Shown here in pieces: positions 1 through 64,000 of a stretch of DNA of 64,000 nucleotides (its first letter is position 1; each line of letters opens with the position of its first letter). The DNA is from Microtetraspora sp. NBRC 16547 (GTDB lineage Bacteria; Actinomycetota; Actinomycetes; Streptosporangiales; Streptosporangiaceae): contig NZ_BSSE01000032.1 in the NCBI RefSeq assembly GCF_030268965.1, positions 1 through 64,000 of the forward strand, read 5' to 3'. The position numbers and the translations under genes were made by a program. The notes below the pieces were generated by a model, which worked only from the letters and a program-made list of their open reading frames with translations, ran no database searches and had not been told where the DNA came from.

Positions 1-2
1 GC

Positions 3-62
3 GAGTCCTTCCGCATGCGACAAGCCCGCACCCGAGGCCCAGGACGCCTCACCAAGAAGTAG
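3..62 (+). CDS. C-terminal end of an unidentified upstream gene (partial)
   Basis: An open frame enters from the window edge and stops at TAG after 19 residues that end in GRLTKK. The basic, arginine-rich tail is compatible with a DNA-binding protein or transposase, but the piece is too short to name. The following open frame belongs to a different gene fragment, so this may be the edge of another damaged gene. Confidence 0.25.
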   Translation, partial: ESFRMRQARTRGPGRLTKK

Positions 63-118
63 TCAACTAAGACGACACGGGGACATCGACTTGGCCACCA
101 GCGGCGACACGCACTTGG

Positions 119-226
119 CCGTTGACAATTGTGGTGCCTGACGCAGCCCACTACATGCACGACAGCCATCCTGAAGCCGTCACGATGGCCATCCTCAACG
201 TTGTCGATCTGGCGCGCCACGGGTAA
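119..226 (+). pseudogene. alpha/beta hydrolase C-terminal remnant
   Basis: The frame ending at TAA 224-226 reads VVPDAAHYMHDSHPEAV followed by a short helix-like tail. This resembles the last segment of alpha/beta hydrolases, where the catalytic His sits in a D(A/G)xHxxHxxxP context. No upstream hydrolase body is present: the residues before this segment (TSTWPPAATRTW) look like noise. The piece is therefore a truncated remnant with no start codon. The family assignment rests on this motif alone. Confidence 0.4.
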
Positions 227-327
227 GCCCCGGGAGATGTCCGTCAGCGGCAGCTGTTGAACGCCCCGGCGGCGCGGGCTTCTGGGATCCACCGGGACAG
301 GATGTGCAGACGTCATAGTCCGGATAC

Positions 328-654
328 ATGAGTGAGCTGGCCGACCCCAGCTGTGACGAGCATGGCCAGGCCACCGCCGAGGAGCACCCGCAGCGCGGGC
401 TGCTCGCCCAGGTGCCCGGCATCCGCAGCCTCGGCAGTGTGACCGATCCGCTCGGCCGACGGGGAGAAGCAGTCGCCCTGCCCGACGGAGCACCGGGCGG
501 CTCCGTAACGGAACGGCACCTCGTCGTGGACACCGCCACAGGCCATTTGCTCGCGACGGAAACGGTCCTGGTCCGACCCGGGCCCGTGGGACCAGTGTCC
601 GATTCGCGCGCACCCGTGACCGCACCCGCGGGCACGATCCTGACCGGGCGTTGA
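328..654 (+). pseudogene. CU044_5270-family protein, C-terminal remnant
   Basis: This 108-residue frame contains LLAQVPGIRSLGSVTDPLGR, then AVALPDG, then RHLVVDTATGHLLATETVLV. These match the end of actinobacterial CU044_5270 proteins (a calculation-type segment, VTD.AGR, a DP.TG.LL strand). Those proteins are normally over 300 residues with an N-terminal membrane segment, and only the last third is here. An in-frame TAG lies a few codons before the ATG, and no convincing ribosome binding site precedes it. I read it as a 5'-truncated gene. The family call is from motif recognition. Confidence 0.5.
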
Positions 655-758
655 AGCAGGCGGTATGGACGCCTAAGGCGCCCTGAGTCGCCTCTTCACC
701 TCTCGCATCGAGCCAGCAGAACCGCACCGTCCGCGGTCCGGACGCATTCCAAGAGCCG

Positions 759-801
759 GTATGTGGCGGCCGTACCGACTGAGCGGACGGCCGCCACATA
801 C
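759..801 (-). terminator. Rho-independent-type hairpin
   Basis: A perfect 15-bp inverted repeat, GTATGTGGCGGCCGT at 759-773 and its complement at 787-801, encloses a 13-nt loop. It begins 10 nt past the stop of the exported repeat-protein gene on the minus strand, so it is the likely terminator of that gene. There is no T-run, as is common in high-GC actinomycetes. Confidence 0.75.
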
Positions 802-811
802 GGACCGAGGG

Positions 812-1738
812 TCAGAGGCAGAGGGTGACGCAGACGTTCGTTCCGAGACCCAGTCCAAGACTGGTGCTGACATCTGCCGTGAGAAGCGTCCCGAGGTTGG
901 CACTGACGTCTGCCGCGGCAGCGACGGCCGCAGGGCCTTCATCAACGAGAGGTGCGTACACCCAGGCGGTGTTCACGTTCGCGTCGAGGGAAGCGCCGCC
1001 GGAAAGCCCCGCGGTCGCTGCGACGGAAAGCCCCGAGTTCGCCGCGATGGAAAACCCGGCGAGGCCGAGCCAGCAAGCGCATGTCGCGGTAGCCGCCTGG
1101 ACATCCGTGGTGACGGTTTCCGCAGTGGTTTCCGTAGTGGTTTCGGTGGTGACGGTTTCCGTGGTGACGGTATCCGTATTGTCCGTGGTGCCCGTATCGG
1201 TGGTGACTACCGGGGTGACCGTGGGATCAGGGGTGACCGTGGTGGCCGGTGGGATTTGAGACGTCGGCGTCGGCGTCGGTGCCGCCGGTGTCGGTGTCGG
1301 TGTCGGTGCCGCCGGTGTCGGTGTCGCCGTTGTCGCTGGCGGCGTGGACGGCGTGGACGGCGTGGGCCGCGTGGGCCGCGTGGGCGGCACGGAGGGCAGG
1401 GGCAGTGTCGGCCGGACCGGCTGCGTCTGGACCCGCGGCCTGTGCACCGTCACGACGATGTTCCGCACCTTCTGGTTCTGCCCCTGGTGCTCGTGCTGAT
1501 GCCCTCGCTGGTGCTCGTGGTTCCGGTTCCTGTTCCGGTTCCTGTTCCGGTTATGGTTCCGGTTCCTGTTCCTGCTGTTGCCCGAAGGGCCGGTGAATCC
1601 ACCATGGTGGCCGCTGACCGCAGGGATGGGGACGCCGTCCGCGGACGCGGGGGTGGCGATGCCACTCACGGCCACGGCACCTCCCGCCACCACAGTGCTG
1701 ATCACGAGTACTCTGGCCAGCTTGCTGGACTTGAGCAA
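812..1738 (-). CDS. Exported low-complexity repeat protein (NR/NH repeats, Thr/Pro stalk)
   Basis: The 308-residue product starts with a classical signal peptide (LKSSKLARVL, a hydrophobic stretch, then ATPASA). The start is TTG, chosen because AAGGAG lies 6 nt upstream. After the signal come Asn-Arg and Asn-His dipeptide repeats (about residues 54-90), a Thr/Pro-rich region with TPTPTP runs, a Thr/Glu/Val repeat (TVTTETVTTE) and a C-terminal Ala/Gly/Ser-rich domain of about 85 residues. That domain has two cysteine pairs, CAC near its start and CVTLC at the very end. The order basic repeat, extended stalk, small Cys-paired domain suggests a cell-surface or secreted structural protein. I recognise no family. 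The gene is isolated, has its own hairpin terminator, and its repeats are also visible in the DNA. Confidence 0.7.
   Translation of the reverse strand: MLKSSKLARVLVISTVVAGGAVAVSGIATPASADGVPIPAVSGHHGGFTGPSGNSRNRNRNHNRNRNRNRNRNHEHQRGHQHEHQGQNQKVRNIVVTVHRPRVQTQPVRPTLPLPSVPPTRPTRPTPSTPSTPPATTATPTPAAPTPTPTPAAPTPTPTSQIPPATTVTPDPTVTPVVTTDTGTTDNTDTVTTETVTTETTTETTAETVTTDVQAATATCACWLGLAGFSIAANSGLSVAATAGLSGGASLDANVNTAWVYAPLVDEGPAAVAAAADVSANLGTLLTADVSTSLGLGLGTNVCVTLCL
1520..1579. repeat. 12-bp tandem repeat, five units
   Basis: Five consecutive 12-bp units of GTTCCGGTTCCT occur, the third and fifth diverged (GTTCCGGTTATG, GTTCCTGCTGTT). Read on the minus strand they encode the Asn-Arg repeat of the exported protein. 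The unit is a multiple of three, so copy changes would lengthen or shorten the repeat without breaking the frame. Confidence 0.85.
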
Positions 1739-2037
1739 CTTGGTTCTCCTTGGAAAGGTCTCGAGTCCCGGCGTAACGATTCTCGAATCGGTAGAAAATA
1801 CTCAACCTTGAAAACCGCTTGAGAATAGCTCCGGATGTCGCTTTGCCTCTCCCTTTCGACGGGAAGCCAAACGGAGATTAGCAGATCTTGCTGTTTTGTT
1901 TTTCGTTTGTTGACCGGCGTAGGGCACTTCGCGGGCCAGTTCTCCAAAGGTCGCCGATAAGTCGAAATATCACTGATATCGCTCTTATTTTGGAGTCAAA
2001 CATCCCTGATCACGCAGGAGGCATTGGCTGGTGGCCA

Positions 2038-2670
2038 TCACATGCCTTCTGGGGCGGGCCCTGTCACGGGGGCCGCGCCGGCCATCAGGCTCTCGTCGAG
2101 GTGCCTGGGGCTGCGGGCGCCGACGATGGCGACGTGGACGGCCGGGTGGGCCAGCACCCATGCCACGGCGAGCTGCCCGATCGTCGCGCCGCGCCGTTCG
2201 GCGAAGTCACGCAGTTCGTTGACCACCGCGAGGTTGCGGCCAAAGCCCAGGCCGGTGAAGTCGGGGCTGTGCGAGCGCCAGTCGTCGGAGGGAAACGTGG
2301 TGTGCTCGTCGAAGCCGCCGCCGAGCAGGCCGTGCGCCAGCGGTCCGTACGCCAGCACGCCCAGGTCGTGCTCCGCCGCGTACGGTAGGACGTCTGTCTC
2401 GGCGTCGCGGCGGAACAGGTGGTAGGGCGGCTGGATCGCCTCCACGCCGGGGAACTCGCGCAACTGGTCCACGTCGAAGTTGGACACCCCGACGTGTCCG
2501 ATCAGCCCTTCGTCGACCATCTCCCGCAGCGCGGTGGCGCTCTCGGCGAACGGCGTATTCGGATCGGGCCAGTGCACCTGGTACAGGTCGACGTGGTCGG
2601 CGCCGAGCGCCTCCAGACTGGCCTCCACACCCTGTCGCAACCAGCCTGGGCTGGCATCCCGGACCATCGC
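2038..2670 (-). pseudogene. Aldo/keto reductase, N-terminally truncated
   Basis: From VRDASPGWL onward this frame is a clear aldo/keto reductase: SLEALGADHVDLYQVHWPD, then GHVGVSNFD, then LAYGPLAHGLL, then a C-terminal NADPH-binding loop (VGARSPRHLDESL). About 100 residues are missing at the N-terminus, including the barrel strand with the catalytic Asp and Tyr. The open frame continues upstream to 3105 only as antisense to the molybdoenzyme gene, with no reductase character. The break lies near 2670. No function is expected. Confidence 0.8.
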
Positions 2671-2883
2671 GAGCGCGGGATGTCCTGGGGGCCCTCCACT
2701 CGGGTCCGTGCGAGGCGAGTCTCGCGTGCGGGCCGTGCTGTCGGATGGACCCTGACGATCCAGAAGGCGGGGCCTTGCTACCAAATCGAAGTTAGGGTGC
2801 CCAGGCATTCGGGCATCCAGGACAATAGCGGACAAAGCGTTGCCATCCCCCCGATGCTGCACTCGACAGTGGGGGCTCTCACG

Positions 2884-4233
2884 ATGACGCACCGGCCAGA
2901 TCCCAGCGAGTTCGACGATCGCCGCCAGGAGATCCCGCCGGAGGCGGAGTACTCGCGGCGGCGGTTCCTTGCGTACTCGGCGGCGGGCGCCGTGGTGCCG
3001 CTCCTGCCCGAGCAAGCGCCCGCAATTGCGGGCACGACAGCGGAGGCGGCGGCCGACGTGACGAACTTCGTCGTTCAGGCGACGCCGTCCTGGTACTTCG
3101 TCCACCGTGAGAACGGCTCGGAGGAGATGAAGTGGGGCCCGGTCGGGCGGGCGGTCCTCGACGGTCAGCCCGCTGGCTACGGCGAGTTAATCCCCAATGA
3201 TCGGATGTACATCCACAACAGAGCCCGCCCACCACGAATCGATCGCCGGACATGGCGGCTGAAGCTCACCGGCGACGCGCTCACTCGCCCCCGGTCGTTC
3301 ACCTACGACGAATTGCTGGCGATGCCGTCCGTGTCGCTGAAGCGCACGATCGACTGCGGCGCCAACTGCGCAGCTTTCTTCCCCAAGCTGCCGCCCGGCG
3401 GAGCCGACAATCGCTGGCTTCCGGTCGGCTTCACCCAGTGGCACTTCGGCGCGGTGGGAGCCGCCGAGTGGACGGGTGTGCGGGCCAAGGACGTGCTGGC
3501 GGCGGCCGGGGCCGAATCGCCGATGGACGTGAAGTTCACCGGCCTGGACGTCATCGTCAACCGAAGCTTCCCCGGCGGGAGGATCCACTACTCGCAGGTC
3601 GCCCCCGCCGACAAGGTGCTCAAAGACGACACCCTGCTGGTGTACGGCATGAATGGGCGGGACCTGCCGGTCGACCACGGGTACCCGTTCCGCCTGCTGC
3701 TGTCGGGGTGGGCCGCCGTCACCTACGTGAAGTGGCTCGGTGAGATCGAGGTGTCGAAGCACCGCATTCCGCCGACAGGACTCCAGACAAGGCATGTGCT
3801 TGTCGGTCCTGCCTATGCCAAGCCGGCCATCCTGAGCGTCGGCCCCGTCCGCAGCGCCATCGAGCACAACCCGGAGGTCACACTCGCTCCTGGTGACATC
3901 ACGCTGCGCGGGCGGGCCTGGTCCGGGGCCGGGGCGATCGAGCGCGTCGATGTGTCCGTGGAGAAACTCGCCGCGCCCGGGCGATGGGTCACGGAGATGC
4001 CCTGGCGTACGGCGAGGCTGCTGAGCACGCCTGAACCCTTCATGTGGGTGCGTTTCGAGGTGCCCTGGCCAGGGGTCAAGCCCGGCCAGTACCGCGTGAT
4101 GTCACGCGCGAAGGACAAGGCCGGCAACGTCCAGCCCCGCCCGGAGGATGTCGTGTGGAACCAACACGGGCTGGGCTACAACGGGCACTACCCGCTGGAC
4201 CTGATCGTCGTTCCGCCCACAGACATGCCCTGA
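2884..4233 (+). CDS. Tat-exported sulfite-oxidase-family molybdopterin oxidoreductase
   Basis: The 449-residue product carries a twin-arginine signal (SRRRFL at residues 24-29, then a hydrophobic stretch). An oxidoreductase molybdopterin domain follows, with RTIDCGANC holding the likely molybdenum-ligand cysteine C158, a GRIHYSQV/LVYGMNGRDLPVDHGYPFR core and GWAAVTYVKWLGEIEV. A C-terminal Mo-co dimerisation domain (about residues 300-445) ends NGHYPLDLIVV. The order matches bacterial SorA/SoxC/YedY-like enzymes without a fused haem domain. The loop after the ligand Cys reads CGANC rather than the usual C(A/S)GNxR. ATG 2884 is preferred over ATG 2854 because a GGGGG stretch lies upstream of it. 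No haem or cytochrome partner is adjacent, so the electron acceptor is unknown. Confidence 0.85.
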   Translation: MTHRPDPSEFDDRRQEIPPEAEYSRRRFLAYSAAGAVVPLLPEQAPAIAGTTAEAAADVTNFVVQATPSWYFVHRENGSEEMKWGPVGRAVLDGQPAGYGELIPNDRMYIHNRARPPRIDRRTWRLKLTGDALTRPRSFTYDELLAMPSVSLKRTIDCGANCAAFFPKLPPGGADNRWLPVGFTQWHFGAVGAAEWTGVRAKDVLAAAGAESPMDVKFTGLDVIVNRSFPGGRIHYSQVAPADKVLKDDTLLVYGMNGRDLPVDHGYPFRLLLSGWAAVTYVKWLGEIEVSKHRIPPTGLQTRHVLVGPAYAKPAILSVGPVRSAIEHNPEVTLAPGDITLRGRAWSGAGAIERVDVSVEKLAAPGRWVTEMPWRTARLLSTPEPFMWVRFEVPWPGVKPGQYRVMSRAKDKAGNVQPRPEDVVWNQHGLGYNGHYPLDLIVVPPTDMP

Positions 4234-4261
4234 CCTCGGGGGACTGACCCCGCCGAGGCGC

Positions 4262-4277
4262 CGGGAGCGGGCTCCCG
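4262..4277. terminator. Short hairpin between convergent genes
   Basis: CGGGAGC and its complement GCTCCCG flank a 2-nt loop, in the 61-nt gap between the molybdoenzyme stop and the stop of the small minus-strand ORF. A bidirectional terminator is plausible, but the stem is only 7 bp and has no U-tract. Confidence 0.4.
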
Positions 4278-4294
4278 ACGCCCCTTCGTCAGTC

Positions 4295-4519
4295 TCAGCC
4301 GCAGTTGCCGAAGGTAGTGCGGCCGCCCTGGGCGATCTCACCCTGGACCCGGGTGTCGTAGATGAGGCCGCTGTACCTGACGCACTTGCCCGAGGCGGAC
4401 GCCTTCACCGGGCCCGCGTAGTACTTGTAGGACTTGTCGTCGGTCACCGGCTTGCTGCCCTTCACCTCCAGGGTCGCGATGGTGCGGGTGGCGGTTCCGA
4501 CGTACGACAACCTGCACAT
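4295..4519 (-). CDS. Small hypothetical protein resembling a mature secreted domain
   Basis: This 74-residue frame has three cysteines (C2, a KCVRYSG segment and C-terminal NCG) and alternating polar beta-like stretches such as RTIATLEVKG and CVRYSGLIYD. It looks like the mature part of a small exported actinomycete protein but has no signal peptide. It opens two codons after the stop of the broken response regulator, in the same frame, with AGAGGG only 1-2 nt before the ATG. It may be the surviving end of a gene whose signal-peptide part was lost, or a spurious frame. I do not recognise a family. Confidence 0.4.
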   Translation of the reverse strand: MCRLSYVGTATRTIATLEVKGSKPVTDDKSYKYYAGPVKASASGKCVRYSGLIYDTRVQGEIAQGGRTTFGNCG

Positions 4520-4525
4520 CCCTCT

Positions 4526-5130
4526 TCACAGCCAGCCGGCATCGGTGGCTATGCGGACGGCATCCACCCTGTTGCGCGCGTCCAGCTTGGTGACGGCCGA
4601 GGCCAGATAGTTGCGCACGGTGCCATACGACAGGCACAGCCCGGCGGCGATCTCCGCGGCGTCGCTGCCTGTGCCGAACTGCTTGAGGACCTCGGCCTCG
4701 CGACGGGACAGCGGGTTCTCCGCCACGTCCAGAGCCGCCAGTGCCAGGTGCGGATCGACCGCCCGGCCACCGGCGGCCACCGTGCGCACGGCGTCGATCA
4801 GTTCTTTCACCGGGGCATCTTTGGCAATGAACCCCGAAACTCGCGCGGACAGAGCGCGGCGCAGGTCTCCCGGTCTGCCCGATCCCGCCAGTATCAGCGT
4901 GCGACACTCCGGCAGACGCTCGTGCAGTTCGGCCGCCACGACGAGCCCGCCGCACTGGGAAGATCAACAGAGATCACTGCCACGTCCGGCCGGTACGCGA
5001 GCGCGGTTGACACGATGTCGACCCCCGACTCGGTGGCCGCCACCACGTCAAGGTCGTCCTCCAGCTTCAACACGGCGACCAGCGTGTCACGCAGGATGCG
5101 CATGTCTTCCGCCACCAGAATCCGGATCAC
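4526..5130 (-). pseudogene. LuxR/NarL-type response regulator, frameshifted
   Basis: The GTG start at 5130 follows GAGGGG and begins VIRILVAEDMRILRDTLVAVL, a receiver domain with its acidic pair. The receiver continues to DLPSAAG. The matching continuation (GLVVAAELHERLPECRTLILAG, KDAP) and the C-terminal LuxR HTH (NPLSRREAEVLKQF, YGTVRNYLASAVTKL) lie in another frame. The shift is near 4945-4965, and the total length of 605 nt is not a multiple of three. Intact relatives (DesR/NarL type) are about 200 residues, which fits the restored product. The partner kinase is absent. The IS605-type element sits directly upstream, so the original promoter region was probably also disrupted. Confidence 0.75.
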
Positions 5131-5139
5131 AGACCCCTC

Positions 5140-5205
5140 GTCAGCTTCTCGGCCCTGAAGGGCCAAGCTTGCAGCTCCTCGCCGTACCTGGCGGGTACGG
5201 GTCAG
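5140..5205 (-). ncRNA. Putative right-end/omega-RNA region of the tnpB element
   Basis: Downstream of tnpB the minus strand can fold two hairpins: CCGTAC/GTACGG with a 7-nt loop (5182-5200) and GGCCCT/AGGGCC (5151-5164), followed by GAGAAGCTGAC. In characterised IS605 elements the guide (omega/re) RNA spans the tnpB 3' end and the right end, with the guide taken from flanking DNA. The position and folds fit this, but transcription is inferred. Confidence 0.4.
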
Positions 5206-6362
5206 GCCGCGTCGTCGGCAGCGTGACTCACTGCCCAACCCGCGACACCGCGCGAGGCGATGTTGCGGGCTGCGTTGACGTCGGCGTGCTCAGCGAAGCC
5301 GCACGACGTACAGGAGAAGGTTGCCTGGTCGGGCCGGTTGGCCTTGTCCACATGCCCGCAGGCCGAGCAGGTCTGGGAGGTGTAGGCCGGATCCACATGG
5401 ATCACGCCGACCCCGTGCCGGGCCGCCTTGTAGACGATGAAGCTCCCCAACTGGTGGAAACTCCACGAGTGCAACATGACCCGCTGGGGCTTGCGGAGCC
5501 GTACCCGGTCACGGATCCCACCCAGATCTTCCAGAGCGATCCCGCGTCCGGTGCGTTCTGCCTCGGTCACGATGCGTTTGGCAATGCGGTGATTGGTATC
5601 GGCGGCGAACCGCGCCTCCTTGCGGCGACGCTTCTTCAGCAGCCGTTTGGCGGAGGCGGTGGCCTTGGCCTGCAACCGGCGGCGCAGCTCCCGATTGCGG
5701 TGGCGCACCGCGTTCAGGCCCTTACCGCAGTGGCGGGCGCCGTCACTGGTGGTGGCAATGTTGGCAATGCCCAGATCCACCCCTATGAACCCGTCCGGTT
5801 CGGTGACCGGAACATCAGGGATCTCACAGGTCGCGTACAGAAACCACCTGCCATCCCGGCAGACCAGGTCGGACTCGCCCTTCCGGTACAAGGCGAGCAT
5901 CTTGAGCTGGTCGGCCGACCCGACGAACGCGACATTCTTCAACCGGCCGGCCGTGGTCCAGATCGACACCATGCGCGCGTCGATCTGCCAGGACAGGCAG
6001 CGGTCATCGAACGGCTGCGCGGCATCGGCGCGGAAGACGATCGGTTTACTCTCGGCCCGCGCGCGGCGCCGGGAGCCTTCCGGTCCCAGGTTCCCGGCCC
6101 GGATGTTGGCCTTCAGTGTGGTGTAGGCGTCGGCGACCTTCTTGATCACATGCTGGGCGGCCTGCGCCCCCAACCCGCGCGCTTTCACCTCGCGATAGGT
6201 GTGCTTGCGCAACGCGTACTCACGCCGGTCCCCGGTCGTGAACGCCGTCGCCGAGGCGAAGTTCGCGGCATCGTTGCAGGCACGCAAGGTCGCCTCCAGC
6301 GCCTCCGCCTGCTCGGGCGTCGGCCAGAGCCTCACCTGCACCACCAGCTTCACATCGAACAC
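5202..6362 (-). CDS. tnpB: TnpB-type RNA-guided nuclease (OrfB_IS605)
   Basis: The 386-residue product has the N-terminal OrfB helix-turn-helix region (VRLWPTPEQAEALEATLRACN), a RuvC-like nuclease and a zinc ribbon. The RuvC triad is visible: D196 in GVDLGIANIATT, E278 in ALEDLGG and D361 in HADVNAARNI. The zinc ribbon carries two CxxC pairs (CSACG, CTSCG) between E278 and D361. All key residues are intact, so the nuclease may be active. GTG 6362 is preferred because homology starts there; a longer frame opens at 6452. It is divergent from the tnpA stub. TnpB proteins are compact RNA-guided nucleases related to Cas12. Confidence 0.85.
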   Translation of the reverse strand: MFDVKLVVQVRLWPTPEQAEALEATLRACNDAANFASATAFTTGDRREYALRKHTYREVKARGLGAQAAQHVIKKVADAYTTLKANIRAGNLGPEGSRRRARAESKPIVFRADAAQPFDDRCLSWQIDARMVSIWTTAGRLKNVAFVGSADQLKMLALYRKGESDLVCRDGRWFLYATCEIPDVPVTEPDGFIGVDLGIANIATTSDGARHCGKGLNAVRHRNRELRRRLQAKATASAKRLLKKRRRKEARFAADTNHRIAKRIVTEAERTGRGIALEDLGGIRDRVRLRKPQRVMLHSWSFHQLGSFIVYKAARHGVGVIHVDPAYTSQTCSACGHVDKANRPDQATFSCTSCGFAEHADVNAARNIASRGVAGWAVSHAADDAA

Positions 6363-6443
6363 ATTATCGGCTGGTTCATGTCGCCGTGATGAAAACCAAA
6401 ACTGCGCAAGGGGTTTCCCGCTCATGTCCACAGGTACCTGTGA

Positions 6444-6545
6444 GGCGGCCATTTCTGGTCACCGTCGTACTTCGCGGCGTCCTGCGGCGGCGCCCCGATG
6501 TCGATCATCAAGGAGCACATCGAGAACCAGAAGCGCCCGGACTAG
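6444..6545 (+). pseudogene. tnpA: IS200-type transposase TnpA, C-terminal stub
   Basis: The 33 codons before TAG 6543-6545 read GGHFWSPSYFAASCGGAP, then a helix (MSIIKEHIENQK). This is the characteristic C-terminus of Y1 HUH transposases of the IS200/IS605 family. An in-frame TGA directly precedes the segment, and the HUH motif and catalytic Tyr region are missing. The stub diverges from tnpB, as expected for an IS605 arrangement. Confidence 0.75.
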
Positions 6546-6899
6546 CGTCCGGGCGAGGCGAGGGATGCGATTCCTCCCGGGCGTGAACGCCCGGGGTTCC
6601 TCGCTAAATACCGCTGAACCAATCCACGCGATCGGTGTCAGACGTCATATGTCTTAATACGGTCCGAAAATATCTCAGGAGAAGATCGCTGATATTGGTA
6701 AGTGGCCCGTGGTTCGGGCCTTCTTGGCGCACAAGCGATGCGGACCCACCACGAGGTCCTTGCCCACCCCGGTGCCGCACGACAGCGATGAACAGGGCCC
6801 GAGCACGAAGAACTACGCGCGCCGCGCTCGTGGACGATCGCGTGGAACGGAGTCCACCCGGACGAGCCTTCGGAGTCCAGCGCGCTGCGGGAGATGTCA

Positions 6900-7070
6900 C
6901 CGAGGGCTGAGTGACGGACGGCAGCCAGTCGGTGATGCGTGATAAGGCGAAGCCGAAACCAGCCGCGCGGCTGTTGTCCATGGCGTAGGAACGCTGGAAC
7001 GAGAACGGTGAGACGTCGTCGCCGACCACATAGACGGCCCCGCCGAGCGGCAGGTATCGCGAAAACCGTG
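6900..7070 (-). pseudogene. Remnant of an NAD-dependent epimerase-like gene (tentative)
   Basis: In one minus-strand frame the segment RFSRYLPLGGAVYVVGDDV is followed by SPFSFQRSYAMDNSRA and GFALSRITDWLPSV. This has the look of a conserved protein C-terminus, perhaps of the extended SDR/epimerase group. No start codon, upstream domain or proper end is attached, and beyond about 6900 the frame becomes low-quality Ser/Arg/Pro sequence. The family call is weak. The rest of 6606-7131 holds nothing I can support. Confidence 0.3.
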
Positions 7071-7131
7071 CCGTCCTCGTCGGTGTAGATCGTCACCTGA
7101 CCAATTTCGGCAGGTTTCCCAGGTGCCCTGC

Positions 7132-8688
7132 TCACTTCCGGAGGAAGACGGTCCTGCTCGACCTGCCGGGATAGACGAGGACCAGATGTTCCTCGACCGG
7201 CAGCTTGGACGCGTACGTCGCGGCTTCCTCCTGGTTGCGCACATAGATACGGATGCGGTAACGGCCGGGGCCGGAGGCGGCGAGGTTGGGCAGAGGCTCA
7301 CCTGTCTCCCACGACGTGAGCCCGAGCCTGCCGGACGGGGTGTCGACTCCGGTCTCGACGACCGTGTCCCAGCCCTTCAGCCGTACGCGGGGAGCATGGC
7401 GCAGCACCTTGACCGTCAGGCAGACGTGATAGTTCTCCACCGCCGTGGCGACCGAGGCCCTGTGGGCGGACAGGTCCCAGAGGATCGCGTCGAACGCCTT
7501 GTTCAGGGGGCGGGACGCCTCGTCCTCACCCTCGCTGTCACCGTCCTCGATGAAGTAGCCGCCGCCCTCGCCGACGAACAGGGCGGTGGTCGCCTGCCGC
7601 ACGGCCCGCAGCCGCCGCGCCGGGTCCGCGCAGTGCGAGGTCATCTTCGCCTGATACAGCTCTTCCTTCCGCTGCGACTCGGCTTCTGAGAGCACCAGGT
7701 CCGGCCACGTACGCGCGACCGCGTCGGGGCAGAGGAAGACCAGCGCCCTCATGAGCGCGTAACTCCAGCCGTAGTCGGCGCCGACCTGGTCAAGCAGCGT
7801 GCGGACGCGGGGCTCGGTGGAGGGCCGTCCGGCCACGCCGCAGAGGGCCCGGCCGAACATGAGCAGTTCCCGGTCGGGGAGCGTCACGAGCCGCGAGGCG
7901 TAGCCGCCGACGTCCCTGGCGAGGCAGAGGAAGGCGAGCTCGCGGTTCCCAGGCGCGGTGTCGCCGTAGGAGCGGTGGATAACGGTCCAGGGACCGCAGT
8001 TCGCCTCTTCTGTGTACCCGTCTCCGTCCCCTGGCAAGGCGGAGTCCCAGGACAGGTCCGCATCGAGTTCCCCCATGTAATAGCCGCTGTCGAAGCCAAT
8101 GGATCGCGCCGCGACATCAGCCCCGGTGAAGCGGTGGTCCGGTCCCTGGTCCACCCCGATCAGGCCGAGCAGGAGGCAGCACACCACGACGGCCCCTGCC
8201 GTACGGCGCAGCCGGATCCGGCGCGGAGAGGCGGGGCCGGCGGGCCGTACGGCGAGCAGGATGAAGATCGCGCAGGTCATCTGATAGGCGCCCATGCCGA
8301 GGTCCCAGCCTGCCGTCGGCTGCCAGGTCTCCCAGCATGCGGAGCCGACCGTGAAGAGGTCGTACGCGATGAGCGCCGGTTCGAGAAGGGCCGGGAGCAG
8401 TACGTACGCCGCGATGGCGCGGGCCGCGACACGGCTCGGCCGTCCTCCGCGAGTGACCAGCCAGAACGCGAAGGCGAGCGGGACGGCGACGAAGTCCCAC
8501 CCCAGGAGCGTAGTCACGATCGACGACGAGTAGATCTCGGTCTGGAACTCGAAGGCCGGACAGGTGGGCGGGTTGACCAGCCCGAAACTGAAGGCCAGCA
8601 CCGAGTCGGGGAGTACCCACAGCGCCAGGGGCAGCAGCGTCATCACGGTCGCGACCGCCCAGAGCCGGAACCCGCGTGACCGCCACAT
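7132..8688 (-). CDS. Hypothetical multi-pass membrane protein with large extracytoplasmic domain
   Basis: The 518-residue product begins MWRSRGFRLWAVATV. GAGGAG lies 9 nt upstream, which favours this ATG over one 13 codons earlier. Five hydrophobic segments occupy roughly residues 7-190 (for example TLLPLALWVL, FVAVPLAFAFWLV, AAYVLLPALL, TCAIFILLAV, AGAVVVCCLLLGLIGV). The remaining 320 residues are soluble, Cys-containing, and end in a beta-rich region (RYRIRIYVRNQEE, HLVLVYPG). The soluble part is probably outside the membrane, although the topology is not certain. I know no function. It is monocistronic and its neighbours give no clue. Confidence 0.7.
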   Translation of the reverse strand: MWRSRGFRLWAVATVMTLLPLALWVLPDSVLAFSFGLVNPPTCPAFEFQTEIYSSSIVTTLLGWDFVAVPLAFAFWLVTRGGRPSRVAARAIAAYVLLPALLEPALIAYDLFTVGSACWETWQPTAGWDLGMGAYQMTCAIFILLAVRPAGPASPRRIRLRRTAGAVVVCCLLLGLIGVDQGPDHRFTGADVAARSIGFDSGYYMGELDADLSWDSALPGDGDGYTEEANCGPWTVIHRSYGDTAPGNRELAFLCLARDVGGYASRLVTLPDRELLMFGRALCGVAGRPSTEPRVRTLLDQVGADYGWSYALMRALVFLCPDAVARTWPDLVLSEAESQRKEELYQAKMTSHCADPARRLRAVRQATTALFVGEGGGYFIEDGDSEGEDEASRPLNKAFDAILWDLSAHRASVATAVENYHVCLTVKVLRHAPRVRLKGWDTVVETGVDTPSGRLGLTSWETGEPLPNLAASGPGRYRIRIYVRNQEEAATYASKLPVEEHLVLVYPGRSSRTVFLRK

Positions 8689-8911
8689 GTGAAGCCGACT
8701 CCTCACTGCCCAACAGACCAGAGGCACCCTATCCGCAAAAGATCAAAATGTACCGGCGAGCGACGACTGGCCTCCGGCGATCTCGTTCCCCTTGGCGTAC
8801 GGCACGTACGACGGGCAAGCGGGCGCGACGAGCTGGCAGTCCGGGACCCGATGCGCGCCGCCTGCGGCACATGGTGTACCGCCCCAGGAGTGGCTGATTC
8901 GGCGAGCAACC

Positions 8912-9019
8912 GTTCAGGTGTTGCGGAATGGGGTGGCGGTGTTGCGGCGTCAGGTCGCCCGTCCGGAGCCGGATTGGGCCGATCGGGCGTTGCTGGCCGC
9001 GCCGGCCCGGTTGCCGCGA
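8912..9019 (+). pseudogene. Integrase-core transposase N-terminal remnant
   Basis: The frame reads VLRNGVAVLRRQVARPEPDW, then ADRALLAAPARLPR. This resembles the start of actinobacterial IS3/rve-type transposases (LRHEVAVLRRQ, WADRALLAALARLLPR). No catalytic DDE core follows. The 480-nt gap between the membrane-protein start and the methyltransferase start holds nothing else I can support. Confidence 0.5.
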
Positions 9020-9168
9020 CGGTGCTGCGCGCGCTGTGCCCTGCAGGCTTCGCGGGGGGAGGCGAAATCTGCGCGTTTCAGCCGACTCGAGAGCCTTAGG
9101 ATGACCCGCCGAACGTCGGCGGACCCGGCTCTGCCGGAGACCTCGCCAACTCATGGAATGAGACTGAT

Positions 9169-10014
9169 ATGCCTGACGGATGGCAGTGGGACAGCTCGCT
9201 ATTCCGGGGAAGCGCAGCCTACTACGAGCGCGGCCGGCTGCCGTACGCTTCGGGCTTCGCCGAAACACTGGCCAAGACCCTCAACCTGGACGGCCGGGGC
9301 CGATTCCTCGACGTCGGCTGCGGTCCGGGCACCGTGACGCTCGCCCTGGCTCGGTTCTTCACTGAGGTGGTCGGCATTGACCCGGACGAAGACATGCTGG
9401 CCGAGGCCGAGCGACAGGCCGAGCGTCGCGGAGTGACCAATGCGCATTGGGGGGCTGCCCGCGCTGAGGACCTGCCGGCCGGTCTGGGTGAGTTCCGGGT
9501 CGTACTGTTCGCCCAGTCGTTCCACTGGACGGACCGGGATCGTGTCGCCGCGACCGTGCTGGAGATGCTGGAACCGGGAGGCGCGTTCGTCCATATGAGC
9601 GACCTCAAGAACCCGCCCGCCGAACCGACACCGCTGCCGCATCCCGCTCCACCGGACGCGCAGATCCGCGAGCTGGTGCAACGGTACCTGGGCCCGGTAC
9701 GCCGTGCTGGGCAGGGAACGCTCGTGAATGGCACGCCGAACCGGGAGGACCTCGTTCTGGCACGCGCCGGGTTCGAGAACTTCGAACGACATGTGGTGCC
9801 GGCCGGGCAGGTAGTCAACCGCACCGCGGACGACATCGTGGCGTGGGTGTTCTCCCACTCGTACTCCGCCCCTCATCTGTTCGGCGACCGGCTGGAAGAC
9901 TTCGAACGGGACCTGCGGGCGGTGCTGCGGCAAGCCTCACCGGACAGTCTCTTCGCCGAGCATCTTCCACCGAGCGAGATCATGACCTGGCGCAAACCGC
10001 ATGGTGGGCGGTGA
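9169..10014 (+). CDS. Class I SAM-dependent methyltransferase
   Basis: The 281-residue protein has a Methyltransf_11/25-type Rossmann fold. Motif I is FLDVGCGPGTVTLAL (about residues 46-60), motif II an acidic loop VVGIDPDEDMLAEAE, then AARAEDLP and VVLFAQSFHWTDRDRVAATV. The post-core region (LGPVRRAGQGTLVNGTPNRED onward) resembles small-molecule methyltransferases that act on hydrophobic substrates. The substrate cannot be predicted. The gene stands alone, flanked upstream by transposase debris and downstream by a convergent amidase gene. Confidence 0.85.
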   Translation: MPDGWQWDSSLFRGSAAYYERGRLPYASGFAETLAKTLNLDGRGRFLDVGCGPGTVTLALARFFTEVVGIDPDEDMLAEAERQAERRGVTNAHWGAARAEDLPAGLGEFRVVLFAQSFHWTDRDRVAATVLEMLEPGGAFVHMSDLKNPPAEPTPLPHPAPPDAQIRELVQRYLGPVRRAGQGTLVNGTPNREDLVLARAGFENFERHVVPAGQVVNRTADDIVAWVFSHSYSAPHLFGDRLEDFERDLRAVLRQASPDSLFAEHLPPSEIMTWRKPHGGR

Positions 10015-10187
10015 CGGCAACGTGGCGGCGGCCCACCAGGATCGCGGTGGGTTCCGCGCCGTCAGGGGGATGGCGTCCGGTTCGGGATTCAGCACTGCCA
10101 AAGGAAGCGGCCCTCCAGCTCGTCTGTGCTGAGGAACCCGTAACCCACGCCGCCGCCGAAGTTACGAGACGGCACACGAGACAAGAG

Positions 10188-10213
10188 GGAGCCGGGGCGG
10201 ATGCCCCGGCTCC
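10188..10213. terminator. GC-rich hairpin between methyltransferase and amidase genes
   Basis: An 11-bp perfect stem, GGAGCCGGGGC at 10188-10198 and its complement at 10203-10213, closes a GGAT tetraloop. It lies between two convergent genes and probably serves as terminator for the minus-strand amidase and possibly for both. Confidence 0.7.
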
Positions 10214-10271
10214 CCGGCTGGTTCTCCGGCGCTCCGTCAGGTGGCGGAGACCGCGGATCCGACGGTGGCCG

Positions 10272-12203
10272 TCAGGTGGCGGACACCACGACGTCGTCGG
10301 CCTTGACGAACATCACGCGGTGGCCGAACTGGATCTGGTAGTACTTCAGGTTCCCGCGGACCACCGTGTGCCGGGACGGGTCCAACGTCACCGCCTGGTA
10401 GTACTCACCCACCGCGGTCAGGCCGACGGTGTAGCGCTGACCCGCGGGGAAGGTGTACTGCAGCGGGGAGATCGCCTGGTACGGCACGTCCGCCGGGTAG
10501 GCCTCCGCCTCCGGATACGCCCTGCCGTACACCGGGACGCTCGCCAGGCCCGGCTTGGGCGTCACCACCAGGCCCTTGGAGGGCACCGCGGTGGGCTGGG
10601 AGGCGGGGTTGTGGAACCACGCCTTCTGGCCGAGGTACCAGATCGCCGTCCAGTCGCCCTGACGGTCGGCCACGGCGTAGCGCTGGCCGGTGACGGCGCG
10701 GGCGCTGTGGTCGTAGACGCTGTAGAGCGAGTCGCCGGTCGGGTGCTTGCCGATGTCCTTGACCAGCGGGGCGTCCTCACGCGGCTCGGTGCGCAGCCAG
10801 ATCGATGCGGAGCCGTGCGGCAGGCAGGCGGCCTCGGGGTCATCCTTGTCGCAGCCGTAGTAGTACGGCTGGTTCTTGTCGTAGTCGGGAAGGATCATCA
10901 CCGACTCGGTGGTCGGGCCGCCGGTGCCGTGCAGCGGGTGGCCGAGAAGCTGGAAGTAGTGCGCCCAGTCCCAGAAGGGGCCCGGGTCCTCGTGCATGCC
11001 CCGCACGGTGGACGCGATCGTGCCGGGCACGTTGTCGTGACCGATGATGTGCGCCCGGTCGAGCGGGACGCCGTAGCGCTTGGCCAGGTAGCGCACCAGC
11101 TTGGCCGAGGTACGGTACATCGCCTCGGTGTACCAGGCGCCGCCCGTGCGCAGGAAGCCCTCGTGCTCCAGGCCGATCGACTTGGCGTTGACGTACCAGT
11201 TGCCCGCCTGCCAGGCGACGTCCTTGGTCTTGACGTGCTGGGCGATGTGCCCGTCGACGGAACGCAGTGAGTAGTGCCAGCTCGCGGCGCGCTCGGGGTT
11301 CTGCACCAGGTTCACGGAGGGGCCGAAGTAGCCCTCCATGTCGTGGATGACGATGTACTCGATCTGCTGGTTGACCGGCCGGTTCGACAGGTCGTGGTTG
11401 CCGTAGCTCCCGTTCGGCAGGGCCTGGTAGGGCGCGGGGATCCACTCGCACGAGATCGTGGGCGGGCACTCGACGCCGTCGCGGACGGGCCGGCGCAGGC
11501 CGAGCTTGTCCAGCCAGCTGTCCATCTTCCGCAGACCGGGCGCCGCCTTCAGCGCGACCTTCTGGCCGTCGTCGGTGACCCGCTCGGCGCCGGTCTCGAT
11601 TGTGGCGTAGACCTCGTCGGCGAAGAACTTCGCGGCGTCGGCCTCGGTGGCGCCCGAGTAGCGGGCCACCGCGCCGTACCACTGGCCCGGGTCGTCGCTG
11701 AGCGGCGCGCCGAGCTGCTTCTGGTAGTCGGCCAGCAGGGCCGCGCCGCCGCGGATGTTCGCGGCCGGGTCGGCGCGCAGCTCATCGCGGCTCGCGCCGG
11801 TGAGCTCGGCCGCCTTCTCCAGCGTCCTGAGCGACACGGGGATCTCGGCGGGCGCCGGGATCTCCTCGGGGGCCGGAAGGGGGCGGCTGTCGTCGCCGCG
11901 GGGGTCCTCGACACCGTCGACGTGGTGGTTCTCGGTCGTCAGCACGGCGGCGTCGGTGAGGTGCATCGGGCCGTAGCCCGCGGAGTTGCTCGGCAGGCCC
12001 GCGTTGGCGTCCCAGCGTGACTCCAGGTAGGACACGCCGAGCAGGACGCTCGCGGGCACGTTGTAGGCCTTGGCGGCCTCGGCGAAGGCGGCCTGCCGTT
12101 CGCCGGGAGCGGCCTGGGCCGCCGAGGCGGGTTGGGGGAGGGAGAGGCCGCCGACGGCCACGATGGCCGCGGCCGCCAGGCGGAGGGGGGACGATCGTCG
12201 CAC
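10272..12203 (-). CDS. Exported peptidoglycan hydrolase: lysozyme-like domain plus N-acetylmuramoyl-L-alanine amidase
   Basis: The 643-residue product starts at GTG, 5 nt after GAGGAG, and opens with a signal peptide (VRRSSPLRLAAAAIVAVGG, then ASAAQA). A lysozyme/transglycosylase-like helical domain follows (AFAEAAKAYNVPASVLLGVSYLES, GYGPMHLTDAA, NIRGGAALLADYQ). An Amidase_2/PGRP domain then carries zinc-ligand candidates H287 in YIVIHDMEG, SWHYSLRS, and the His of IIGHDNVPG, with GLEHEG nearby. The last 200 residues are beta-rich and SH3-like (AIWYLGQKAWFHNP), suggesting wall binding. It probably cleaves the N-acetylmuramate-L-alanine bond during wall turnover. It is monocistronic. Confidence 0.85.
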   Translation of the reverse strand: MRRSSPLRLAAAAIVAVGGLSLPQPASAAQAAPGERQAAFAEAAKAYNVPASVLLGVSYLESRWDANAGLPSNSAGYGPMHLTDAAVLTTENHHVDGVEDPRGDDSRPLPAPEEIPAPAEIPVSLRTLEKAAELTGASRDELRADPAANIRGGAALLADYQKQLGAPLSDDPGQWYGAVARYSGATEADAAKFFADEVYATIETGAERVTDDGQKVALKAAPGLRKMDSWLDKLGLRRPVRDGVECPPTISCEWIPAPYQALPNGSYGNHDLSNRPVNQQIEYIVIHDMEGYFGPSVNLVQNPERAASWHYSLRSVDGHIAQHVKTKDVAWQAGNWYVNAKSIGLEHEGFLRTGGAWYTEAMYRTSAKLVRYLAKRYGVPLDRAHIIGHDNVPGTIASTVRGMHEDPGPFWDWAHYFQLLGHPLHGTGGPTTESVMILPDYDKNQPYYYGCDKDDPEAACLPHGSASIWLRTEPREDAPLVKDIGKHPTGDSLYSVYDHSARAVTGQRYAVADRQGDWTAIWYLGQKAWFHNPASQPTAVPSKGLVVTPKPGLASVPVYGRAYPEAEAYPADVPYQAISPLQYTFPAGQRYTVGLTAVGEYYQAVTLDPSRHTVVRGNLKYYQIQFGHRVMFVKADDVVVSAT

Positions 12204-12792
12204 GAACGCTCCTCGGCTGGGGGATCCGGTGCAGACAGACTCTGAAGTTAAGATCGCGATGTCAATAAGTTTCTTCATATTGGCGACAGTTAGCGAAAGA
12301 TTTCTTCATGGTGTCAGGTCGGTGCCGCCGGGCCCGGGTGGTGCCGGTCGGTGCCGCCAACCTGGAACGACACGCGGACGGAGGCCCTCATCACCGGCAT
12401 GTGGCCGGGACCGCAGAACTGGAGATGCGCTTATTGAAAGCAGCTAGACGCCACAACCACACGGGAGATCTCCGCCGACTGTCTACGGGCGTTGACCCTC
12501 GTCGCCAACCGAGGCGCCCGATCGGCGGAGCAACTCAGGGGGAGGTCGCTGAGGTGAACCAGGTGAGCAGTGTGAGGCACCGCGTGAGCACGCACCTACC
12601 GCACCGCGCCGGGGCATCGACGTCACCATGCCCACGACTCCTGCCGAGGCCGCGGCCAACCGCCTTCTGCGGTAGCTCCTCACGAGCTCGCGAATCCGGC
12701 CCGCGTCGGGTTTTCGGCGCGCGTCCACGTCGCACGGCGCGCCAACCGGTCCGGTGCCCCTTGTGTCACGGTCAGGTGGGCCCTACGACCAC
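12204..12792. other. Intergenic stretch with no supported gene
   Basis: This stretch separates the amidase start from the rubrerythrin-like gene end. I checked the amidase leader for a c-di-AMP (ydaO-type) riboswitch, a common regulator of wall hydrolases, and saw none of its conserved blocks. A short frame near 12435-12553 (ending in AEQLRGRSLR) has protein-like composition but no recognisable motif. It may be another gene remnant. Confidence 0.4.
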
Positions 12793-13746
12793 TTAGGGCA
12801 GCCGGTCCAGAGCCTGTTGGAAGGCGCGGGCGTGTCCGGCCTCGTCCTTGGCGTTGTGCGCGAAGAGCTTGGCCGCCTCGGTGTCGCCTGCCTCCTTGGC
12901 GCGTTTGGCGAAGGTCGGGTACATGGTCTGGGATTCGTAGCGCTCGCCGGCGATGGCTTTGGCCAGGTTGGCGCTTGTGGTTCCGACGAGCCCGGCGAGC
13001 TTCGCCTCGTCGGCGAAGTGTTCGCGCCTTTCCACTGCGGCGTCGCCCCGGAACAGGCTGGCCACAGCGGGGTTCTTGGCGTGCTCGGCGTACAGCCGGT
13101 ACTTGGCGTATGCGAGTGCTTCTCCGTGCATGGCCGTGTCCAAATTCTTCACGGTGCGCTGTGCCCGGACCTTGGCCGGGTCAGCCGGGACCTGCACGAC
13201 TTCGACCTTTGGCGGTGCGGGGACGTTGCCCTGGCCGGACTCGACGGCCTGCAGTGCGGCGCCGAACGCTCGCGCGTGTGCCCCTTCGTCACGGGCGATC
13301 TCCGAGAAGCGGTCGGCCGCCTCGCTCTCGCCGTCGGCCTTGGCCTGTTGGGCGAACTGGGGATACATCTCTGTGGACTCGTGCACCTCGCCTTTCATCG
13401 CGTCGCGGAGATTGGCGGCGTCGTCGCCTACCAGGCCGCTCAGCGCGGCCTCCTCCTCGAAATGCTCTCCTAGCTCGACGTTGGCTGTGCGTTCGAACAG
13501 GCGGGCGACCGAGGGCAGGCCCTCCCGCTGGGCCTGCTCGGCGTAGAGGCGGTAGGAGGCGTCGGCGAACGCCTCACCCCGCATCGACTGCGTCAGGTCG
13601 GCACGGGTTTGCGGGCTCGGCACATTGGGCGTGTCGGAGGACGGTCCCGCCGATGCGGCTGACGCGGCGAACGCGCAGCCCATGGGCGCGCTCAATGCGA
13701 GCGTGAACGCTCCGGTCACCAGTGCGCGTGCTGAGAAGCGGATCAT
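12793..13746 (-). CDS. Exported tandem ferritin-like (rubrerythrin-type) protein
   Basis: The 317-residue product has a signal peptide (MIRFSARALVTGAFTLALSA, then AFAASA). Two homologous ferritin-like domains of about 125 residues follow, joined by a Pro/Val linker. Each repeat carries the diiron signature in order. Domain 1 has RGEAFADASYRLYAEQA, ELGEHFEEEA, KGEVHESTEMYPQFA and ARDEGAHARAFGAAL. Domain 2 has HGEALAYAKYRLYAEHA, ERREHFADEA, AGERYESQTMYPTFA and AKDEAGHARAFQQAL. Rubrerythrins are usually cytoplasmic, single four-helix domains with a rubredoxin tail; this one is exported, duplicated and lacks rubredoxin cysteines. A peroxide-scavenging or iron-handling role outside the membrane is an inference. 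Confidence 0.85.
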   Translation of the reverse strand: MIRFSARALVTGAFTLALSAPMGCAFAASAASAGPSSDTPNVPSPQTRADLTQSMRGEAFADASYRLYAEQAQREGLPSVARLFERTANVELGEHFEEEAALSGLVGDDAANLRDAMKGEVHESTEMYPQFAQQAKADGESEAADRFSEIARDEGAHARAFGAALQAVESGQGNVPAPPKVEVVQVPADPAKVRAQRTVKNLDTAMHGEALAYAKYRLYAEHAKNPAVASLFRGDAAVERREHFADEAKLAGLVGTTSANLAKAIAGERYESQTMYPTFAKRAKEAGDTEAAKLFAHNAKDEAGHARAFQQALDRLP

Positions 13747-13977
13747 GCCTCGACCTCCTCCGTCGTGTGTGGACCCGACGGCCGTCTTTAGGTCGCTTAC
13801 CTGGAGAAGCGACCGATAACAGGTCTTCCCGGCAAGCTGCCTGATGCTGAGAGGACCTTTGCGCGGCTATGCCACGCGCAGGCTGGGCCGCCGGGGTGCT
13901 CGCCGCTGGACGGCGGGGCCTGTCGAGCCCAGCCACCTGCCGGGACCACGCCGCAGGGCCGGGTGTAAGTAGGAAGT

Positions 13978-15096
13978 ATGCGCCCGCAGCGGCTGTTACC
14001 GCACCGGCATCGCTCGTGGCAGGCCAGTGACGCCCTGCTGGCGTTCCCGCTCGGCCTGATCGCGGTCATCGTGGGGGTCGATCTGCTGACCCCCATCGGG
14101 ATTCCGCTGGGCCCGCTGCTGGTCGTGGCGCCCGCGATCACCGCGTCGTTCGCCGGCGCCTTCGCCACCGCGATGGTCGCCGCGATCGCCGTCGTGGGCC
14201 TGGTGGCCGTCGGCGTGATCCTGGACCAGGGCCTGTTGAGCACGATGTACTTCCAGTCGCAGATCATCTCGTTGGTGGTGGTCTCGGTGGTCGTGACGGC
14301 GTTCCGGTACCTGCGGGAGCGGCACACCGAAGAACTGGCGCAGGTGCGCGCTGTGTCGGAGGCCGCGCAGCGGGTGGTGCTCAGGCCGTTGCCGCAGCGG
14401 CTCGGGCCGCTGCGGGTGGCGTCGGTGTATCTGGCGGCGCAGGAACAGGCGCAGATCGGCGGCGACCTGTACGCGGCCACACGAACGGCCGACGCCACCA
14501 GGCTGATCGTCGGCGACGTGATGGGCAAGGGCCTGACCGCCATCAGCGACGCCGCCCTGCTGCTCTGCGCCTTCCGCGAGGCCGCCCACCGCCAGGCCGA
14601 TCTGCCCGATCTCGTCACCTATCTGGACCACAGCGTCTGCTGGAACCTGGCCGAATCCTCGGAACCGGAGAAGGCCGGGGAGTGCTTCATCACCGCCGTG
14701 GTCATCGACATCCCGGACGCGTCGCGGCGGATGCGCATGGTGACCTGCGGGCACCCGCCTCCCCTGCTGCTGCGCGGCAGACAGGTCATCACGCTTCATC
14801 CCACGCGTCCCGCACCGCCGCTGGGCCTGGGCGAGCTGGCCGACCCGGACTACCGTGCGGACACGTTCACGTTCGAACCCGGCGACCTGCTCCTGCTGTA
14901 CACCGACGGCGTCGTGGAAGCCCGGAGTCCCGAGGGCGTCTTCTACCCGCTCGCCGAGCGTGCCGCCTCCTGGGTCGAGGATGAGACCCCCCTGGCGCTC
15001 GTCCACCACCTGCGCGCCGACCTGCTCGCCCACGTCGGCGGGCGCTTGGCCGACGACGCCGCCGTGATCGCCGTCCAGCGCGCCCCCGACTACTGA
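13978..15096 (+). CDS. Membrane-anchored PP2C-family (SpoIIE-type) serine/threonine phosphatase
   Basis: The 372-residue protein has three or four N-terminal hydrophobic segments (LLAFPLGLIAVIVGVDLL, LLVVAPAITASFAGAFATA, VAAIAVVGLVAVGVIL, IISLVVVSVVVTAF). A linker helix and a SpoIIE/PP2C domain follow. The metal-binding motifs are GGDLYAATR and LIVGDVMGKGL, followed by VTCGHPPPLLL, LLLYTDGVVEARS and DDAAVIAV. The membrane half resembles small four-helix sensor regions without a PAS or HAMP domain. Such phosphatases usually act on anti-anti-sigma factors, but no anti-sigma partner is adjacent. It is transcribed alone. Confidence 0.88.
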   Translation: MRPQRLLPHRHRSWQASDALLAFPLGLIAVIVGVDLLTPIGIPLGPLLVVAPAITASFAGAFATAMVAAIAVVGLVAVGVILDQGLLSTMYFQSQIISLVVVSVVVTAFRYLRERHTEELAQVRAVSEAAQRVVLRPLPQRLGPLRVASVYLAAQEQAQIGGDLYAATRTADATRLIVGDVMGKGLTAISDAALLLCAFREAAHRQADLPDLVTYLDHSVCWNLAESSEPEKAGECFITAVVIDIPDASRRMRMVTCGHPPPLLLRGRQVITLHPTRPAPPLGLGELADPDYRADTFTFEPGDLLLLYTDGVVEARSPEGVFYPLAERAASWVEDETPLALVHHLRADLLAHVGGRLADDAAVIAVQRAPDY

Positions 15097-15312
15097 CCGG
15101 CCCTGCACGCTCCCCGTGAGCTACCGTTGTCGACGACGCTGATCGCTGAACCGCGCCGGGTTTCGTGGAGACTCTGATGTGCCTCGGGTTCCGTGGAGTC
15201 GGCTTGGTCGGCTGCCATGCCGGATGAGTGGTACGGCGGCGCATCTGAAGCTCGCCGCCGGCCGGAGGACTCGCAGGTGCGCATGTCGGCGGGAGCGGTA
15301 AAGTCGGGCCTC

Positions 15313-16029
15313 ATGCCGGAAATGCCGCGTGTGCTTGCTGTACAGAACGACACGAACGGGGGTCCTGGGCGGTTCGGGGAATGGCTGAACGCCGCCGGGG
15401 TCGCCGTCGACGTGGTCACCGCCTTCGACGGGTCCGCCCTCCCGGTACGGCTGGAGCACGACGGCCTGATCGTGCTCGGCGGCGGTTACCTGCCGGACGA
15501 CGACGACAAGGCGCCCTGGCTGCCGACCACCCGTGCCCTCGTCGAGCAGGCCCTCGCCCGGTCGGTGCCGTTCTTCGGCATCTGCCTCGGCGGGCAGATG
15601 CTGGCCTCGGTCGGCGGCGGGAAGGTCCAGGGCGACGCCGGGGCGCCCGAGCACGGCAGCACGTCCATCACCATGAGGGCCGAGGCGGCGGACGATGTGG
15701 TCTTCGGCGGGCTGCCCGTCGCCGTCCCGGCGATCGAGAACCACATCGACGCCATCACGGCTCTGCCGCCGGGCGCGGTCTGGCTGGCCGAGACCGAACG
15801 TTGCCCTTACCAGGCCTTCCGGCTGGGCGACCGCGCCTGGGGCGTGCAGTTTCACCCTGAGGCAAAGCCCGAACGCATCCAGCAGTGGGACGTCGAGTAC
15901 ATTCGCCGGCGAGGTCTCGATCTCGACGAGGTGTACGCCGCCGCCGTGACCGATGACCCGCTCTCGCGGGCCGCCTGGGGTGAGGTGGTCTCCCGTTTCG
16001 CCACCTTGGTCAAGGAGGGGCGCCCCTAA
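15313..16029 (+). CDS. Class I glutamine amidotransferase-like protein
   Basis: The 238-residue protein is a stand-alone GATase1 domain of the GMP-synthase-like type. The nucleophile C91 lies in FFGICLGGQML, and the His/Glu pair H181/E183 in WGVQFHPEAKPE. The oxyanion strand GLIVLGGGYLPDDDD is present. Such proteins hydrolyse glutamine or gamma-glutamyl compounds, but no synthetase partner is adjacent and the substrate is unknown. ATG 15313 is chosen because homology starts there (VLAVQND); GGGAGCGG about 20 nt upstream is a weak binding site, so a nearby alternative start is possible. The 216-nt gap upstream holds a short imperfect repeat, GGGTTTCGTGGAG and GGGTTCCGTGGAG, but no gene. Confidence 0.82.
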   Translation: MPEMPRVLAVQNDTNGGPGRFGEWLNAAGVAVDVVTAFDGSALPVRLEHDGLIVLGGGYLPDDDDKAPWLPTTRALVEQALARSVPFFGICLGGQMLASVGGGKVQGDAGAPEHGSTSITMRAEAADDVVFGGLPVAVPAIENHIDAITALPPGAVWLAETERCPYQAFRLGDRAWGVQFHPEAKPERIQQWDVEYIRRRGLDLDEVYAAAVTDDPLSRAAWGEVVSRFATLVKEGRP

Positions 16030-16030
16030 G

Positions 16031-16247
16031 CTAGTGCCCCGCCCGTCAATCTTTGCCCCGTCGCGTCGCCCAGGGCGGCACCTCGCCGCGTTGTCGCCCC
16101 ACCCACGAAAACTCCTCGCAAGCTCGGACTTTCCGCGGGGCCCGGGAATGTCGGCCGTAGGCTCCGCTACGACCTCCTCCTCCGCCTTGCGATGCACCAC
16201 CCTGGACACCGCTCCTTCCGGGCAAACCTTGCCGGTTGGGGCACTAG
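16031..16247. mobile_element. 217-bp MITE-like element
   Basis: The element begins CTAGTGCCCC and ends with the exact complement GGGGCACTAG. The similarity extends inward: CTAGTGCCCC-gccc-GTCAA-tc-TTTGCCC against CTAGTGCCCC-aacc-GGCAA-gg-TTTGCCC, 28-nt terminal inverted repeats with about five mismatches. No ORF inside encodes anything recognisable. The size, termini and intergenic position fit a non-autonomous miniature transposable element. CTAG at both outer ends may be a 4-bp target duplication or part of the termini. It lies directly after the amidotransferase stop. Confidence 0.7.
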
Positions 16248-16339
16248 GCGCTTGCCGCGGGGCACCTCCCTCGACATCCGCGGAAATGATCGACTTCTTT
16301 ACCGAGGAATGACTGAGACGTGATGGAAGTTGACATGGC

Positions 16340-17131
16340 GTGGGAAAACTATGTCAAACCGATCCGATCGCGAGTCCTCTCACCTACCCTGGACGGATCC
16401 CGGACACCTCTGGTGTGCTGCTTGACAATCAGTTCATCCCGCTTCGTCCGGTGCCGCACCTGCCTGTCGGGCAGTGGATCGTCTGCCGTGACGGCGCGAC
16501 CGTCACGCTGGCCGGGCTTTTGCAAAGCTTGGGTGTCAGCGGGCTCAGCGCACGCCACCCGGTGGTCGCGGTAGGGTCGAACGCCTCGCCCGGTCAGGTG
16601 CGGCGGAAGCTTCTGCGCCACTCGGTGCGGCCGGTGGTTCCCATGACCCTCGCGGAGGTGCCTGGCATCATCCCCGGGGTGTCGGCGCACGTGAGCAGGC
16701 CGGGGTACGTTCCCGCGGTCCCAGTCGAGGCGGCCGAGGTCTCCCGGCTGTTCGTGTTGTGGCTCGATGACGACGAACTTGCCGCTCTCGACCGGACGGA
16801 GCCGAACTATCGGCGGTGCCGGCTGCCAGCGGAACGGCATCCCGTCGTGTCGGCGTCCGGGGCGCCGTTGCCGCGGTGCTTCGTCTACGTGGGCAAGCAC
16901 GGTCATCTCGTCGACGCGCACGGGCGGACGCGGCGGCTGACCACGCAGCATGATCTCATCCGGAGCCTGCTCGACGAGTCTCCCCGGCTCCGCCGCCTCT
17001 GCGGCACCACCCCGAAGTCCTTCATCGCCCGCGTACAGCACGCGGGCGTGCGCGAGGCGATCTACCGGCTCTTCCCAGCCGAACGCCTGGTACGGCCGCA
17101 GCCTGGGCTGATCGGACTGCCGGGGTCGTAG
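16340..17131 (+). CDS. Gamma-glutamylcyclotransferase-like protein (tentative)
   Basis: The 263-residue product contains VVAVGSNASPGQVRRKL (about residues 75-91), which parallels the YGSNLxPxxL loop of cyclotransferases. It also has LAALDRTEPNYRRCRLP, which parallels the catalytic (L)DxxEG..Y.R segment, with E of TEPNY as candidate acid. The N-terminal 65 residues and a C-terminal helical part (LIRSLLDESPRLRRL, GVREAIYRLFPAERL) lie outside the fold. The fold call is an inference from motifs. The start is uncertain: GTG 16340 was used because homology-like sequence begins soon after. The MITE-like element ends 92 nt upstream. Confidence 0.6.
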   Translation: MGKLCQTDPIASPLTYPGRIPDTSGVLLDNQFIPLRPVPHLPVGQWIVCRDGATVTLAGLLQSLGVSGLSARHPVVAVGSNASPGQVRRKLLRHSVRPVVPMTLAEVPGIIPGVSAHVSRPGYVPAVPVEAAEVSRLFVLWLDDDELAALDRTEPNYRRCRLPAERHPVVSASGAPLPRCFVYVGKHGHLVDAHGRTRRLTTQHDLIRSLLDESPRLRRLCGTTPKSFIARVQHAGVREAIYRLFPAERLVRPQPGLIGLPGS

Positions 17132-17149
17132 GAAGCGTTGAGTCCTCGG

Positions 17150-20100
17150 TCATGGTGCGACCAGCGCGTTTGCGCCAAGGAGGACCTTGATGTCCCCTGC
17201 GAATGCTCCATTGTTGAGGTTCACCGTATAGTCGGGCAGTTCGACGAGGCTGATCCTGCGGTTGAGGCGTTCCAAGCGGAGACGGACTGGTGTGTCGCCG
17301 GGGTGCACCGTGAGGATCCGTTTGAGTTCGCTGACAAGATCCTTACTCACGCGTTCCTCGCGAAGAAAGATCACTACGGGTTCGCGTCCGTCTGTCTGGA
17401 TCCCGGAGATGTCAAGGAACGTGATGTCGGTGGCGTTGAACGAGACGGTGGCATCTTCACCGTCGCCGCGTGAGCGGATCCGGCCGGTGACCGAGACGAC
17501 CAGGTCGGGTGCGAGGTTGGTCCCGTACAACTGGTAGGTCTGGGGAAAGCACGGAACCTCGATGGACGCGTCGTGGTCTTCGATCTTGAGGATGGCCCAC
17601 ACGTCGCCCTTCTTGGTGACCTTCTTGTCGACGCCGGAGATGATTCCGGCAATGCGGACATTGCCGAACCCTGCCTGGCCGTCGAGCACTTGGGCGATGG
17701 TCAGGTCACGATTGCGTTCCAGTACGCGTTCCGCTCCGTTGAGTGGGTGATCGGAGACGTAGAGGCCGAGCATCTCTCGCTCGAAGGACAGCTTTGTCTT
17801 CTTGTCCCACTCGCCATCGGGCACCGCGACATGGAAGACACTGCTCATTCCGCTGTCGTCATCGTCGTCGAATGCGCCGAACAGCGAGTCCTGGCCCAAG
17901 GCTTCTTTGCGCTTGACGTCGATGACGGCGTCGATAGCTTGCTCGTGGATGTGGACCAGTCCCCGGCGGGGGTGGCCGAGTCCGTCGAACGCACCGGCTT
18001 TGATGAGCGATTCGATGGTGCGCTTGTTGCAGACGACCTGCGGCACCTTCGTCAGGAAATCATTGAATTCGGTGTATGCGCTCTTCGCGTCGCGGGTGTT
18101 GATGATGCCGTTGATCGCGTTCTCGCCGACATTCTGAATCGCGCCGAGTCCGAACCTGACGTCATCGCCGACGGCGCTGAAACGCAGCCCGGATTCGTTG
18201 ACGTCGGGTGGGAGGACCTTCAGCTTCATGCGGCGGCATTCAGCGAGGTAAAGCGCCATCCGGTCCTTGTTGGTGCCCACAGAGGTGAGCAGGGCGGCCA
18301 TGTACTCGGCCGGGTAGTTGGCCTTGAGGTAGGCGGTCCAGTAGGAGACGAGTCCGTAGCCGGCGGTGTGGGACTTGTTGAACCCGTAGGAGCTGAACGG
18401 CTCGAGAACGTCCCAGACGGCCTTCGCGGCTTCCTCGGTGTACCCCTTGTCGACCATTCCGGAGGAGAAGGTGGCCCATTGCTTGTCCATCTCCTCCTTC
18501 TTCTTCTTGCCCATCGCCCGGCGCAGGATGTCGGCGCCGCCGAGGGTGTATCCGGCGAGTTGCTGGGCGATGGCCATGACCTGCTCTTGATAGACCACCA
18601 GGTGGTAGGTGGTGCCCAGGATCGGCTCCAGCGCCTCCTTGAGGGAGGGGTGGATCGGTGTGATCTCCTGCTGGCCGGCCTTGCGCAGCGCGTAGTTGAC
18701 GTGGGCGTTGGCTCCCATGGGGCCGGGGCGGCCCAGCGCCAGGACCGACGAGATGTCCTCGAATCGGGCCGGGGCGATCAGCTTGGTGAGGTCGCGCATC
18801 ATCGAGCTGTCGAGCTGGAACACCCCAAGCGTGTCGCCGCGCGCCAGCAGTTCGTAGGTCTTCTTGTCGTCCAGAGACAGGGACAGCATGTCCAGGTCGA
18901 TGCCGCGGTTGTCCTTGACATTCTGGACGGCGTCGCCGATGACGGTCAGGTTGCGCAGGCCGAGGAAGTCCATCTTCAGCGCGCCCATGTTCTCGCTGCT
19001 GGGCCCGTCGAAGCCGGTGATGCGGGCGCCGTCGTCGGGCCGCATGAAGATCGGCATCACATCGAGCAGCGGCTGGGAGGACAAGATGACGCCCGCGGCG
19101 TGCACGCCGGTGCCCCGGGTCAGTCCTTCCAGGCCGACCGCGGTGTCGATGACCTGCTTGACGTCCTGGTCTTCCTCGTACAGCTTGCGGAGTTCGGTCG
19201 CCTCGGGGTACCGGGGGTGCTTCTCATCGAAGATTCCGGTGAGCGGGATCTCCTTGCCCATGACAGCGGGCGGGAACGCTTTGGTGATCTTCTCGCCGAC
19301 CATGAAGGGATAGCCGAGGACACGGGCCGCATCCTTGACCGCCGCCTTCGACTTGATCGTCATGTAGGTGATGATCAGCGAGACGTTGTCCTCACCGTAT
19401 TTCTCGGTGACGTAGCGGATCATGTCCCCGCGCCTACGCTCGTCGAAGTCGAGGTCGACGTCAGGCATGGAGATACGTTCGGGATTCAGGAACCGCTCGA
19501 ACAGCAGAGAATGCTCGATGGGGTCGAGCTCGGTGATGCCGGTGACATAGGCCACCATGGATCCGGTGGCCGATCCTCGGCCGGGGCCGATCCAGATGCT
19601 GTTGTCGCGGGCGTACTTACAGATGTCGGCGACGACGAGGAAGTAGCCGGGGAACCCCATGCCCTCGATGACACCGAGCTCGTAGTCGATCCGTTCCACG
19701 ACATGAGCCGGTACGGGGTCGCCATACCTACGGACCGCGCCACGGTAGGCCTCCTTGCGGAGCCAGCTCATCTCGGTCTCCCCCTCGGGGACCGGGAACT
19801 TGGCGGCAAGGTCACGGTGGGCGAACACCTCGTCATAGGGCTCGACACGCTCGGCGATCAGCAGGGTGTTCTTACAGCCCTGCGCCCATGTCTCCGAGCT
19901 GTCGAGCGCCCACATCTCCTCAGCGGAGCGCACGTAGTAGCCGTTTCCGGAGAACCGGAACCGGTTCGGGTCACTGATCTGGGAGTTGGTGCCGACGCAC
20001 AGCAGTGCGTCGTGCGCGGTGGACTGGTCTTCGGTGACGTAGTGGGAGTCGTTGGTGACCAGCGGCGGGATGCCAAGAGTCTCGCCGATACGCAGCAGAT

Positions 20101-20737
20101 CCTTGCGGACTCCCGTCTCGATCGGGATCCCACCGTGATCCATGATCTCCAGGAAGTAGTTGTCCCGCCCGAAGATGTCCTGGTACTTGGCCGCGGTCTC
20201 CAGCGCCTTGTCGTACTGCCCGAGCCGGAGCCGGGTCTGGATCGCGCCGGACGGGCAGCCTGTGGTGGCGACGATCCCTTCGTGGTACTCCGCGAACAGC
20301 TCATCGTCCATCCGGGGGTACTTCTTCATGTGGCCCTGAAGGGAGGCCAGTGAAGAGATCTTGAACAGGTTGCGCAGGCCTTGGGCGTTGATCGCCCACA
20401 TCGTCTTGTGCAGGTAAGTGCCGCTGGCGGACACGTCGCCGCCCAGTCCGGTCCGCTCATCCGACTTGCGCTGGTGGGGCTCCCCCCAGAACACGGACTG
20501 TTTGTAGAAGCGGGACTCGGGGCTGACATAGCCCTCGATCCCGATGATCGGCGTCACCCCGGCGGCCTTCATCTTCGCCTGGAACTCGTAGGCGCCGAAC
20601 ATGTTGCCGTGATCGCTCATCGCGATCGCGGGCATCCCCAGCTCGGCCGCTCGCGAGGCCAGTTTGCCGATCTTCGCCGCGCCGTCCAGCATCGAGTACT
20701 CGGTGTGAACATGCAGGTGAACGAACGAATCAGCCAC
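17150..20737 (-). CDS. dnaE: DNA polymerase III alpha subunit, DnaE1 type
   Basis: The 1195-residue protein is close in length to mycobacterial DnaE1 (1184). The N-terminal PHP domain keeps its metal ligands: H9, H11, D18, H43, E68, GCPSG and NDSHYV. It should therefore have proofreading exonuclease activity, as shown for actinobacterial DnaE1. The polymerase aspartates lie in PDVDLDFD (D426-D432). GPGRGSATGSMVAYV, GRPGPMG, YQEQVMAIAQQLAGYT, the fingers region and a C-terminal OB fold (VRIAGIISGVDKKVTKKGDVWAILKIEDHD) follow. The C-terminal beta-clamp region is less clear. The GTG start has only a weak binding site. Neither the usual replicative dnaE neighbourhood nor an imuA/imuB mutasome is adjacent, so this may be a second chromosomal copy. 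Confidence 0.93.
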   Translation of the reverse strand: MADSFVHLHVHTEYSMLDGAAKIGKLASRAAELGMPAIAMSDHGNMFGAYEFQAKMKAAGVTPIIGIEGYVSPESRFYKQSVFWGEPHQRKSDERTGLGGDVSASGTYLHKTMWAINAQGLRNLFKISSLASLQGHMKKYPRMDDELFAEYHEGIVATTGCPSGAIQTRLRLGQYDKALETAAKYQDIFGRDNYFLEIMDHGGIPIETGVRKDLLRIGETLGIPPLVTNDSHYVTEDQSTAHDALLCVGTNSQISDPNRFRFSGNGYYVRSAEEMWALDSSETWAQGCKNTLLIAERVEPYDEVFAHRDLAAKFPVPEGETEMSWLRKEAYRGAVRRYGDPVPAHVVERIDYELGVIEGMGFPGYFLVVADICKYARDNSIWIGPGRGSATGSMVAYVTGITELDPIEHSLLFERFLNPERISMPDVDLDFDERRRGDMIRYVTEKYGEDNVSLIITYMTIKSKAAVKDAARVLGYPFMVGEKITKAFPPAVMGKEIPLTGIFDEKHPRYPEATELRKLYEEDQDVKQVIDTAVGLEGLTRGTGVHAAGVILSSQPLLDVMPIFMRPDDGARITGFDGPSSENMGALKMDFLGLRNLTVIGDAVQNVKDNRGIDLDMLSLSLDDKKTYELLARGDTLGVFQLDSSMMRDLTKLIAPARFEDISSVLALGRPGPMGANAHVNYALRKAGQQEITPIHPSLKEALEPILGTTYHLVVYQEQVMAIAQQLAGYTLGGADILRRAMGKKKKEEMDKQWATFSSGMVDKGYTEEAAKAVWDVLEPFSSYGFNKSHTAGYGLVSYWTAYLKANYPAEYMAALLTSVGTNKDRMALYLAECRRMKLKVLPPDVNESGLRFSAVGDDVRFGLGAIQNVGENAINGIINTRDAKSAYTEFNDFLTKVPQVVCNKRTIESLIKAGAFDGLGHPRRGLVHIHEQAIDAVIDVKRKEALGQDSLFGAFDDDDDSGMSSVFHVAVPDGEWDKKTKLSFEREMLGLYVSDHPLNGAERVLERNRDLTIAQVLDGQAGFGNVRIAGIISGVDKKVTKKGDVWAILKIEDHDASIEVPCFPQTYQLYGTNLAPDLVVSVTGRIRSRGDGEDATVSFNATDITFLDISGIQTDGREPVVIFLREERVSKDLVSELKRILTVHPGDTPVRLRLERLNRRISLVELPDYTVNLNNGAFAGDIKVLLGANALVAP

Positions 20738-20964
20738 GGGTGATCTTGGCCTTTCCGGTGTGGTGCGAGTGGGGCGCTGGAGGAGACCTAACTCTATCGA
20801 GCAGGCTGCGGTGGCCGACCACCCTCGTGGAGAAAGCAGCGAGATCCAAGAGGTGGCTCCCCAGGCCGAGAGACGCGTTTTGGGGATTGCCGCCCCGAGC
20901 CGGGCCGTACAGGCTCATGATGGACGCGTAGCTCTCCCAGCGAGTGATGAGGTCGGAGTCCTTG

Positions 20965-21825
20965 ATGGATGACCTGATCGCGTTCGTGCAGGCTCGTATC
21001 GACGAGTCCTGATGGATCGCCGCCATGTGTGAGCCGGGCCGCTGGTTCCCCTCGCGTACGAGCGATGATCCGAGGTCCTTCTCCCGTCAGGGCGTGTACG
21101 GCCACCAGTACGTGGAGGTGCCCGACTGCGTCCAGCCGCGGATCGCAGTCACCCTGGACGCCAGGTATGAGCGGCACATCGTTCACAATGACCCGGCCCG
21201 GGTTCTGAGGGATCTGGCCGTGTTCGTCCGTGCCGACGTGCGCAGCGACGAGGACGTGACCAATCTCATAGATCGGACCGTTGACCGCTTCAGCCGCTTG
21301 GACATCGCCTTCAACAACGCCGGCACAGAGGGCACACCGGGACCCGTCACGGAGGTCACCGACGAAAGCTACGCGGCCACCTTCGACACCAACGTCCTGG
21401 GCACGTTGCTGAGTATGAAACACGAGTTCCGCGTCATGCGACCTCAAGGCGGTGGGAGCATCATCAACGTCAGCTCCACCTTCGGGCTGATGGGCTACCC
21501 CAACTCCGCCCTCTACGTTGGCAGCAAGCACGCCGTCATCGGCATCACCAAGGCGGCGGCACTCGAAGGCGCCGCCCACGGCATCCGCGTCAACGCCATC
21601 GCCCCCGGCTTCACCCAGACCGCCATGTACGAGAGGTTCACCGCCAGCGACGACGTCCGCGAGGCCGTCAACTCCGCCCTGCCCATGCACCGCCCGGGCA
21701 CGCCGGAGGAGATAGCCGCGGCCGTGCTCTACATCGGCTCCGACAAAGCCTCCTACCTCACCGGGCAGACCATCATCCTGGACGGCGGCCTCACGGCCGG
21801 ATGGCCCCTACTTTCCACCGGCTAA
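20965..21825 (+). pseudogene. Chimera of a DUF6221 gene and a 5'-truncated SDR
   Basis: ATG 20965 opens MDDLIAFVQARIDES, the canonical DUF6221 start, and hits an in-frame TGA at 21010-21012. The same frame continues as DUF6221-like sequence ending HIVHNDPARVLRDLA. At about 21215 it passes without a break into a short-chain dehydrogenase: VFVRADVRSDEDVTNLIDRTVDRF, LDIAFNNAGTEG, IINVSSTFG, the YVGSKHAV catalytic Tyr/Lys, INVAPGF-like IAPGFTQT and YLTGQTIILDGG. The SDR lacks its first 60 residues, including the GxxxGxG cofactor loop. An ATG at 21025 gives a 266-residue open frame, but neither half is a complete protein. It looks like a deletion junction between two genes. Confidence 0.75.
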
Positions 21826-21882
21826 TCCTTCGCAAAGTGATGCGGCGATGACACGCCGGGCGGCCCGGCCGCGCCACGGCGG

Positions 21883-22872
21883 TCAGGAATCCGCGTCCCA
21901 CCAGCCGCGGCGCGCCGCGAGCAGGCCGGCCTGGAAGCGGGTGCGGGCGCCGAGCCGGTCCATCAGCTCGCTGACCCTCCGGTGCACGGTGCGCAGGCTC
22001 ACCCCCAGCTGGCGCGCGACCGCCTCGTCCTTGAGCCCGGCCGCGAGCAGCGCGAACAGCTTGGGATCCGGCATGTCCGCCGGGCGGGAGCGCGTGTCGA
22101 AGATCGGCAGCGGCAGCGCCGACCGCCACAGGACCTCGAACAGGGTGACCAGCGCGTCGAGCAGCGACGAAGAGTGCACGATGACCGCGCTGTCCGAGTG
22201 GGCGGACGCGTCGGCGCTCAGCGGCAGGATGGCGGTCCTCCGGTCGGCGATGGCCAGCTTCATGGGTACCTCGGGGCTGACCCTGGCCTGCTCTCCGGCC
22301 GCTGCCGACTCCTGGGCGAGGCGCAGCTTGCCGGGGATCTCCAGGGCCGAGGCATCGTAGATGCCGCGCACCAGGAGGCCGTGCGCGAGACGCTCCATCT
22401 CGGGGACGTTCTGCTGGGAGGGGTCCTGCGCGTACGGTGGCCGGTCGAGCACGAGGAGCTCCTCGGTCGCGGTCTGCTGCAACTGCGTGAACCGCTGCAC
22501 CACGGCCGCCTGCCCCTGCACGACCTCGACCAGTTCCTCGGGAGCCAGGTTCTCCGTTCGCGGCGTCTCGGCCAGCAGCGCGAGCGCAGCCAGCCTGGCC
22601 TGGGCCAGCCCTTCCTCGCGGCGGGAGATGAGGGCGGCCACCGCCACGTCGGGCCTGGTCGGCACGTACCGGACCGGGCGCCCCGCCATGCGGCTGACCA
22701 GGCCGAGAGACTCGAGCCGCGAGCACGCCCGGCGCAGGGCCACCGCGGTGCGGCCGGTGTGCGCGGCGAGCTCGGGCAGCGTGGCGCGCGGCCGGCGCAG
22801 CAGGTCGCGGTAGATCTGCTCGTCTTCGGCATTCACCCCGACCGCCGTGAGCGCGTTGTCGTCCGGGTTCAT
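21883..22872 (-). CDS. TrmB-like/LuxR C-terminal transcriptional regulator
   Basis: The 329-residue protein starts with a TrmB/MarR-type winged helix (IYRDLLRRPRATLPELAAHTG, ALRRACSRLESLGLV). A central helical and PLD-like sensor region follows (VVQRFTQLQQTATEELLVLDRPPYA, MKLAIADRRTAILPLS, SAVIVHSSSLLDALVTLFEVLW). A LuxR HTH closes it (LFALLAAGLKDEAVARQLGVSLRTVHRRVSELMDRLGA). This double-HTH architecture is common in actinomycetes, and the signals are mostly unknown. It diverges from the secreted Asp-box gene, with 116 nt between the starts, and may control that gene. Confidence 0.82.
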   Translation of the reverse strand: MNPDDNALTAVGVNAEDEQIYRDLLRRPRATLPELAAHTGRTAVALRRACSRLESLGLVSRMAGRPVRYVPTRPDVAVAALISRREEGLAQARLAALALLAETPRTENLAPEELVEVVQGQAAVVQRFTQLQQTATEELLVLDRPPYAQDPSQQNVPEMERLAHGLLVRGIYDASALEIPGKLRLAQESAAAGEQARVSPEVPMKLAIADRRTAILPLSADASAHSDSAVIVHSSSLLDALVTLFEVLWRSALPLPIFDTRSRPADMPDPKLFALLAAGLKDEAVARQLGVSLRTVHRRVSELMDRLGARTRFQAGLLAARRGWWDADS

Positions 22873-22988
22873 GATCGATCAGTGTGTCAGATGCCTGCAA
22901 TGGCGTAAATCTGCCGCCATCAGACCTGGCCTGAGCATCGAACTCACCGATAGGAACGGACTCGTAAGACGTACCTGTCGGGGAGGCA

Positions 22989-24122
22989 GTGTTGAAGAAG
23001 GCATTCACCATCGGACTCGCGACCGCGCTGACGGTCCTGTCGGCCGCCACGCCCGCCATAGCGAGGGACAAGCCCTCCGGCGACGGCTTCGACGGCTTCG
23101 GTTGGAGCCAGCCGACCTGCCAGACGGTCGGCAGCGATGGTTCTGTGACGTACGCGTGGAACGACGGCAAGCAGATCGCGCCCACCAGCAAGCCGGCGCG
23201 GCCGATCGTCTACACCACGGGTCTCGTTGCGCTCGACAATCCGAACCAGTTGCTGGCCATGTCCAACAAGCAGTTGCTGGCCTCGGACGACGCGGGCTGC
23301 ACCTGGAGGGTGATCGGCGAGGTGAGCGGCTGGTACTTAGAGCTGGTCGCGGCCCGGGGCGGCCGGGCCTACGCCTGGGACCGCGACGGCAACCTCGCGC
23401 TCGCCACGCCCGAGGGCGCCACGCCGCTCACCGCGCCGGCCGGCGGCCTGATCGGGCTCGGTGTGGACCGGAGCAACGGCGACCGCCTGCGGGTGTCCGA
23501 CCTCGAAGGCCAGCTGTACGAGTCGCAGGACGGCGGGCGCACGTGGCAGCCCGTCGGGGTGCCGGCCTGGTCACCGAGCGACACCCGCATGTCCTACACC
23601 GCGGTGTTCGACCCGCACGACCTGGACCACGTGGTGCTGGGCGCCTCGGACACCGGTGCCCGCGTCACCTCCGACGGCGGCCGCACCTGGACCTCGGCCG
23701 AGGGGCTGGCCGAGACCGGCGACAGGGTCAACGTGTTCAGCGCCGCGATCTCCCCGGCCGCCGGGAACGTCGTGTGGGCGATGGGGCTCAACCTGGCGGA
23801 GCTGGATGCCGGCGTGCCGTCCGGCGGCCGGCACATCTACCGCTCGGACGACGGAGGCAGGAACTTCACCCCCGTCGTGGACCAGGACCGGACGGTCACG
23901 ATTCCCAACGGGCCGCTGCTCGCCCCGCACCCGAAGGACGCGGACGTCCTCTACTTCGACTTCGGGACCGGATGGTCGGCGATTGGCACGGACATTTACA
24001 AGTACGAATCCCGTAAGAACCGCGTCACCGTCAACCACAACTCCTACGACCGGGTCACCTCCATTGCCTTCAATCCCGCGCACCCGAATGTGATGTACCT
24101 CGGGGTGGCCGAAGAGGTATAG
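22989..24122 (+). CDS. Secreted Asp-box (BNR/sialidase-like) beta-propeller protein
   Basis: The 377-residue product starts at GTG 4-5 nt after GGGGAGG and has a signal peptide (VLKKAFTIGLATALTVLSAATPAIA). Four or more Asp-box motifs (SxDxGxTW) are visible: SDDAGCTWRVIG, SQDGGRTWQPVG, TSDGGRTWTSAEG and SDDGGRNFTPVV. They imply a six- or seven-bladed propeller like those of sialidases and photosystem-assembly (Ycf48) proteins. The sialidase FRIP motif and catalytic Arg triad are not evident, so enzymatic activity is doubtful. A binding role at the cell surface is possible. It is monocistronic, with a divergent regulator next door. Confidence 0.75.
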   Translation: MLKKAFTIGLATALTVLSAATPAIARDKPSGDGFDGFGWSQPTCQTVGSDGSVTYAWNDGKQIAPTSKPARPIVYTTGLVALDNPNQLLAMSNKQLLASDDAGCTWRVIGEVSGWYLELVAARGGRAYAWDRDGNLALATPEGATPLTAPAGGLIGLGVDRSNGDRLRVSDLEGQLYESQDGGRTWQPVGVPAWSPSDTRMSYTAVFDPHDLDHVVLGASDTGARVTSDGGRTWTSAEGLAETGDRVNVFSAAISPAAGNVVWAMGLNLAELDAGVPSGGRHIYRSDDGGRNFTPVVDQDRTVTIPNGPLLAPHPKDADVLYFDFGTGWSAIGTDIYKYESRKNRVTVNHNSYDRVTSIAFNPAHPNVMYLGVAEEV

Positions 24123-24316
24123 CTCCCGCCACCGTCCGGTCGTCTACGGGCGCGAGCTTTCGTGAAGCGCGGAGCTGAGCCCGCGGACGGCCGTGACAAG
24201 GTTGTCGCCCGGCCGCCGCCACGACTGCTCAGTGTCGCCCAGGACCGTCCCGGCCAGGGTGATCGTCGCCAGCAGCGGGAGATCGAGGCTGCCCGCGGCG
24301 GCGAGCGCGCCCGCGC

Positions 24317-24354
24317 GTCACCACTCAGTGACGAAAAGCAACACGAGTGGTGAC
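24317..24354. terminator. Inverted repeat between convergent genes
   Basis: GTCACCACTC at 24317-24326 is the exact complement of GAGTGGTGAC at 24345-24354, with an 18-nt A-rich loop. It lies between the Asp-box gene end and the rhamnosidase operon end, so it could terminate both. The long loop lowers confidence. Confidence 0.45.
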
Positions 24355-24376
24355 CGCAAGCCTCACAACCAGCTCA

Positions 24377-26995
24377 CTAGCGCAGGTCGTCCCACTCCTG
24401 GAGTAGGTGGGCCGTGGCCGCCGCAGGGGCCGTGAACGACCAGCGGCCCGGCGGCAGGTTCAGGGCGCAGCCCCCGTCGGCCAGCCTGGTGGTCGGCAGC
24501 TGCTCGTTGAGGCCCATGAGGAAGGTGCCGTTGACGGTCATCCCGTCCCACGCGCCGCGCACGGGCAGCACCGCGCGGGCGGTCACGCCCTCCGGGACGG
24601 CGAACGTGAACTGGACCCCGTCGGGCCCGGCCCGCCAGCCCGACTCGACGGTCCCCGACGCGCTCTCGTAGCGGGCGTGCGCCTGGCGCAGCAGCGGGAC
24701 GGGGCCGGGACGCAGCAGCAGCTCGCCGAAGCCGCCACCCGTCCCGCGCGGGTCGTCGCCCAGGCCCGCCACGTGCCGGAACAGCCAGTCGCCCACGCAG
24801 CCGTAGGCGTAGTGGTTGAAGGAGTTCATGGACGGTGTCTGCAGGCCGTGCCGGTGGTGCCAGGCGTCCCAGCGCTCCCACATGGTCGTCGCCCCGGCGC
24901 GGAGCTGGTAGCGCCAGGACGGATAGCCCTCTTGGTTGAAGATCCGGCACGCCAGGTCGTGGTGGCCGGTCTCCGACAGCACGGGCAGCAGCAGGGGGGT
25001 GCCGACGAAGCCCGTCATGAGCCGGTGCCCGTCGGCGCGGACCAGCTCGGCCAGCGCCTGCGCCGACGCGGCCCGGTCCTCGGGCGGGACCAGGTCCCAG
25101 GCGAGGGCGACGGCGTAGCCGGTCTGCGTCTCGGTGTGCAGCCTCGGCCCGCTGAGGAAGGCCCGCTGGAAGGCGCCCGACACGCGGGTGAACGCCTCGC
25201 CGTACTCCGGCGCGTGCGGCTCGCCGAGCACGTCGGCCACGTGTGCGACCAGGCGGAGGCTGCGGGCGAGGGCAGCGGTGGCGATGAGGCTCTTGGGCGT
25301 CTCGACCGTGCCGGGGGCCAGCCAGTCGCCCAGGGCCCGGCCCGGTCTGATGCCGCCCTCGGCCTGGGCCAGGCAGTAGTCGGCCCACCGCCGCATCGGG
25401 TCGTACGCGCGGCGCAGCGTGCGGTCGTCGCCGTAGCGCCGCCACAGCAGCCACGGCACCTCGACCAGCGCGTCGGACCACACGGGGGAGTCGTATCCGT
25501 ACTCGGGCAGGACCGGCGCGACATGCGGGACCGCGCCGTCGGCCCGCTGCCCGTCGATCAGCGTCGTCACCCAGCCGGACAGGAACGCCTGCGTGTGCCG
25601 CAGGAAGCTGAGCGTCGAGCCGAACACCGAGATGTCGGCCGTCCAGCCGGTCCGCTCGTCGCGCTGCGGGCAGTCGGTCGGCACGCTCACCAGGTTGCCG
25701 TCCGCCGACGCGCCGATGTTGGCGACGAGTTGCCGTACGGCGGGATCGCTCACGGTCAGCGAGCCGGTGACGGCGAGCGCGGAGGACAGCAGCACCGCCT
25801 CCAGGTCGTCTGGCGTCAGCGCGCCCGGCCAGCCGGTGACCTCCGCGTAGCGGAACCCGTGCAGGGTGAACGCGGGCTCCACGACGTGCGATCCGGGGCC
25901 GAGGACGAACTCGTCACGCTGGTCCGCGGTGCGCAGGTTGTCGGTGTAGAGCCGCCCGGTCGCGGTCAGCTCCTCCCCGTGCCGCACCACGATCCGTACG
26001 GGGCCCGGCGCGCCGACGCGCAGCCGTACGCGCCCGACGACGTTCCGCCCGAAGTCGGCCACCTGGACGCCCGGCGCGGGTTCGGTCACGGACACGGCGG
26101 GCACCGTGCCGATCACCCGCACCGGGGGAGCGGGGTCGGCCTCCACCAGGAGCTCCGAGGCGGCCGTCGTCTCGGCGGGTCCGGCCTGCCGGGAAGGGGC
26201 CTGGACGGTCTCGCCCATCACCAGGTCGGCGCGCGGGCGGCCGAGATCCCGCCGGGTCCAGGCCGCGTCCGTGGCGAACACGCGGCGGACCCCGTCGTCG
26301 TCCCGCACGAGCACCTGGGCGCTGGCGGCGGGCCGGTCGCCGTAGCGGCGCGGGCCTCCGCCGGCGATGTGACCCGCGTACCAGCCGGGAGCGAGCCACA
26401 GCTCCAGCTCGTTCTCGCCGGGTACGAGCAGCTCCGTGAGCTCCAGCAGCCGATAGCGCGTCCGGTGGCCGTAGTCGGTCCAGCCGGGGGCCAGCTCCTC
26501 CTCGCCCAGCCGTACCCCGTTGAGCAGCGCCCGGTAGACGCCCAGCGCGGTGGCGGCCAGCCAGGCGCGTCCGGGAGCGGGATGCCACGTGAACGACCCG
26601 CGCAGGCTCACCGCCGCCTGAGGGTCGCCCGCCAGCCAGGGGGCGTCCCACCCACCGCGCGCCCGCAGGCCCGTGGTGAACGCGCCGGTCGCGTACCCTT
26701 CCACACTCCACGTGTACGGCGTCAGCGGCGCCAGCCACTCACCCGGCACGTCCACGCCGTGCGATCCGGCGGGCACGGACGACCGCCACACCTCGCGCCC
26801 GTCCGAGGACACCACCACGGTGGCCTCCTTGGACAGCCGGGCGTCCCATGACAGCCGGGGCGACGGCTCGTCCACGCCCACCGGATCCGCCAGGCCGCAC
26901 GTCAGGCCCGCCCGTGAACCGGGCGGGGCCGAACGGATGAACGGCGCCTGCGCGCCTGAGACCTGCACTCCGAGCGCCCCCGAATCCCGATTCAC
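24377..26995 (-). CDS. Alpha-L-rhamnosidase, GH78 family
   Basis: The 872-residue enzyme should release terminal alpha-L-rhamnose from rhamnosides. Domains in order are an N-terminal beta domain with the Bac_rhamnosid_N region (GYTDYGHRTRY-like WTDYGHRTRYRLLELTE), the concanavalin-like segment (VADFGRNVVGRVRLRVGAPG), the six-hairpin catalytic domain and a C-terminal beta sandwich. The catalytic acid motif is DERTGW (D446, E447) in SVPTDCPQRDERTGWTADI, with the second conserved block WERWDAWHH and NHYAYGCVGDWLF. There is no signal peptide, so it acts in the cytoplasm on imported oligosaccharides. GTG 26995 overlaps the stop of the upstream serine-hydrolase gene by 4 nt, which indicates coupling. 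It is the last gene of the binding protein-permease-permease-hydrolase operon. Confidence 0.92.
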   Translation of the reverse strand: MNRDSGALGVQVSGAQAPFIRSAPPGSRAGLTCGLADPVGVDEPSPRLSWDARLSKEATVVVSSDGREVWRSSVPAGSHGVDVPGEWLAPLTPYTWSVEGYATGAFTTGLRARGGWDAPWLAGDPQAAVSLRGSFTWHPAPGRAWLAATALGVYRALLNGVRLGEEELAPGWTDYGHRTRYRLLELTELLVPGENELELWLAPGWYAGHIAGGGPRRYGDRPAASAQVLVRDDDGVRRVFATDAAWTRRDLGRPRADLVMGETVQAPSRQAGPAETTAASELLVEADPAPPVRVIGTVPAVSVTEPAPGVQVADFGRNVVGRVRLRVGAPGPVRIVVRHGEELTATGRLYTDNLRTADQRDEFVLGPGSHVVEPAFTLHGFRYAEVTGWPGALTPDDLEAVLLSSALAVTGSLTVSDPAVRQLVANIGASADGNLVSVPTDCPQRDERTGWTADISVFGSTLSFLRHTQAFLSGWVTTLIDGQRADGAVPHVAPVLPEYGYDSPVWSDALVEVPWLLWRRYGDDRTLRRAYDPMRRWADYCLAQAEGGIRPGRALGDWLAPGTVETPKSLIATAALARSLRLVAHVADVLGEPHAPEYGEAFTRVSGAFQRAFLSGPRLHTETQTGYAVALAWDLVPPEDRAASAQALAELVRADGHRLMTGFVGTPLLLPVLSETGHHDLACRIFNQEGYPSWRYQLRAGATTMWERWDAWHHRHGLQTPSMNSFNHYAYGCVGDWLFRHVAGLGDDPRGTGGGFGELLLRPGPVPLLRQAHARYESASGTVESGWRAGPDGVQFTFAVPEGVTARAVLPVRGAWDGMTVNGTFLMGLNEQLPTTRLADGGCALNLPPGRWSFTAPAAATAHLLQEWDDLR

Positions 26996-27981
26996 GCGTC
27001 GAGCCCGGTGGTGAAGGCGTTGTGCAGGCCGTCGACGTCGACGCCGTACAGGCTCGGCGCCATCACGTTGATCAGCAGCACGAAGCACGCGTCCTGCTCC
27101 GGATACATCCACCACTGGCACCCCGAGGCGCCGCCGTGCCCGTACAGCCGCCGGTCGAGCAGCCCGGGAGCCGAGTGGCGCAGGTTCCAGGTGAGGCCCC
27201 AGTCCTGCCCGGCGTTGACCGGGTCGGGCTGCAGCTTGACCAGGCCCGTCGTCTGCGGGGTCGTCATGGCGGCCAGGGTGGTCGGGTGGATCAGCTTGCG
27301 GTCGCCGCGCAGCAGCGCCCCGCCCAGCGCCAGGAGGTCCTCGGCGCGGGAGAACAGCGCCCCCGCCGGGTGGCGGAGCCGTACGAACTTGTCGAAGTCG
27401 AAGCCGGGCCCGAGCAGTTCGATGCCGTGGACCTCGGCCGCGTCGCACGCCGGGTCGAACGTGATCCGCCCGCCGCCCGGCACCAGCGTGTTCAGGTCGG
27501 AGTCGATCACGTCGGCCATGTCGCGGCCCGTGACGTCGCGGACCATCTCCGCGATCCCGGCGAAGGCCAGGTTGGAGTACTGGCTGAGCGTGCCCGCCTC
27601 GAACATCGACGGCGCGGTGACGAGGTGCTCCAGCAGGTCGTCGGGCGTGAGCGTCTGCTCGGCGATGCCGCTGGTGTGGGTGAGCAGGTGCCAGAGCGTC
27701 ACGTCGGGCCGCGCGAAGTTCGGCAGTACGTCCCGCAGCGGGCGGCGCAGCGACAGCAGCCCGCGCTCGACCTGGCGCAGGGCGGCCAGCCCCGTCAGCG
27801 GCTTGGTCACCGAGAACAGCGCGAAGTGGTCCTCGGTCCTGGTCTTTCGGCCGTCGTGCTCGCCGAATGCCTCCAGCACCTGGATCCCGTCGGAGGTGGC
27901 GGCGCCGAACACCGCGCACGGCAGCCGCCCCTCCTTGATCTCGCGCCTGACCCAGTCGAGCGCGATGTCGTGAGTTGTCAT
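26992..27981 (-). CDS. Beta-lactamase-fold serine hydrolase (class C/esterase type)
   Basis: The 329-residue protein carries the class C beta-lactamase/DD-peptidase motifs: nucleophile S57 and K60 in FSVTK, YSN in SQYSNLAFAGI, and HGG in YGHGGASGCQWW. There is no signal peptide. It starts at ATG, overlapping the permease stop (ATGA), and its own stop overlaps the rhamnosidase start. Cytoplasmic members of this family inside sugar operons are usually esterases. Removal of acyl groups from imported rhamnosides is a reasonable inference, and antibiotic resistance is unlikely. Confidence 0.85.
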   Translation of the reverse strand: MTTHDIALDWVRREIKEGRLPCAVFGAATSDGIQVLEAFGEHDGRKTRTEDHFALFSVTKPLTGLAALRQVERGLLSLRRPLRDVLPNFARPDVTLWHLLTHTSGIAEQTLTPDDLLEHLVTAPSMFEAGTLSQYSNLAFAGIAEMVRDVTGRDMADVIDSDLNTLVPGGGRITFDPACDAAEVHGIELLGPGFDFDKFVRLRHPAGALFSRAEDLLALGGALLRGDRKLIHPTTLAAMTTPQTTGLVKLQPDPVNAGQDWGLTWNLRHSAPGLLDRRLYGHGGASGCQWWMYPEQDACFVLLINVMAPSLYGVDVDGLHNAFTTGLDA

Positions 27982-28796
27982 CCTTTGAGTGCACCTTCCG
28001 TAAGGCCGGCCAGGACGCGCTTCTGCGCGACGACGTACACCGCCACGAGGGGGAGCGTGGTGAGCAGGACGTGGGCGAAGACGAGGTTCCAGTTCAGGCT
28101 CTGCAAGGTGCCGGAGGCGAACTGGAACAGGCTCAGCGGCAGCGTGGCGTTCGCGCTGCCCTGGAGCAGGAAGAGGGCGAAGAAGAAGTCGTTCCAGACG
28201 TTGATGATCAGGATCACGCCGCCGACGAACAGCACCGGCCGCAGCAGGGGCAGCAGGATGCGGACGAAGACCTGCGCGCGAGAGGCGCCGTCGATGGCGG
28301 CGGCGTCCTCCAGGTCGCGGGGGAACGCCCGGACGAATCCGGTCGCCAGGAAGATCACGACTCCCAGGCGGCAGCCGGTCATCGTCAGCACGTAGCCGAG
28401 CGAGCCGCCGTCCAGCGACAGGGCGCGCAGCAGGTAGACGGTCGGGATGATCGACGGCGGCAGCAGGATCGACAGGCCCATCACGAAGTAGGCCGCCTGC
28501 AGCCACCGCGACCGGCTGCGCCCGAACGCCCACGCCGCCGCCGCGCCGAGGAACACCACGGCCACCACGATCGGCACGGTCACCTTGAGGCTGTTGACCA
28601 GCCCCGTCAGGTAGCCGCCCCGGTCGAGCACGATGCCGTAGTTCTCGGCGATCGCCCACGTCCTGGGCAGGCCGAGGCCCAGCTCGGCGGCCTCGCCCGC
28701 GGGTTTGAACGAGTTGACGACCACGAGCCAGATGGGCACGAGCACCCACGGGATCGCGAAGAGCGTCAGCGCCGTGTACTTGAGGACCGCTCTCAT
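27978..28796 (-). CDS. Carbohydrate ABC transporter permease (MalG type)
   Basis: The 272-residue integral membrane protein has six predicted transmembrane segments and the EAA coupling loop DLEDAAAIDGASRAQVFVRILLPL cut short here at EDAAAIDGASRAQVF, followed by LPLLRP. It pairs with the preceding permease, and both starts and stops overlap by 4 nt (ATGA). With the binding protein upstream it forms a CUT1 importer. No ATPase gene is in the operon, so it most likely uses a shared MsiK-like ATPase encoded elsewhere, as is typical of actinomycete CUT1 systems. Confidence 0.9.
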   Translation of the reverse strand: MRAVLKYTALTLFAIPWVLVPIWLVVVNSFKPAGEAAELGLGLPRTWAIAENYGIVLDRGGYLTGLVNSLKVTVPIVVAVVFLGAAAAWAFGRSRSRWLQAAYFVMGLSILLPPSIIPTVYLLRALSLDGGSLGYVLTMTGCRLGVVIFLATGFVRAFPRDLEDAAAIDGASRAQVFVRILLPLLRPVLFVGGVILIINVWNDFFFALFLLQGSANATLPLSLFQFASGTLQSLNWNLVFAHVLLTTLPLVAVYVVAQKRVLAGLTEGALKG

Positions 28797-29647
28797 CCCG
28801 TCACCTCTCTGCGCCGCAGCCACCACACGAGGGGCACGGCGGTGGCGATCACCAGCAGCGTCACGGTGAACCCCAGCGCGCTGGCGGAGCCGAAGAAGCC
28901 CTGCCCCCACTGCTGGCGCATCACCACGTTCAGGGCCCGTGTGTGGTCGCCGGGCCCGCCGCCGGTGGTGGCGGCGATCACGTCGTACGCGCTGAGCGCG
29001 CCCACCAGCGTGACCGCCACGTTGAAGGTCAGCGCCGGGGCGAGCAGCGGGAACACCACCCGCCGGAACCGGGTCCACGGCCCGGCCCCGTCGACGGTCG
29101 CCGACTCCAGCAGCGACTTCGGGATGGAGTTGAGGCCCGCGATGTAGACGAGGGTGATCAGCCCGCTCCACTTCCACGCGTCGATGAACGCGACCACCAC
29201 CAGCGCGGTGGACGGTTCGCCCAGCCACGCCCACTCGATGCCGAGGAAGGAGTTGACCGCCCCTTCGGGGGCGAGCAGGCCGCGCCAGATGTATCCGGCG
29301 GCCAGCGGCGAGATGAGTGTCGGCAGGAAGAACGCCGAGCGGAAGACGGTGTTGATCCCGCTGGTCCGCTGGAGGGCCAGGGCCAGCGAGAGGCTGACCG
29401 TGTTCTGGATCGCCATGCACAGGATCGCGTACAGCACGGTCACGGTGACCGCGTTGGCCAGCAGGTCCTGGTCGATCAGCGTGCGGACGTTCTCCAGCCC
29501 GTTCCAGGTGATCTCGGCCCGGAAGCTCGTCCAGGAGGAGAACGCGAACCGGACGTTGAGCAGGAACGGGGCGACGAAGAAGACCATGACCAGCACGATC
29601 GCGGGCAGTGCCCATGGCAGCCAGGCCGCCCTGTTCCGCATCACCAT
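28793..29647 (-). CDS. Sugar ABC transporter permease (MalF type)
   Basis: The 284-residue membrane protein has the CUT1 inner-membrane pattern: an N-terminal segment (WALPAIVLVMVFFVAPFLLNVRF), an RxAFFLPTLISPLAAGYIW region and the EAA loop IPKSLLESATVDGAGPWTRFRRVVFPLL. ATG 29647 overlaps the end of the binding-protein gene, and an internal ATG two codons on is equally possible. It forms the transport channel together with the downstream permease. Context suggests the substrate is a rhamnose-containing glycoside. Confidence 0.9.
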   Translation of the reverse strand: MVMRNRAAWLPWALPAIVLVMVFFVAPFLLNVRFAFSSWTSFRAEITWNGLENVRTLIDQDLLANAVTVTVLYAILCMAIQNTVSLSLALALQRTSGINTVFRSAFFLPTLISPLAAGYIWRGLLAPEGAVNSFLGIEWAWLGEPSTALVVVAFIDAWKWSGLITLVYIAGLNSIPKSLLESATVDGAGPWTRFRRVVFPLLAPALTFNVAVTLVGALSAYDVIAATTGGGPGDHTRALNVVMRQQWGQGFFGSASALGFTVTLLVIATAVPLVWWLRRREVTG

Positions 29648-30948
29648 CCGGGCAGCCCTGCCGCCTTGGCCGCCTGCTCGACCTGGCCCTGTAGCTGGGT
29701 CGCCGCCTTCTGCGGATCCTTCTGCCCGGCGATCAGCTCGGACATGAGCTGGGCCAGCCCGCCCATGCCGGGGATGTCGGAGTTGAAGGCGATGACCGCG
29801 CCGGTGTCGTACGCCTTCTTGACGTCCTGCAGCACGGACGAGACGCCCTGCGGGTCGGGCACGTCCTTGAACACGGGGAAGGTCTTGGACGCGGTGATGT
29901 ACTCGGCGTAGGCCGGGCCGGTCATGAAGCGCACGAAGTCGAGCGCCGCCTTCTCCCGCGCCGCGTCACCGGTCTTGGGCAGGTAGAACGTGCCGATCGG
30001 GCCGGGCGCGTAGGTCACGAGCGGCTTGTCGCTCGACAGGCCGACGAAGCCGACGGACTCGTCGACGGTCTTCTGGTCGTCGCCCGCGGCCGCGAGGAGG
30101 GCGGGGAGCATGTCGGAGTGCTGGGCGACCATGGCGGCCTTGCCGGTCACGAGGGCCTTCATGGAGTCCTCGAACTTGGCGGTGACGATGTCCTTGTTGA
30201 AGCAGCCGTCGGCCTGCAGCTTGGCGTAGGCGGTCAGGCCGGCGACGAAGGGCGAGCCCGCGTCGGCCAGCGTGCTGCTGTGGCCCGCGATGGCCTTGCC
30301 GTACGCGTTGGACTGGTTGGCGCCGGCCAGGTAGAGGATGGGCAGGATCTGCACCGGCCAGATCGACCCGCCCGACTCGAAGACCGGCGTGACCCCGGCG
30401 GCCTTGAGCTTGGGGCAGGTGGCGGCGAGCTCGGCGAAGTTCGTGGGCGGGGTCAGCCCGGCCGCGGTGAAGACCTTCTTGTTGTAGTAGAGGCCGAAGA
30501 CCTGGGGGAAGCCGGTGATGGCGGCGTAGACCTTGCCGTTGACGGACCCGGCGCTCTGGTAGAGGTCGCCGGACCTGGCGATGTACGCCTCGCCGGTCAG
30601 GTCGCGCAGGTTCTCGGCCGGGTTGAGGGCGAGCAGGCCGCTCGCCGTCGCGTGGTACTCCAGGATGTCCGGGCGGTCGCCGGTGGCCCACTTGGTCTGG
30701 GTGGTGTCCTCGAAGCCGTCGGACGGGATCGACACGAGCTCGATCTTGTGGCCGGACTGCTTCTCGAACTTCTTGTACATCTCCAGCAGGGGCGCCGGGT
30801 CCGCGCTGTTGTGCCAGAGGGTCAGCTTCACCTGACCGGTCCCCTCCGGGGCGGAGGACCCGCAGCCGGAGAGGGACAGGGCGAGGACGGCGCCGATCGC
30901 CGCGCCGAGCAGACGAGATGGTGCTCTCACGCCCGTGCTCCTGTTCAT
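29641..30948 (-). CDS. Extracellular sugar-binding lipoprotein of ABC importer 1
   Basis: The 435-residue family 1 solute-binding protein has a lipoprotein signal (LLGAAIGAVLALSLSGCGSS; lipobox LSGC). Typical features follow: KLTLWHNSADPAPLLEMYKKFE, YAAITGFPQVFGLYYNKKVFTAAGL and MVAQHSDMLPALL. It captures substrate at the membrane surface for the two downstream permeases. It is the first gene of a five-gene operon that ends with the rhamnosidase. The promoter region, shared with the divergent lacI-type gene, holds two palindromic operators. Confidence 0.9.
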   Translation of the reverse strand: MNRSTGVRAPSRLLGAAIGAVLALSLSGCGSSAPEGTGQVKLTLWHNSADPAPLLEMYKKFEKQSGHKIELVSIPSDGFEDTTQTKWATGDRPDILEYHATASGLLALNPAENLRDLTGEAYIARSGDLYQSAGSVNGKVYAAITGFPQVFGLYYNKKVFTAAGLTPPTNFAELAATCPKLKAAGVTPVFESGGSIWPVQILPILYLAGANQSNAYGKAIAGHSSTLADAGSPFVAGLTAYAKLQADGCFNKDIVTAKFEDSMKALVTGKAAMVAQHSDMLPALLAAAGDDQKTVDESVGFVGLSSDKPLVTYAPGPIGTFYLPKTGDAAREKAALDFVRFMTGPAYAEYITASKTFPVFKDVPDPQGVSSVLQDVKKAYDTGAVIAFNSDIPGMGGLAQLMSELIAGQKDPQKAATQLQGQVEQAAKAAGLPGW

Positions 30949-30963
30949 GTTAGGGGGTGTTGT

Positions 30964-30977
30964 GTAGAACGTTCTCC
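30964..30977. promoter_or_regulatory. LacI-type operator, proximal to the importer operon
   Basis: GTAGAACGTTCTCC is an almost perfect 14-bp palindrome (GTAGAACGTTCTAC with one mismatch), just upstream of the binding-protein gene. A second copy lies 98 bp away, next to the divergent LacI gene. The central CpG and symmetric arms are typical of LacI-family sites. The regulator assignment is by adjacency. Confidence 0.6.
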
Positions 30978-31061
30978 ATTGTTTAGGGCACGAGAGAATC
31001 GCCCGTCAAGACGTAGACCTGAATAGCGGTGACGGGCTAACCTCACCTTTCAGAAAAGTGT

Positions 31062-31075
31062 GTAGTTCGTTCTAC
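31062..31075. promoter_or_regulatory. LacI-type operator, proximal to lacI-1
   Basis: GTAGTTCGTTCTAC repeats the outer arms of the site at 30964 (GTAG and CGTTCTAC). It lies 23 nt before the GTG of the LacI-type gene, a position suited to autorepression. Two sites could allow looping across the divergent promoter. Confidence 0.6.
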
Positions 31076-31098
31076 GAAGACTCTATGAAGGACGGCGT

Positions 31099-32109
31099 GT
31101 GACGAGCGGACGGGTGACGATCGCCGATGTGGCCAGGCGAGCCGGGGTTTCCACGGCCGCCGTGTCCAAGGTGGTGCGCGGTGCCTACGGCGTGAGCGCG
31201 GAGATGCAGGCCAAGGTGACGCAGGCCATCGACGAGCTGGGCTACCGCCCGCACGCCGCGGCCCGCGCCCTGCGCGGACGCACCTACACCCTCGGCGTCA
31301 TGCTCTCGGACACCCGCAACCCGTTCTTCCCCGACATCATCGAGGGCGTCACCGGCCGGCTGGGCGACACCGAGTACCAGGTGCTGCTCGGACCCGGCGG
31401 GATCGAGCCCAAGACGCAGGCCAGGATGACCGACGCCATGATCGACCGGAGCATGGACGGGCTCATCCTGATCTCGCCGGTCATGACGGACGCCGAACTC
31501 GCCGCCATCGCGACGGCCATCCCGGTCGTCGTGGTGGGCCGGCACGGCGGCGCCGCGGCCTACGACTCGGTCGTCGACGACGACGTGATGGGGGCGGGGC
31601 TCGTGGTCGACCACCTGGTCGGGCTCGGGCACACCCGGATCGCGCACATCACCCACCTGGAGCGGGCCCGCGCCCAGGGACTGCCGCACACGGTGCGCGC
31701 CGAAGGCTACCGCCAGGCGATGCGCGCCCACGGACTCGCTGATGACGTGCTGGCCACCTCCTTCACCGAGGAGGGCGGCTTCGAGGGCGCGCGGGAACTG
31801 CTCGCGCGCGACGACCGGCCCACCGCGATCTTCGCCGGGGCCGACATCGCGGCGCTCGGCGTGCTGCGCGCCGCCGACGAGGCGGGCCTGTCGGTGCCGG
31901 AGGACCTCTCCGTCGCCGGATACGACAACATCGGCATCGCCTCGCTCAAGCGCATCTCGCTCACCAGCGTCGACCAGGACGGGCACGTGATCGGGGCGAC
32001 CGCCGCGCGCCTGCTCGTCGAACGCATCGAGGGACGCTCACGATCGGTGACGTCGTCGGTGTCGCCCACGCTGATCGTCCGCGGAACCACCGGACCGCCT
32101 CGCGTCTGA
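31099..32109 (+). CDS. LacI-family transcriptional regulator 1
   Basis: The 336-residue regulator has an N-terminal LacI HTH (TIADVARRAGVSTAAVSKVV, residues 7-26), the hinge helix HAAARALRG and a periplasmic-binding-like sensor domain (TLGVMLSDTRNPFFPDIIEGV, GLGHTRIAHI, FAGADIAALGVL, SVAGYDNIGIASL). It diverges from ABC importer 1, and palindromes in the shared promoter are its likely targets. The effector is expected to be the imported sugar or a breakdown product. Confidence 0.9.
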   Translation: MTSGRVTIADVARRAGVSTAAVSKVVRGAYGVSAEMQAKVTQAIDELGYRPHAAARALRGRTYTLGVMLSDTRNPFFPDIIEGVTGRLGDTEYQVLLGPGGIEPKTQARMTDAMIDRSMDGLILISPVMTDAELAAIATAIPVVVVGRHGGAAAYDSVVDDDVMGAGLVVDHLVGLGHTRIAHITHLERARAQGLPHTVRAEGYRQAMRAHGLADDVLATSFTEEGGFEGARELLARDDRPTAIFAGADIAALGVLRAADEAGLSVPEDLSVAGYDNIGIASLKRISLTSVDQDGHVIGATAARLLVERIEGRSRSVTSSVSPTLIVRGTTGPPRV

Positions 32110-32148
32110 GAACCAACCGCACGTCGGGGGACTGTCGCGGACCACACA

Positions 32149-32160
32149 TTAAAACGATTC
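32149..32160. promoter_or_regulatory. TTAAAACG box upstream of the secreted M28-like gene
   Basis: TTAAAACGATTC lies 18 nt before the GTG of the secreted M28-like protein. Its left half is identical to the boxes near 45383 and 45544 beside lacI-2 and the rhamnose operon, while its right half is degenerate. It suggests control of this operon by LacI regulator 2. Confidence 0.5.
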
Positions 32161-32177
32161 GATGGAAGGACCCCCGC

Positions 32178-33758
32178 GTGAGACGACTCGCTCTCCTCGC
32201 CCTTCTCCTCCCGCTGGTCGCGCCCGCGCAACCGGCCTTCGCCCAGGCGGCCGCGCCGGCCTGCCCGGTCAGGGTCGACCCCGCCGCGTTCGCCTCCGAG
32301 GCCCGCCTGAGCACCCTGGCCCAGCAGCAGAAGGCGTTCGGCCCCAGGCCGACCGGCTCCACCGCGCACGCCGACTACGTCGACTGGCTGGAGGACGAGA
32401 TGGCGGCCATCCCCGGCCTCCAGTTCTCCTCCCTGCCTTACGCCATCGACCGCTGGGACAGCCTCGGCACCGGCCTGACCGTCGGCGGTACGGCCGTGCA
32501 GGTCGCGGCCCCCGTGCCGTTCTCCTCCTCCACCGGCGCGGGCGGCGTCTCGGCGCCGCTCGTCCACCTGGCCGCAGGGACGAACATCACCGCGGCCAAC
32601 GCCGCCGGGAAGATCGTCGTCAGGGACCTGCCGTGGACCAGCGTGCCCAACCTGCTGTTCTATCCGCTCGGCCTCGGCTACTCCATGTACGACCCGGCCA
32701 ACACGATCAATCTGCTCGGCTCGGAGTCGATGGAGGCCCCGGCCGCGGCCGACGCCGACCTCAAGGCGGCCGCCGCCGCGGGTGCGGTGGGCGTGATCGA
32801 GGTCAGCCAGCTCCCGCATGCCCAGATCCAGGGCATGTACGCGCCCTACGAGGGCCTGCCGTACGGCGTGCCAGGCGCGTACGTCGGCGCCGACCAGGGC
32901 AAGCAGATCAAGGACGCGCTGGCCGCCGGGAAGCCGGTCCAGGCCGCGCTGACCGTGAACGCCGCCTGGACGCCGACGACGACCCGCACCCTGCTCGCGA
33001 CGCTTCCCGGCGGGAGCGCCCAGAAGATCGTCGTGGAGAGCCACACCGACGGCATGAGCCCGGTGTGGGACAACGGCCCACTCACCATGATCGAGATGGC
33101 CCGCTACCTGTCGTCGCTACCGGTGGAGTGCCGTCCGCGCACCGTCCAGTTCGCGTTCGTGACCGGCCACCTCTACCAGCACCTGACCGGCCCCAACGTC
33201 CGCGAGGGCGGCGCGGGTCAGCTCGCCGCCCAGCTCGACGCCGAGTACGACCAGGGCGGGGTCTCCTCCGTCGTCGTGCTTGAGCACCTCGGCGCCAAGC
33301 GCTACAACGCGGTCGCCAGGCCGAACGGCCTGCCCGGCAAGCAGCTCGTCGCCGACCCCACCCTCACCGAACTGCTGATGGTCCCCGTCAGCGAGAGCAC
33401 GCCGCTGCGCGAACTGGTCAAGGGCCACATCCAGTACCGGGACGTGAAGCGCACCGCGATCCTCAAGGGCCTGTCGGCCGCCGACCTCGCCACGGTTCCG
33501 CACCACTGCGGCTTCGGTGGCGAGGGCACGCCGTACAACCAGCACCTGCTGCCCGTCATCTCGCCCATCGCCGCGCCCAAGACGCTGTTCTCGCCGCAGT
33601 TCGGCACCGAGGCGATCGACCTGCCGATGATGCGCAAGGCATCGCTCGCCTTCACCGACGTCGTGCTCGGCCTCGGCCCGATGGCCCAGTCGGACGTCGC
33701 CGGCGACGTGACCTTCATGCGCCAGCAGCGCGCCTCCGGCACGCCGGGGTGCGCGTGA
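32178..33758 (+). CDS. Secreted M28-like metallohydrolase with altered active site
   Basis: The 526-residue product has a signal peptide (VRRLALLALLLPLVAPAQPAFAQA) and GGAAGGA as binding site. An inserted PA-like domain spans roughly residues 80-260. The M28 metal motif follows: H289-T-D291 in VVESHTDGMSP, then D of VWDNGPL. Where M28 peptidases have the catalytic Glu-Glu pair, this protein has FVTGH (G330-H331). The next ligand region is VVLEH (E369-H370). A paralogue in the second half of the locus shares these changes. It overlaps the downstream glycosidase-like gene by 4 nt (GTGA). The metal fold is expected, but peptidase activity is uncertain. Confidence 0.72.
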   Translation: MRRLALLALLLPLVAPAQPAFAQAAAPACPVRVDPAAFASEARLSTLAQQQKAFGPRPTGSTAHADYVDWLEDEMAAIPGLQFSSLPYAIDRWDSLGTGLTVGGTAVQVAAPVPFSSSTGAGGVSAPLVHLAAGTNITAANAAGKIVVRDLPWTSVPNLLFYPLGLGYSMYDPANTINLLGSESMEAPAAADADLKAAAAAGAVGVIEVSQLPHAQIQGMYAPYEGLPYGVPGAYVGADQGKQIKDALAAGKPVQAALTVNAAWTPTTTRTLLATLPGGSAQKIVVESHTDGMSPVWDNGPLTMIEMARYLSSLPVECRPRTVQFAFVTGHLYQHLTGPNVREGGAGQLAAQLDAEYDQGGVSSVVVLEHLGAKRYNAVARPNGLPGKQLVADPTLTELLMVPVSESTPLRELVKGHIQYRDVKRTAILKGLSAADLATVPHHCGFGGEGTPYNQHLLPVISPIAAPKTLFSPQFGTEAIDLPMMRKASLAFTDVVLGLGPMAQSDVAGDVTFMRQQRASGTPGCA

Positions 33759-35665
33759 GCATCGACAGGAGGACGCTCGTGCGTCGGCACACCATCGCCG
33801 ACGCCGGGTGTCCGCTCACCGTCGGCAACGGGGAGTTCGCCTTCACCGCCGACGCCACCGGGCTGCAGACCTTCGCGCCGCTGGGCACGCAGGCGCAGTG
33901 GGGTTGGCACACGATGCCCAACCCCAAGGGCCACGTGCTGGAGGACGCGCTCACCGACTACGACGGCGTCGGCTATCCGGACCTGTATCCGGCCACCGAG
34001 GCGGGCGGCTGGCTGCACGTGAACCCGCACCGCCTGCATCTCGGCCGGATCGGCCTCGACGTCGACGAGGCCACCCCGCTCGGCCGGTCGGCGCAGACCC
34101 TCGACCTGTGGACCGGCACGCTGTCCAGCTCCTTCGAGCTGGGCGGCCTGCCGCATGAGGTGGAGACGGTCTGTCACCCCGAGCGCGACCTGCTGGCCAT
34201 CCGCGTCGTGGGCGGCGCGGGGATCAGGATCGCCTTCCCCTACGCCAGCGACGGCTGGCACACCACCGCCGACTGGGACAAACCCGACAGGCACACCACC
34301 ACGCACGCGCTCACGCGCACGCCGTACGGCTCGCGCTGCGACTTCACCCGCGTCCTGGACGCGGACCGCTACCACGTGGCCGCCGAGTGGGCGGGGTCGG
34401 CGCGGCTCACGTCGCCCGGCGGTCACGTGTACCTGATCCAGGGCGACGAGCTGGAGCTCGTCGTCGAGTTCGCCCGCCACCCCGTCGGCGCCGCCCTCCC
34501 GTCCTTCTCCCAGGTCCGTACGGCCGCCGCCGCCCACTGGGAGAGGTTCTGGACGAGCGGGGGAGCGGTGAGCTTCGACGGCAGCACCGACCCGCGAGCG
34601 CCTGAGCTCGAACGCCGGGTCGTGCTCTCGCAGTACCTCACCGCGGTCAACTGCGCGGGCTCCACCCCGCCGCAGGAGACCGGGCTGGCGGTCAACTCCT
34701 GGAGCGGCAAGTTCCACCTGGAGATGCACTGGTGGCACGCCGCCCACTTCGCTCTGTGGGGCAGGCCCGAGCTGCTGGAGCGGAGCCTGCCGTGGTACCG
34801 CTCGATCCTGCCGCGGGCCAGGGCCACGGCCGCACGGCAGGGTTTCCGCGGCGCCCGCTGGCCCAAGCAGGTGGGGCCGGAGGGCAGGGAGAGCCCGAGC
34901 GAGATCGGCGCCTTCATCGTCTGGCAGCAGCCGCACCTGATCTACTTCGCCGAGCTGCTCCGCCGGGTCCGCCCGGGGGCGCTGGAGGACTACCGGGACC
35001 TGGTGTTCGAGACGGCCGAGTTCATGGCCTCCTTCGCGGGCGGCGGGCATCTGGGGCCGCCGCTGGTCCCGGCGCAGGAGTCCTACTACGAGTCCAGGCG
35101 GCTGGTGCGCGATCCCACGTTCGAGCTGGCCTACTGGTGGTGGGGGCTGGAGACGGCCCAGCGGTGGCGGGGCCTGCTCGGCCGGGGCCCCGACCCGGAG
35201 TGGGCGCGGGTCCTGCACGGCCTGGCCCGGCCGCTGGTGCGCGACGGCGTCTACGCGGCCATCGGCGTGGAGCCGTACACGATCAGAACCGACCACCCCT
35301 CGATGACCGGCGCGCTCGGGTTCGTGCCGCCCACCCCGCTGATCGACCCCGAGATCATGCGGGCCACCCTGCACGACGTGCTCGCCGACTGGGACCTGGA
35401 GAGCACCTGGGGCTGGGACTATCCGATGCTCGCCATGTGCGCGGCCAGGCTCGGCGAGCCGGACACCGCCGTGGACGCGCTGCTGATGGACGCCCCGAAG
35501 AACACCTACCTGGCCAGCGGCCACAACCACCAGTGGCCTGGCCTGCTGCCCCTCTACCTGCCGGGCAACGGCGGCCTGCTTGCCGCCGTCGCCCACATGG
35601 CGGCGGAGGGGTGCTTCCCCGAAGGCTGGCTGGTTCAGGCGGAAGGGGTGGTCGCGATGCCGTGA
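33755..35665 (+). CDS. Six-hairpin glycosidase-like enzyme, unassigned family
   Basis: The 636-residue cytoplasmic protein has an N-terminal beta-sandwich (LTVGNGEFAFTADATGLQTF, LDVDEATPLGRSAQTLDLWTG). An (alpha/alpha)6 barrel-like domain follows, with SWSGKFHLEMHWWHAAHFALWG, GARWPKQVGPEGRESPSEIGAF and STWGWDYPMLAMCAARL. This layout is like GH65/GH95-type clan enzymes, and the E of FHLEMHWWH or of GREPSEIG-like segments could be the catalytic acid. No signal peptide is present. GTG 33755 overlaps the preceding stop; GTG 33749 is an alternative. Context suggests it cleaves a further linkage in the rhamnoside substrate. Confidence 0.7.
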   Translation: MSIDRRTLVRRHTIADAGCPLTVGNGEFAFTADATGLQTFAPLGTQAQWGWHTMPNPKGHVLEDALTDYDGVGYPDLYPATEAGGWLHVNPHRLHLGRIGLDVDEATPLGRSAQTLDLWTGTLSSSFELGGLPHEVETVCHPERDLLAIRVVGGAGIRIAFPYASDGWHTTADWDKPDRHTTTHALTRTPYGSRCDFTRVLDADRYHVAAEWAGSARLTSPGGHVYLIQGDELELVVEFARHPVGAALPSFSQVRTAAAAHWERFWTSGGAVSFDGSTDPRAPELERRVVLSQYLTAVNCAGSTPPQETGLAVNSWSGKFHLEMHWWHAAHFALWGRPELLERSLPWYRSILPRARATAARQGFRGARWPKQVGPEGRESPSEIGAFIVWQQPHLIYFAELLRRVRPGALEDYRDLVFETAEFMASFAGGGHLGPPLVPAQESYYESRRLVRDPTFELAYWWWGLETAQRWRGLLGRGPDPEWARVLHGLARPLVRDGVYAAIGVEPYTIRTDHPSMTGALGFVPPTPLIDPEIMRATLHDVLADWDLESTWGWDYPMLAMCAARLGEPDTAVDALLMDAPKNTYLASGHNHQWPGLLPLYLPGNGGLLAAVAHMAAEGCFPEGWLVQAEGVVAMP

Positions 35666-36321
35666 TCGGGGCCGGCGAGCAGGGCGACCGTGTAGTGGTA
35701 CAGGTCGCCGGCCGACGACGTCAGAGTGGCGACGCGGCCCGCACGCACCTCCGAGGCGATGAACTCGGTGGCCCCGTAGACGATCAGGCGGGGCACCGCG
35801 GCACGCAGCGGCGGCAGCGAGGGATCCTCCAGCCTGGCCCGCGCGGCCAGCGACCCGAGCATGTCGAGGAAGGGCCGGTAGGCGGCGTCACGCTGCTCGA
35901 CGGCCCGCTCACCCGCCCTCGGCAACTCCACGAAGTACGCCTGCGCGTACTCCGGGCGCTCCTGCCACCACCGCAGGTAGGTGGTCATCCCCAGCCAGAG
36001 CGCCTCGCTCCAGCGGTCGCCCGCCCCCGACGCGGCCGCGTGGATCGAGTCGATCATCTCGGGCAGGTCGCGCTCGCATCCGGCGAGGAAGCACGCCTCC
36101 TTGTCGGCGAACTGGGCGTAGAAGGCGTTGCGCGAGACGCGCGCGGCGGCGATCACGTCCGGCACGCTCGTGGCGGCGTATCCACGCCTCGCGACGAGCC
36201 TCAGCATGGCCTCCACGAGGCGGTCTCGCTGGGAGCTGCGCACCGTGTCGGGGGAGAGTCCGTGCCGCCCCCTGGGGAGCGGCCGGGCCGCCGGAACTTC
36301 CTTCTGTTCATGTCTTGACAT
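35635..36321 (-). CDS. TetR/AcrR-family regulator
   Basis: The 228-residue protein has an N-terminal TetR HTH (RDRLVEAMLRLVARRGYAAT, VPDVIAAARVSRNAFYAQFADKEACF) and an all-helical ligand-binding half. Its 3' end overlaps the convergent glycosidase-like gene by 31 bp. It diverges from the Tat-exported hydrolase, and an 18-bp palindrome lies between the two starts. It probably controls the hydrolase and the second importer operon as well as itself. Confidence 0.88.
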   Translation of the reverse strand: MSRHEQKEVPAARPLPRGRHGLSPDTVRSSQRDRLVEAMLRLVARRGYAATSVPDVIAAARVSRNAFYAQFADKEACFLAGCERDLPEMIDSIHAAASGAGDRWSEALWLGMTTYLRWWQERPEYAQAYFVELPRAGERAVEQRDAAYRPFLDMLGSLAARARLEDPSLPPLRAAVPRLIVYGATEFIASEVRAGRVATLTSSAGDLYHYTVALLAGPDHGIATTPSA

Positions 36322-36349
36322 CGCTCACCGATCGTACTTCCCTCTCTTA

Positions 36350-36367
36350 GGAGACGTTCACGTCTCC
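36350..36367. promoter_or_regulatory. Perfect 18-bp palindrome, likely TetR operator
   Basis: GGAGACGT-TC-ACGTCTCC is a perfect inverted repeat with a 2-nt centre. It lies 28 nt before the TetR gene start and 20 nt before the hydrolase ATG. Its length and divergent position are typical of TetR-family operators. Confidence 0.72.
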
Positions 36368-36387
36368 AAATAACCCACGAGGTGACC

Positions 36388-37245
36388 ATGGAGAACTTCA
36401 CCCGTCGGCAGGCGTTGCGGGCAGGGGCGCTCGGCCTCATGTCGGCCGGATTCCTGTCGTGGACCACCGAGGCCAACGCCGCCTCCACCATCGAGACGAT
36501 CTACAAGGCGGCGGGTCCGTGGCCGGTCGCCACCGGCACGTCGGGCGGCCACCGGCTCTACTACCCGCAGGCCCTGGGCTCGGGCGGCGTCACCCACCCG
36601 ATCGTCACATGGGGCAACGGCTCGTGGGCCACTCCCGACAACTATCCGGGACTGCTCAACCACCTCGCCTCGTGGGGCTTCGCGGTGGTCGCCTCCACCT
36701 CCACGACCACGGGCACCGGCGCCGAGATCCTCGCCGCCGCCCAGCACCTCATCGGCCTCAACACCGACCCCGCCAGCGTCTTCCACGGCAAGCTGGACAC
36801 CGCCCGGGTCGCCGCCGTCGGCCACTCCCAGGGCGCGGGCGGATCCATCAACGCGGCCAACCGCTCCGCCGGGCTGATCAAGACCGTCGTGCCGATCGCC
36901 GTGCCCGCGCAGTGGATGGCCAGCCCAGGAGACGAGTTCTCCGTCGCCGACCTGACCTGCCCGGTGCTCCTCCTCAGCGGCGCGAACGACTGGCTGATCT
37001 CCTCGGCCGCGACCGTGCAGGGCTACTACGACCAGGCCACCGCCGGAGCGGGCCGGGCGCTGCTCAAGGGCGCAGGGCACAACGACATCCAGAACACCGG
37101 CGGCGGCTTCCTCGGCTACGTGACCGCCTGGCTGAGGTACCGCCTCCAGGCCGACACCCAGGCCCGCGGGGCGTTCGCCGGCAGCACCCCCGAGCTCCCC
37201 ACCAACACCGCCTGGCAGAACCAGGCCCTCAAGAACCTCACCTAG
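36388..37245 (+). CDS. Tat-exported alpha/beta hydrolase (cutinase/dienelactone-hydrolase-like)
   Basis: The 285-residue protein has a twin-arginine signal (FTRRQALRAGALGLMSAGF, cleavage after ANA). A PET-hydrolase/lipase-like alpha/beta fold follows, with nucleophile S147 in AVGHSQGAGG, LLLSGANDWL carrying the candidate Asp and GAGHNDIQNTGGGF the His. The start follows GAGGTGA. It is first in an operon with importer 2, the intracellular M28-like enzyme and a carboxylesterase. Esterase action on an extracellular acylated substrate before uptake is a reasonable inference. Confidence 0.8.
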   Translation: MENFTRRQALRAGALGLMSAGFLSWTTEANAASTIETIYKAAGPWPVATGTSGGHRLYYPQALGSGGVTHPIVTWGNGSWATPDNYPGLLNHLASWGFAVVASTSTTTGTGAEILAAAQHLIGLNTDPASVFHGKLDTARVAAVGHSQGAGGSINAANRSAGLIKTVVPIAVPAQWMASPGDEFSVADLTCPVLLLSGANDWLISSAATVQGYYDQATAGAGRALLKGAGHNDIQNTGGGFLGYVTAWLRYRLQADTQARGAFAGSTPELPTNTAWQNQALKNLT

Positions 37246-37255
37246 GAGAACCACC

Positions 37256-38509
37256 ATGGCGGATCTGACGCGGCGTGGGCTACTCGCCGTCGGCGCGCTC
37301 GCCCTGCTCGCCGGATGCGGCAAGGACCAGCCTCGGCAGCAGGCCGCGGACGGCAGGCCGCACGGCGAAGTCACCGTCTGGCTGCACGGTTCGCAGGACA
37401 CCGGCCAGCAGTTCCAGGAGCTCGTGCACCGCTACATCGCCGAGTTCAAGGTCGACGTGAAGCTGCTCTACCTGCCCGTGGGCCAGCTCGACGCCAAGCT
37501 GCTGACCGCCTTCAGCGGCGGCGCCCCGCCCGACGTCTTCAAGATCGGCCACTGGAGCTTCCCCGCGCACGCCAAGAAGAAGCGGCTCGCGCCCGTCGAC
37601 ACCAAGGCGCTCTCGCTACAGGACTACGAGCCGGGCACGACCACCCCGCTCACCTACCAGGACGTGCCCTACGGCGTGCCCATCGACTTCAACCCCTGCA
37701 TGCTCTACTACCGCAAGGACCGGTTCGAAGAGGCCGGACTCGACCCCGACAAGCCCCCGGCGACCTGGGAGGAGGTCGCCGAGTACAGCGCCAAGCTCAC
37801 CTCCAAGGACCGCAGGCGGGTCGGCCTGCAGTGGCTCTACGGCGACCCGCAGTGGGCCCTCATGATGCTGACCGCCCTCATCCAGGGCAAGGGCGGCGAG
37901 CTCGTCGCGGCGGACGGCGCGAAGGCGTCGCTGGCCACCGAGCAGGGACGGGGCGCCCTGGCGTACATGTCGGGGATCGGCAACCCCAAGCTCTCCAACC
38001 CGCTGGGCGCGCTCGGCCTGTTCTACTCCGGCGAGGCCGCCATGGTCGTCAGCGGCGCCTTCCTCGGCCCCGCGCTGGAGAAGCTGGGCAAGGACACGCT
38101 CACCTTCGGCAAGCAGTACGGTGTCGCGCCCATGCCCACCTGGGCCGGCGGCCCGCCCGTCGTTCCCGCCTACACCTGGGGCTGGGGCGTGGCCAAGGAC
38201 TCGCCCAACCAGTTCACCGCCTGGCACCTCGTCAACTACCTGCAGGGCGCCCCGTCGGTGGCCGCCAACCTCGACAACGGCATCATCATCCCGACCAGGG
38301 GCTGGCGCGACGCCGGGCCGCGCGGCACGTCCGAGATCATGAAGATCGTCGCCGACAGCCTCCCGCATGTCGACTTCGGCCCGATCATCCCCGGCACCCT
38401 CGAACTGGCGAAGGCCGCGGCCAGCGCCGTCGACTCCGTCGCCTACGGCAAGTCGACCCCCGCCCAGGCCGCGGCGACCTTCGACTCCGCCGTGCGACTG
38501 GTCCTGTGA
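37256..38509 (+). CDS. Extracellular sugar-binding lipoprotein of ABC importer 2
   Basis: The 417-residue family 1 solute-binding protein starts TRRGLLAVGALALLAGCGK, a lipoprotein signal (lipobox LAGC), perhaps Tat-compatible. GEVTVWLHGSQDTGQQFQELV, YGVPIDFNPCMLYYRKDRFEE and AAMVVSGAFLGPALEKLG are typical of CUT1 binding proteins. It begins 11 nt after the hydrolase stop, and its own stop overlaps the next permease start (GTGA). Confidence 0.9.
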   Translation: MADLTRRGLLAVGALALLAGCGKDQPRQQAADGRPHGEVTVWLHGSQDTGQQFQELVHRYIAEFKVDVKLLYLPVGQLDAKLLTAFSGGAPPDVFKIGHWSFPAHAKKKRLAPVDTKALSLQDYEPGTTTPLTYQDVPYGVPIDFNPCMLYYRKDRFEEAGLDPDKPPATWEEVAEYSAKLTSKDRRRVGLQWLYGDPQWALMMLTALIQGKGGELVAADGAKASLATEQGRGALAYMSGIGNPKLSNPLGALGLFYSGEAAMVVSGAFLGPALEKLGKDTLTFGKQYGVAPMPTWAGGPPVVPAYTWGWGVAKDSPNQFTAWHLVNYLQGAPSVAANLDNGIIIPTRGWRDAGPRGTSEIMKIVADSLPHVDFGPIIPGTLELAKAAASAVDSVAYGKSTPAQAAATFDSAVRLVL

Positions 38510-39387
38510 GCGTGCTCGGCAGGGTCAGAGCCCGGCCCCAGGCCACGGCGGGCGTGGCGCTGACCCTCCCGGTGGCCGTCTTCTTCGTCGTGTTCTGGCT
38601 CGTCCCGTTCCTGGCCGCCATCTATCTCAGCTTCACCGACTACGAGATGGCAGGGACGCCCAACTGGATCGGCTTCGCCAACTACGAGCGCATGTTCGCC
38701 GACCCCGGCTTCCTCAACTCGGCGTGGATCACCGTCGTCTACACGGTCTGCACGGTCGTCCCGACGATCGTGCTGGCCCTGCTGGTGGCCGTGCCGCTGA
38801 GCAGGCCGGGACGGCTCAACCGCCGGCTCAGAGCGCTCGTCATGATTCCGGCCGTGATGCCGCTCGCCGCCACGTCCATGGTCTGGGTGATCATCTACTC
38901 CGACCGCGGCCTGGCCAACACCCTCCTCGGCCTGGTCGGGATCGATCCGCAGTCCTGGCTGACCAGCTCCGACCTGGCCATCTGGGCCCTGGTCGTGATG
39001 GTCGTCTGGAAGAGCATGGGGCTGTTCGTGATCATCCTGACCGCCGGGCTGCAGGCGCTGCCCGGCGAGGTGTACGAGGCCGCCGCCATCGACGGCTCAG
39101 GCGCGGTGACCACGTTCACCCGGATCACGCTCCCGCTGCTGCGCCGGACCCTGCTGTTCGTCCTGGTCATCTCGGTGGCCGGATCGATGCAGGCGTTCGT
39201 GCCCGCCTTCCTGCTCACCGGCGGCGGGCCCGCCGACGCCACCCAGGTGCTGCCGTACTACATCTGGGCCAACGCCTTCCCTTACGAGCACATGGGCTAC
39301 GCCGCCGCGATGGGCATGGTGCTGCTCGCCGCCATGGTGATCGTCTCGGCGCTGCAGTTCGGGTTCCTGAAGGGAGGCGACGAATGA
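38506..39387 (+). CDS. Sugar ABC transporter permease of importer 2 (MalF type)
   Basis: The 293-residue membrane protein has six hydrophobic segments (LTLPVAVFFVVFWLVPFLAAIYLSF and others). The EAA loop reads LPGEVYEAAAIDGSGAVTTF, then TRITLPLLRR. The GTG start overlaps the binding-protein stop, and the stop overlaps the next permease start. It forms the channel of importer 2. Confidence 0.9.
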   Translation: MSVLGRVRARPQATAGVALTLPVAVFFVVFWLVPFLAAIYLSFTDYEMAGTPNWIGFANYERMFADPGFLNSAWITVVYTVCTVVPTIVLALLVAVPLSRPGRLNRRLRALVMIPAVMPLAATSMVWVIIYSDRGLANTLLGLVGIDPQSWLTSSDLAIWALVVMVVWKSMGLFVIILTAGLQALPGEVYEAAAIDGSGAVTTFTRITLPLLRRTLLFVLVISVAGSMQAFVPAFLLTGGGPADATQVLPYYIWANAFPYEHMGYAAAMGMVLLAAMVIVSALQFGFLKGGDE

Positions 39388-40193
39388 GAGCGGGAACGAT
39401 CCTGCGCACCGTCTGGCTGATCGCCGCGGTCGGGTTCATGCTGCTGCCGGTCTACGCCATGCTCGTCGTCGCCTCGGCGCCCGACGACACCGACCTGCGC
39501 GGGCTGGTCTTCAACGGCTTCCACCTGCCCGAGAACATCGGGCTGCTGTTCGGCGAGGGCAACCTGCCCACCTACCTGCGCAACAGCCTCATCCTGTGCG
39601 TCGGCACCGGCGTCCTGGACGTGATCTTCTCGGCCGCCGCCGGATACGCGATGGCCCAGCTGTCCTTCCCCGGCCGCCGCGTCCTGTTCGCGCTGGTGAT
39701 CGGCACGCTCGCGCTCACCCCGATGGTCCTGGTCATCCCCGTCTTCCTCATCGTGAAGGAGCTCGGCTGGGTCAACACCTTCCAGGGCATGATGGTGCCC
39801 GGCATGATCAGCGCGTTCGGCGTCTTCCTGGTGCGGCAGTTCGCCCTCGGCATCCCGAAGGAGCTGCTGCTGGCCGCGCGGGTCGACGGCGCGGGGGAGT
39901 TCCGCATCTTCGCGCGCATCGCCGTACCGCTGCTCAAGCCCGCGCTCATCACCCTGTTCCTCGTACATTTCCTGGCACAGTGGGACAACCTGCTGTGGCC
40001 GCTGATCGTGGCCAACGAGCAGGAGCTGTGGCCGTTGCCGGTGGGGCTGGCCAACTTCCAGAGCGAGGTCGGCTTCAACTATCACCTGACCACCACCGCG
40101 GCACTGGTCACCGCCGTGCCACCGTTCATCCTGATGGTGGCGCTGCAGCGCTACTACGTGGCGGGGCTCACCTTCGGAGGGCTGAAACGATGA
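39384..40193 (+). CDS. Carbohydrate ABC transporter permease of importer 2 (MalG type)
   Basis: The 269-residue membrane protein completes importer 2. The EAA loop is IPKELLLAARVDGAGEFRIF, then ARIAVPLLKP, and the C-terminus ends AGLTFGGLKR, as in many MalG-type permeases. The start and stop overlap its neighbours (ATGA). No ATPase gene is nearby, so a shared MsiK-like ATPase is presumed. Confidence 0.9.
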   Translation: MRAGTILRTVWLIAAVGFMLLPVYAMLVVASAPDDTDLRGLVFNGFHLPENIGLLFGEGNLPTYLRNSLILCVGTGVLDVIFSAAAGYAMAQLSFPGRRVLFALVIGTLALTPMVLVIPVFLIVKELGWVNTFQGMMVPGMISAFGVFLVRQFALGIPKELLLAARVDGAGEFRIFARIAVPLLKPALITLFLVHFLAQWDNLLWPLIVANEQELWPLPVGLANFQSEVGFNYHLTTTAALVTAVPPFILMVALQRYYVAGLTFGGLKR

Positions 40194-41512
40194 TCCCGGA
40201 CATGATCCCCGACGCCGCGCGGATGATGGAGTGGATCGAGACGGTCACCTCGCGGGGCATCAGGCGTCCCGGCTACCCGGCCGACGACTGGACCGCCGCG
40301 TGGGCCGCCGAGCGCTTCACCGAGTTCGGGCTCCACGACGTACGGTTGGCGCCGGTCGAGTTGCCCGTCTGGCGGCCGGTGACGGCGGCCCTGGTGGTGC
40401 GCCTGGACGCCGACCCGTCGAGAGTCGTGCGGGTGGCGGCGTCCGCCCTGCCGTACACCACGCCGAAGGCGACCGTGAGCGCGCCGGTCAGCCGCGAGGT
40501 CGTGCCGGGCGCGATCGTCGTGCCCGAGTACACCTTCACCGAGCTGCCGCAGTCCTACGTCAGGGACGTGGCGACGGCCGTGCACGACCCCGAGGGCGTC
40601 TTCGACGAGCTGGTCCAGACGCTGCCGTTCCAGCTCGACTACCTCGACGTCATCCAGGGCGTCATGGACGGCGGCGCCGCCGCCTTCGCGGGGGCGCTGA
40701 CCGGGGTGCCGTGGGAGACACGCGACTACTACGTGCCCTACGACGCCGTGCACCGCGACCTCCCGGCCGTCTGGCTGTCGGGCGGCGACTCGCGGCGGGT
40801 GCTCGACCTGGTCGACGAGGGCCCCTGCACGGGCACGCTCACCGTCGAGTCGGAGACGGGCCCGGCCGTCTCGCACAACGTGATCGGCACGCTCCCCGGC
40901 CGCTCCGACCAGTGGGTGATCATCGGCTCGCACCACGACGCGCCCTGGGCCTCGGCCGTCGAGGACGCCTCAGGGATCGCGCTGGTGCTGGCCGCCGCCC
41001 AGTACTGGGCCGGCGTGCCCGAGCGGGACCGGCCGCACAACCTGATCTTCCTGCTGACCGCGGGTCACATGGCGCACGCCGCGGGCACCCGGGCCTTCAT
41101 CGAGGAGAACCGCGGCCTGCTGGGCGACGTCGTACTCCAGCTCCACCTGGAGCACGCCGCCCGGCGGTGCGTGGTCGTGGACGACGCGCTGGTGCCCACC
41201 GGCGACCCCGAACCCGGCTGGTGGTTCACCACCAGGAGGCCGGAGCTGGAGAGCCTGGTGGCGGCGGCCCTCGTCGCGGAGGACCTGAGACGCTCGTTCG
41301 TGCTGCCGCCGGACGTGTTCTCCCCGATGCCGCCCACCGACGGGGCCTTCTTCCACCCCGAAGGGGTGCCGCTCGTGCACTTCCTGTCGGCTCCCATGTA
41401 CCTGTTCGACTCGGCCGACACCCTCGACAAGGTGCACGAGGCCAGCCTTGAGCCGCTCACCCGGGCGGCGATCAGAATCGTCGAAGGGACGGCCGGATGG
41501 CGCCGCGCATGA
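40190..41512 (+). CDS. Intracellular M28-like metallohydrolase with altered active site
   Basis: The 440-residue cytoplasmic protein has a PA-like insert and an M28 core. H248-H249-D250 in IIGSHHDAPW gives HxD, and D of AVEDASGIALVL is the bridging Asp. The Glu-Glu motif is replaced by LLTAGHMAHAAG (G292-H293). LHLEHAARR (E321-H322) and PLVHFLSAPMYLFDSADT complete the site. The secreted paralogue at the start of this block shares the GH and LEH changes. It sits between permease and carboxylesterase genes, with a 4-nt overlap upstream and 16 nt downstream, so it belongs to the catabolic operon. An amidase or esterase role on the imported compound is inferred. Confidence 0.75.
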   Translation: MIPDMIPDAARMMEWIETVTSRGIRRPGYPADDWTAAWAAERFTEFGLHDVRLAPVELPVWRPVTAALVVRLDADPSRVVRVAASALPYTTPKATVSAPVSREVVPGAIVVPEYTFTELPQSYVRDVATAVHDPEGVFDELVQTLPFQLDYLDVIQGVMDGGAAAFAGALTGVPWETRDYYVPYDAVHRDLPAVWLSGGDSRRVLDLVDEGPCTGTLTVESETGPAVSHNVIGTLPGRSDQWVIIGSHHDAPWASAVEDASGIALVLAAAQYWAGVPERDRPHNLIFLLTAGHMAHAAGTRAFIEENRGLLGDVVLQLHLEHAARRCVVVDDALVPTGDPEPGWWFTTRRPELESLVAAALVAEDLRRSFVLPPDVFSPMPPTDGAFFHPEGVPLVHFLSAPMYLFDSADTLDKVHEASLEPLTRAAIRIVEGTAGWRRA

Positions 41513-42867
41513 TCGTACGAACGACTGCCGGGCTGGTCGAGGGCAGGGCCGAGGAGGGCGTGCTCGCCTTCCTCGGCGTGCCGTACGCCGCCCCGCCCTT
41601 CGGCGAGCACCGCTTCGGCGCGCCCGTCCCGCCGCCCGCGTGGGACGGCGTGCGGCCCGCCGTCACGCGGGGCCCGGCCGCCCCGCAGGCGGCCGGTGAG
41701 GACATCGGCCTGTACGCGCCCGACGTCTTCGAGGTCGGCGAGGACTGCCTCAACCTCGACGTGCGCACCCCTGAGACCGGCCCGGCCGGGCTGCCCGTCC
41801 TGGTCTGGATCCACGGCGGCGCGTTCTCCATCGGCGGCAACGGGGCGGCCTGGCACCAGGGCCCCCGCTTCGCCCGCGACGGCGTGGTCTGCGTGGCCAT
41901 CAACTACCGGCTCGGCTTCGAGGGCTTCCTGGCCCTGGAGGACGCCCCGCTCAACCGGGGCGTCCTCGACTGGCTGGCCGCGCTGGAATGGGTACGCGAC
42001 AACATCGCGGCCTTCGGCGGAGACCCCGGCAACGTGACCATCGCCGGGCAGTCGGCGGGCGCTGCCGCCGTCGCCACCCTGCTGACGATGCCCCGCGCCG
42101 AAGGGCTGTTCCGGCGCGCGATCGTGATGAGCGGCTCGGCCACCCTGGTCGCCACCGAGCAGGAGGCGCGCGACTACGCCAAGACGCTCGCCACCCGGCT
42201 GGGGATCGACCCGACCAGGTCCACCTTCGCCGGGCTGTCCCCCGAGGCACTCGTCGCCGAACAGCCGCCGCCGCTGACCGGCGACTCCGGCGGGCTGAAC
42301 GAGTCGGTGCCGGTCAAGCCGGTCGTCGACGGCGACCTGATCCCGGCCGTCCCGCTGGCCGCCCTGCGCGCGGGCGCGAGCGGGCACCTTCCACTGCTGG
42401 TCGGCTGCACCTCCCAGGAGGCCGACGTGTTCGTCCGCCGCCTGGTCGCCGACCTCGACGAGGCCGCCGCGCAGGCTGTGCTCGACCACCTCGGCGTCCA
42501 GGCCGACGAACCCGGCCGCACGCCCGCCGAGCGCGTCGGACGCGCCTTCACCCAGCACCTGTTCACCCGCGAGACGCGCTGGATCCGCGAGGCCAGGCCC
42601 GCCTACGCCTACGAGTTCCGGTGGGAGTCGCCCGTCGAGAGCCCGGTCGGCGGCGGACGCGTGGGCGCGGTGCACAACCTCGACCTGCCCTTCGTCTTCG
42701 ACGTGCTCGACGCGCCCGGCGTCGAACGCACCGCGGGGCCGGACGCGCCGCAGGCCGTGGCCGACGCGATGCACGCCGCCTGGGTGCGCTTCGCCCGCAC
42801 CGGCGATCCCGGCTGGCCACTCGGGCACACCATGGTCTTCGGTGAACCCACCGACCGGAGGCTGTGA
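41497..42867 (+). CDS. Type B carboxylesterase
   Basis: The 456-residue enzyme has the carboxylesterase family pattern: AFLGVPYAAPPFGEHRF, EDCLNLDVRTP, the oxyanion hole in WIHGGAFSIGGNG, and nucleophile S186 in IAGQSAGAAAV. VHNLDLPFVF provides the late His region. It has no signal peptide, and at 456 residues it is slightly shorter than the usual 490-540. Its start overlaps the M28-like gene by 16 nt. It is the last gene of the importer 2 operon and may remove acyl groups inside the cell. Confidence 0.88.
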   Translation: MAPRMIVRTTAGLVEGRAEEGVLAFLGVPYAAPPFGEHRFGAPVPPPAWDGVRPAVTRGPAAPQAAGEDIGLYAPDVFEVGEDCLNLDVRTPETGPAGLPVLVWIHGGAFSIGGNGAAWHQGPRFARDGVVCVAINYRLGFEGFLALEDAPLNRGVLDWLAALEWVRDNIAAFGGDPGNVTIAGQSAGAAAVATLLTMPRAEGLFRRAIVMSGSATLVATEQEARDYAKTLATRLGIDPTRSTFAGLSPEALVAEQPPPLTGDSGGLNESVPVKPVVDGDLIPAVPLAALRAGASGHLPLLVGCTSQEADVFVRRLVADLDEAAAQAVLDHLGVQADEPGRTPAERVGRAFTQHLFTRETRWIREARPAYAYEFRWESPVESPVGGGRVGAVHNLDLPFVFDVLDAPGVERTAGPDAPQAVADAMHAAWVRFARTGDPGWPLGHTMVFGEPTDRRL

Positions 42868-42897
42868 CATGCAGTCCTCCTTGATCGTGTTGAAGCG

Positions 42898-44325
42898 TCA
42901 GATCAGGAGCCGCTCGGCCAGGCGGGATTCGGCGGCGTCCCAGGACGCGCCGTCCCCCCGCGGCTCGTAGGTGACGAGCCGCTCGCTGTGCCGTATGAGC
43001 GCGCGGATGTCGGAGATCACGCCCTGGGCCCTGGCCTGCACCAGCGCGTTGCCGAGCGCGGCGGCCTCCACCGGGCCGGCGACCACGGGAAGGCCGGTGG
43101 CGTCGGCGGTCATCTGGCACAGGAGCGCGTTGCGCGCCCCGCCGCCGACGACGTGGACGACATCCGCCGCCTGGCCGCTGAGCCGTACGGCGTCGCGGAG
43201 CGTGCGGCGGTAGGCGAGGGCCAGCCCCTCCAGCACGACGCGTACGGCCTCGGCCCGGTCGGCGGGCGGGCGCTGCCCGGTACGCGCGCAGAAGGCGTCG
43301 ATCCGGCCCGGCATGTCGCCCGGGGGGAGGAACGCCGGGTCGTCCGGGTCGATGACGGCCGCGAACGGCCGGGCCTGGGCGGCGGCCTCCAGCAGGCCGG
43401 GGAGGTCGCTCTCGCCCCACGCGCGCAGGCACTCCTGGAGGATCCACAGGCCCATCACGTTGCGCAGGTAGCGGACGGTGCCGTCCAGGCCGCCCTCGTT
43501 GGTGAAGTTGGCGAGCCGGCTCGCCTCGGTGAGCACGGGCCGGGGCAGTTCGAGGCCGACCAGCGACCAGGTGCCCGACGAGATGTAGGCGAACCGGCTG
43601 CCGCTCGCCGGGACCGCGGCCACGGCCGAGGCGGTGTCGTGTGAGGCGACCGCGGTGACCGGGGTCGCGGTGGGCAGGCCGATCTCGGCGGCTGTCTCCG
43701 GGCGGAGCGTGCCGGCCGGGGCGCCCGGCGGCCGCAGCGCGGGCAGCACCCGTGACGGGATGCCCAGCCGAGCGGCCAGGTCGTGCGCCCAGGAGCCCGC
43801 GCACACGTCGTACAGGCCGGTCGTGGAGGCGTTGGTGACCTCGACGCCGACGGAGCCGGTCAGCCAGTACGCGAGCAGGTCGGGGATCAGCAGCAGCGTC
43901 TCGGCCCGGTCGAGGGCGGGTTCGGCGAGGAGCTGGTAGATCGTGTTGAACGGCAGGAACTGGAGGCCGCCGACCTGGTACAGCATCGCCGCGCCAAGCT
44001 CGGCCGAGACGCGTTCCATGATCCCGGCGGTCCGCTCGTCGCGGTAGTGGACGGGGTTGCCGATCAGCCGTCCGGACGCGTCGAGCAGGCCGTAGTCGAC
44101 CGCCCAGGAGTCGATGCCGATCGAGTCGACCCTCCCGGCCTTGGCCAGCCCGTCGAGCACGCCTCGGTAGAGCGCGAGGACGTCCCAGTGGAGGGTGCCG
44201 CCGACGCGGACCGGCCGGTTGGGGAAGCGGTGCGTCTCGGTGAGGTCGAGCCGGTCGCCGTCGATCCGCACGGTCATCACCCGCCCGCTGGACGCGCCGA
44301 GGTCGACTGCCGCGTAAACGCTCAT
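42898..44325 (-). CDS. rhaB: Rhamnulokinase
   Basis: The 475-residue FGGY kinase phosphorylates L-rhamnulose. The N-terminal ATPase fold starts AAVDLGASSGRVMTVRIDGDR, a rhamnulokinase-like opening. SIGIDSWAVDYGLLDASG, the HYRDERT substrate region, FAYISSGTWSLVGLEL and VVHVVGGGARNALLCQMTAD follow. The start ATG follows GAGGT. It lies 14 nt after the lacI-2 stop in the same direction, so the two are probably cotranscribed. It supplies the step between rhamnose isomerase and rhamnulose-1-phosphate aldolase, encoded nearby on the other strand. Confidence 0.92.
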   Translation of the reverse strand: MSVYAAVDLGASSGRVMTVRIDGDRLDLTETHRFPNRPVRVGGTLHWDVLALYRGVLDGLAKAGRVDSIGIDSWAVDYGLLDASGRLIGNPVHYRDERTAGIMERVSAELGAAMLYQVGGLQFLPFNTIYQLLAEPALDRAETLLLIPDLLAYWLTGSVGVEVTNASTTGLYDVCAGSWAHDLAARLGIPSRVLPALRPPGAPAGTLRPETAAEIGLPTATPVTAVASHDTASAVAAVPASGSRFAYISSGTWSLVGLELPRPVLTEASRLANFTNEGGLDGTVRYLRNVMGLWILQECLRAWGESDLPGLLEAAAQARPFAAVIDPDDPAFLPPGDMPGRIDAFCARTGQRPPADRAEAVRVVLEGLALAYRRTLRDAVRLSGQAADVVHVVGGGARNALLCQMTADATGLPVVAGPVEAAALGNALVQARAQGVISDIRALIRHSERLVTYEPRGDGASWDAAESRLAERLLI

Positions 44326-44339
44326 CAGGTACGTACCTC

Positions 44340-45356
44340 TCAGCGGGCGGAGCCGGTCGACTCGCGCACGACGAGCTCGGGCTGGAAGATGATCTGCTGG
44401 TGGGCGTGCGTGTCCGGGTTGTCGCACTCGTCGAGCAGCAGCTCGGTGGCGATCTGGCCGAGCCGGTGCGTCGGCTGCCGGATCGAGCTGAGCGACACGG
44501 CGGAGGCCGCGGCGAACTCGATGTCGTCGTAGCCGATCAGGGCGACGTCGCCGGGGACGCGTACTCCGGCGAGGAGCAGGCCGCGGAGCAGGCCCATGGC
44601 GAGCAGGTCGTTGGCGCAGAAGACCGCCTCGGGAAGGCGCCCGGCGGCGAGCATCCGCTCGGCGGCCCGCTGCCCGGCGCGGGCGGTCATGGCCGGCATC
44701 TCGACCACCTCCAGCGTGGCGGCGGGGTCGAGCCCGGCCGCGAGCACGGCCTGCCGCGCGCCTGTCGCGCGCTCGCGGCACTGCCGGATGCTCAGCGGGC
44801 CGGTGAGGTGGCAGATGCGCCGGGCGCCGCGTTCGAGCAGGTGGGCCATCGCCATCTGGCCGCCGCCCTCGTCGTTGACGGTGACCGAGCACTGGTCGGG
44901 GCGGTGCGCCGGATGGTCCACGAGGACGACGCTGATGCCGCGCTCGCGCAGCCGGTCGAACCGGGCCGGATCGTCGTCCGACGGGGTGATGAGGACGCCG
45001 CGCACCCGTTGCTCGGCGAGGACGAGAAGGTTGCGCTCCTCCTTGTCGAGCGAGCCGGCCGAGTTGCCGAGGATCACCGCGTAGCCGAGCGCGCTCGCGG
45101 TCTCCTCGACGCCCGCCGCGACGTCGGTGAAGAACGGGTTGCCGATGTCCATGACCGACAGGCCGATGGTCCGGCTGTGCCCCGCGCGCAGCGTCGACGC
45201 CGAGCCGTGCCGGACGAAGCCCAGCTCGCGGATCGCCTCCTCGACGCGCTCGCGGGTGGCCGGGGCGACGAGTTCCGGCCGGTTGAGCGCGTTGGAGACC
45301 GTGCCCGGAGACACCCCCGCGCGCTGGGCGACCTCCTTGATGGTCACGGAGCCCAA
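44340..45356 (-). CDS. LacI-family transcriptional regulator 2
   Basis: The 338-residue regulator has a LacI HTH (TIKEVAQRAGVSPGTVSNAL), a hinge and a sugar-binding sensor domain (TIGLSVMDIGNPFFTDVAAGV, ALIGYDDIEFAAA). The TTG start follows GGAGGGG closely, and GTG 45347 is an alternative. TTAAAACG boxes lie before its own gene, before the rhamnose operon and before the secreted M28-like gene, which suggests it controls rhamnose catabolism and part of substrate breakdown. Confidence 0.88.
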   Translation of the reverse strand: MGSVTIKEVAQRAGVSPGTVSNALNRPELVAPATRERVEEAIRELGFVRHGSASTLRAGHSRTIGLSVMDIGNPFFTDVAAGVEETASALGYAVILGNSAGSLDKEERNLLVLAEQRVRGVLITPSDDDPARFDRLRERGISVVLVDHPAHRPDQCSVTVNDEGGGQMAMAHLLERGARRICHLTGPLSIRQCRERATGARQAVLAAGLDPAATLEVVEMPAMTARAGQRAAERMLAAGRLPEAVFCANDLLAMGLLRGLLLAGVRVPGDVALIGYDDIEFAAASAVSLSSIRQPTHRLGQIATELLLDECDNPDTHAHQQIIFQPELVVRESTGSAR

Positions 45357-45382
45357 CTGTCCCCTCCTCGATCGAGAGTCTA

Positions 45383-45396
45383 TTAAAACGTGTTAG
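45383..45396. promoter_or_regulatory. TTAAAACG box upstream of lacI-2
   Basis: TTAAAACGTGTTAG, a near-palindromic 14-mer, lies 27 nt before the lacI-2 start. It matches the half-site at 45544 and at 32149, and points to autoregulation. Confidence 0.6.
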
Positions 45397-45543
45397 AGAG
45401 ATTTGGCAAGACCCTAGCGGAAATCGCAGCTCATCGCGGGTGTGTCAGTACCTTTGCGCAGGCCGGATAACGCGTTGGAAACGACCGGCTCGCCCCCCAT
45501 TGACAAGCTTCTAGCAGCCCGATTACCGTCCCGGGGCAGCTCG

Positions 45544-45557
45544 TTAAAACGTTTTTA
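45544..45557. promoter_or_regulatory. TTAAAACG box upstream of the rhamnose operon
   Basis: TTAAAACGTTTTTA is the best palindrome of the three boxes (TTAAAACGTTTTAA with one mismatch). It lies 9-18 nt before the truncated ABC ATPase start, so it is the operator of the original transporter-isomerase-aldolase operon. Confidence 0.65.
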
Positions 45558-45565
45558 GAAATGGG

Positions 45566-45727
45566 GTGGCCGCGGTGACCGAGCCGCCCGGAGGCGACGC
45601 GCCGCCCGTCCTCGCGCTGCGCGATGTGAGCAAGGCGTTCGGCGCCGTCCAGGCGCTGCGCGGAGTCTCGCTGGAGCTTTACGCCGGAGAGGCGCACGCC
45701 CTCCGCGGAGTTTTCCCTCTCGACTGA
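45566..45727 (+). pseudogene. Sugar ABC transporter ATPase, N-terminal stump
   Basis: The 53 codons from GTG read through LALRDVSKAFGAVQALRGVS, then LELYAGEAHAL. This is the invariant start of Mgl/Rha-type sugar ATPases, which continue VGENGAGKST. Here the sequence jumps from AHAL to RGVFPLD and a stop, just before the Walker A motif. The rest of the ATPase and, by inference, the permease and binding-protein genes normally found in this operon type are missing. Rhamnose isomerase starts 12 nt later. A deletion has fused the operon start to its catabolic genes. Confidence 0.8.
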
Positions 45728-45739
45728 ACCGGGGGTTCG

Positions 45740-46897
45740 ATGAACGACATCAAGGCGGCGCTGCGGCGGCAGTCCATCGAGACGCCGTCATGGGCGTACG
45801 GGAACAGCGGCACCCGGTTCAAGGTGTTCGCGCAGGAGGGCGTGCCGCGCGACCCGTACGAGAAGCTGGCGGACGCGGCCCAGGTCCACGCGTTCACGGG
45901 GACGGCGCCGCGGGTCTCGCTGCACATCCCGTGGGACAAGGTGGACGACTACGGCGACCTCGCCCGGCACGCGACCGACCTCGGCGTGCGGATCGGCGCG
46001 ATCAACGCCAACGTGTTCCAGGACGACGACTACCGGCTCGGCAGCGTCACCAACCCGGACCCGGCGGTGCGCCGCAAGGCGCTGGACCACCTGCTGGAGT
46101 GCGTGGACATCATGGACCACACCGGGTCGGACACGCTCAAGCTGTGGTTCTCCGACGGGACGAACTACCCCGGCCAGGACGACATCCGCGCCCGGCAGGA
46201 CCGGCTCGCCGAGGCGCTCTCCGCGGTGTACGACCGTTTGGGAGGGGACCAGAGCTTCCTGCTTGAGTACAAGTTCTTCGAGCCCGCGTTCTACACGACG
46301 GACGTCCCGGACTGGGGCACGGCGTACGCGCACTGCCTGCGGCTCGGGCCCAAGGCCCAGGTCGTGGTCGACACCGGCCACCACGCGCCGGGGACGAACA
46401 TCGAGTTCATCGTGGCGTTCCTGCTGCGCGAGGGGAAGCTCGGCGCGTTCGACTTCAACTCCCGCTTCTACGCCGACGACGACCTGATGGTGGGCGCGGC
46501 CGACCCGTTCCAGCTCTTCCGCATCATGTACGAGGTCGTCCGGGGCGGCGGGTACGACCCGGACTCGGGCGTGGCGTTCATGCTCGACCAGTGCCACAAC
46601 ATCGAGCCGAAGATCCCCGGCCAGATCCGCTCTGTGATGAACGTGCAGGAGGCCACCGCCAAGGCGTTGCTGGTGGACGGCGACGCCCTCGCCGCGGCCC
46701 AGGCGGCCGGTGACGTGCTGGGCGCGAACGCCGTGCTGATGGACGCCTACAACACCGACGTCCGGCCGATGCTCGCCGAGTTGCGCGAGGAGCAGGGGCT
46801 GGCCCGCGACCCGATGGCGGCCTACGCCCGCTCGGGCTACGCCGAGAAGATCCGTGCTGAGCGGGTGGGCGGTCGCCAGGCTGGCTGGGGCGCCTGA
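45740..46897 (+). CDS. rhaI: L-rhamnose isomerase
   Basis: The 385-residue enzyme interconverts L-rhamnose and L-rhamnulose. It matches the Pseudomonas-type RhaI (xylose-isomerase-like TIM barrel): RVSLHIPWDKVDDYGDL, IGAINANVFQDDDYRLGS, LKLWFSDGTNYPGQDD, LLEYKFFEPAFY (metal-binding Glu), VVVDTGHHAPGTNIE and FDFNSRFYADDDLMVGAADPFQLFRI. It starts after CCGGGGG. It is the first intact gene of the deleted rhamnose operon and precedes the aldolase/dehydrogenase. Confidence 0.93.
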   Translation: MNDIKAALRRQSIETPSWAYGNSGTRFKVFAQEGVPRDPYEKLADAAQVHAFTGTAPRVSLHIPWDKVDDYGDLARHATDLGVRIGAINANVFQDDDYRLGSVTNPDPAVRRKALDHLLECVDIMDHTGSDTLKLWFSDGTNYPGQDDIRARQDRLAEALSAVYDRLGGDQSFLLEYKFFEPAFYTTDVPDWGTAYAHCLRLGPKAQVVVDTGHHAPGTNIEFIVAFLLREGKLGAFDFNSRFYADDDLMVGAADPFQLFRIMYEVVRGGGYDPDSGVAFMLDQCHNIEPKIPGQIRSVMNVQEATAKALLVDGDALAAAQAAGDVLGANAVLMDAYNTDVRPMLAELREEQGLARDPMAAYARSGYAEKIRAERVGGRQAGWGA

Positions 46898-46937
46898 CAC
46901 CATCGTGGGCGTATTGACACACTTTGGGGGATATTTC

Positions 46938-49016
46938 ATGAGTTTGCCGGTTGAAGAGCTGCTGAACCGGTCGCACCGGCTCGGGGCCGACCCGCGCAAC
47001 ACCAACTTCGCCGGAGGCAACACCTCGGCCAAGGGCACGGCCGTCGACCCGGTGACCGGGGCCGATGTCGAGCTGATGTGGGTCAAGGGGTCGGGCGGCG
47101 ACCTCGGCACGCTCACCGAGGCCGGCCTCGCCGTACTCCGCCTGGACCGGCTGCGCGCGCTGACCGGCGTCTACCCGGGCGTCGAACGCGAGGACGAGAT
47201 GGTCGCCGCGTTCGAGTTCTGCGCTTTCGGCCTGGGCGGGGTGGCGGGGCCAGGACAGACAAAGCGCGGCGCCGCGCCGTCCATCGACACCGCGATGCAC
47301 GGCCTGGTCGAGGCCGCGCACGTGGACCACCTGCACCCCGACGCCGGCATCGCCATCGCGGCCGCCGCCGACGGCGAGGAGCTGACCCGGCGCATCTTCG
47401 GCGACCGCGTCGTCTGGGTGCCCTGGCGGCGGCCCGGCTTCCAGCTCGGCCTGGACATCGCCGCGATCAAGGCGGAGAACCCGCAGGCCATCGGGTGCAT
47501 CCTGGGCGGCCACGGCATCACCGCCTGGGCCGACACCTCCGCCCAGTGCGAGGCCAACTCGCTGGAGATCATCCGCACCGCCGAGGCGTACATCGCCGAG
47601 CACGGCAAGCCCGAGCCGTTCGGGCCGGTGCTGCCCGGCTACGAGCCGCTGCCGGAGGAGGAGCGGCGCGCCCGGGCCGCCGCGCTGTTCCCCATCATCC
47701 GAGGCCTGGCGAGCACCGACGTGCGGCAGGTCGGCCACTTCACCGACACCCCCGAGGTGCTGGACTTCCTGTCCCGAGCCGAGCACCCGCGCCTGGCCGC
47801 GCTCGGCACCTCCTGCCCGGACCACTTCCTGCGCACCAAGGTCGTCCCGATGGTGCTCGACCTGCCGGCGGGCGCGTCGATCGAGGAGGCCGTGGCGCGG
47901 CTGCGCGAGCGGCACGCCGCGTACCGCGAGGAGTACCGCGCCTACTACGAGCGGCACGCCGTCCCCGGCTCGCCCGCCATGCGCGGCGCCGACCCGGCGA
48001 TCGTGCTGATTCCCGGCGTCGGCATGTTCTCCTTCGGCAAGGACAAGCAGACCGCCCGGGTGGCCGGCGAGTTCTACCTCAACGCGATCAACGTGATGCG
48101 CGGTGCCGAGGCGGTCTCCGCGTACGCGCCGATCCCCGAGGTGGAGAAGTTCCGCATCGAGTACTGGGAGCTGGAGGAGGCCAAGCTGCGCCGCCTGCCC
48201 GCGCCCAAGCCGCTGGCCGGGCGGATCGCCCTGGTCACCGGCGGCGGCTCCGGCATCGGCGCCGCCACCGCGCGGCGGCTCGCCGCCGAGGGCGCCTGCG
48301 TGGTCGTCGCCGACCGCGACCTCGCCGCCGCCGAGAAGGTCGCCGCCGAGCTGGGCGCCCGCGCGTACCGGCCCTCTGACGTGGCGGTCGCCGCGGGCGT
48401 GGACGTGACCGACGAGGAGCAGATCGCCGCCGCCTTCCGGGAGGCCGTGCTGGCCTTCGGCGGCGTCGACCTGATCGTCAACAACGCGGGCCTGTCGCTG
48501 TCGCGCTCGCTGCTGGAGACCACGGTCGAGGACTGGGACCTCCAGCACGACGTCATGGCGCGCGGGTCGTTCCTGGTCTCCCGGGAGTCCGCCCGAATCA
48601 TGATCGACCAGGGCATGGGCGGCGACATCGTCTCCATCTCGTCCAAGAACTCGGTCTTCGCCGGCCCCAACAACGTCGCGTACGGCGCGGCGAAGGCCGA
48701 CCAGGCGCACCAGGTGCGGCTGCTCGCCGCCGAGCTGGGCGAGCACGGCATCCGGGTCAACGGCGTCAACCCCGACGGTGTGGTCCGCGGCTCCGGCATC
48801 TTCGCCTCCGGCTGGGGCGCCAACCGCGCCGCCGTGTACGGCGTGCCGGAGGAGAAGCTCGGCGAGTTCTACGCCCAGCGGACCCTGCTCAAGCGCGAGG
48901 TGCTGCCCGAGCACATCGCCGCGGCGGTCTTCGCGCTCACCGGCGGAGACCTGTCGCTGACCACCGGACTGCACATCCCGGTGGACGCCGGCGTGGCGGC
49001 GGCCTTCCTCCGCTGA
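46938..49016 (+). CDS. rhaD: Bifunctional rhamnulose-1-phosphate aldolase/short-chain dehydrogenase
   Basis: The 692-residue fusion has a class II aldolase half (NTNFAGGNTSAKG, VDHLHPDAGIAIAAA, a GGHGITAW metal region, residues 1-400). A short-chain dehydrogenase half follows from about residue 430 (IALVTGGGSGIGAATARRLA, LIVNNAGLSLSRS, SISSKNSVFAG, YGAAKADQAHQ with the catalytic Tyr/Lys, GLHIPVDAG). Fusions of this type cleave rhamnulose-1-phosphate and convert L-lactaldehyde to lactate. ATG 46938 follows TTGGGGG. It lies 40 nt after rhaI and completes the isomerase-kinase-aldolase pathway. Confidence 0.92.
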   Translation: MSLPVEELLNRSHRLGADPRNTNFAGGNTSAKGTAVDPVTGADVELMWVKGSGGDLGTLTEAGLAVLRLDRLRALTGVYPGVEREDEMVAAFEFCAFGLGGVAGPGQTKRGAAPSIDTAMHGLVEAAHVDHLHPDAGIAIAAAADGEELTRRIFGDRVVWVPWRRPGFQLGLDIAAIKAENPQAIGCILGGHGITAWADTSAQCEANSLEIIRTAEAYIAEHGKPEPFGPVLPGYEPLPEEERRARAAALFPIIRGLASTDVRQVGHFTDTPEVLDFLSRAEHPRLAALGTSCPDHFLRTKVVPMVLDLPAGASIEEAVARLRERHAAYREEYRAYYERHAVPGSPAMRGADPAIVLIPGVGMFSFGKDKQTARVAGEFYLNAINVMRGAEAVSAYAPIPEVEKFRIEYWELEEAKLRRLPAPKPLAGRIALVTGGGSGIGAATARRLAAEGACVVVADRDLAAAEKVAAELGARAYRPSDVAVAAGVDVTDEEQIAAAFREAVLAFGGVDLIVNNAGLSLSRSLLETTVEDWDLQHDVMARGSFLVSRESARIMIDQGMGGDIVSISSKNSVFAGPNNVAYGAAKADQAHQVRLLAAELGEHGIRVNGVNPDGVVRGSGIFASGWGANRAAVYGVPEEKLGEFYAQRTLLKREVLPEHIAAAVFALTGGDLSLTTGLHIPVDAGVAAAFLR

Positions 49017-49020
49017 CACG

Positions 49021-49060
49021 GCGCGGACGCCCGTGACACAGCGCGGACGCCCGTGACACA
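49021..49060. repeat. Two exact 20-bp tandem copies
   Basis: GCGCGGACGCCCGTGACACA occurs twice in direct succession right after the aldolase stop. Its core GCGGACGCC recurs in the following terminator hairpin, so the copies may have arisen by slippage from the terminator arm. Confidence 0.85.
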
Positions 49061-49064
49061 ACAA

Positions 49065-49100
49065 CGCGGACGCCACCCCTCGCGAGGGGTGGCGTCCGCG
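49065..49100 (+). terminator. Long palindromic terminator of the rhamnose operon
   Basis: A 36-nt perfect palindrome is built from GCGGACGCCACCCCTCG and its complement with no spacer, ending just past the rhamnose operon. It will form a long GC-rich hairpin in RNA. The 150 nt that follow, up to the convergent E1-like gene, hold nothing else I can support. Confidence 0.82.
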
Positions 49101-49248
49101 CTGTTCGCTCAGCTCGGGCGGCGGCCGGGAACGAGCGGCACGGCCAGTAGCGGCGCCACCGCGCGAAGGTCAGGCCGACGCCGACGCCGGAGAATCAGAC
49201 CTTGGTATCCCGCTGATCCGCCGACGCCGTCTCAGTCCGTCGAGTTCG

Positions 49249-51570
49249 TCAGCCGGCCAGGTCCAGCGCGGCGGCGATGATGCTGTCGGCGTTCAGCCCG
49301 TGGTACCGGTAGACGTCGTCGAGCGACCCCGACTGGCCGAAGCGGGTGACGCCCAGCGCCGTGGTCGGCACCCGGTTGACGGTCGCGAGGAAGGACAGGG
49401 TGTGGGGATGCCCGTCGAGCACCGTGACGAGGGGAGCGGCTCGATCGGCGGGGAACGCCTGGTCCAGCACCCACGACTCGGCCTGCTCATGGCCTTGACG
49501 GGCCCGCACCGCCCGGTACAGCAGGTCGGGGCTCGTCACGCAGACCACGTCCGCCGGAATGCCGAGCCGGTCCAGCCGGTCCGCCGCGGCCAGCGCCTCC
49601 GGCACCACCGCCCCCATCGCGGCGAGCGTGACCTTGGGGTTCTCCGCGCGCCGCAGCGGATACGCGCCCGCGACCACCTGCCGCCTGCGCCGTTCCCGCG
49701 CCGCGGGGTCGGCGGGTACGGCCGCCAGGGTCTGATCGATGGGACGCGTGGACAGCCGCAGATAGGCCGAGGTGCCGTCCGGCTTGCCCAGCCGGGCCAG
49801 GCCGGCGAGCAGCGTCCACTCGGTGTCGATGGCGAACGCCGGTTCGTAGTAGACGCAGCCCGGTTGTTCCAGGCCGATCGACGGTGTCTTGATCGACTGG
49901 TGCGCGCCGCCTTCCGACGCCAGCGAGACGCCGGACGGCGTGCCGACCAGGATCGACTGCCCGCCGGCGTAGATGCCGTAGGACCACGGCTCCAGCGCGC
50001 GTTCCACGAACGGGTCGTAGAGCACGCCGATCGGGAGCAGCGGCTGTCCCCACCGGCTCCAGGTCGTGCCCAGTTCCCCGATCAGGCTGACGAGGTTGGT
50101 CTCCGCGATCCCCAGTTCGATGTGCTGGCCGGTCGGTTTCTCCTCCCAGTGCAGGATGGTCTCGGCGTCGTCGGCGAACCAGTTGAGGCGCTCGTTGACC
50201 GACCAGACGCCGACTTTGTTCACCCAGCCTCCGAGGTTGGTCGACGAGCTGACATCCGGGCTCACGGTGACCACTCGCTTGGCCGCCTCCGGCGCCGCCC
50301 GCGTCAGGTCGAGCAGCGTACGCCCCAGGGCGGCCTGGGTGGTCGCGGTGCCCGACGGCGTGCGCCCGATGTCGGCGGGCAGCTCGGGAGGCTGGATCGA
50401 CGGCGTCTCCGGCCTCCGCAGCCGCTCCGCCGCCCGCGCGCAGAGGGCGTGCGCCGCGCTGTCCGGCGAGAAGGCCCGCCACGGGTCGTCCAGGTCGCCG
50501 CCCACCCGGTCCGCCAGCTCCTGCATCTGCCGCTCGGTCAGCAGCGCGGAGTGGTTCTGCGGGTGACCCCTGGTCGCCAGGCCGTACCCCTTGACGGTGT
50601 AGGCGAAGATCACCGTGGGACGCGTGTCGTCGATGGAGGAGAACGCCCGGTCCAGGGCCTCCAGATCGTGGCCGCCCAAGTTCGCGATCGCGTCCACCAA
50701 CGTGTCGTCGTCGACCTGGTCGACCAGCGCCTGGATCTCCGCCGCGCCCCGTCCCACCCCGGCGAGCCGCCGCCGGAGCTCCTGCGCGCCGCACCGCAGC
50801 AGCCGCTGATATTCGGGATTGGACATCTCGTCGATCCGCCTGCGCAGCTCCGCCCCGCCCGGCCGGGCGAACAGCTCCTCGAGCAGCTGCCCGTACTTGA
50901 CGGTGATCACCTGCCAGCCCGCCGCCGCGAACATGCCCTGCAGCTTGTCGGCCGCGATGTTGGGCACCACCCGGTCCAGCGACTGCCGGTTCAGGTCGAC
51001 GACCCACACCACCTCCCCGAGTTCGCCGACCGTGGGGTCGAGCACGGCCTCCCAGACCGCGCCCTCGTCGAGTTCGGCGTCGCCGACCAGTGAGTACTGG
51101 CGGCCGGTGCCGGTGCCGCCCAGCACGGTGTCGACGTAGCGACGCGACAGGGCGCCCCAGATCGGCGCGGTCGCCCCGATCCCGACCGAGCCGGTCGAGT
51201 AGTCCACCGGGTCGGGGTCCTTGATCCGGCTCGGATAGCTCTGCAGCCCGCCGAACTCCCGCAACCGGGGCAGGTACGACGCGTCCAGCCAGCCGAGGAG
51301 GTAGTTGATCGAGTGGAGCACCGGTGACGCGTGCGGCTTCACCGACACCCGGTCCTCGGGCCGCAGATGCCGGAACCACAAGGTCGTCATGATCGACACC
51401 ATCGACGCCGAGGACGCCTGGTGACCGCCGACCTTCAAACCCGAGGGGTTCTCCCGCACCCGGTTCGCGTGGTGGATGAGGGCTGAGGAAAGCCAGAGCA
51501 CGCGGCTCTCCACCTCACCCAGCACCGCGAACTCACTGGTCGTCCGCGGGCTGGTCACCGGGCTGGTCAT
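49249..51570 (-). CDS. Transketolase-like/pyruvate dehydrogenase E1-type enzyme
   Basis: The 773-residue thiamine-diphosphate enzyme has an N-terminal domain with KVGGHQASSASMVSIMTTLWF and a TPP-binding region containing VGDAELDEGAVWEAVLD (GDxE) and VVDLNRQSLDRVV. A pyrimidine-binding domain follows (IELGIAETNLVSLIGELGTTW) and a transketolase C-terminal domain with VVCVTSPDLLYRAVRARQG. It resembles homodimeric AceE but is about 120-150 residues shorter than AceE. No E2 or E3 gene is adjacent. The divergent Lrp-type gene is its likely regulator. The 2-oxoacid substrate is not known. Confidence 0.85.
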   Translation of the reverse strand: MTSPVTSPRTTSEFAVLGEVESRVLWLSSALIHHANRVRENPSGLKVGGHQASSASMVSIMTTLWFRHLRPEDRVSVKPHASPVLHSINYLLGWLDASYLPRLREFGGLQSYPSRIKDPDPVDYSTGSVGIGATAPIWGALSRRYVDTVLGGTGTGRQYSLVGDAELDEGAVWEAVLDPTVGELGEVVWVVDLNRQSLDRVVPNIAADKLQGMFAAAGWQVITVKYGQLLEELFARPGGAELRRRIDEMSNPEYQRLLRCGAQELRRRLAGVGRGAAEIQALVDQVDDDTLVDAIANLGGHDLEALDRAFSSIDDTRPTVIFAYTVKGYGLATRGHPQNHSALLTERQMQELADRVGGDLDDPWRAFSPDSAAHALCARAAERLRRPETPSIQPPELPADIGRTPSGTATTQAALGRTLLDLTRAAPEAAKRVVTVSPDVSSSTNLGGWVNKVGVWSVNERLNWFADDAETILHWEEKPTGQHIELGIAETNLVSLIGELGTTWSRWGQPLLPIGVLYDPFVERALEPWSYGIYAGGQSILVGTPSGVSLASEGGAHQSIKTPSIGLEQPGCVYYEPAFAIDTEWTLLAGLARLGKPDGTSAYLRLSTRPIDQTLAAVPADPAARERRRRQVVAGAYPLRRAENPKVTLAAMGAVVPEALAAADRLDRLGIPADVVCVTSPDLLYRAVRARQGHEQAESWVLDQAFPADRAAPLVTVLDGHPHTLSFLATVNRVPTTALGVTRFGQSGSLDDVYRYHGLNADSIIAAALDLAG

Positions 51571-51632
51571 CGTGTGTGCACCCTTCACTGGCGTTTCGGA
51601 TGCCCAAAATTCAAGCAATGACATGGGTGTTT

Positions 51633-51659
51633 GCTCAATACTGTGGCAGTCTTTTGAGC
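51633..51659. promoter_or_regulatory. Inverted repeat in the E1/Lrp intergenic region
   Basis: GCTCAA at 51633-51638 and TTGAGC at 51654-51659 form a 6-bp inverted repeat, in the 135-nt gap between the divergent E1-like and Lrp-type genes. Lrp proteins usually bind such spaced palindromes, but the assignment is only positional. Confidence 0.4.
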
Positions 51660-51705
51660 GTTCTGCGCAACTCCAGCCCGTCTGTCCTGTGAGAGGGTAT
51701 GCACT

Positions 51706-52206
51706 TTGCCCAGTCGACCGCACCCCCTCGACGCCATCGACGCCCGCATCCTGCTCGAGCTGGCCGCGCATCCCAGGGCCACCACAGTGGCCATTGCCGA
51801 CCAGGCCGGCGTCGCACGCAACACCGCCCACGCGAGGCTGGCCCGGCTGGAGGACGGCGGCGCCCTCGCCTCCTTCGAGCGCCGCGTCGACCCACAGGCG
51901 CTGGGCTACCCTTTGACCGCGTTCGTCACCGCCCAGGTCACCCAGCGGAAACTGGACGAAGTGGCCGCGACGTTGGAGGCCGTTCCCGAAGTCCTCCAGG
52001 TCTACGGCATCTCGGGGCCGATCGACCTGCTCATCCACGTCGTCGCCGAGAGCGCGGAGGACCTCTACCGCATCGCGGGTCAGATCCTCGCGATCCCAGG
52101 GGTTGAGCGCACCAACACCGCCCTCGTCATGCGCCGGCTCGTCGACTACCGCATCGCGCCGCTGCTCCGCCGGGCCGCCGGTACGGCGGAACGGCCCGCG
52201 CGCTAG
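51706..52206 (+). CDS. Lrp/AsnC-family transcriptional regulator
   Basis: The 166-residue protein has an N-terminal winged HTH (LDAIDARILLELAAHPRATT, IADQAGVARNTAHARLARLE) and an AsnC-type RAM domain (PLTAFVTAQVTQRKLDEVAATLEAVPEVLQVYGISGPIDLL, IPGVERTNTALV). The TTG start is preceded by GAGAGGG. It diverges from the E1-like enzyme and probably regulates it in response to an amino acid or 2-oxoacid. Confidence 0.9.
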   Translation: MPSRPHPLDAIDARILLELAAHPRATTVAIADQAGVARNTAHARLARLEDGGALASFERRVDPQALGYPLTAFVTAQVTQRKLDEVAATLEAVPEVLQVYGISGPIDLLIHVVAESAEDLYRIAGQILAIPGVERTNTALVMRRLVDYRIAPLLRRAAGTAERPAR

Positions 52207-52278
52207 CCGTATCGGCGCGCGTAAACCCGAGGATTTTGCGATCTACGTTGTAAAGGTGCTCGGGGTGCGAACGCCCAC

Positions 52279-52465
52279 TCAGAGCCTGCCGTTGCGGTGC
52301 AGGATGTCGACGGCCCGGACGGTGGTGTGGCCGCGCCAGTCCAGGGAGCCCGCCGGAGAGATCGTGGCGTAGTCGACGATCCAGCCGCCGTCGTCCTGCT
52401 GGAGGGTGGCCAGGCGGTCGAGGTCCGCCGAGATCACCGCCGGGTCGTACGTCGAGGTCGACGCG
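52279..52465 (-). pseudogene. Prenyltransferase/squalene-oxidase-repeat protein, C-terminal remnant
   Basis: The minus strand reads DLDRLATLQQDDGGWIVDYA, then SPAGSLDWRGHTTVRAVDIL and a stop after HRNGRL. QxDDGGW and the W(R)GxxTV segment are typical of prenyltransferase/squalene-cyclase repeats. Upstream of about 52465 the frame becomes low-quality. Only the last 60 codons survive, so the gene is truncated. Nothing else is evident in 52207-52591. Confidence 0.6.
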
Positions 52466-52577
52466 GACTCCGGCCAGGGCGGCGCGGTCTTGGCGTCCTA
52501 CAAGAAACCGCGCAAGGCCGTCTTCCGCGACGCCATCCCTGATGCTCCGTTCGCAGGACGGCGCACTTGCCCGCCGT

Positions 52578-52593
52578 ATAACGTCCATGTTAT
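52578..52593. promoter_or_regulatory. Palindrome at the toxin-antitoxin start, likely operator
   Basis: ATAAC-GTCCAT-GTTAT is a 5-bp-arm inverted repeat that overlaps the toxin ATG at 52592. The TATAAC inside it could serve as a -10 element. HigBA-type modules are commonly autorepressed through such a site. Confidence 0.55.
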
Positions 52594-52937
52594 GACTTGG
52601 GGAGAGGTGGAACTGGAGCCCGAGGTCGACGAGTGGCTCGACTCGCTCAGCCAGGACGATCAGGAGACGGGCGTCTTCTATGTTGATCTCTTGGCGGAGA
52701 GGGGGTGTGCTGCTCGGCGAGCCGTACACCAGGCAGTTGCACGGGAAGCTCCGGGAACTCCGTTTCCATCTCTCTCGCGAGGCTGTGCGCATCACCTACT
52801 GGATCGCTTCGGGTAGGAGGATCACCCTGCTTACGGTGTTCAAGAAGCAGCGGATGCGTGAGGCCGGTGAGATCGAGCGGGCGGTACGGGCAATGGAGCG
52901 GTGTATCGCCGAGGCGCACACGGCAGATGAGGAGTGA
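52592..52937 (+). pseudogene. RelE/HigB-type toxin, frameshifted
   Basis: The first frame gives MTWGEVELEPEVDEWLDSLS, then QDDQETGVFYVDLLAERG, the start of a phage-derived Gp49/HigB toxin. The continuation GVLLGEPYTRQLHGKLRELRF, REAVRITYWIASGRRITLLTVFKKQ and REAGEIERAVRAMERC lies one frame over. The shift falls in the five-G run around 52695-52705. Joined, the product would be about 115 residues, as expected. Either the toxin is dead or the run causes a sequence error or slippage. The antitoxin gene follows with a stop-start overlap. Confidence 0.75.
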
Positions 52938-52942
52938 GGGCC

Positions 52943-53242
52943 ATGGTTGAGCGCAAGGCGTGGGCCGACAAGCGTGCCGAGATCATGGACCGTCCCGGTG
53001 CCGGAGCCGCCTATGAGGCCGCTCGTCTCCGGTTCGAGCTCGGAGAGGCGGTGCGGCAGCGCCGCGAAGAACTCGGGCTCACGCAGGCCGAACTGGCTGA
53101 GCGGGCCGGCCTCAAGCAGCCCGCGGTCGCTCGCTTCGAGGCCGGAGGCACCATGCCCACCATTCCCATGCTGGAACGCCTCGCCGAAGCGCTCGAAGTG
53201 CGGCTCAACGTCCAATTCCAACCGCTCCGCGAGGCAAGCTGA
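52943..53242 (+). CDS. Xre/HigA-type antitoxin
   Basis: The 99-residue protein has a Cro/CI-type HTH (LGEAVRQRREELGLTQAELAERAGLKQ, VARFEAGGTMPTIPMLERLAEAL) after an N-terminal helix (MVERKAWADKRAEIMDRPG). ATG 52943 is preferred because GAGGAGTGAGGG precedes it; a GTG at 52934 overlaps the toxin stop. As partner of the HigB-type toxin it should neutralise the toxin and repress the promoter through the palindrome at the toxin start. Confidence 0.85.
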   Translation: MVERKAWADKRAEIMDRPGAGAAYEAARLRFELGEAVRQRREELGLTQAELAERAGLKQPAVARFEAGGTMPTIPMLERLAEALEVRLNVQFQPLREAS

Positions 53243-53336
53243 CTCTGCCGACCGGACCAGCCCGACGCGAACAATTACCCGAATGCCTCTGCGCTCGGGA
53301 CGGCGAACCGCGCAGTTGGAGGCACGCGCCGGGCGG

Positions 53337-55190
53337 TCAGCCGAGGGCGCGGTCGAGGTTGAACGCGGCGCTGATCAGTGCGAAGTGGGTGAAGGCCTGC
53401 GGGAAGTTGCCCTGCTGCTCGCCGGTGCGGCTGATCTGCTCGGCGTAGAGGCCGAGATGGTTGGCGTAGGTGAGCATCTTCTCGAAGGCCAGCCGTGCCT
53501 CGTCGAGTCGCCCGGCACGGGCGAGCGCCTCCACGTACCAGAACGAGCAGATCGAGAAGGTGCCCTCGGTGCCGCGCAGGCCGTCGGGGCTGGCGGCGGG
53601 GTCATAGCGGTAGACCAGCGAGTCGGACACCAGGTCGGCGGTGAGCGCGTCCAGCGTGGCGAGCCACTTCGGGTCGGTGGGGGAGATGAACTTGGTCAAC
53701 GGCATCATCAGGACCGCGGCGTCGAGGACGTCGTCGTCGAAGTGCTGGACGAACGCCCGCCGCGTGGGAGACCAGCCGCGCCGCATGATCTGCCGGTAGA
53801 TCGCGTCCCTGGACCGCGCCCAGCGGGAGAGGTCGGCGGGCAGGCCACGGCGGTGGGCCAGCCGCATGGCCCGTTCGATCGCCACCCAGCACATCAGCCG
53901 CGAGTACAGGAAGTTCTTGCGACCGCCGCGGGTCTCCCAGATGCCCTCGTCGGGCTGGTCCCAGTGATCGCAGACCCACTCCACCGCTTCGCAGGACTTG
54001 TCCCATAGGTCGCTGGGGATCGGCTGGCCCCACTTGTCGCAGAGATAGACCGAGTCGATCAGCGCGCCGTAGATGTCGAGCTGGAGTTGGTCGGCGGCGG
54101 CGTTTCCGACGCGTACCGGGGCGGAGCCGCAGTAGCCCTCCAGCTCGGCCAGTTCGTGTTCGGGGAGGTCGGTGCGGCCGTCGATGCCGTACATGATCTG
54201 CAGTGGCCCCTGGCCGCCGGCGTGGAGGCTGACGCGCTCGCCCAGGAACTTCATGAAGGCCTCGGCCTCGCTGGAGAAGCCCAGGCGCAGCAGGGCGTAG
54301 GCGCAGAAGGCCGCGTCGCGGATCCAGACGTACCGGTAGTCCCAGTTGCGTCCGCCGCCGATCTGTTCGGGAAGGCTGGTCGTCGGCGCGGCCACGATCG
54401 CGCCGGTGGGCGCGTAGGTGAGCAGCTTGAGAGTCAGCGCGGAGCGGTGCACGATCTCCCGCCATCGGCCGCGGTAGCGGGAGGAGGACAGCCATCGGCG
54501 CCAGAACGCCACGGTGGCGGTGAACTGCTGTTCGGCCTCGGCGTGCGGGCAGCCCCGCGGCGCGATATCGGCGCCGACGCAGTCGAGCGCGAAAACAGCG
54601 GACTCACCCTCGTGGAGCTTGAACGACGCGGTCGCGTTCTGGGCGTCGTGGTCGACCGCCACGGTCGCGGTCAGCGCGAGCGCGAGGTCCGCGGACTCGA
54701 AGAGGATCTGACCGGCGTGCCGTCGGACGGTGTGCGGCTTTCTGGCGTAGTCGAACCGCGGAGCCACCCGCGCGCGGAACGGCACTGAGCCGCGTACGCA
54801 CAGCACGCGCCGGATCAGCCGGTGCCGGCCGGGCTCACCCGCGTCGTCGATGATCGGCATGAAGTCCTGGACCTCTCCCACACCGTCCTCGGTGAAGAAC
54901 CGGGTGATCAGCACGTTGGTGTCCGGGAAGTAGAACTGCTTGGTCCTCGTCGGCGCGTCGGCGGCCAGCTCGAACGACCCGCCCCGGTCGGCGTCCAGGA
55001 TCGAGCCGAACACGCTGGGCGCGTCGAAGCGCGGACAGCAGTACCAGTCGATGGTGCCGTCGGTGCCCACCAGGGCCGCGGTACGCAGATCGCCGATCAG
55101 TCCGTGGTCGGCGATCGGCAGGTAGTCGGCTCTAGAGCCCGGTTGTCGCCTGCCGGTCATAAGGGTGTGCTGCCCCGGTTCGGGAGTCAT
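53337..55190 (-). CDS. GH15 glycoside hydrolase (glucoamylase/trehalase-like)
   Basis: The 617-residue protein has the two-domain GH15 layout. The N-terminal beta-sandwich includes [36 protein letters not shown] and [10 protein letters not shown]. The (alpha/alpha)6 barrel has [39 protein letters not shown] with the candidate catalytic Glu and a C-terminal [19 protein letters not shown] block with the second Glu. Mycobacterial relatives of this length are trehalases. There is no signal peptide, so a cytoplasmic role is likely. The start is uncertain: ATG 55160 is possible, and neither start has a good binding site. Confidence 0.88.
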
Positions 55191-55304
55191 TCACGCCGCA
55201 GTCAGGGGCTCGGCCTCGCCGTGTCTGCCTCTCCTTCCTGGATGGTCCAGTGCACGTTGTGGGGCAGGAGGGAGTGCAGGAATGGACGGCGCGGGGCGTG
55301 CGGT

Positions 55305-56105
55305 GTGAGCATCGTCGTCGTGGCATTGCACGCCCTCGTGGGACGAGACGCCGAACTGCGGAATCTGCTGACCCTCGTGGACGGCCTGAAGGAGGGCGGC
55401 GGGGCCCTCGTGCTGAGCGGCGCGGCCGGGGTCGGCAAGTCGGCGCTGCTCGGGGCCGCCACGGGCGAGGCCGCCGCCAGGGGCGCGCGCGTCCTGACCG
55501 CGACCGGCGTGCCCGCCGAAGGCCAGGTCCCGTACGAGGGGCTGCGCAGGCTGCTGGCGGGGACCGGGCTCGCGCCCGGCGACCTTGACGGCGGGCCGCT
55601 GCGCGGCGCTATGTCCGTGCTGCACCGGCTGTCCGCGCTGGCGAGCGACACGCCCGTGGTGCTCGCCGTCGAGGACGCGCACTGGCTGGACGAGCCGAGC
55701 TGGGAGGCGCTCGCGTTCGTCGGCCGACGGCTGCGTTCGGACGCCGTGGTGCTGCTGGCGACCCTGCGCGACGACGCCGACTCTCAGACCAGGCTCGCCG
55801 CGTCGGGGCTGCCCGCGCTGACCGTGCCGCCGCTGATCGACCAGGCGGCGGCGGAGCTGCTGGCGAGGGTCGCGCCCGACCTGGGCGTCGCGTTGCGCGC
55901 CCGCGTGCTGGCCGAGGCGGCGGGCAACCCGCTCGCGCTGATGGAGTTCGCCGCGCTCGCGTCCCGGCAGGACCAGGAGATGCTCGCGTCGAGCAGGCTG
56001 CCGCTGACGGAGCGGCTGGAGCGCGCGTTCGCCCAGGCGCTCGCCGTGCTGCCCGCCGCCCGCACGCTCGGCGCCACCCTCGAAGAGACGGCGTGTAGAA
56101 GCTAA
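55305..56105 (+). pseudogene. LuxR-family (LAL) AAA regulator, C-terminally truncated
   Basis: The frame gives LVGRDAELRNLLTLVDGL, then Walker A GAAGVGKSALLGA, Walker B PVVLAVEDAHWLDEPSW and LRDDADSQTRLAASGL. This is the AAA/AAA-16 part of a large LuxR (LAL) regulator, normally about 900 residues. After GATLEETACRS a stop ends it at 266 residues, so the TPR-like region and LuxR HTH are gone. A mini-ORF with a good AGGAGG site (ATG 55282, MDGAGRAV) ends in GTGTGA and overlaps this start, which could couple translation. Without the HTH it cannot act as a normal regulator. Confidence 0.75.
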
Positions 56106-56141
56106 ACGCGCGGTCAGCCGCCGCTTGCTCGAACGTGGGTT

Positions 56142-57032
56142 TCATGCAGTGGTGGTCTTCGGGTAGTACGGACGGAGGCCGGCCGCGAGGATGCGGTCGA
56201 GCATCCGGTCTGGCAGTACCCGCGACAGGCGGGTGAGCAGGGCCGCGTCGCGACCAATGGTGTAGCGCGTGCGAGGCTTCCCGGCGGTCACGGCCTTGGC
56301 GATCACCCGGGCGGCATCGTCGGCGGACCTACCGCTTGTGGTGAACGCGGCGGTCTGCGCGGTGACTGCCTGGACCAGCGGCCCGTAGCGATCCCGTTGT
56401 TGCGGTGACATGGCCTCGGCCAGTCGGCTCGTGGTGGCGATGCCCCGGTCGGCCATCTCCGTGCGGATCCCGCCGGGTTCGATGACCACCACCTGCACGC
56501 CCAGCGGCGTCAGTTCCCGGCGCAGAGCGTCGCTGACCGCCTCCAGGGCGAACTTCGTGCCCGCGTAGGGGCCGTAGGTGGCCATGGCGATCTTCCCGCC
56601 GACCGAGCTGATGTTGACCACCCGGCCGCAGTGGCGCAGCAGGGCGGGCAGCAGTGCCTGGGTGACGGCGACGTGGCCGAACAGGTTGACCTCGAAGAGT
56701 CGGCGCCACTCCTCCAGTGGCAGGGCCTCGACCGGGGCGTTGACGGAGATGGCGGCGTTGTTCACCAATGCTCGCAACGCACCTGCCTGCGAGCCGACGC
56801 GGGTGGCCAACTCGGCGATGTGGTCGGGCTGGGTGATGTCGAGGATGACCGGCTCGATGCCAGGGGCACGGAGCGCGTCGGCGTCGCAGTCGCGGCGGAC
56901 GCCGGCCAGGACGTGGAATCCCCGGCGGGCCAGCTCGCGGGCGGAGGCCGCGCCGATCCCGGTCGAGGCTCCGGTCACGACGACACATTCCCGTTGTTCA
57001 GATGACGTTGTCACCTGAACAACGGTAGGCAT
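56142..57032 (-). CDS. Short-chain dehydrogenase/reductase
   Basis: The 296-residue (or shorter) SDR has the TGxxxGIG loop in VVVTGASTGIGAASARELARRG, LVNNAAISVNAPVE, NISSVGGKI, catalytic YGPYAGTKFALEAV (Tyr/Lys) and PGGIRTEM. It resembles classical oxidoreductases of the retinol dehydrogenase type. The start is uncertain: ATG 57032 places the 25-bp operator inside the gene, and GTG 57014 is also possible. It diverges from a TetR-type gene whose sites lie between the two, so it is probably repressed by it. Confidence 0.85.
   Translation of the reverse strand: MPTVVQVTTSSEQRECVVVTGASTGIGAASARELARRGFHVLAGVRRDCDADALRAPGIEPVILDITQPDHIAELATRVGSQAGALRALVNNAAISVNAPVEALPLEEWRRLFEVNLFGHVAVTQALLPALLRHCGRVVNISSVGGKIAMATYGPYAGTKFALEAVSDALRRELTPLGVQVVVIEPGGIRTEMADRGIATTSRLAEAMSPQQRDRYGPLVQAVTAQTAAFTTSGRSADDAARVIAKAVTAGKPRTRYTIGRDAALLTRLSRVLPDRMLDRILAAGLRPYYPKTTTA
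56996..57020. promoter_or_regulatory. 25-bp near-perfect palindrome, likely TetR operator
   Basis: GTTCAGATGAC and GTCACCTGAAC, separated by GTT, form an inverted repeat with one mismatch. It overlaps the 5' part of the SDR gene and lies 46 nt upstream of the TetR-type gene start. A partial second copy follows. Confidence 0.75.
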
Positions 57033-57033
57033 T

Positions 57034-57049
57034 TCAGATGACAGTGTCA
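57034..57049. promoter_or_regulatory. Second TetR half-operator next to the TetR promoter
   Basis: CAGATGACAGTGTCA repeats the CAGATGAC arm and the TGAC-N3-GTCA core of the larger palindrome 36 bp away. TATAGT at 57054-57059 looks like a -10 element, so a repressor bound here would cover the TetR promoter. Confidence 0.55.
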
Positions 57050-57066
57050 ACGGTATAGTGATCGGC

Positions 57067-57660
57067 ATGATCAGTCGTGCGGAATCCGCTGCCGCGACGC
57101 GCCGTGCCCTGCTGGATGCGGCCGCCGGCCTGCTGGACAGCGGCGGTCCGGACGCGGTGACGTTGCGCGAGGTCGGGGCGCGTGCGGGGGTCACCCGCGG
57201 CGCGCCGTACCGGCACTTCCCCGACAAGGACAGCCTGCTGACCGTCGTCGCGGCCGAGGCCCTGGACCGGCTCGCGGACCAGGTGCAGGCCGTGTGCGCC
57301 GAGCCGCAGGCGTCCCCGGCCGACAAGCTGCACCGCGCTCTGTCCGCGCTGATGACGGTCGGCCGCCGTCAGCCGCACCTGTACCGGCTGATGTTCGCCT
57401 CCCCGGCCGGCGACCCGGCCGCGGTCCACGCGGCGATCCAGGCGGCCGACCGCGCCATGGACGCGTTCCTCGCCGTCGTCGGCGATCTGGTCGGCGCACA
57501 GCACACCCGTCAATTCGCGGCGCTGCTGTTGACCAGCGCGCACGGGATTACGGATATGGAGGTCAGCGGGCACCTGTCCGCTGACAAGTGGCACATCACG
57601 GCCGAGGAACTCGTCTCGACCCTGGTGTCCATGATCGACCGGCAGGCCCGCAGCGGGTGA
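57067..57660 (+). CDS. TetR-family transcriptional regulator
   Basis: The 197-residue regulator has a TetR HTH (TRRALLDAAAGLLDSGG, LREVGARAGVTRGAPYRHFPDKDSLL) and a helical ligand domain (KLHRALSALMTV, HLYRLMFASPAGDPAAV). ATG 57067 lies 8 nt after a TATAGT -10 element, so the transcript is probably leaderless; GTG 57058 is an alternative. Two TGAC-N3-GTCA operators lie upstream. It should repress itself and the divergent SDR gene. Confidence 0.88.
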   Translation: MISRAESAAATRRALLDAAAGLLDSGGPDAVTLREVGARAGVTRGAPYRHFPDKDSLLTVVAAEALDRLADQVQAVCAEPQASPADKLHRALSALMTVGRRQPHLYRLMFASPAGDPAAVHAAIQAADRAMDAFLAVVGDLVGAQHTRQFAALLLTSAHGITDMEVSGHLSADKWHITAEELVSTLVSMIDRQARSG

Positions 57661-57697
57661 CATCACGCTCTCTCGTTGTGACGCGAGTTTTGCTGGA

Positions 57698-58030
57698 TTG
57701 CGGTTACGCGCCCGTTTCGTCGACGACCACGGCCTCGAACCACTCGAGACAGCCAGCTATCCCGCCGGGGATCCGATCACAGTTCGGTGGTGCCCGACAT
57801 GTCGCCGGTGGTACGCGCTGGCGCACTTCGTCGATATCGACCAGGGCGGCGCGGCAAATACGAAGATCGCAGTGGCCAACGACAAGCTCAGGGCGGTCTT
57901 GTGGACACAGGCGCCGGCTCATCCCGAAGCTGTGGACTGCGCCGGTCGGGACACTGGCCGCTGCACGACGCGCCTCGTAGCCGCATCGGCATTCGGCCCG
58001 GTTGTCTCCGAACCTCGCGCGGTGTTTGGA
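57698..58030 (+). CDS. Possible small protein or remnant with WCPTCRRW motif
   Basis: A TTG-initiated frame reads LRLRARFVDDHGLEPLETASYP, then PITVRWCPTCRRWYALAHFVDI, before losing protein character near residue 60. The CxxC with flanking tryptophans could be half of a zinc knuckle. No good binding site precedes it, and the frame runs on into the AraC gene in another frame. It may be a decayed gene. The rest of 57661-58029 holds nothing I can support. Confidence 0.3.
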
Positions 58031-58950
58031 TGGGGATCATGGCCCTCGACGAGCTGCGCGACCTCCTCATCCGCCATGCTCGACCCGATCTCAGAACTCC
58101 CATCGAAGATGTCCTGATCTTCAAGGCCGAGCGCCCCCAGCCCCCGACCTCGACGACCTATGGCAAAGTGCTGGCGGTCGTCGCCCAAGGCACGAAAAGG
58201 TTCGCTCTGGGCGACCACCTGTACGAGTACCGAGAGGGGCAGTATCTCGTCGCCTCGGTCGACCTGCCGGTGACCGCCCATTTCGCAAAGGCCAGCTTTA
58301 AACAACCTGGGCTCGGGGTCGGGCTGACCCTGCATCCGGCGGCCATCGCGGAGGTGTTGCTGCAGGCGGCTCCAGACGATCTGCCGGATCTCGACGACGA
58401 CGCGCCGCCCGGTCTGGCAGTCAGTACCGCCTCCGCCGAGCTCCTCGACGCCGTCGTCCGCCTGCTGCGCCTGCTCGACCGGCCCAGCGACATCACCGTC
58501 CTCGCGCCGCTCATCAAACGGGAGATCCTTTGGCGGCTGATCACCAGCGATCAGGGCGCGATCGTGCGCCAGTTCGGGCTTCCCGACAGCAGCCTGAGCC
58601 ATGTCGCCCGCGCAGTGCAGTGGATCCGCGACCACTACGCGCAGCCTTTCTGTGTCGAGGATGTGGCCAAACTGGCGGGGATGAGCGTCTCGGCCTTCTA
58701 CCGCAATTTCCATGCCGCCACCGCGATGAGCCCGATCCAGTTCCAGAAGCAGATCCGCCTCCAGCAGGCGCGGCTCCAGCTCGCCGCAGCTCCGGGTGAC
58801 ATCGCCGCCGTCAGCCGTCGCGTCGGCTACACCAGCCCGTCACAGTTCAGCCGCGAGTACCGTCGCCAGTTCGGTGCGTCGCCGAGCCAGGACGCCAAGC
58901 GCCTCACTCCAGCACGCGGTCGAGACGGATCGGCAGGGATCTCTGTCTGA
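58030..58950 (+). CDS. AraC-family transcriptional regulator
   Basis: The 306-residue protein has an AraC-type N-terminal ligand region (DLLIRHARPDLRTPIEDVLIFKAERP, VLAVVAQGTKRFALGDHLYEYREGQYLVASVDLPV) and two C-terminal HTH motifs (VEDVAKLAGMSVSAFYRNFHAATAMSP, DIAAVSRRVGYTSPSQFSREYRRQFG). The start is ATG 58030 or 58039. Its 3' end overlaps the convergent molybdenum hydroxylase operon by 47 bp. Members of this N-terminal family (AraC_N) often act near oxidoreductases, so it may regulate that operon. Confidence 0.88.
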   Translation: MGIMALDELRDLLIRHARPDLRTPIEDVLIFKAERPQPPTSTTYGKVLAVVAQGTKRFALGDHLYEYREGQYLVASVDLPVTAHFAKASFKQPGLGVGLTLHPAAIAEVLLQAAPDDLPDLDDDAPPGLAVSTASAELLDAVVRLLRLLDRPSDITVLAPLIKREILWRLITSDQGAIVRQFGLPDSSLSHVARAVQWIRDHYAQPFCVEDVAKLAGMSVSAFYRNFHAATAMSPIQFQKQIRLQQARLQLAAAPGDIAAVSRRVGYTSPSQFSREYRRQFGASPSQDAKRLTPARGRDGSAGISV

Positions 58951-60961
58951 CCCCGGTGGCGTGCCAGACGGCGTTCGCGATCGCGGCAGCCGTACCGACG
59001 TTGCCGATCTCGCCGGCGCCCTTGACGCCCATGGGAATGCCGGGCTCGTAGTCGGGCACGAAATCGGCTTCGATGTCGGGCACGTCGGCGTGCGCGGCGA
59101 TGTGGTAGCCGGCGAAGTCCGCGTTGACGTGCCGGCCGGAAACCGGATCGCGAATGCCCTCTTCGTGCAACGCCATGGAGAGCCCGCCGATCATCCCGCC
59201 GATGACCTGGCTGCGGGCCATGAGCGGGTTGACCACGCGGCCCACGGCGAACATCCCAAGCAACCGGCGCACGCGCACCTCGCCCGTCACCGGGTCGACG
59301 GTCACCTCGGCGAACACGGCGCTGAAGGAATGCCGTTCCCTGGACGACAACTCGCCGAGCGACCGCGTGGTGTCGACCGTGACCGTCCCGCGGCACTCCT
59401 GGCCGCGCAGCTTCTCCGCGGCCTCGGTGATCGCCCAGACCCAGGACGTGGTCCCCCGGGAGCCGCCCGCGCCCCAGGCGGGACCGAGGCCGCTGTCGGA
59501 GATTCTGAGCCGGATCCGCTCCGTGCCGACCGCCAGCGCGTCAGCGGCGATCGCGGTCAGCGCGGTGCGCGCGCCGGTGCCGAGGTCGGTGGCGCCGATG
59601 GCCACCGTGAAGGTCCCGTCCGTCTCGGCGGTGATCGTGGCCGACGAGGGGAAGGCCCCGGCGCTGAAGGACGTGGCGGCCAGCCCGGTGCCGACCAGCA
59701 GAGCTCCCTCCCGCCGCATCCGCGGCCGGTGATCACGCGTGTCCCAGCTGAACCTGCGGGCGCCTTCGCGCAGGCACGCGACCAGGTTGCGGCTGCTGAA
59801 CGGCAGGCCGGACACGGGACCGGCCACCGGCTCGTTGCGTAGCCGGAGTTCGAGCGGATCCATGCCCAGCCGCTCCGCCAGCTCGTCCATGGCGGATTCG
59901 AGGGCGAACGACCCGGGCGTGGCGCCCGGCCCCCGCATCGAGTACGGCGGCAGGATGTCGAGCGGGACCGCGCTGAGCCGGGTACGGATCGAGCGCGCCG
60001 CGTAGAGCGTCTTGGTGAGCTCGGTGCATCCCTCGAGGTATTCCACCAGCGGCGAGATCTCGAACGCCGCCTCGTGGTGGATCGCCCGCAGGCGGCCGTC
60101 CGCGTCGGCGCCGATCCGGATCAGCTGATTGATCGCCGGCCGCATCGCGGTCGCCAGGAACACCTGGGCGCGGGTGAGCGTGACCCGCACGGGCCGGCCG
60201 AACAGCAGCGCGGCCATCGCGGCCAGGATCAGCTGTGGACCGCAGAGTCCCTTGGATCCGAAGCCGCCGCCGACGTGCTCGGTGCGGACGTGCACCAGAT
60301 CCGGGCTCAACGAGAACAGCGTGGCCAGGGTGACGGCTATGGAGAACGGCCCCTGGTTGGAGTCGATCGCCTCCAGCCGCTCTCCCTCCCACCACGCGGT
60401 CGCCGAGTGCGGCTCCATGGCGCTGCAGTGCTCCTCGGGAGTGCAGTACTGTTCCTCGACCACCACCGAGGACGCGGCAAGCTCCGCCTCCACGTCACCG
60501 ACGTTCACAGGCTCGTCGAAGATCGCCACCGCCGGACGGCTCGCCGGGTGATCGGCAGTGAAGCCCGTGTCGTGCGGCTCCTCGTCGTAGGTCACCGGTA
60601 GCGCCTCGGCTGCCGCCTGGGCCTGCTCGAGTGTCTCGGCCACGACGAGCGCGACGGGCCGACCGGCGAAGGGGATCACCTCGTCCTGCAACAGCTGCAG
60701 CTGGCCATCCGGGCCGAAGAAGCCCCCCGCCTTTGGGTTGAGGCGAGGTGCGTTCCTATGGTCGATCACGCCCAGCACGCCCGCCATGTCCTGGACGGCA
60801 GAGACGTCGATGTCGCGGATGCGGCCAAGGGACACGGTGGCCAGGACGACCGCGCCGAAGGCCAGGCCTGGTATCGGCACGTCGGCGGCGTAGCGGGCGG
60901 CGCCGGTGACCTTGGCCCGGCCCTCGATCCGCGGCTGCGCGACCCCAACTGCGTTCTTCAT
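58904..60961 (-). CDS. Molybdenum hydroxylase large subunit (PaoC/YagR type)
   Basis: The 685-residue protein is the molybdopterin-cytosine-dinucleotide subunit of a xanthine-oxidase-family enzyme. GRAKVTGAARYAADVPIPGLAFG opens it, then the HxGGGFGSKG-type cofactor motif (HVGGGFGSKGLCGPQ), YSMRGPGATPGSFALESAMDELAERLGMDPLELRLRN and the catalytic Glu in VKGAGEIGNVGTAAA. Its length and lack of a signal peptide fit PaoC-like aldehyde oxidoreductases. ATG overlaps the FAD-subunit stop (ATGA). It is the last gene of a three-gene operon. The PaoD/XdhC chaperone expected to insert the cofactor is not in the window. Confidence 0.9.
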   Translation of the reverse strand: MKNAVGVAQPRIEGRAKVTGAARYAADVPIPGLAFGAVVLATVSLGRIRDIDVSAVQDMAGVLGVIDHRNAPRLNPKAGGFFGPDGQLQLLQDEVIPFAGRPVALVVAETLEQAQAAAEALPVTYDEEPHDTGFTADHPASRPAVAIFDEPVNVGDVEAELAASSVVVEEQYCTPEEHCSAMEPHSATAWWEGERLEAIDSNQGPFSIAVTLATLFSLSPDLVHVRTEHVGGGFGSKGLCGPQLILAAMAALLFGRPVRVTLTRAQVFLATAMRPAINQLIRIGADADGRLRAIHHEAAFEISPLVEYLEGCTELTKTLYAARSIRTRLSAVPLDILPPYSMRGPGATPGSFALESAMDELAERLGMDPLELRLRNEPVAGPVSGLPFSSRNLVACLREGARRFSWDTRDHRPRMRREGALLVGTGLAATSFSAGAFPSSATITAETDGTFTVAIGATDLGTGARTALTAIAADALAVGTERIRLRISDSGLGPAWGAGGSRGTTSWVWAITEAAEKLRGQECRGTVTVDTTRSLGELSSRERHSFSAVFAEVTVDPVTGEVRVRRLLGMFAVGRVVNPLMARSQVIGGMIGGLSMALHEEGIRDPVSGRHVNADFAGYHIAAHADVPDIEADFVPDYEPGIPMGVKGAGEIGNVGTAAAIANAVWHATGVRQRSLPIRLDRVLE

Positions 60962-61917
60962 GGCTGGAGCTCCTTCAGCACGGTCTCGATGAGATTGCCG
61001 GCCAGCCTCACCTTGTAGCCATTGCCGGGCAGCGGTTCGGCGGCAGCCAGTTCGGCATCGGCGGCGGCCCGGAACGCCTCAGCCGTGAGAGGAGCGTCCA
61101 ACAGGAAAGCCTCGGCGGTTCGGGCGCGCCAGGGCCGCGAGGCGACCCCGCCGAGAGCGATCCGCACCGAGCCTTCGTCCAAGTCAAGCCCCGCCGCGAT
61201 GGAAACGGTGGCGAAGGCGTAGGACGCGCGCTCGCGGACCTTCCGGTAGCGCGACCGCGGGGACACCGCGCTACCCGGCAGGACCACCGCGGTGATCAAT
61301 GCTCCCGGCGGCAGCGCCGTCTCGCAGTGCGGCGTGTCCCCGACGGGCGGGTAGAACTCCGCCAGCGGGATCTCGCCGGGGCCGTCGAGCATCTCGTAGC
61401 GCACGACCGCGTCGAACGCCAGCATCGCGACCGCCATGTCAGAGGGATGGGTAGCTACGCAGTTTCGGGTCCAGCCAAGGATGGCGTGGTTGTGGTGCTC
61501 CCCGGCGATCGCGGGACACCCGGTGCCGGGGACCCGCTTGTTGCACACCTGCGCGGTGAAGTAGGCGCACCTGGTCCGCTGCAGCAGGTTGCCGCCCACC
61601 GTGGCCATGTTGCGAAGCTGGCCGGACGCGCCAGCCAGCACCGCCTGGCTCAGCGCCGGATAACGCCGCCGTACCTCGGGGTGGGCGGCGAGGTCGCTGT
61701 TGGTCGTCGTGGCACCGATGACCAGCCCGCCGTCCGGCGCCTCGCTGACGCCGGCGAGCGGCAGCTGCCGTACATCGACCAGCCTTGTGGGAGCCTCCAC
61801 CCCCTCCTTCATCAGATCGACGAGGTTGGTGCCGCCGCCCAAGTATCGGGCACCGCCGTCGGCTGCGATCAGCGCGTCACGGACGTCCGTCGCGCGCTCG
61901 TAGGCGAACTCCTTCAT
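60958..61917 (-). CDS. Molybdenum hydroxylase FAD subunit (PaoB/YagS type)
   Basis: The 319-residue protein binds FAD (RYLGGGTNLVDLMKEGV, GASGQLRNMATVGGNLLQRT). A cysteine cluster CAYFTAQVCNKRVPGTGC fits the extra [4Fe-4S] cluster known in PaoB. CO-dehydrogenase-type C-terminal FAD-binding sequence follows (YRKVRERASYAFATVSIAAGL). It relays electrons between the iron-sulfur and molybdenum subunits. The start overlaps the iron-sulfur subunit stop, and its own stop overlaps the large-subunit start. Confidence 0.9.
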   Translation of the reverse strand: MKEFAYERATDVRDALIAADGGARYLGGGTNLVDLMKEGVEAPTRLVDVRQLPLAGVSEAPDGGLVIGATTTNSDLAAHPEVRRRYPALSQAVLAGASGQLRNMATVGGNLLQRTRCAYFTAQVCNKRVPGTGCPAIAGEHHNHAILGWTRNCVATHPSDMAVAMLAFDAVVRYEMLDGPGEIPLAEFYPPVGDTPHCETALPPGALITAVVLPGSAVSPRSRYRKVRERASYAFATVSIAAGLDLDEGSVRIALGGVASRPWRARTAEAFLLDAPLTAEAFRAAADAELAAAEPLPGNGYKVRLAGNLIETVLKELQP

Positions 61918-62456
61918 CCCTCGGTCTCCTTCTGGGCAGCCGTCTCGAGCACGGCGCGGACGATAGACGGGTAAGCGCCGCAGCGGCACAGGTTGCCGCT
62001 CATCCGCTCACGCACCTCCGCCGCGTCCAGTACCGGCGCCGGGCCGTCCGGGGACACGTCGGCGGTGGCCGCGCTGGGCCAGCCCGCCGTGTGCTCGGCC
62101 AGCATCCCGACCGCCGAGCAGAGCTGCCCGGACGTGCAATATCCACACTGGAAGCCGTCGAGCCTGATGAACGCCTGCTGAAGCGGCAGCAGTTCGCCGT
62201 CACCGGCCAGTCCTTCGGCGGTCGTGATCTCGGCGCCCTCGGCGGCCACTGCCAATGTCAGGCAGGAGACCACCCGCCTGCCGTCGAGGAGCACGGTGCA
62301 CGCGCCGCACTGGCCGTGGTCGCAGCCCTTCTTGGGTCCGGTGTGGCCGATGTCCTCGCGCAACGCGTCCAGCAGCGTCGTGCGATTGTCGACGCTCAAC
62401 CGGTGTGGCACGCCGTTGACCTGTAGCGAAATCACGCTGCGGTGATGGTTTGTCAT
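61914..62456 (-). CDS. Molybdenum hydroxylase [2Fe-2S] subunit (PaoA/YagT type)
   Basis: The 180-residue protein has two [2Fe-2S] clusters: KKGCDHGQCGACTVLLDG with a following Cys (VVSCLTL), and the hydroxylase pair FQCGYCTSGQ and GNLCRCGAYPS. Unlike E. coli PaoA it has no Tat signal, so the complex is cytoplasmic. The start follows AAAGGAAGG. It heads the three-gene operon and passes electrons to the FAD subunit. Confidence 0.92.
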   Translation of the reverse strand: MTNHHRSVISLQVNGVPHRLSVDNRTTLLDALREDIGHTGPKKGCDHGQCGACTVLLDGRRVVSCLTLAVAAEGAEITTAEGLAGDGELLPLQQAFIRLDGFQCGYCTSGQLCSAVGMLAEHTAGWPSAATADVSPDGPAPVLDAAEVRERMSGNLCRCGAYPSIVRAVLETAAQKETEG

Positions 62457-62549
62457 CGTCCTTCCTTTCTTAGGGCTACGTAATCAGTCCTGCAGCGGGC
62501 GGACGATCCCCAAAGCTCGCGCGTCCTTGCCCATTCCTGCTCGCGTGAC

Positions 62550-62715
62550 GGGTGTTGCAGCGCCAGCATCAGTAGGCCCTGGAACACGCCGTTGGCGTCG
62601 CGCTCGCGTGCCATGGAGCCGGTGAGCTGCGTGGTCGCGAAGACGTAGACGAGGTCGAAGAACAACTCAACGGGCGTCGCCCGGTGATCCTCGCCGGTCG
62701 ACCGTACGGCCAGCA
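62550..62715 (-). pseudogene. LtrA-family membrane protein, N-terminal remnant
   Basis: The minus strand reads STGEDHRATPVELFFDLVYV, then FATTQLTGSMARERDANGVF and QGLLMLALQ. This is the diagnostic N-terminus of low-temperature-requirement A proteins (VELFFDLVYVFA). LtrA proteins are about 380 residues with many membrane segments, and here the frame degrades after 55 residues. No start or promoter is evident. Confidence 0.65.
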
Positions 62716-62825
62716 GAGCCTTTTGCCGCAGAGCCAGGATCGATTTCTAGTCGAAGGCCAGAGCCGGGACACGAGGCCTCCGGCAGAAGTCGGGCGGTAG
62801 GCGACGCCTTGCCGAAGATCGCAGT

Positions 62826-62864
62826 GCCGGGAGGTGCGCTGTGCACGACAGCGCACCTCCCGGC
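62826..62864 (-). terminator. 17-bp hairpin terminator
   Basis: GCCGGGAGGTGCGCTGT at 62826-62842 and its complement at 62848-62864 flank a GCACG loop. It lies 31-69 nt past the stop of the SRPBCC gene on the minus strand and is its likely terminator. Apart from it and the LtrA remnant, 62457-62894 holds nothing I can support. Confidence 0.82.
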
Positions 62865-62894
62865 TAGCGTGCTGCACCCCTTGTGGACGCGGAC

Positions 62895-63332
62895 TCAGTT
62901 CTCGGCCGCCTGCTTGAGGTGAGCGAGCCAGGCGGTGAGCGACCCTTCAAGAGCGGCCTGCATGCCGTCCAGGTCGGTACGGACCGGCTCGCCGTCCCAC
63001 GATTCAGAGGTCTGGACGAAGGTCTGCCCGTCGCGTTCGGCGAGGGTCCACTCGTGGATGCCCGTGATGCCGTGTGCTGGCCCGCCCCACAGGATGCGGT
63101 GCCCCGGCTCGATGGCATAGACGGTGGAGTCGATCTCCAGGCCGAAGGTGCTCCAGTGGAACACCGACCCGATAGTGAGCGGCCCGTCGGCGGAGGCGGT
63201 GGTGATGTCCGCCTGCCAGGAAGGCCAGGCGTTCACGTTGGTGTGCAGGTCCCAGACCCGTGACAGCGGAGCGTCGATGACGGTGTCGAGCCGGACGACG
63301 ACGGCGGCTGCGGTGTCGATGGTGGTGATCAC
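62895..63332 (-). CDS. SRPBCC-family (START-like) protein
   Basis: The 145-residue protein has the polyketide-cyclase/dehydrase-like pattern: VVVRLDTVIDAPLSRVWDLHTNVNAWPSW cut here at APLSRVWDLHTN, then GSVFHWSTFGLEIDSTV, ILWGGPAHGITGIHEWTL and a C-terminal helix (LDGMQAALEGSLTAWLAHL). SRPBCC proteins bind hydrophobic ligands in a deep pocket. GTG overlaps the stop of the carotenoid-oxygenase gene (GTGA), so the two are coupled and it may handle an apocarotenoid product. That role is inferred. Confidence 0.82.
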   Translation of the reverse strand: MITTIDTAAAVVVRLDTVIDAPLSRVWDLHTNVNAWPSWQADITTASADGPLTIGSVFHWSTFGLEIDSTVYAIEPGHRILWGGPAHGITGIHEWTLAERDGQTFVQTSESWDGEPVRTDLDGMQAALEGSLTAWLAHLKQAAEN

Positions 63333-64000
63333 TTCTGGTCCTCGATCCAGTGGCCGTGGATGCCGGCGGGCACCCTGCGCGGAAGTTCGACGGTGGCGAC
63401 TGTGGCGAGGTCTCCTGCATCCAGGACGAGGAGCTGGGAGGCGTCCGCCTTGAGGTCGTTGACGACGGTGAGCAGGTAGCCGTCGTCCTCGTTGGTCCCG
63501 CCCTCGGCGGGGACGAAGACGGCCTCGCCCGGCATGCGGCCGGGCCCGTGGTTGAGCAGCCGCCGCCGACCGGTGACGGTGTCGAACTTGACGGTGGAGT
63601 AGCCGTCCAGGCCCGCGCCGGGGAAGGCGATGGCGTAGCTGTAGCGGTTGAACGCGCCGGTGTGGGCGTCGTTGATGGAGGGGAACTCGGTGGCCAGGTC
63701 GTCGAGCGACTCCTCGCGCGCCTTCCCGGTGGCCGGGTCGAGGACCCAGCGGTGGAAGGTGGTTCCGCCGTTGGGGGTGACGCCATAGCCGGGGGCGCCG
63801 ATCCACCACTTCCAGGAGGTCTCCCAGGAGGAGCGGTCGAAGCGGGGGCCTTCGAGCACCACGCGGCCCTGCGTGTCGACGTAGGAGTTGGTGACGTGCA
63901 GGATGGCGCCCTGCTCGACCTCGAACCACGTGACCTTGGGGGCACCCGTGCGGGGCATGACGCCGATGCGCAGCGGCACGTCGTCGTGCCACAGGTACGG
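63329..64000 (-). CDS. Carotenoid oxygenase (RPE65/CCD family), partial
   Basis: The gene enters from the window end, and the last 223 residues are present. Family features are VTWFEVEQGAILHVTNSYVD, TTFHRWVLDPATGKAREESL, NRYSYAIAFPGAG, VFVPAEGGTNEDDGYLL and the final iron-ligand His in VPAGIHGHWI. Such enzymes cleave carotenoid or stilbene double bonds with a four-His non-haem iron. The stop overlaps the SRPBCC start. The N-terminal His ligands lie outside the window. Confidence 0.9.
   Translation of the reverse strand, partial: PYLWHDDVPLRIGVMPRTGAPKVTWFEVEQGAILHVTNSYVDTQGRVVLEGPRFDRSSWETSWKWWIGAPGYGVTPNGGTTFHRWVLDPATGKAREESLDDLATEFPSINDAHTGAFNRYSYAIAFPGAGLDGYSTVKFDTVTGRRRLLNHGPGRMPGEAVFVPAEGGTNEDDGYLLTVVNDLKADASQLLVLDAGDLATVATVELPRRVPAGIHGHWIEDQK

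Follow-up and report, generated by a model that had tools for sequence, protein, structure and literature searches.

Rubrerythrins are generally regarded as cytosolic enzymes. Their classical representatives, among them those of Desulfovibrio vulgaris and Pyrococcus furiosus, combine a four-helix bundle carrying diiron ligands with a rubredoxin domain. Rubrerythrin-like proteins without rubredoxin are described as widespread in aerobes, and one of them, ferriperoxin from Hydrogenobacter thermophilus, is reported as a proven peroxidase that uses FNR/NADPH to reduce H2O2 as well as organic hydroperoxides and whose disruptant cannot grow aerobically (PMC3317640). Both ferriperoxin and sulerythrin from Sulfolobus tokodaii are single-repeat homodimers with a short B-C loop and an E-x-x-H pair in helix B. 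Sulerythrin is described as forming domain-swapped dimers (PMC12833474), and ferriperoxin was modelled as domain-swapped in a report in which short B-C loops accompany swapping (PMC3317640). In MbfA, a ferritin-like ferroxidase domain, described as cytoplasmic and membrane-anchored, is fused to a VIT-like iron exporter (PMC7762939).

The window analysed here is a 64,000-nucleotide stretch of DNA from the soil-type actinomycete Microtetraspora sp. NBRC 16547, and the gene under study encodes a rubrerythrin-like protein with two repeats. It shares with ferriperoxin and sulerythrin the rubrerythrin fold without rubredoxin, the ligand set, the short B-C loop and, as a prediction in its own case, the domain-swapped arrangement; it differs from them in its predicted export signal, its two repeats per chain, an E-x-x-E-H motif in helix B and its position in a separate clade. 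The four-helix bundle with diiron ligands is also common to classical rubrerythrins, from which the protein is set apart by the missing rubredoxin domain, the predicted export signal and the tandem architecture. Some of its relatives have a VIT gene nearby, which recalls MbfA, but the protein itself is separate, exported by prediction, and has no Pfam match to a VIT domain within its chain. Symerythrin from Cyanophora paradoxa, among the best matches in sequence and fold, differs in having a single repeat.

Gene and family assignment

The open reading frame starts with an ATG at position 13746 of the minus strand and its bounds are exactly 12793-13746. The features of the locus are as follows:

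12793..13746, minus strand: CDS of the tandem rubrerythrin-like protein, exported by prediction, 317 aa plus stop (ORF, Pfam)
13798..13820, minus strand: SigB/SigF-type promoter-like site GTTATCGGTCGCTTCTCCAGGTA (pattern GTT-N13..17-[AG]GGTA)
13754..13761, minus strand: ribosome-binding site GGAGGAGG, ending 7 bases 5' of the ATG (sequence)
13648..13746, minus strand: predicted signal peptide, residues 1 to about 27-33, no lipobox (sequence and home-made feature score, controls included)
13234..13614, minus strand: repeat 1, residues 45-171 (Pfam and alignment)
13462..13476, minus strand: helix-B motif of repeat 1, ELGEH, residues 91-95, E-x-x-H plus one residue (alignment)
13165..13233, minus strand: linker between the repeats, residues 172-194, non-helical in the model (alignment)
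12796..13164, minus strand: repeat 2, residues 195-317 (Pfam and alignment)
13018..13032, minus strand: helix-B motif of repeat 2, ERREH, residues 239-243 (alignment)
13978..15096, plus strand: SpoIIE-type phosphatase, divergent neighbour, given for context only (PF07228, E 5.1e-45)

The PF02915 profile matched the whole protein (E 2.8e-34, 118.9 bits against a cut-off of 22.8) in four stretches spread over both halves, which bears out the tandem duplication proposed in an earlier, sequence-only reading of this gene. In a search of the genome, the same profile matched this gene only. The solved structures matching by sequence were, by name, rubrerythrin, symerythrin, sulerythrin and nigerythrin. 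The score against NF045767, the classical rubrerythrin equivalog, was 113.6 bits, under the NCBIfam cut-off of 200, while PF00210 (ferritin/Dps) scored 16.5 bits, under its cut-off of 24.5; iron storage, one of the roles suggested in the sequence-only reading, is unsupported. That reading was right about rubredoxin, for which profile searches returned no match in the protein or in the whole genome, but it took this absence, together with export and duplication, as a pointer to iron storage, peroxide removal or a different metal role. Forms without rubredoxin being common in aerobes, and FNR serving as donor to the peroxidase ferriperoxin (PMC3317640), the lack of rubredoxin alone does not point to a different role. 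IMG/VR scans confirmed no viral relatives, and the five phage records that matched each covered no more than 80% of the query.

Distribution, phylogeny and gene loss

Among the 341 genomes of the family surveyed, 49 had a match, and 40 of these contained 44 full-length tandem copies (our own count from the table). The tandem set used below (n=48, including the protein from the window) comprises these 44, two proteins from a class-level search (L040 and L041) and two from plasmid records of Streptomyces sp. BHT-5-2 and Mycolicibacterium aubagnense. It was compared with six exported single-repeat forms, five of them alphaproteobacterial, and with 51 classical rubrerythrins retrieved by the same searches. 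The alphaproteobacterial forms are carried on plasmids and have a leader and the same helix-B motif. The gene is absent from the three other genomes of the genus examined, and the full-length tandem form is absent from 301 of the 341 family genomes, indicating that the gene is dispensable.

A tree of individual repeats separated 68 exported rows from 27 classical rows with an SH-aLRT support of 100, a split to be read with the long-branch warnings of a quick tree built on few columns. It shows the exported tandem and single-repeat forms as a clade apart from classical rubrerythrins. First and second repeats fell into nearly clean sets, so one old duplication may lie behind the tandem form.

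Marinitenerispora sediminis (L007, L035 and L095) has a single-repeat exported copy that resembles a contraction of the tandem form. Compared with 12 close tandem proteins, the first half of L007 has a mean identity of 75.3% to first repeats versus 61.6% to second repeats, and its second half 67.4% to second repeats versus 52.5% to first repeats. In trees, the second half sits in the repeat-2 set (support 99; p-AU 0.065 for placement with repeat 1), while the test does not reject a placement of the first half among second repeats (p-AU 0.49).

Four loci hold broken or truncated copies: two frames with sequence missing between them (L146, in genome G917), a second-repeat remnant (L147, in G947), a first-repeat remnant (L148, in G1001) and a copy with its first part on the opposite strand (L149, in G995). 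Judging from these remnants, the gene seems to have been lost repeatedly.

Diiron ligands and a helix-B insertion

The active-site residues reported for sulerythrin are Glu20, Tyr27, Glu53, His56, Glu92, Glu95, Tyr100, Glu126 and His129 (PMC12833474). All nine have aligned counterparts in repeat 1 (E58, Y65, E91, H95, E120, E123, Y128, E154 and H157) and in repeat 2 (E209, Y216, E239, H243, E268, E271, Y276, E302 and H305). The alignment thus shows a full diiron ligand set, glutamates plus two histidines on four helices, in each repeat; we infer the identity of the metal. The Glu/His ligands expected in the sequence-only reading are present, with one departure in spacing: in both repeats, the helix-B pair has the form E-x-x-E-H, which adds a residue to the usual E-x-x-H (the Glu53/His56 spacing of sulerythrin).

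At helix B, E-x-x-[E/D]-H is found in 44 of the 48 first repeats and 47 of the 48 second repeats of the tandem set and in all six exported single-repeat forms, versus none of the 51 classical single-repeat sequences; the string E-x-x-E-H does occur in three of the latter, but in helix C. One-residue insertions often create pi-bulges, and peroxidase chemistry could be modified or even lost through the change in helix B. Symerythrin carries an additional glutamate in helix A, three residues beyond the first; the corresponding position is alanine in our protein (A61, invariant in the alignment).

All 18 core ligands are retained in 40 of the 48 aligned tandem proteins; the other eight (L031, L032, L033, L034, L041, L064, L097 and L098) have lost one or more of them. 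The active-site tyrosines are kept in 46-48 of the 48. Sulerythrin Glu95 is reported to contact the dioxygen ligand (PMC12833474), and its helix-C equivalent is retained in 44 and 43 of the 48 proteins in the two repeats. In L031 and L032, from one genus, ligand loss is confined to helices B1, C2 and D2, with A2, B2, C1 and D1 intact; each chain may possibly combine one dead and one live site.

Predicted fold and interlocking of the repeats

The full-length mature protein was modelled as a monomer with AlphaFold2 from an alignment of six sequences: the protein itself, L006 from Sphaerisporangium melleum and L007-L010, the last four being single-repeat sequences aligned to repeat 1 only. The model (pLDDT 95.8, pTM 0.91) has eight helices and B-C loops of five residues. 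Its residues 3..280 superpose on residues 1..143 of one D. vulgaris rubrerythrin chain (1b71), with 130 residues aligned at an rmsd of 1.3 Å and a Z of 21.0 (VIA-align), so that one compact bundle uses both ends of the polypeptide. When a single repeat is modelled alone, it aligns with sulerythrin (1j30) over 130 residues (rmsd 1.5, Z 15.3), and its match to 1b71 spans only 70 residues. Together with the short B-C loops, these alignment ranges make an intramolecular swap the simplest reading. In this model, the repeats do not appear to form domains of their own: helices A-B of one would pack with helices C-D of the other. Of the two complete ferritin-like domains seen in the sequence-only reading, the duplication stands, while their independence does not fit the predicted cross-repeat packing. 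Judged from alignment ranges and lengths, the protein would be a fused swapped dimer with a 23-residue linker, its two bundles consisting of A1B1 with C2D2 and A2B2 with C1D1.

Joint ligand loss was considered as proof of the swap and set aside. The losses in L031 and L032 (B1, C2 and D2) belong to one site if the repeats are swapped and to two sites otherwise, but all three would fall in one swapped site by chance in 8 of 56 draws (hand count), which makes them suggestive only. The losses in L033, L034, L041, L064, L097 and L098 do not discriminate between swapped and unswapped pairing. The single-repeat Marinitenerispora copy L007 was likewise discarded as support, since any unequal crossover between repeats gives the same pattern and the copy is uninformative on pairing.

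Predicted export signal and promoter-like motif

At the N-terminus, a basic start is combined with a hydrophobic stretch and Ala-x-Ala sites, the cleavage options being AFA, ASA and ASA. These features agree with the signal peptide proposed earlier, and the protein is predicted to be exported. They were scored by a home-made measure, distinct from SignalP, that combines a hydrophobic stretch, a basic residue before it and Ala-x-Ala after it. With this score, export features were found in 45 of the 48 tandem proteins (including the one from the window) and in all six exported single-repeat forms, versus none of the 51 classical sequences. Among the three tandem proteins missed, one falls just short of the threshold; in the other two, repeat 1 is preceded by a lengthy low-complexity region that left the leader outside the scored part. 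The Mycolicibacterium form has a lipobox-like VTAC. The cysteine of PMGC in our protein was considered as a lipoprotein signal and rejected, being neither part of a lipobox nor retained in most relatives.

The SigB/SigF consensus is GTTT-N14-16-GGGTA. A loose version, GTT-N13..17-[AG]GGTA, shaped after inspection of close relatives, matched upstream of 16 of the 54 loci, against a mean of 0.42 and a maximum of 2 in 100 shuffles, and a stricter one at 9 of 54 (shuffles: mean 0.18, maximum 2), both counts being inflated by kinship among the loci. The loose motif is missing from the other 38 loci, and all the strict matches come from the more distant group, none from the window. SigR-type sites (GGAAT-N-GTT) were absent from 13 upstream regions.

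Gene neighbourhood and candidate electron donors

Next to the gene, the SpoIIE-type phosphatase is possibly a regulator of a stress sigma factor, and an amidase gene lies 514 bp downstream. No candidate donor gene, either cytochrome b/PepSY or DUF2231, adjoins it. A profile search of the genome gave no match to PF01292 (cytochrome b561), and the two DUF2231 genes of the genome lie elsewhere, one being 34% identical to the DUF2231 protein of locus L071 and the other having no blastp match to it.

Candidate donors accompany several relatives. All six alphaproteobacterial plasmid loci contain PepSY, cytochrome b/b561, response regulator and sensor histidine kinase genes; the PepSY/cytochrome b cassette is adjacent to the rubrerythrin gene in five of them (Methylocapsa, Xanthobacter, Methylovirgula and two Sphingomonas) and 4.9 kb away in Sphingomonas NIC1. 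Pfam confirmed PepSY_2 and cytochrome b561 in Xanthobacter and PepSY_2 in one Methylocapsa, the other loci being assigned by homology. In 5 of the 12 close actinomycete loci (four genomes), a DUF2231 membrane protein is encoded directly downstream on the same strand, with a gap of 21-148 bp; a DUF2231 gene also follows the broken copy L147, and a distant DUF2231 lies near the Mycolicibacterium copy. The assignment comes from a Pfam run on L071 and L065. The statement in the sequence-only reading that there is no redox partner is, given these neighbours, too strong. The DUF2231 proteins beside the gene (L071, L073, L150, L151, L153 and L065) share histidines, for example in G-L-P-x-H-x-L-x-V-H, which might bind haem.

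Across the Streptosporangiaceae, no neighbour cluster was found family-wide in 48 loci (six more were left out because the gene caller had missed the gene), and the pairing with DUF2231 is the sole recurring one, within the close group only. Single-linkage clustering placed SpoIIE-like genes near 6 of the 48 loci, an association that was set aside, as tblastn with the phosphatase from the window recovered only L085, L086, L147 and L162 besides the window itself. In L147, the region at about 8200-10340 holds in succession the remnant of the rubrerythrin gene, DUF2231 and, just after it, a SpoIIE-type phosphatase homologue 52% identical to that of the window, joining two neighbours otherwise seen separately. 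Judged by eye, a gene block beside the tandem rubrerythrin, with Rieske-type genes and others resembling short-chain dehydrogenases, is conserved in six loci of one genus (L155-L160).

Proposed role and alternatives

The retained ligand set and the stress-type promoter motif make peroxide reduction outside the cytoplasm the best-supported role, for which we infer peroxidase activity, electron donor and regulation. The full proposal, to which we give an even chance, is that a fused cross-repeat rubrerythrin with two diiron sites reduces peroxide outside the membrane under general stress, with a membrane electron donor. The protein would be extracytoplasmic and devoid of rubredoxin, its repeats interlocking within one chain; H2O2 (or organic peroxides) would be reduced there within a general stress response of the SigB/SigF type. 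The membrane donor would probably be the nearby cytochrome b561/PepSY pair in the alphaproteobacterial relatives, and the DUF2231 membrane protein is the candidate in the close actinomycete ones.

The main rival is an extracytoplasmic ferroxidase for iron detoxification, which would use H2O2 or O2 to oxidise Fe2+ on its way out of or into the cell. As Fe2+ would itself be the electron source, no protein donor would be needed, in keeping with the lack of an adjoining donor gene. VIT-family (iron transporter) genes occur near the Mycolicibacterium homologue (Pfam VIT1) and in all three Sphingomonas plasmids found, the genome holds three more, all on other contigs, and MbfA is described as combining a ferroxidase domain with a VIT-like transporter (PMC7762939). 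We nevertheless regard this role as rather unlikely: tblastn with two VIT proteins found no VIT gene in the stretches fetched around the other actinomycete copies, and the alphaproteobacterial loci have VIT in three of six cases versus cytochrome b with PepSY in all six. A surface buffer or chaperone for Fe, Mn or Zn, acting without catalysis, would fit the Fe-Zn, diFe, diMn, diCo and diNi forms reported for sulerythrin (PMC12833474; PDB titles) and the P-type ATPase genes near some homologues (annotation; blastp cluster), but metal binding alone would need neither the active-site tyrosines nor the Glu95 equivalent, both largely retained, and we consider it improbable.

The helix-B insertion, nearly constant in the exported forms and absent at that position from classical ones, would be the natural starting point for a different, oxidase- or oxygenase-like diiron chemistry, for example with a glutamate such as E94 replacing the helix-B histidine. 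In the alignments, however, the histidine takes the ligand position, preceded by an insertion of one residue, and the other ligands are all standard, which leaves this chemistry very improbable. Least credible of all is that the N-terminus is not an export signal and that the protein is cytosolic or merely anchored, since the export features persist across a clade of two phyla though the leader sequence differs, and one member has a lipobox-like form.

The protein's parts are known, but no title on an exported or tandem rubrerythrin was found in the open-access literature searched, where the joint occurrence of export, fusion and helix-B insertion appears to be undescribed. A broader picture, which we offer tentatively and with more doubt than belief, is of a partly plasmid-borne clade of extracytoplasmic rubrerythrins in Actinomycetota and Alphaproteobacteria, in which the helix-B insertion modifies the diiron site, cytochrome b561/PepSY or DUF2231 replace rubredoxin, and the swapped dimer of the actinomycetes is fused, with two sites that can decay independently. 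If true, aerobic Gram-positives and alphaproteobacteria would gain a non-haem peroxidase outside the membrane, and DUF2231 would become a testable electron-carrier candidate. The fused swapped dimer would also offer a natural way of testing why domain swapping occurs in ferritin-like proteins, as its single chain allows each of the two sites to be mutated on its own, which is impossible in a homodimer. In the Sphingomonas plasmids L069, L102 and L103, the single-repeat exported rubrerythrin is labelled 'acyl-ACP desaturase', a name that is probably wrong.
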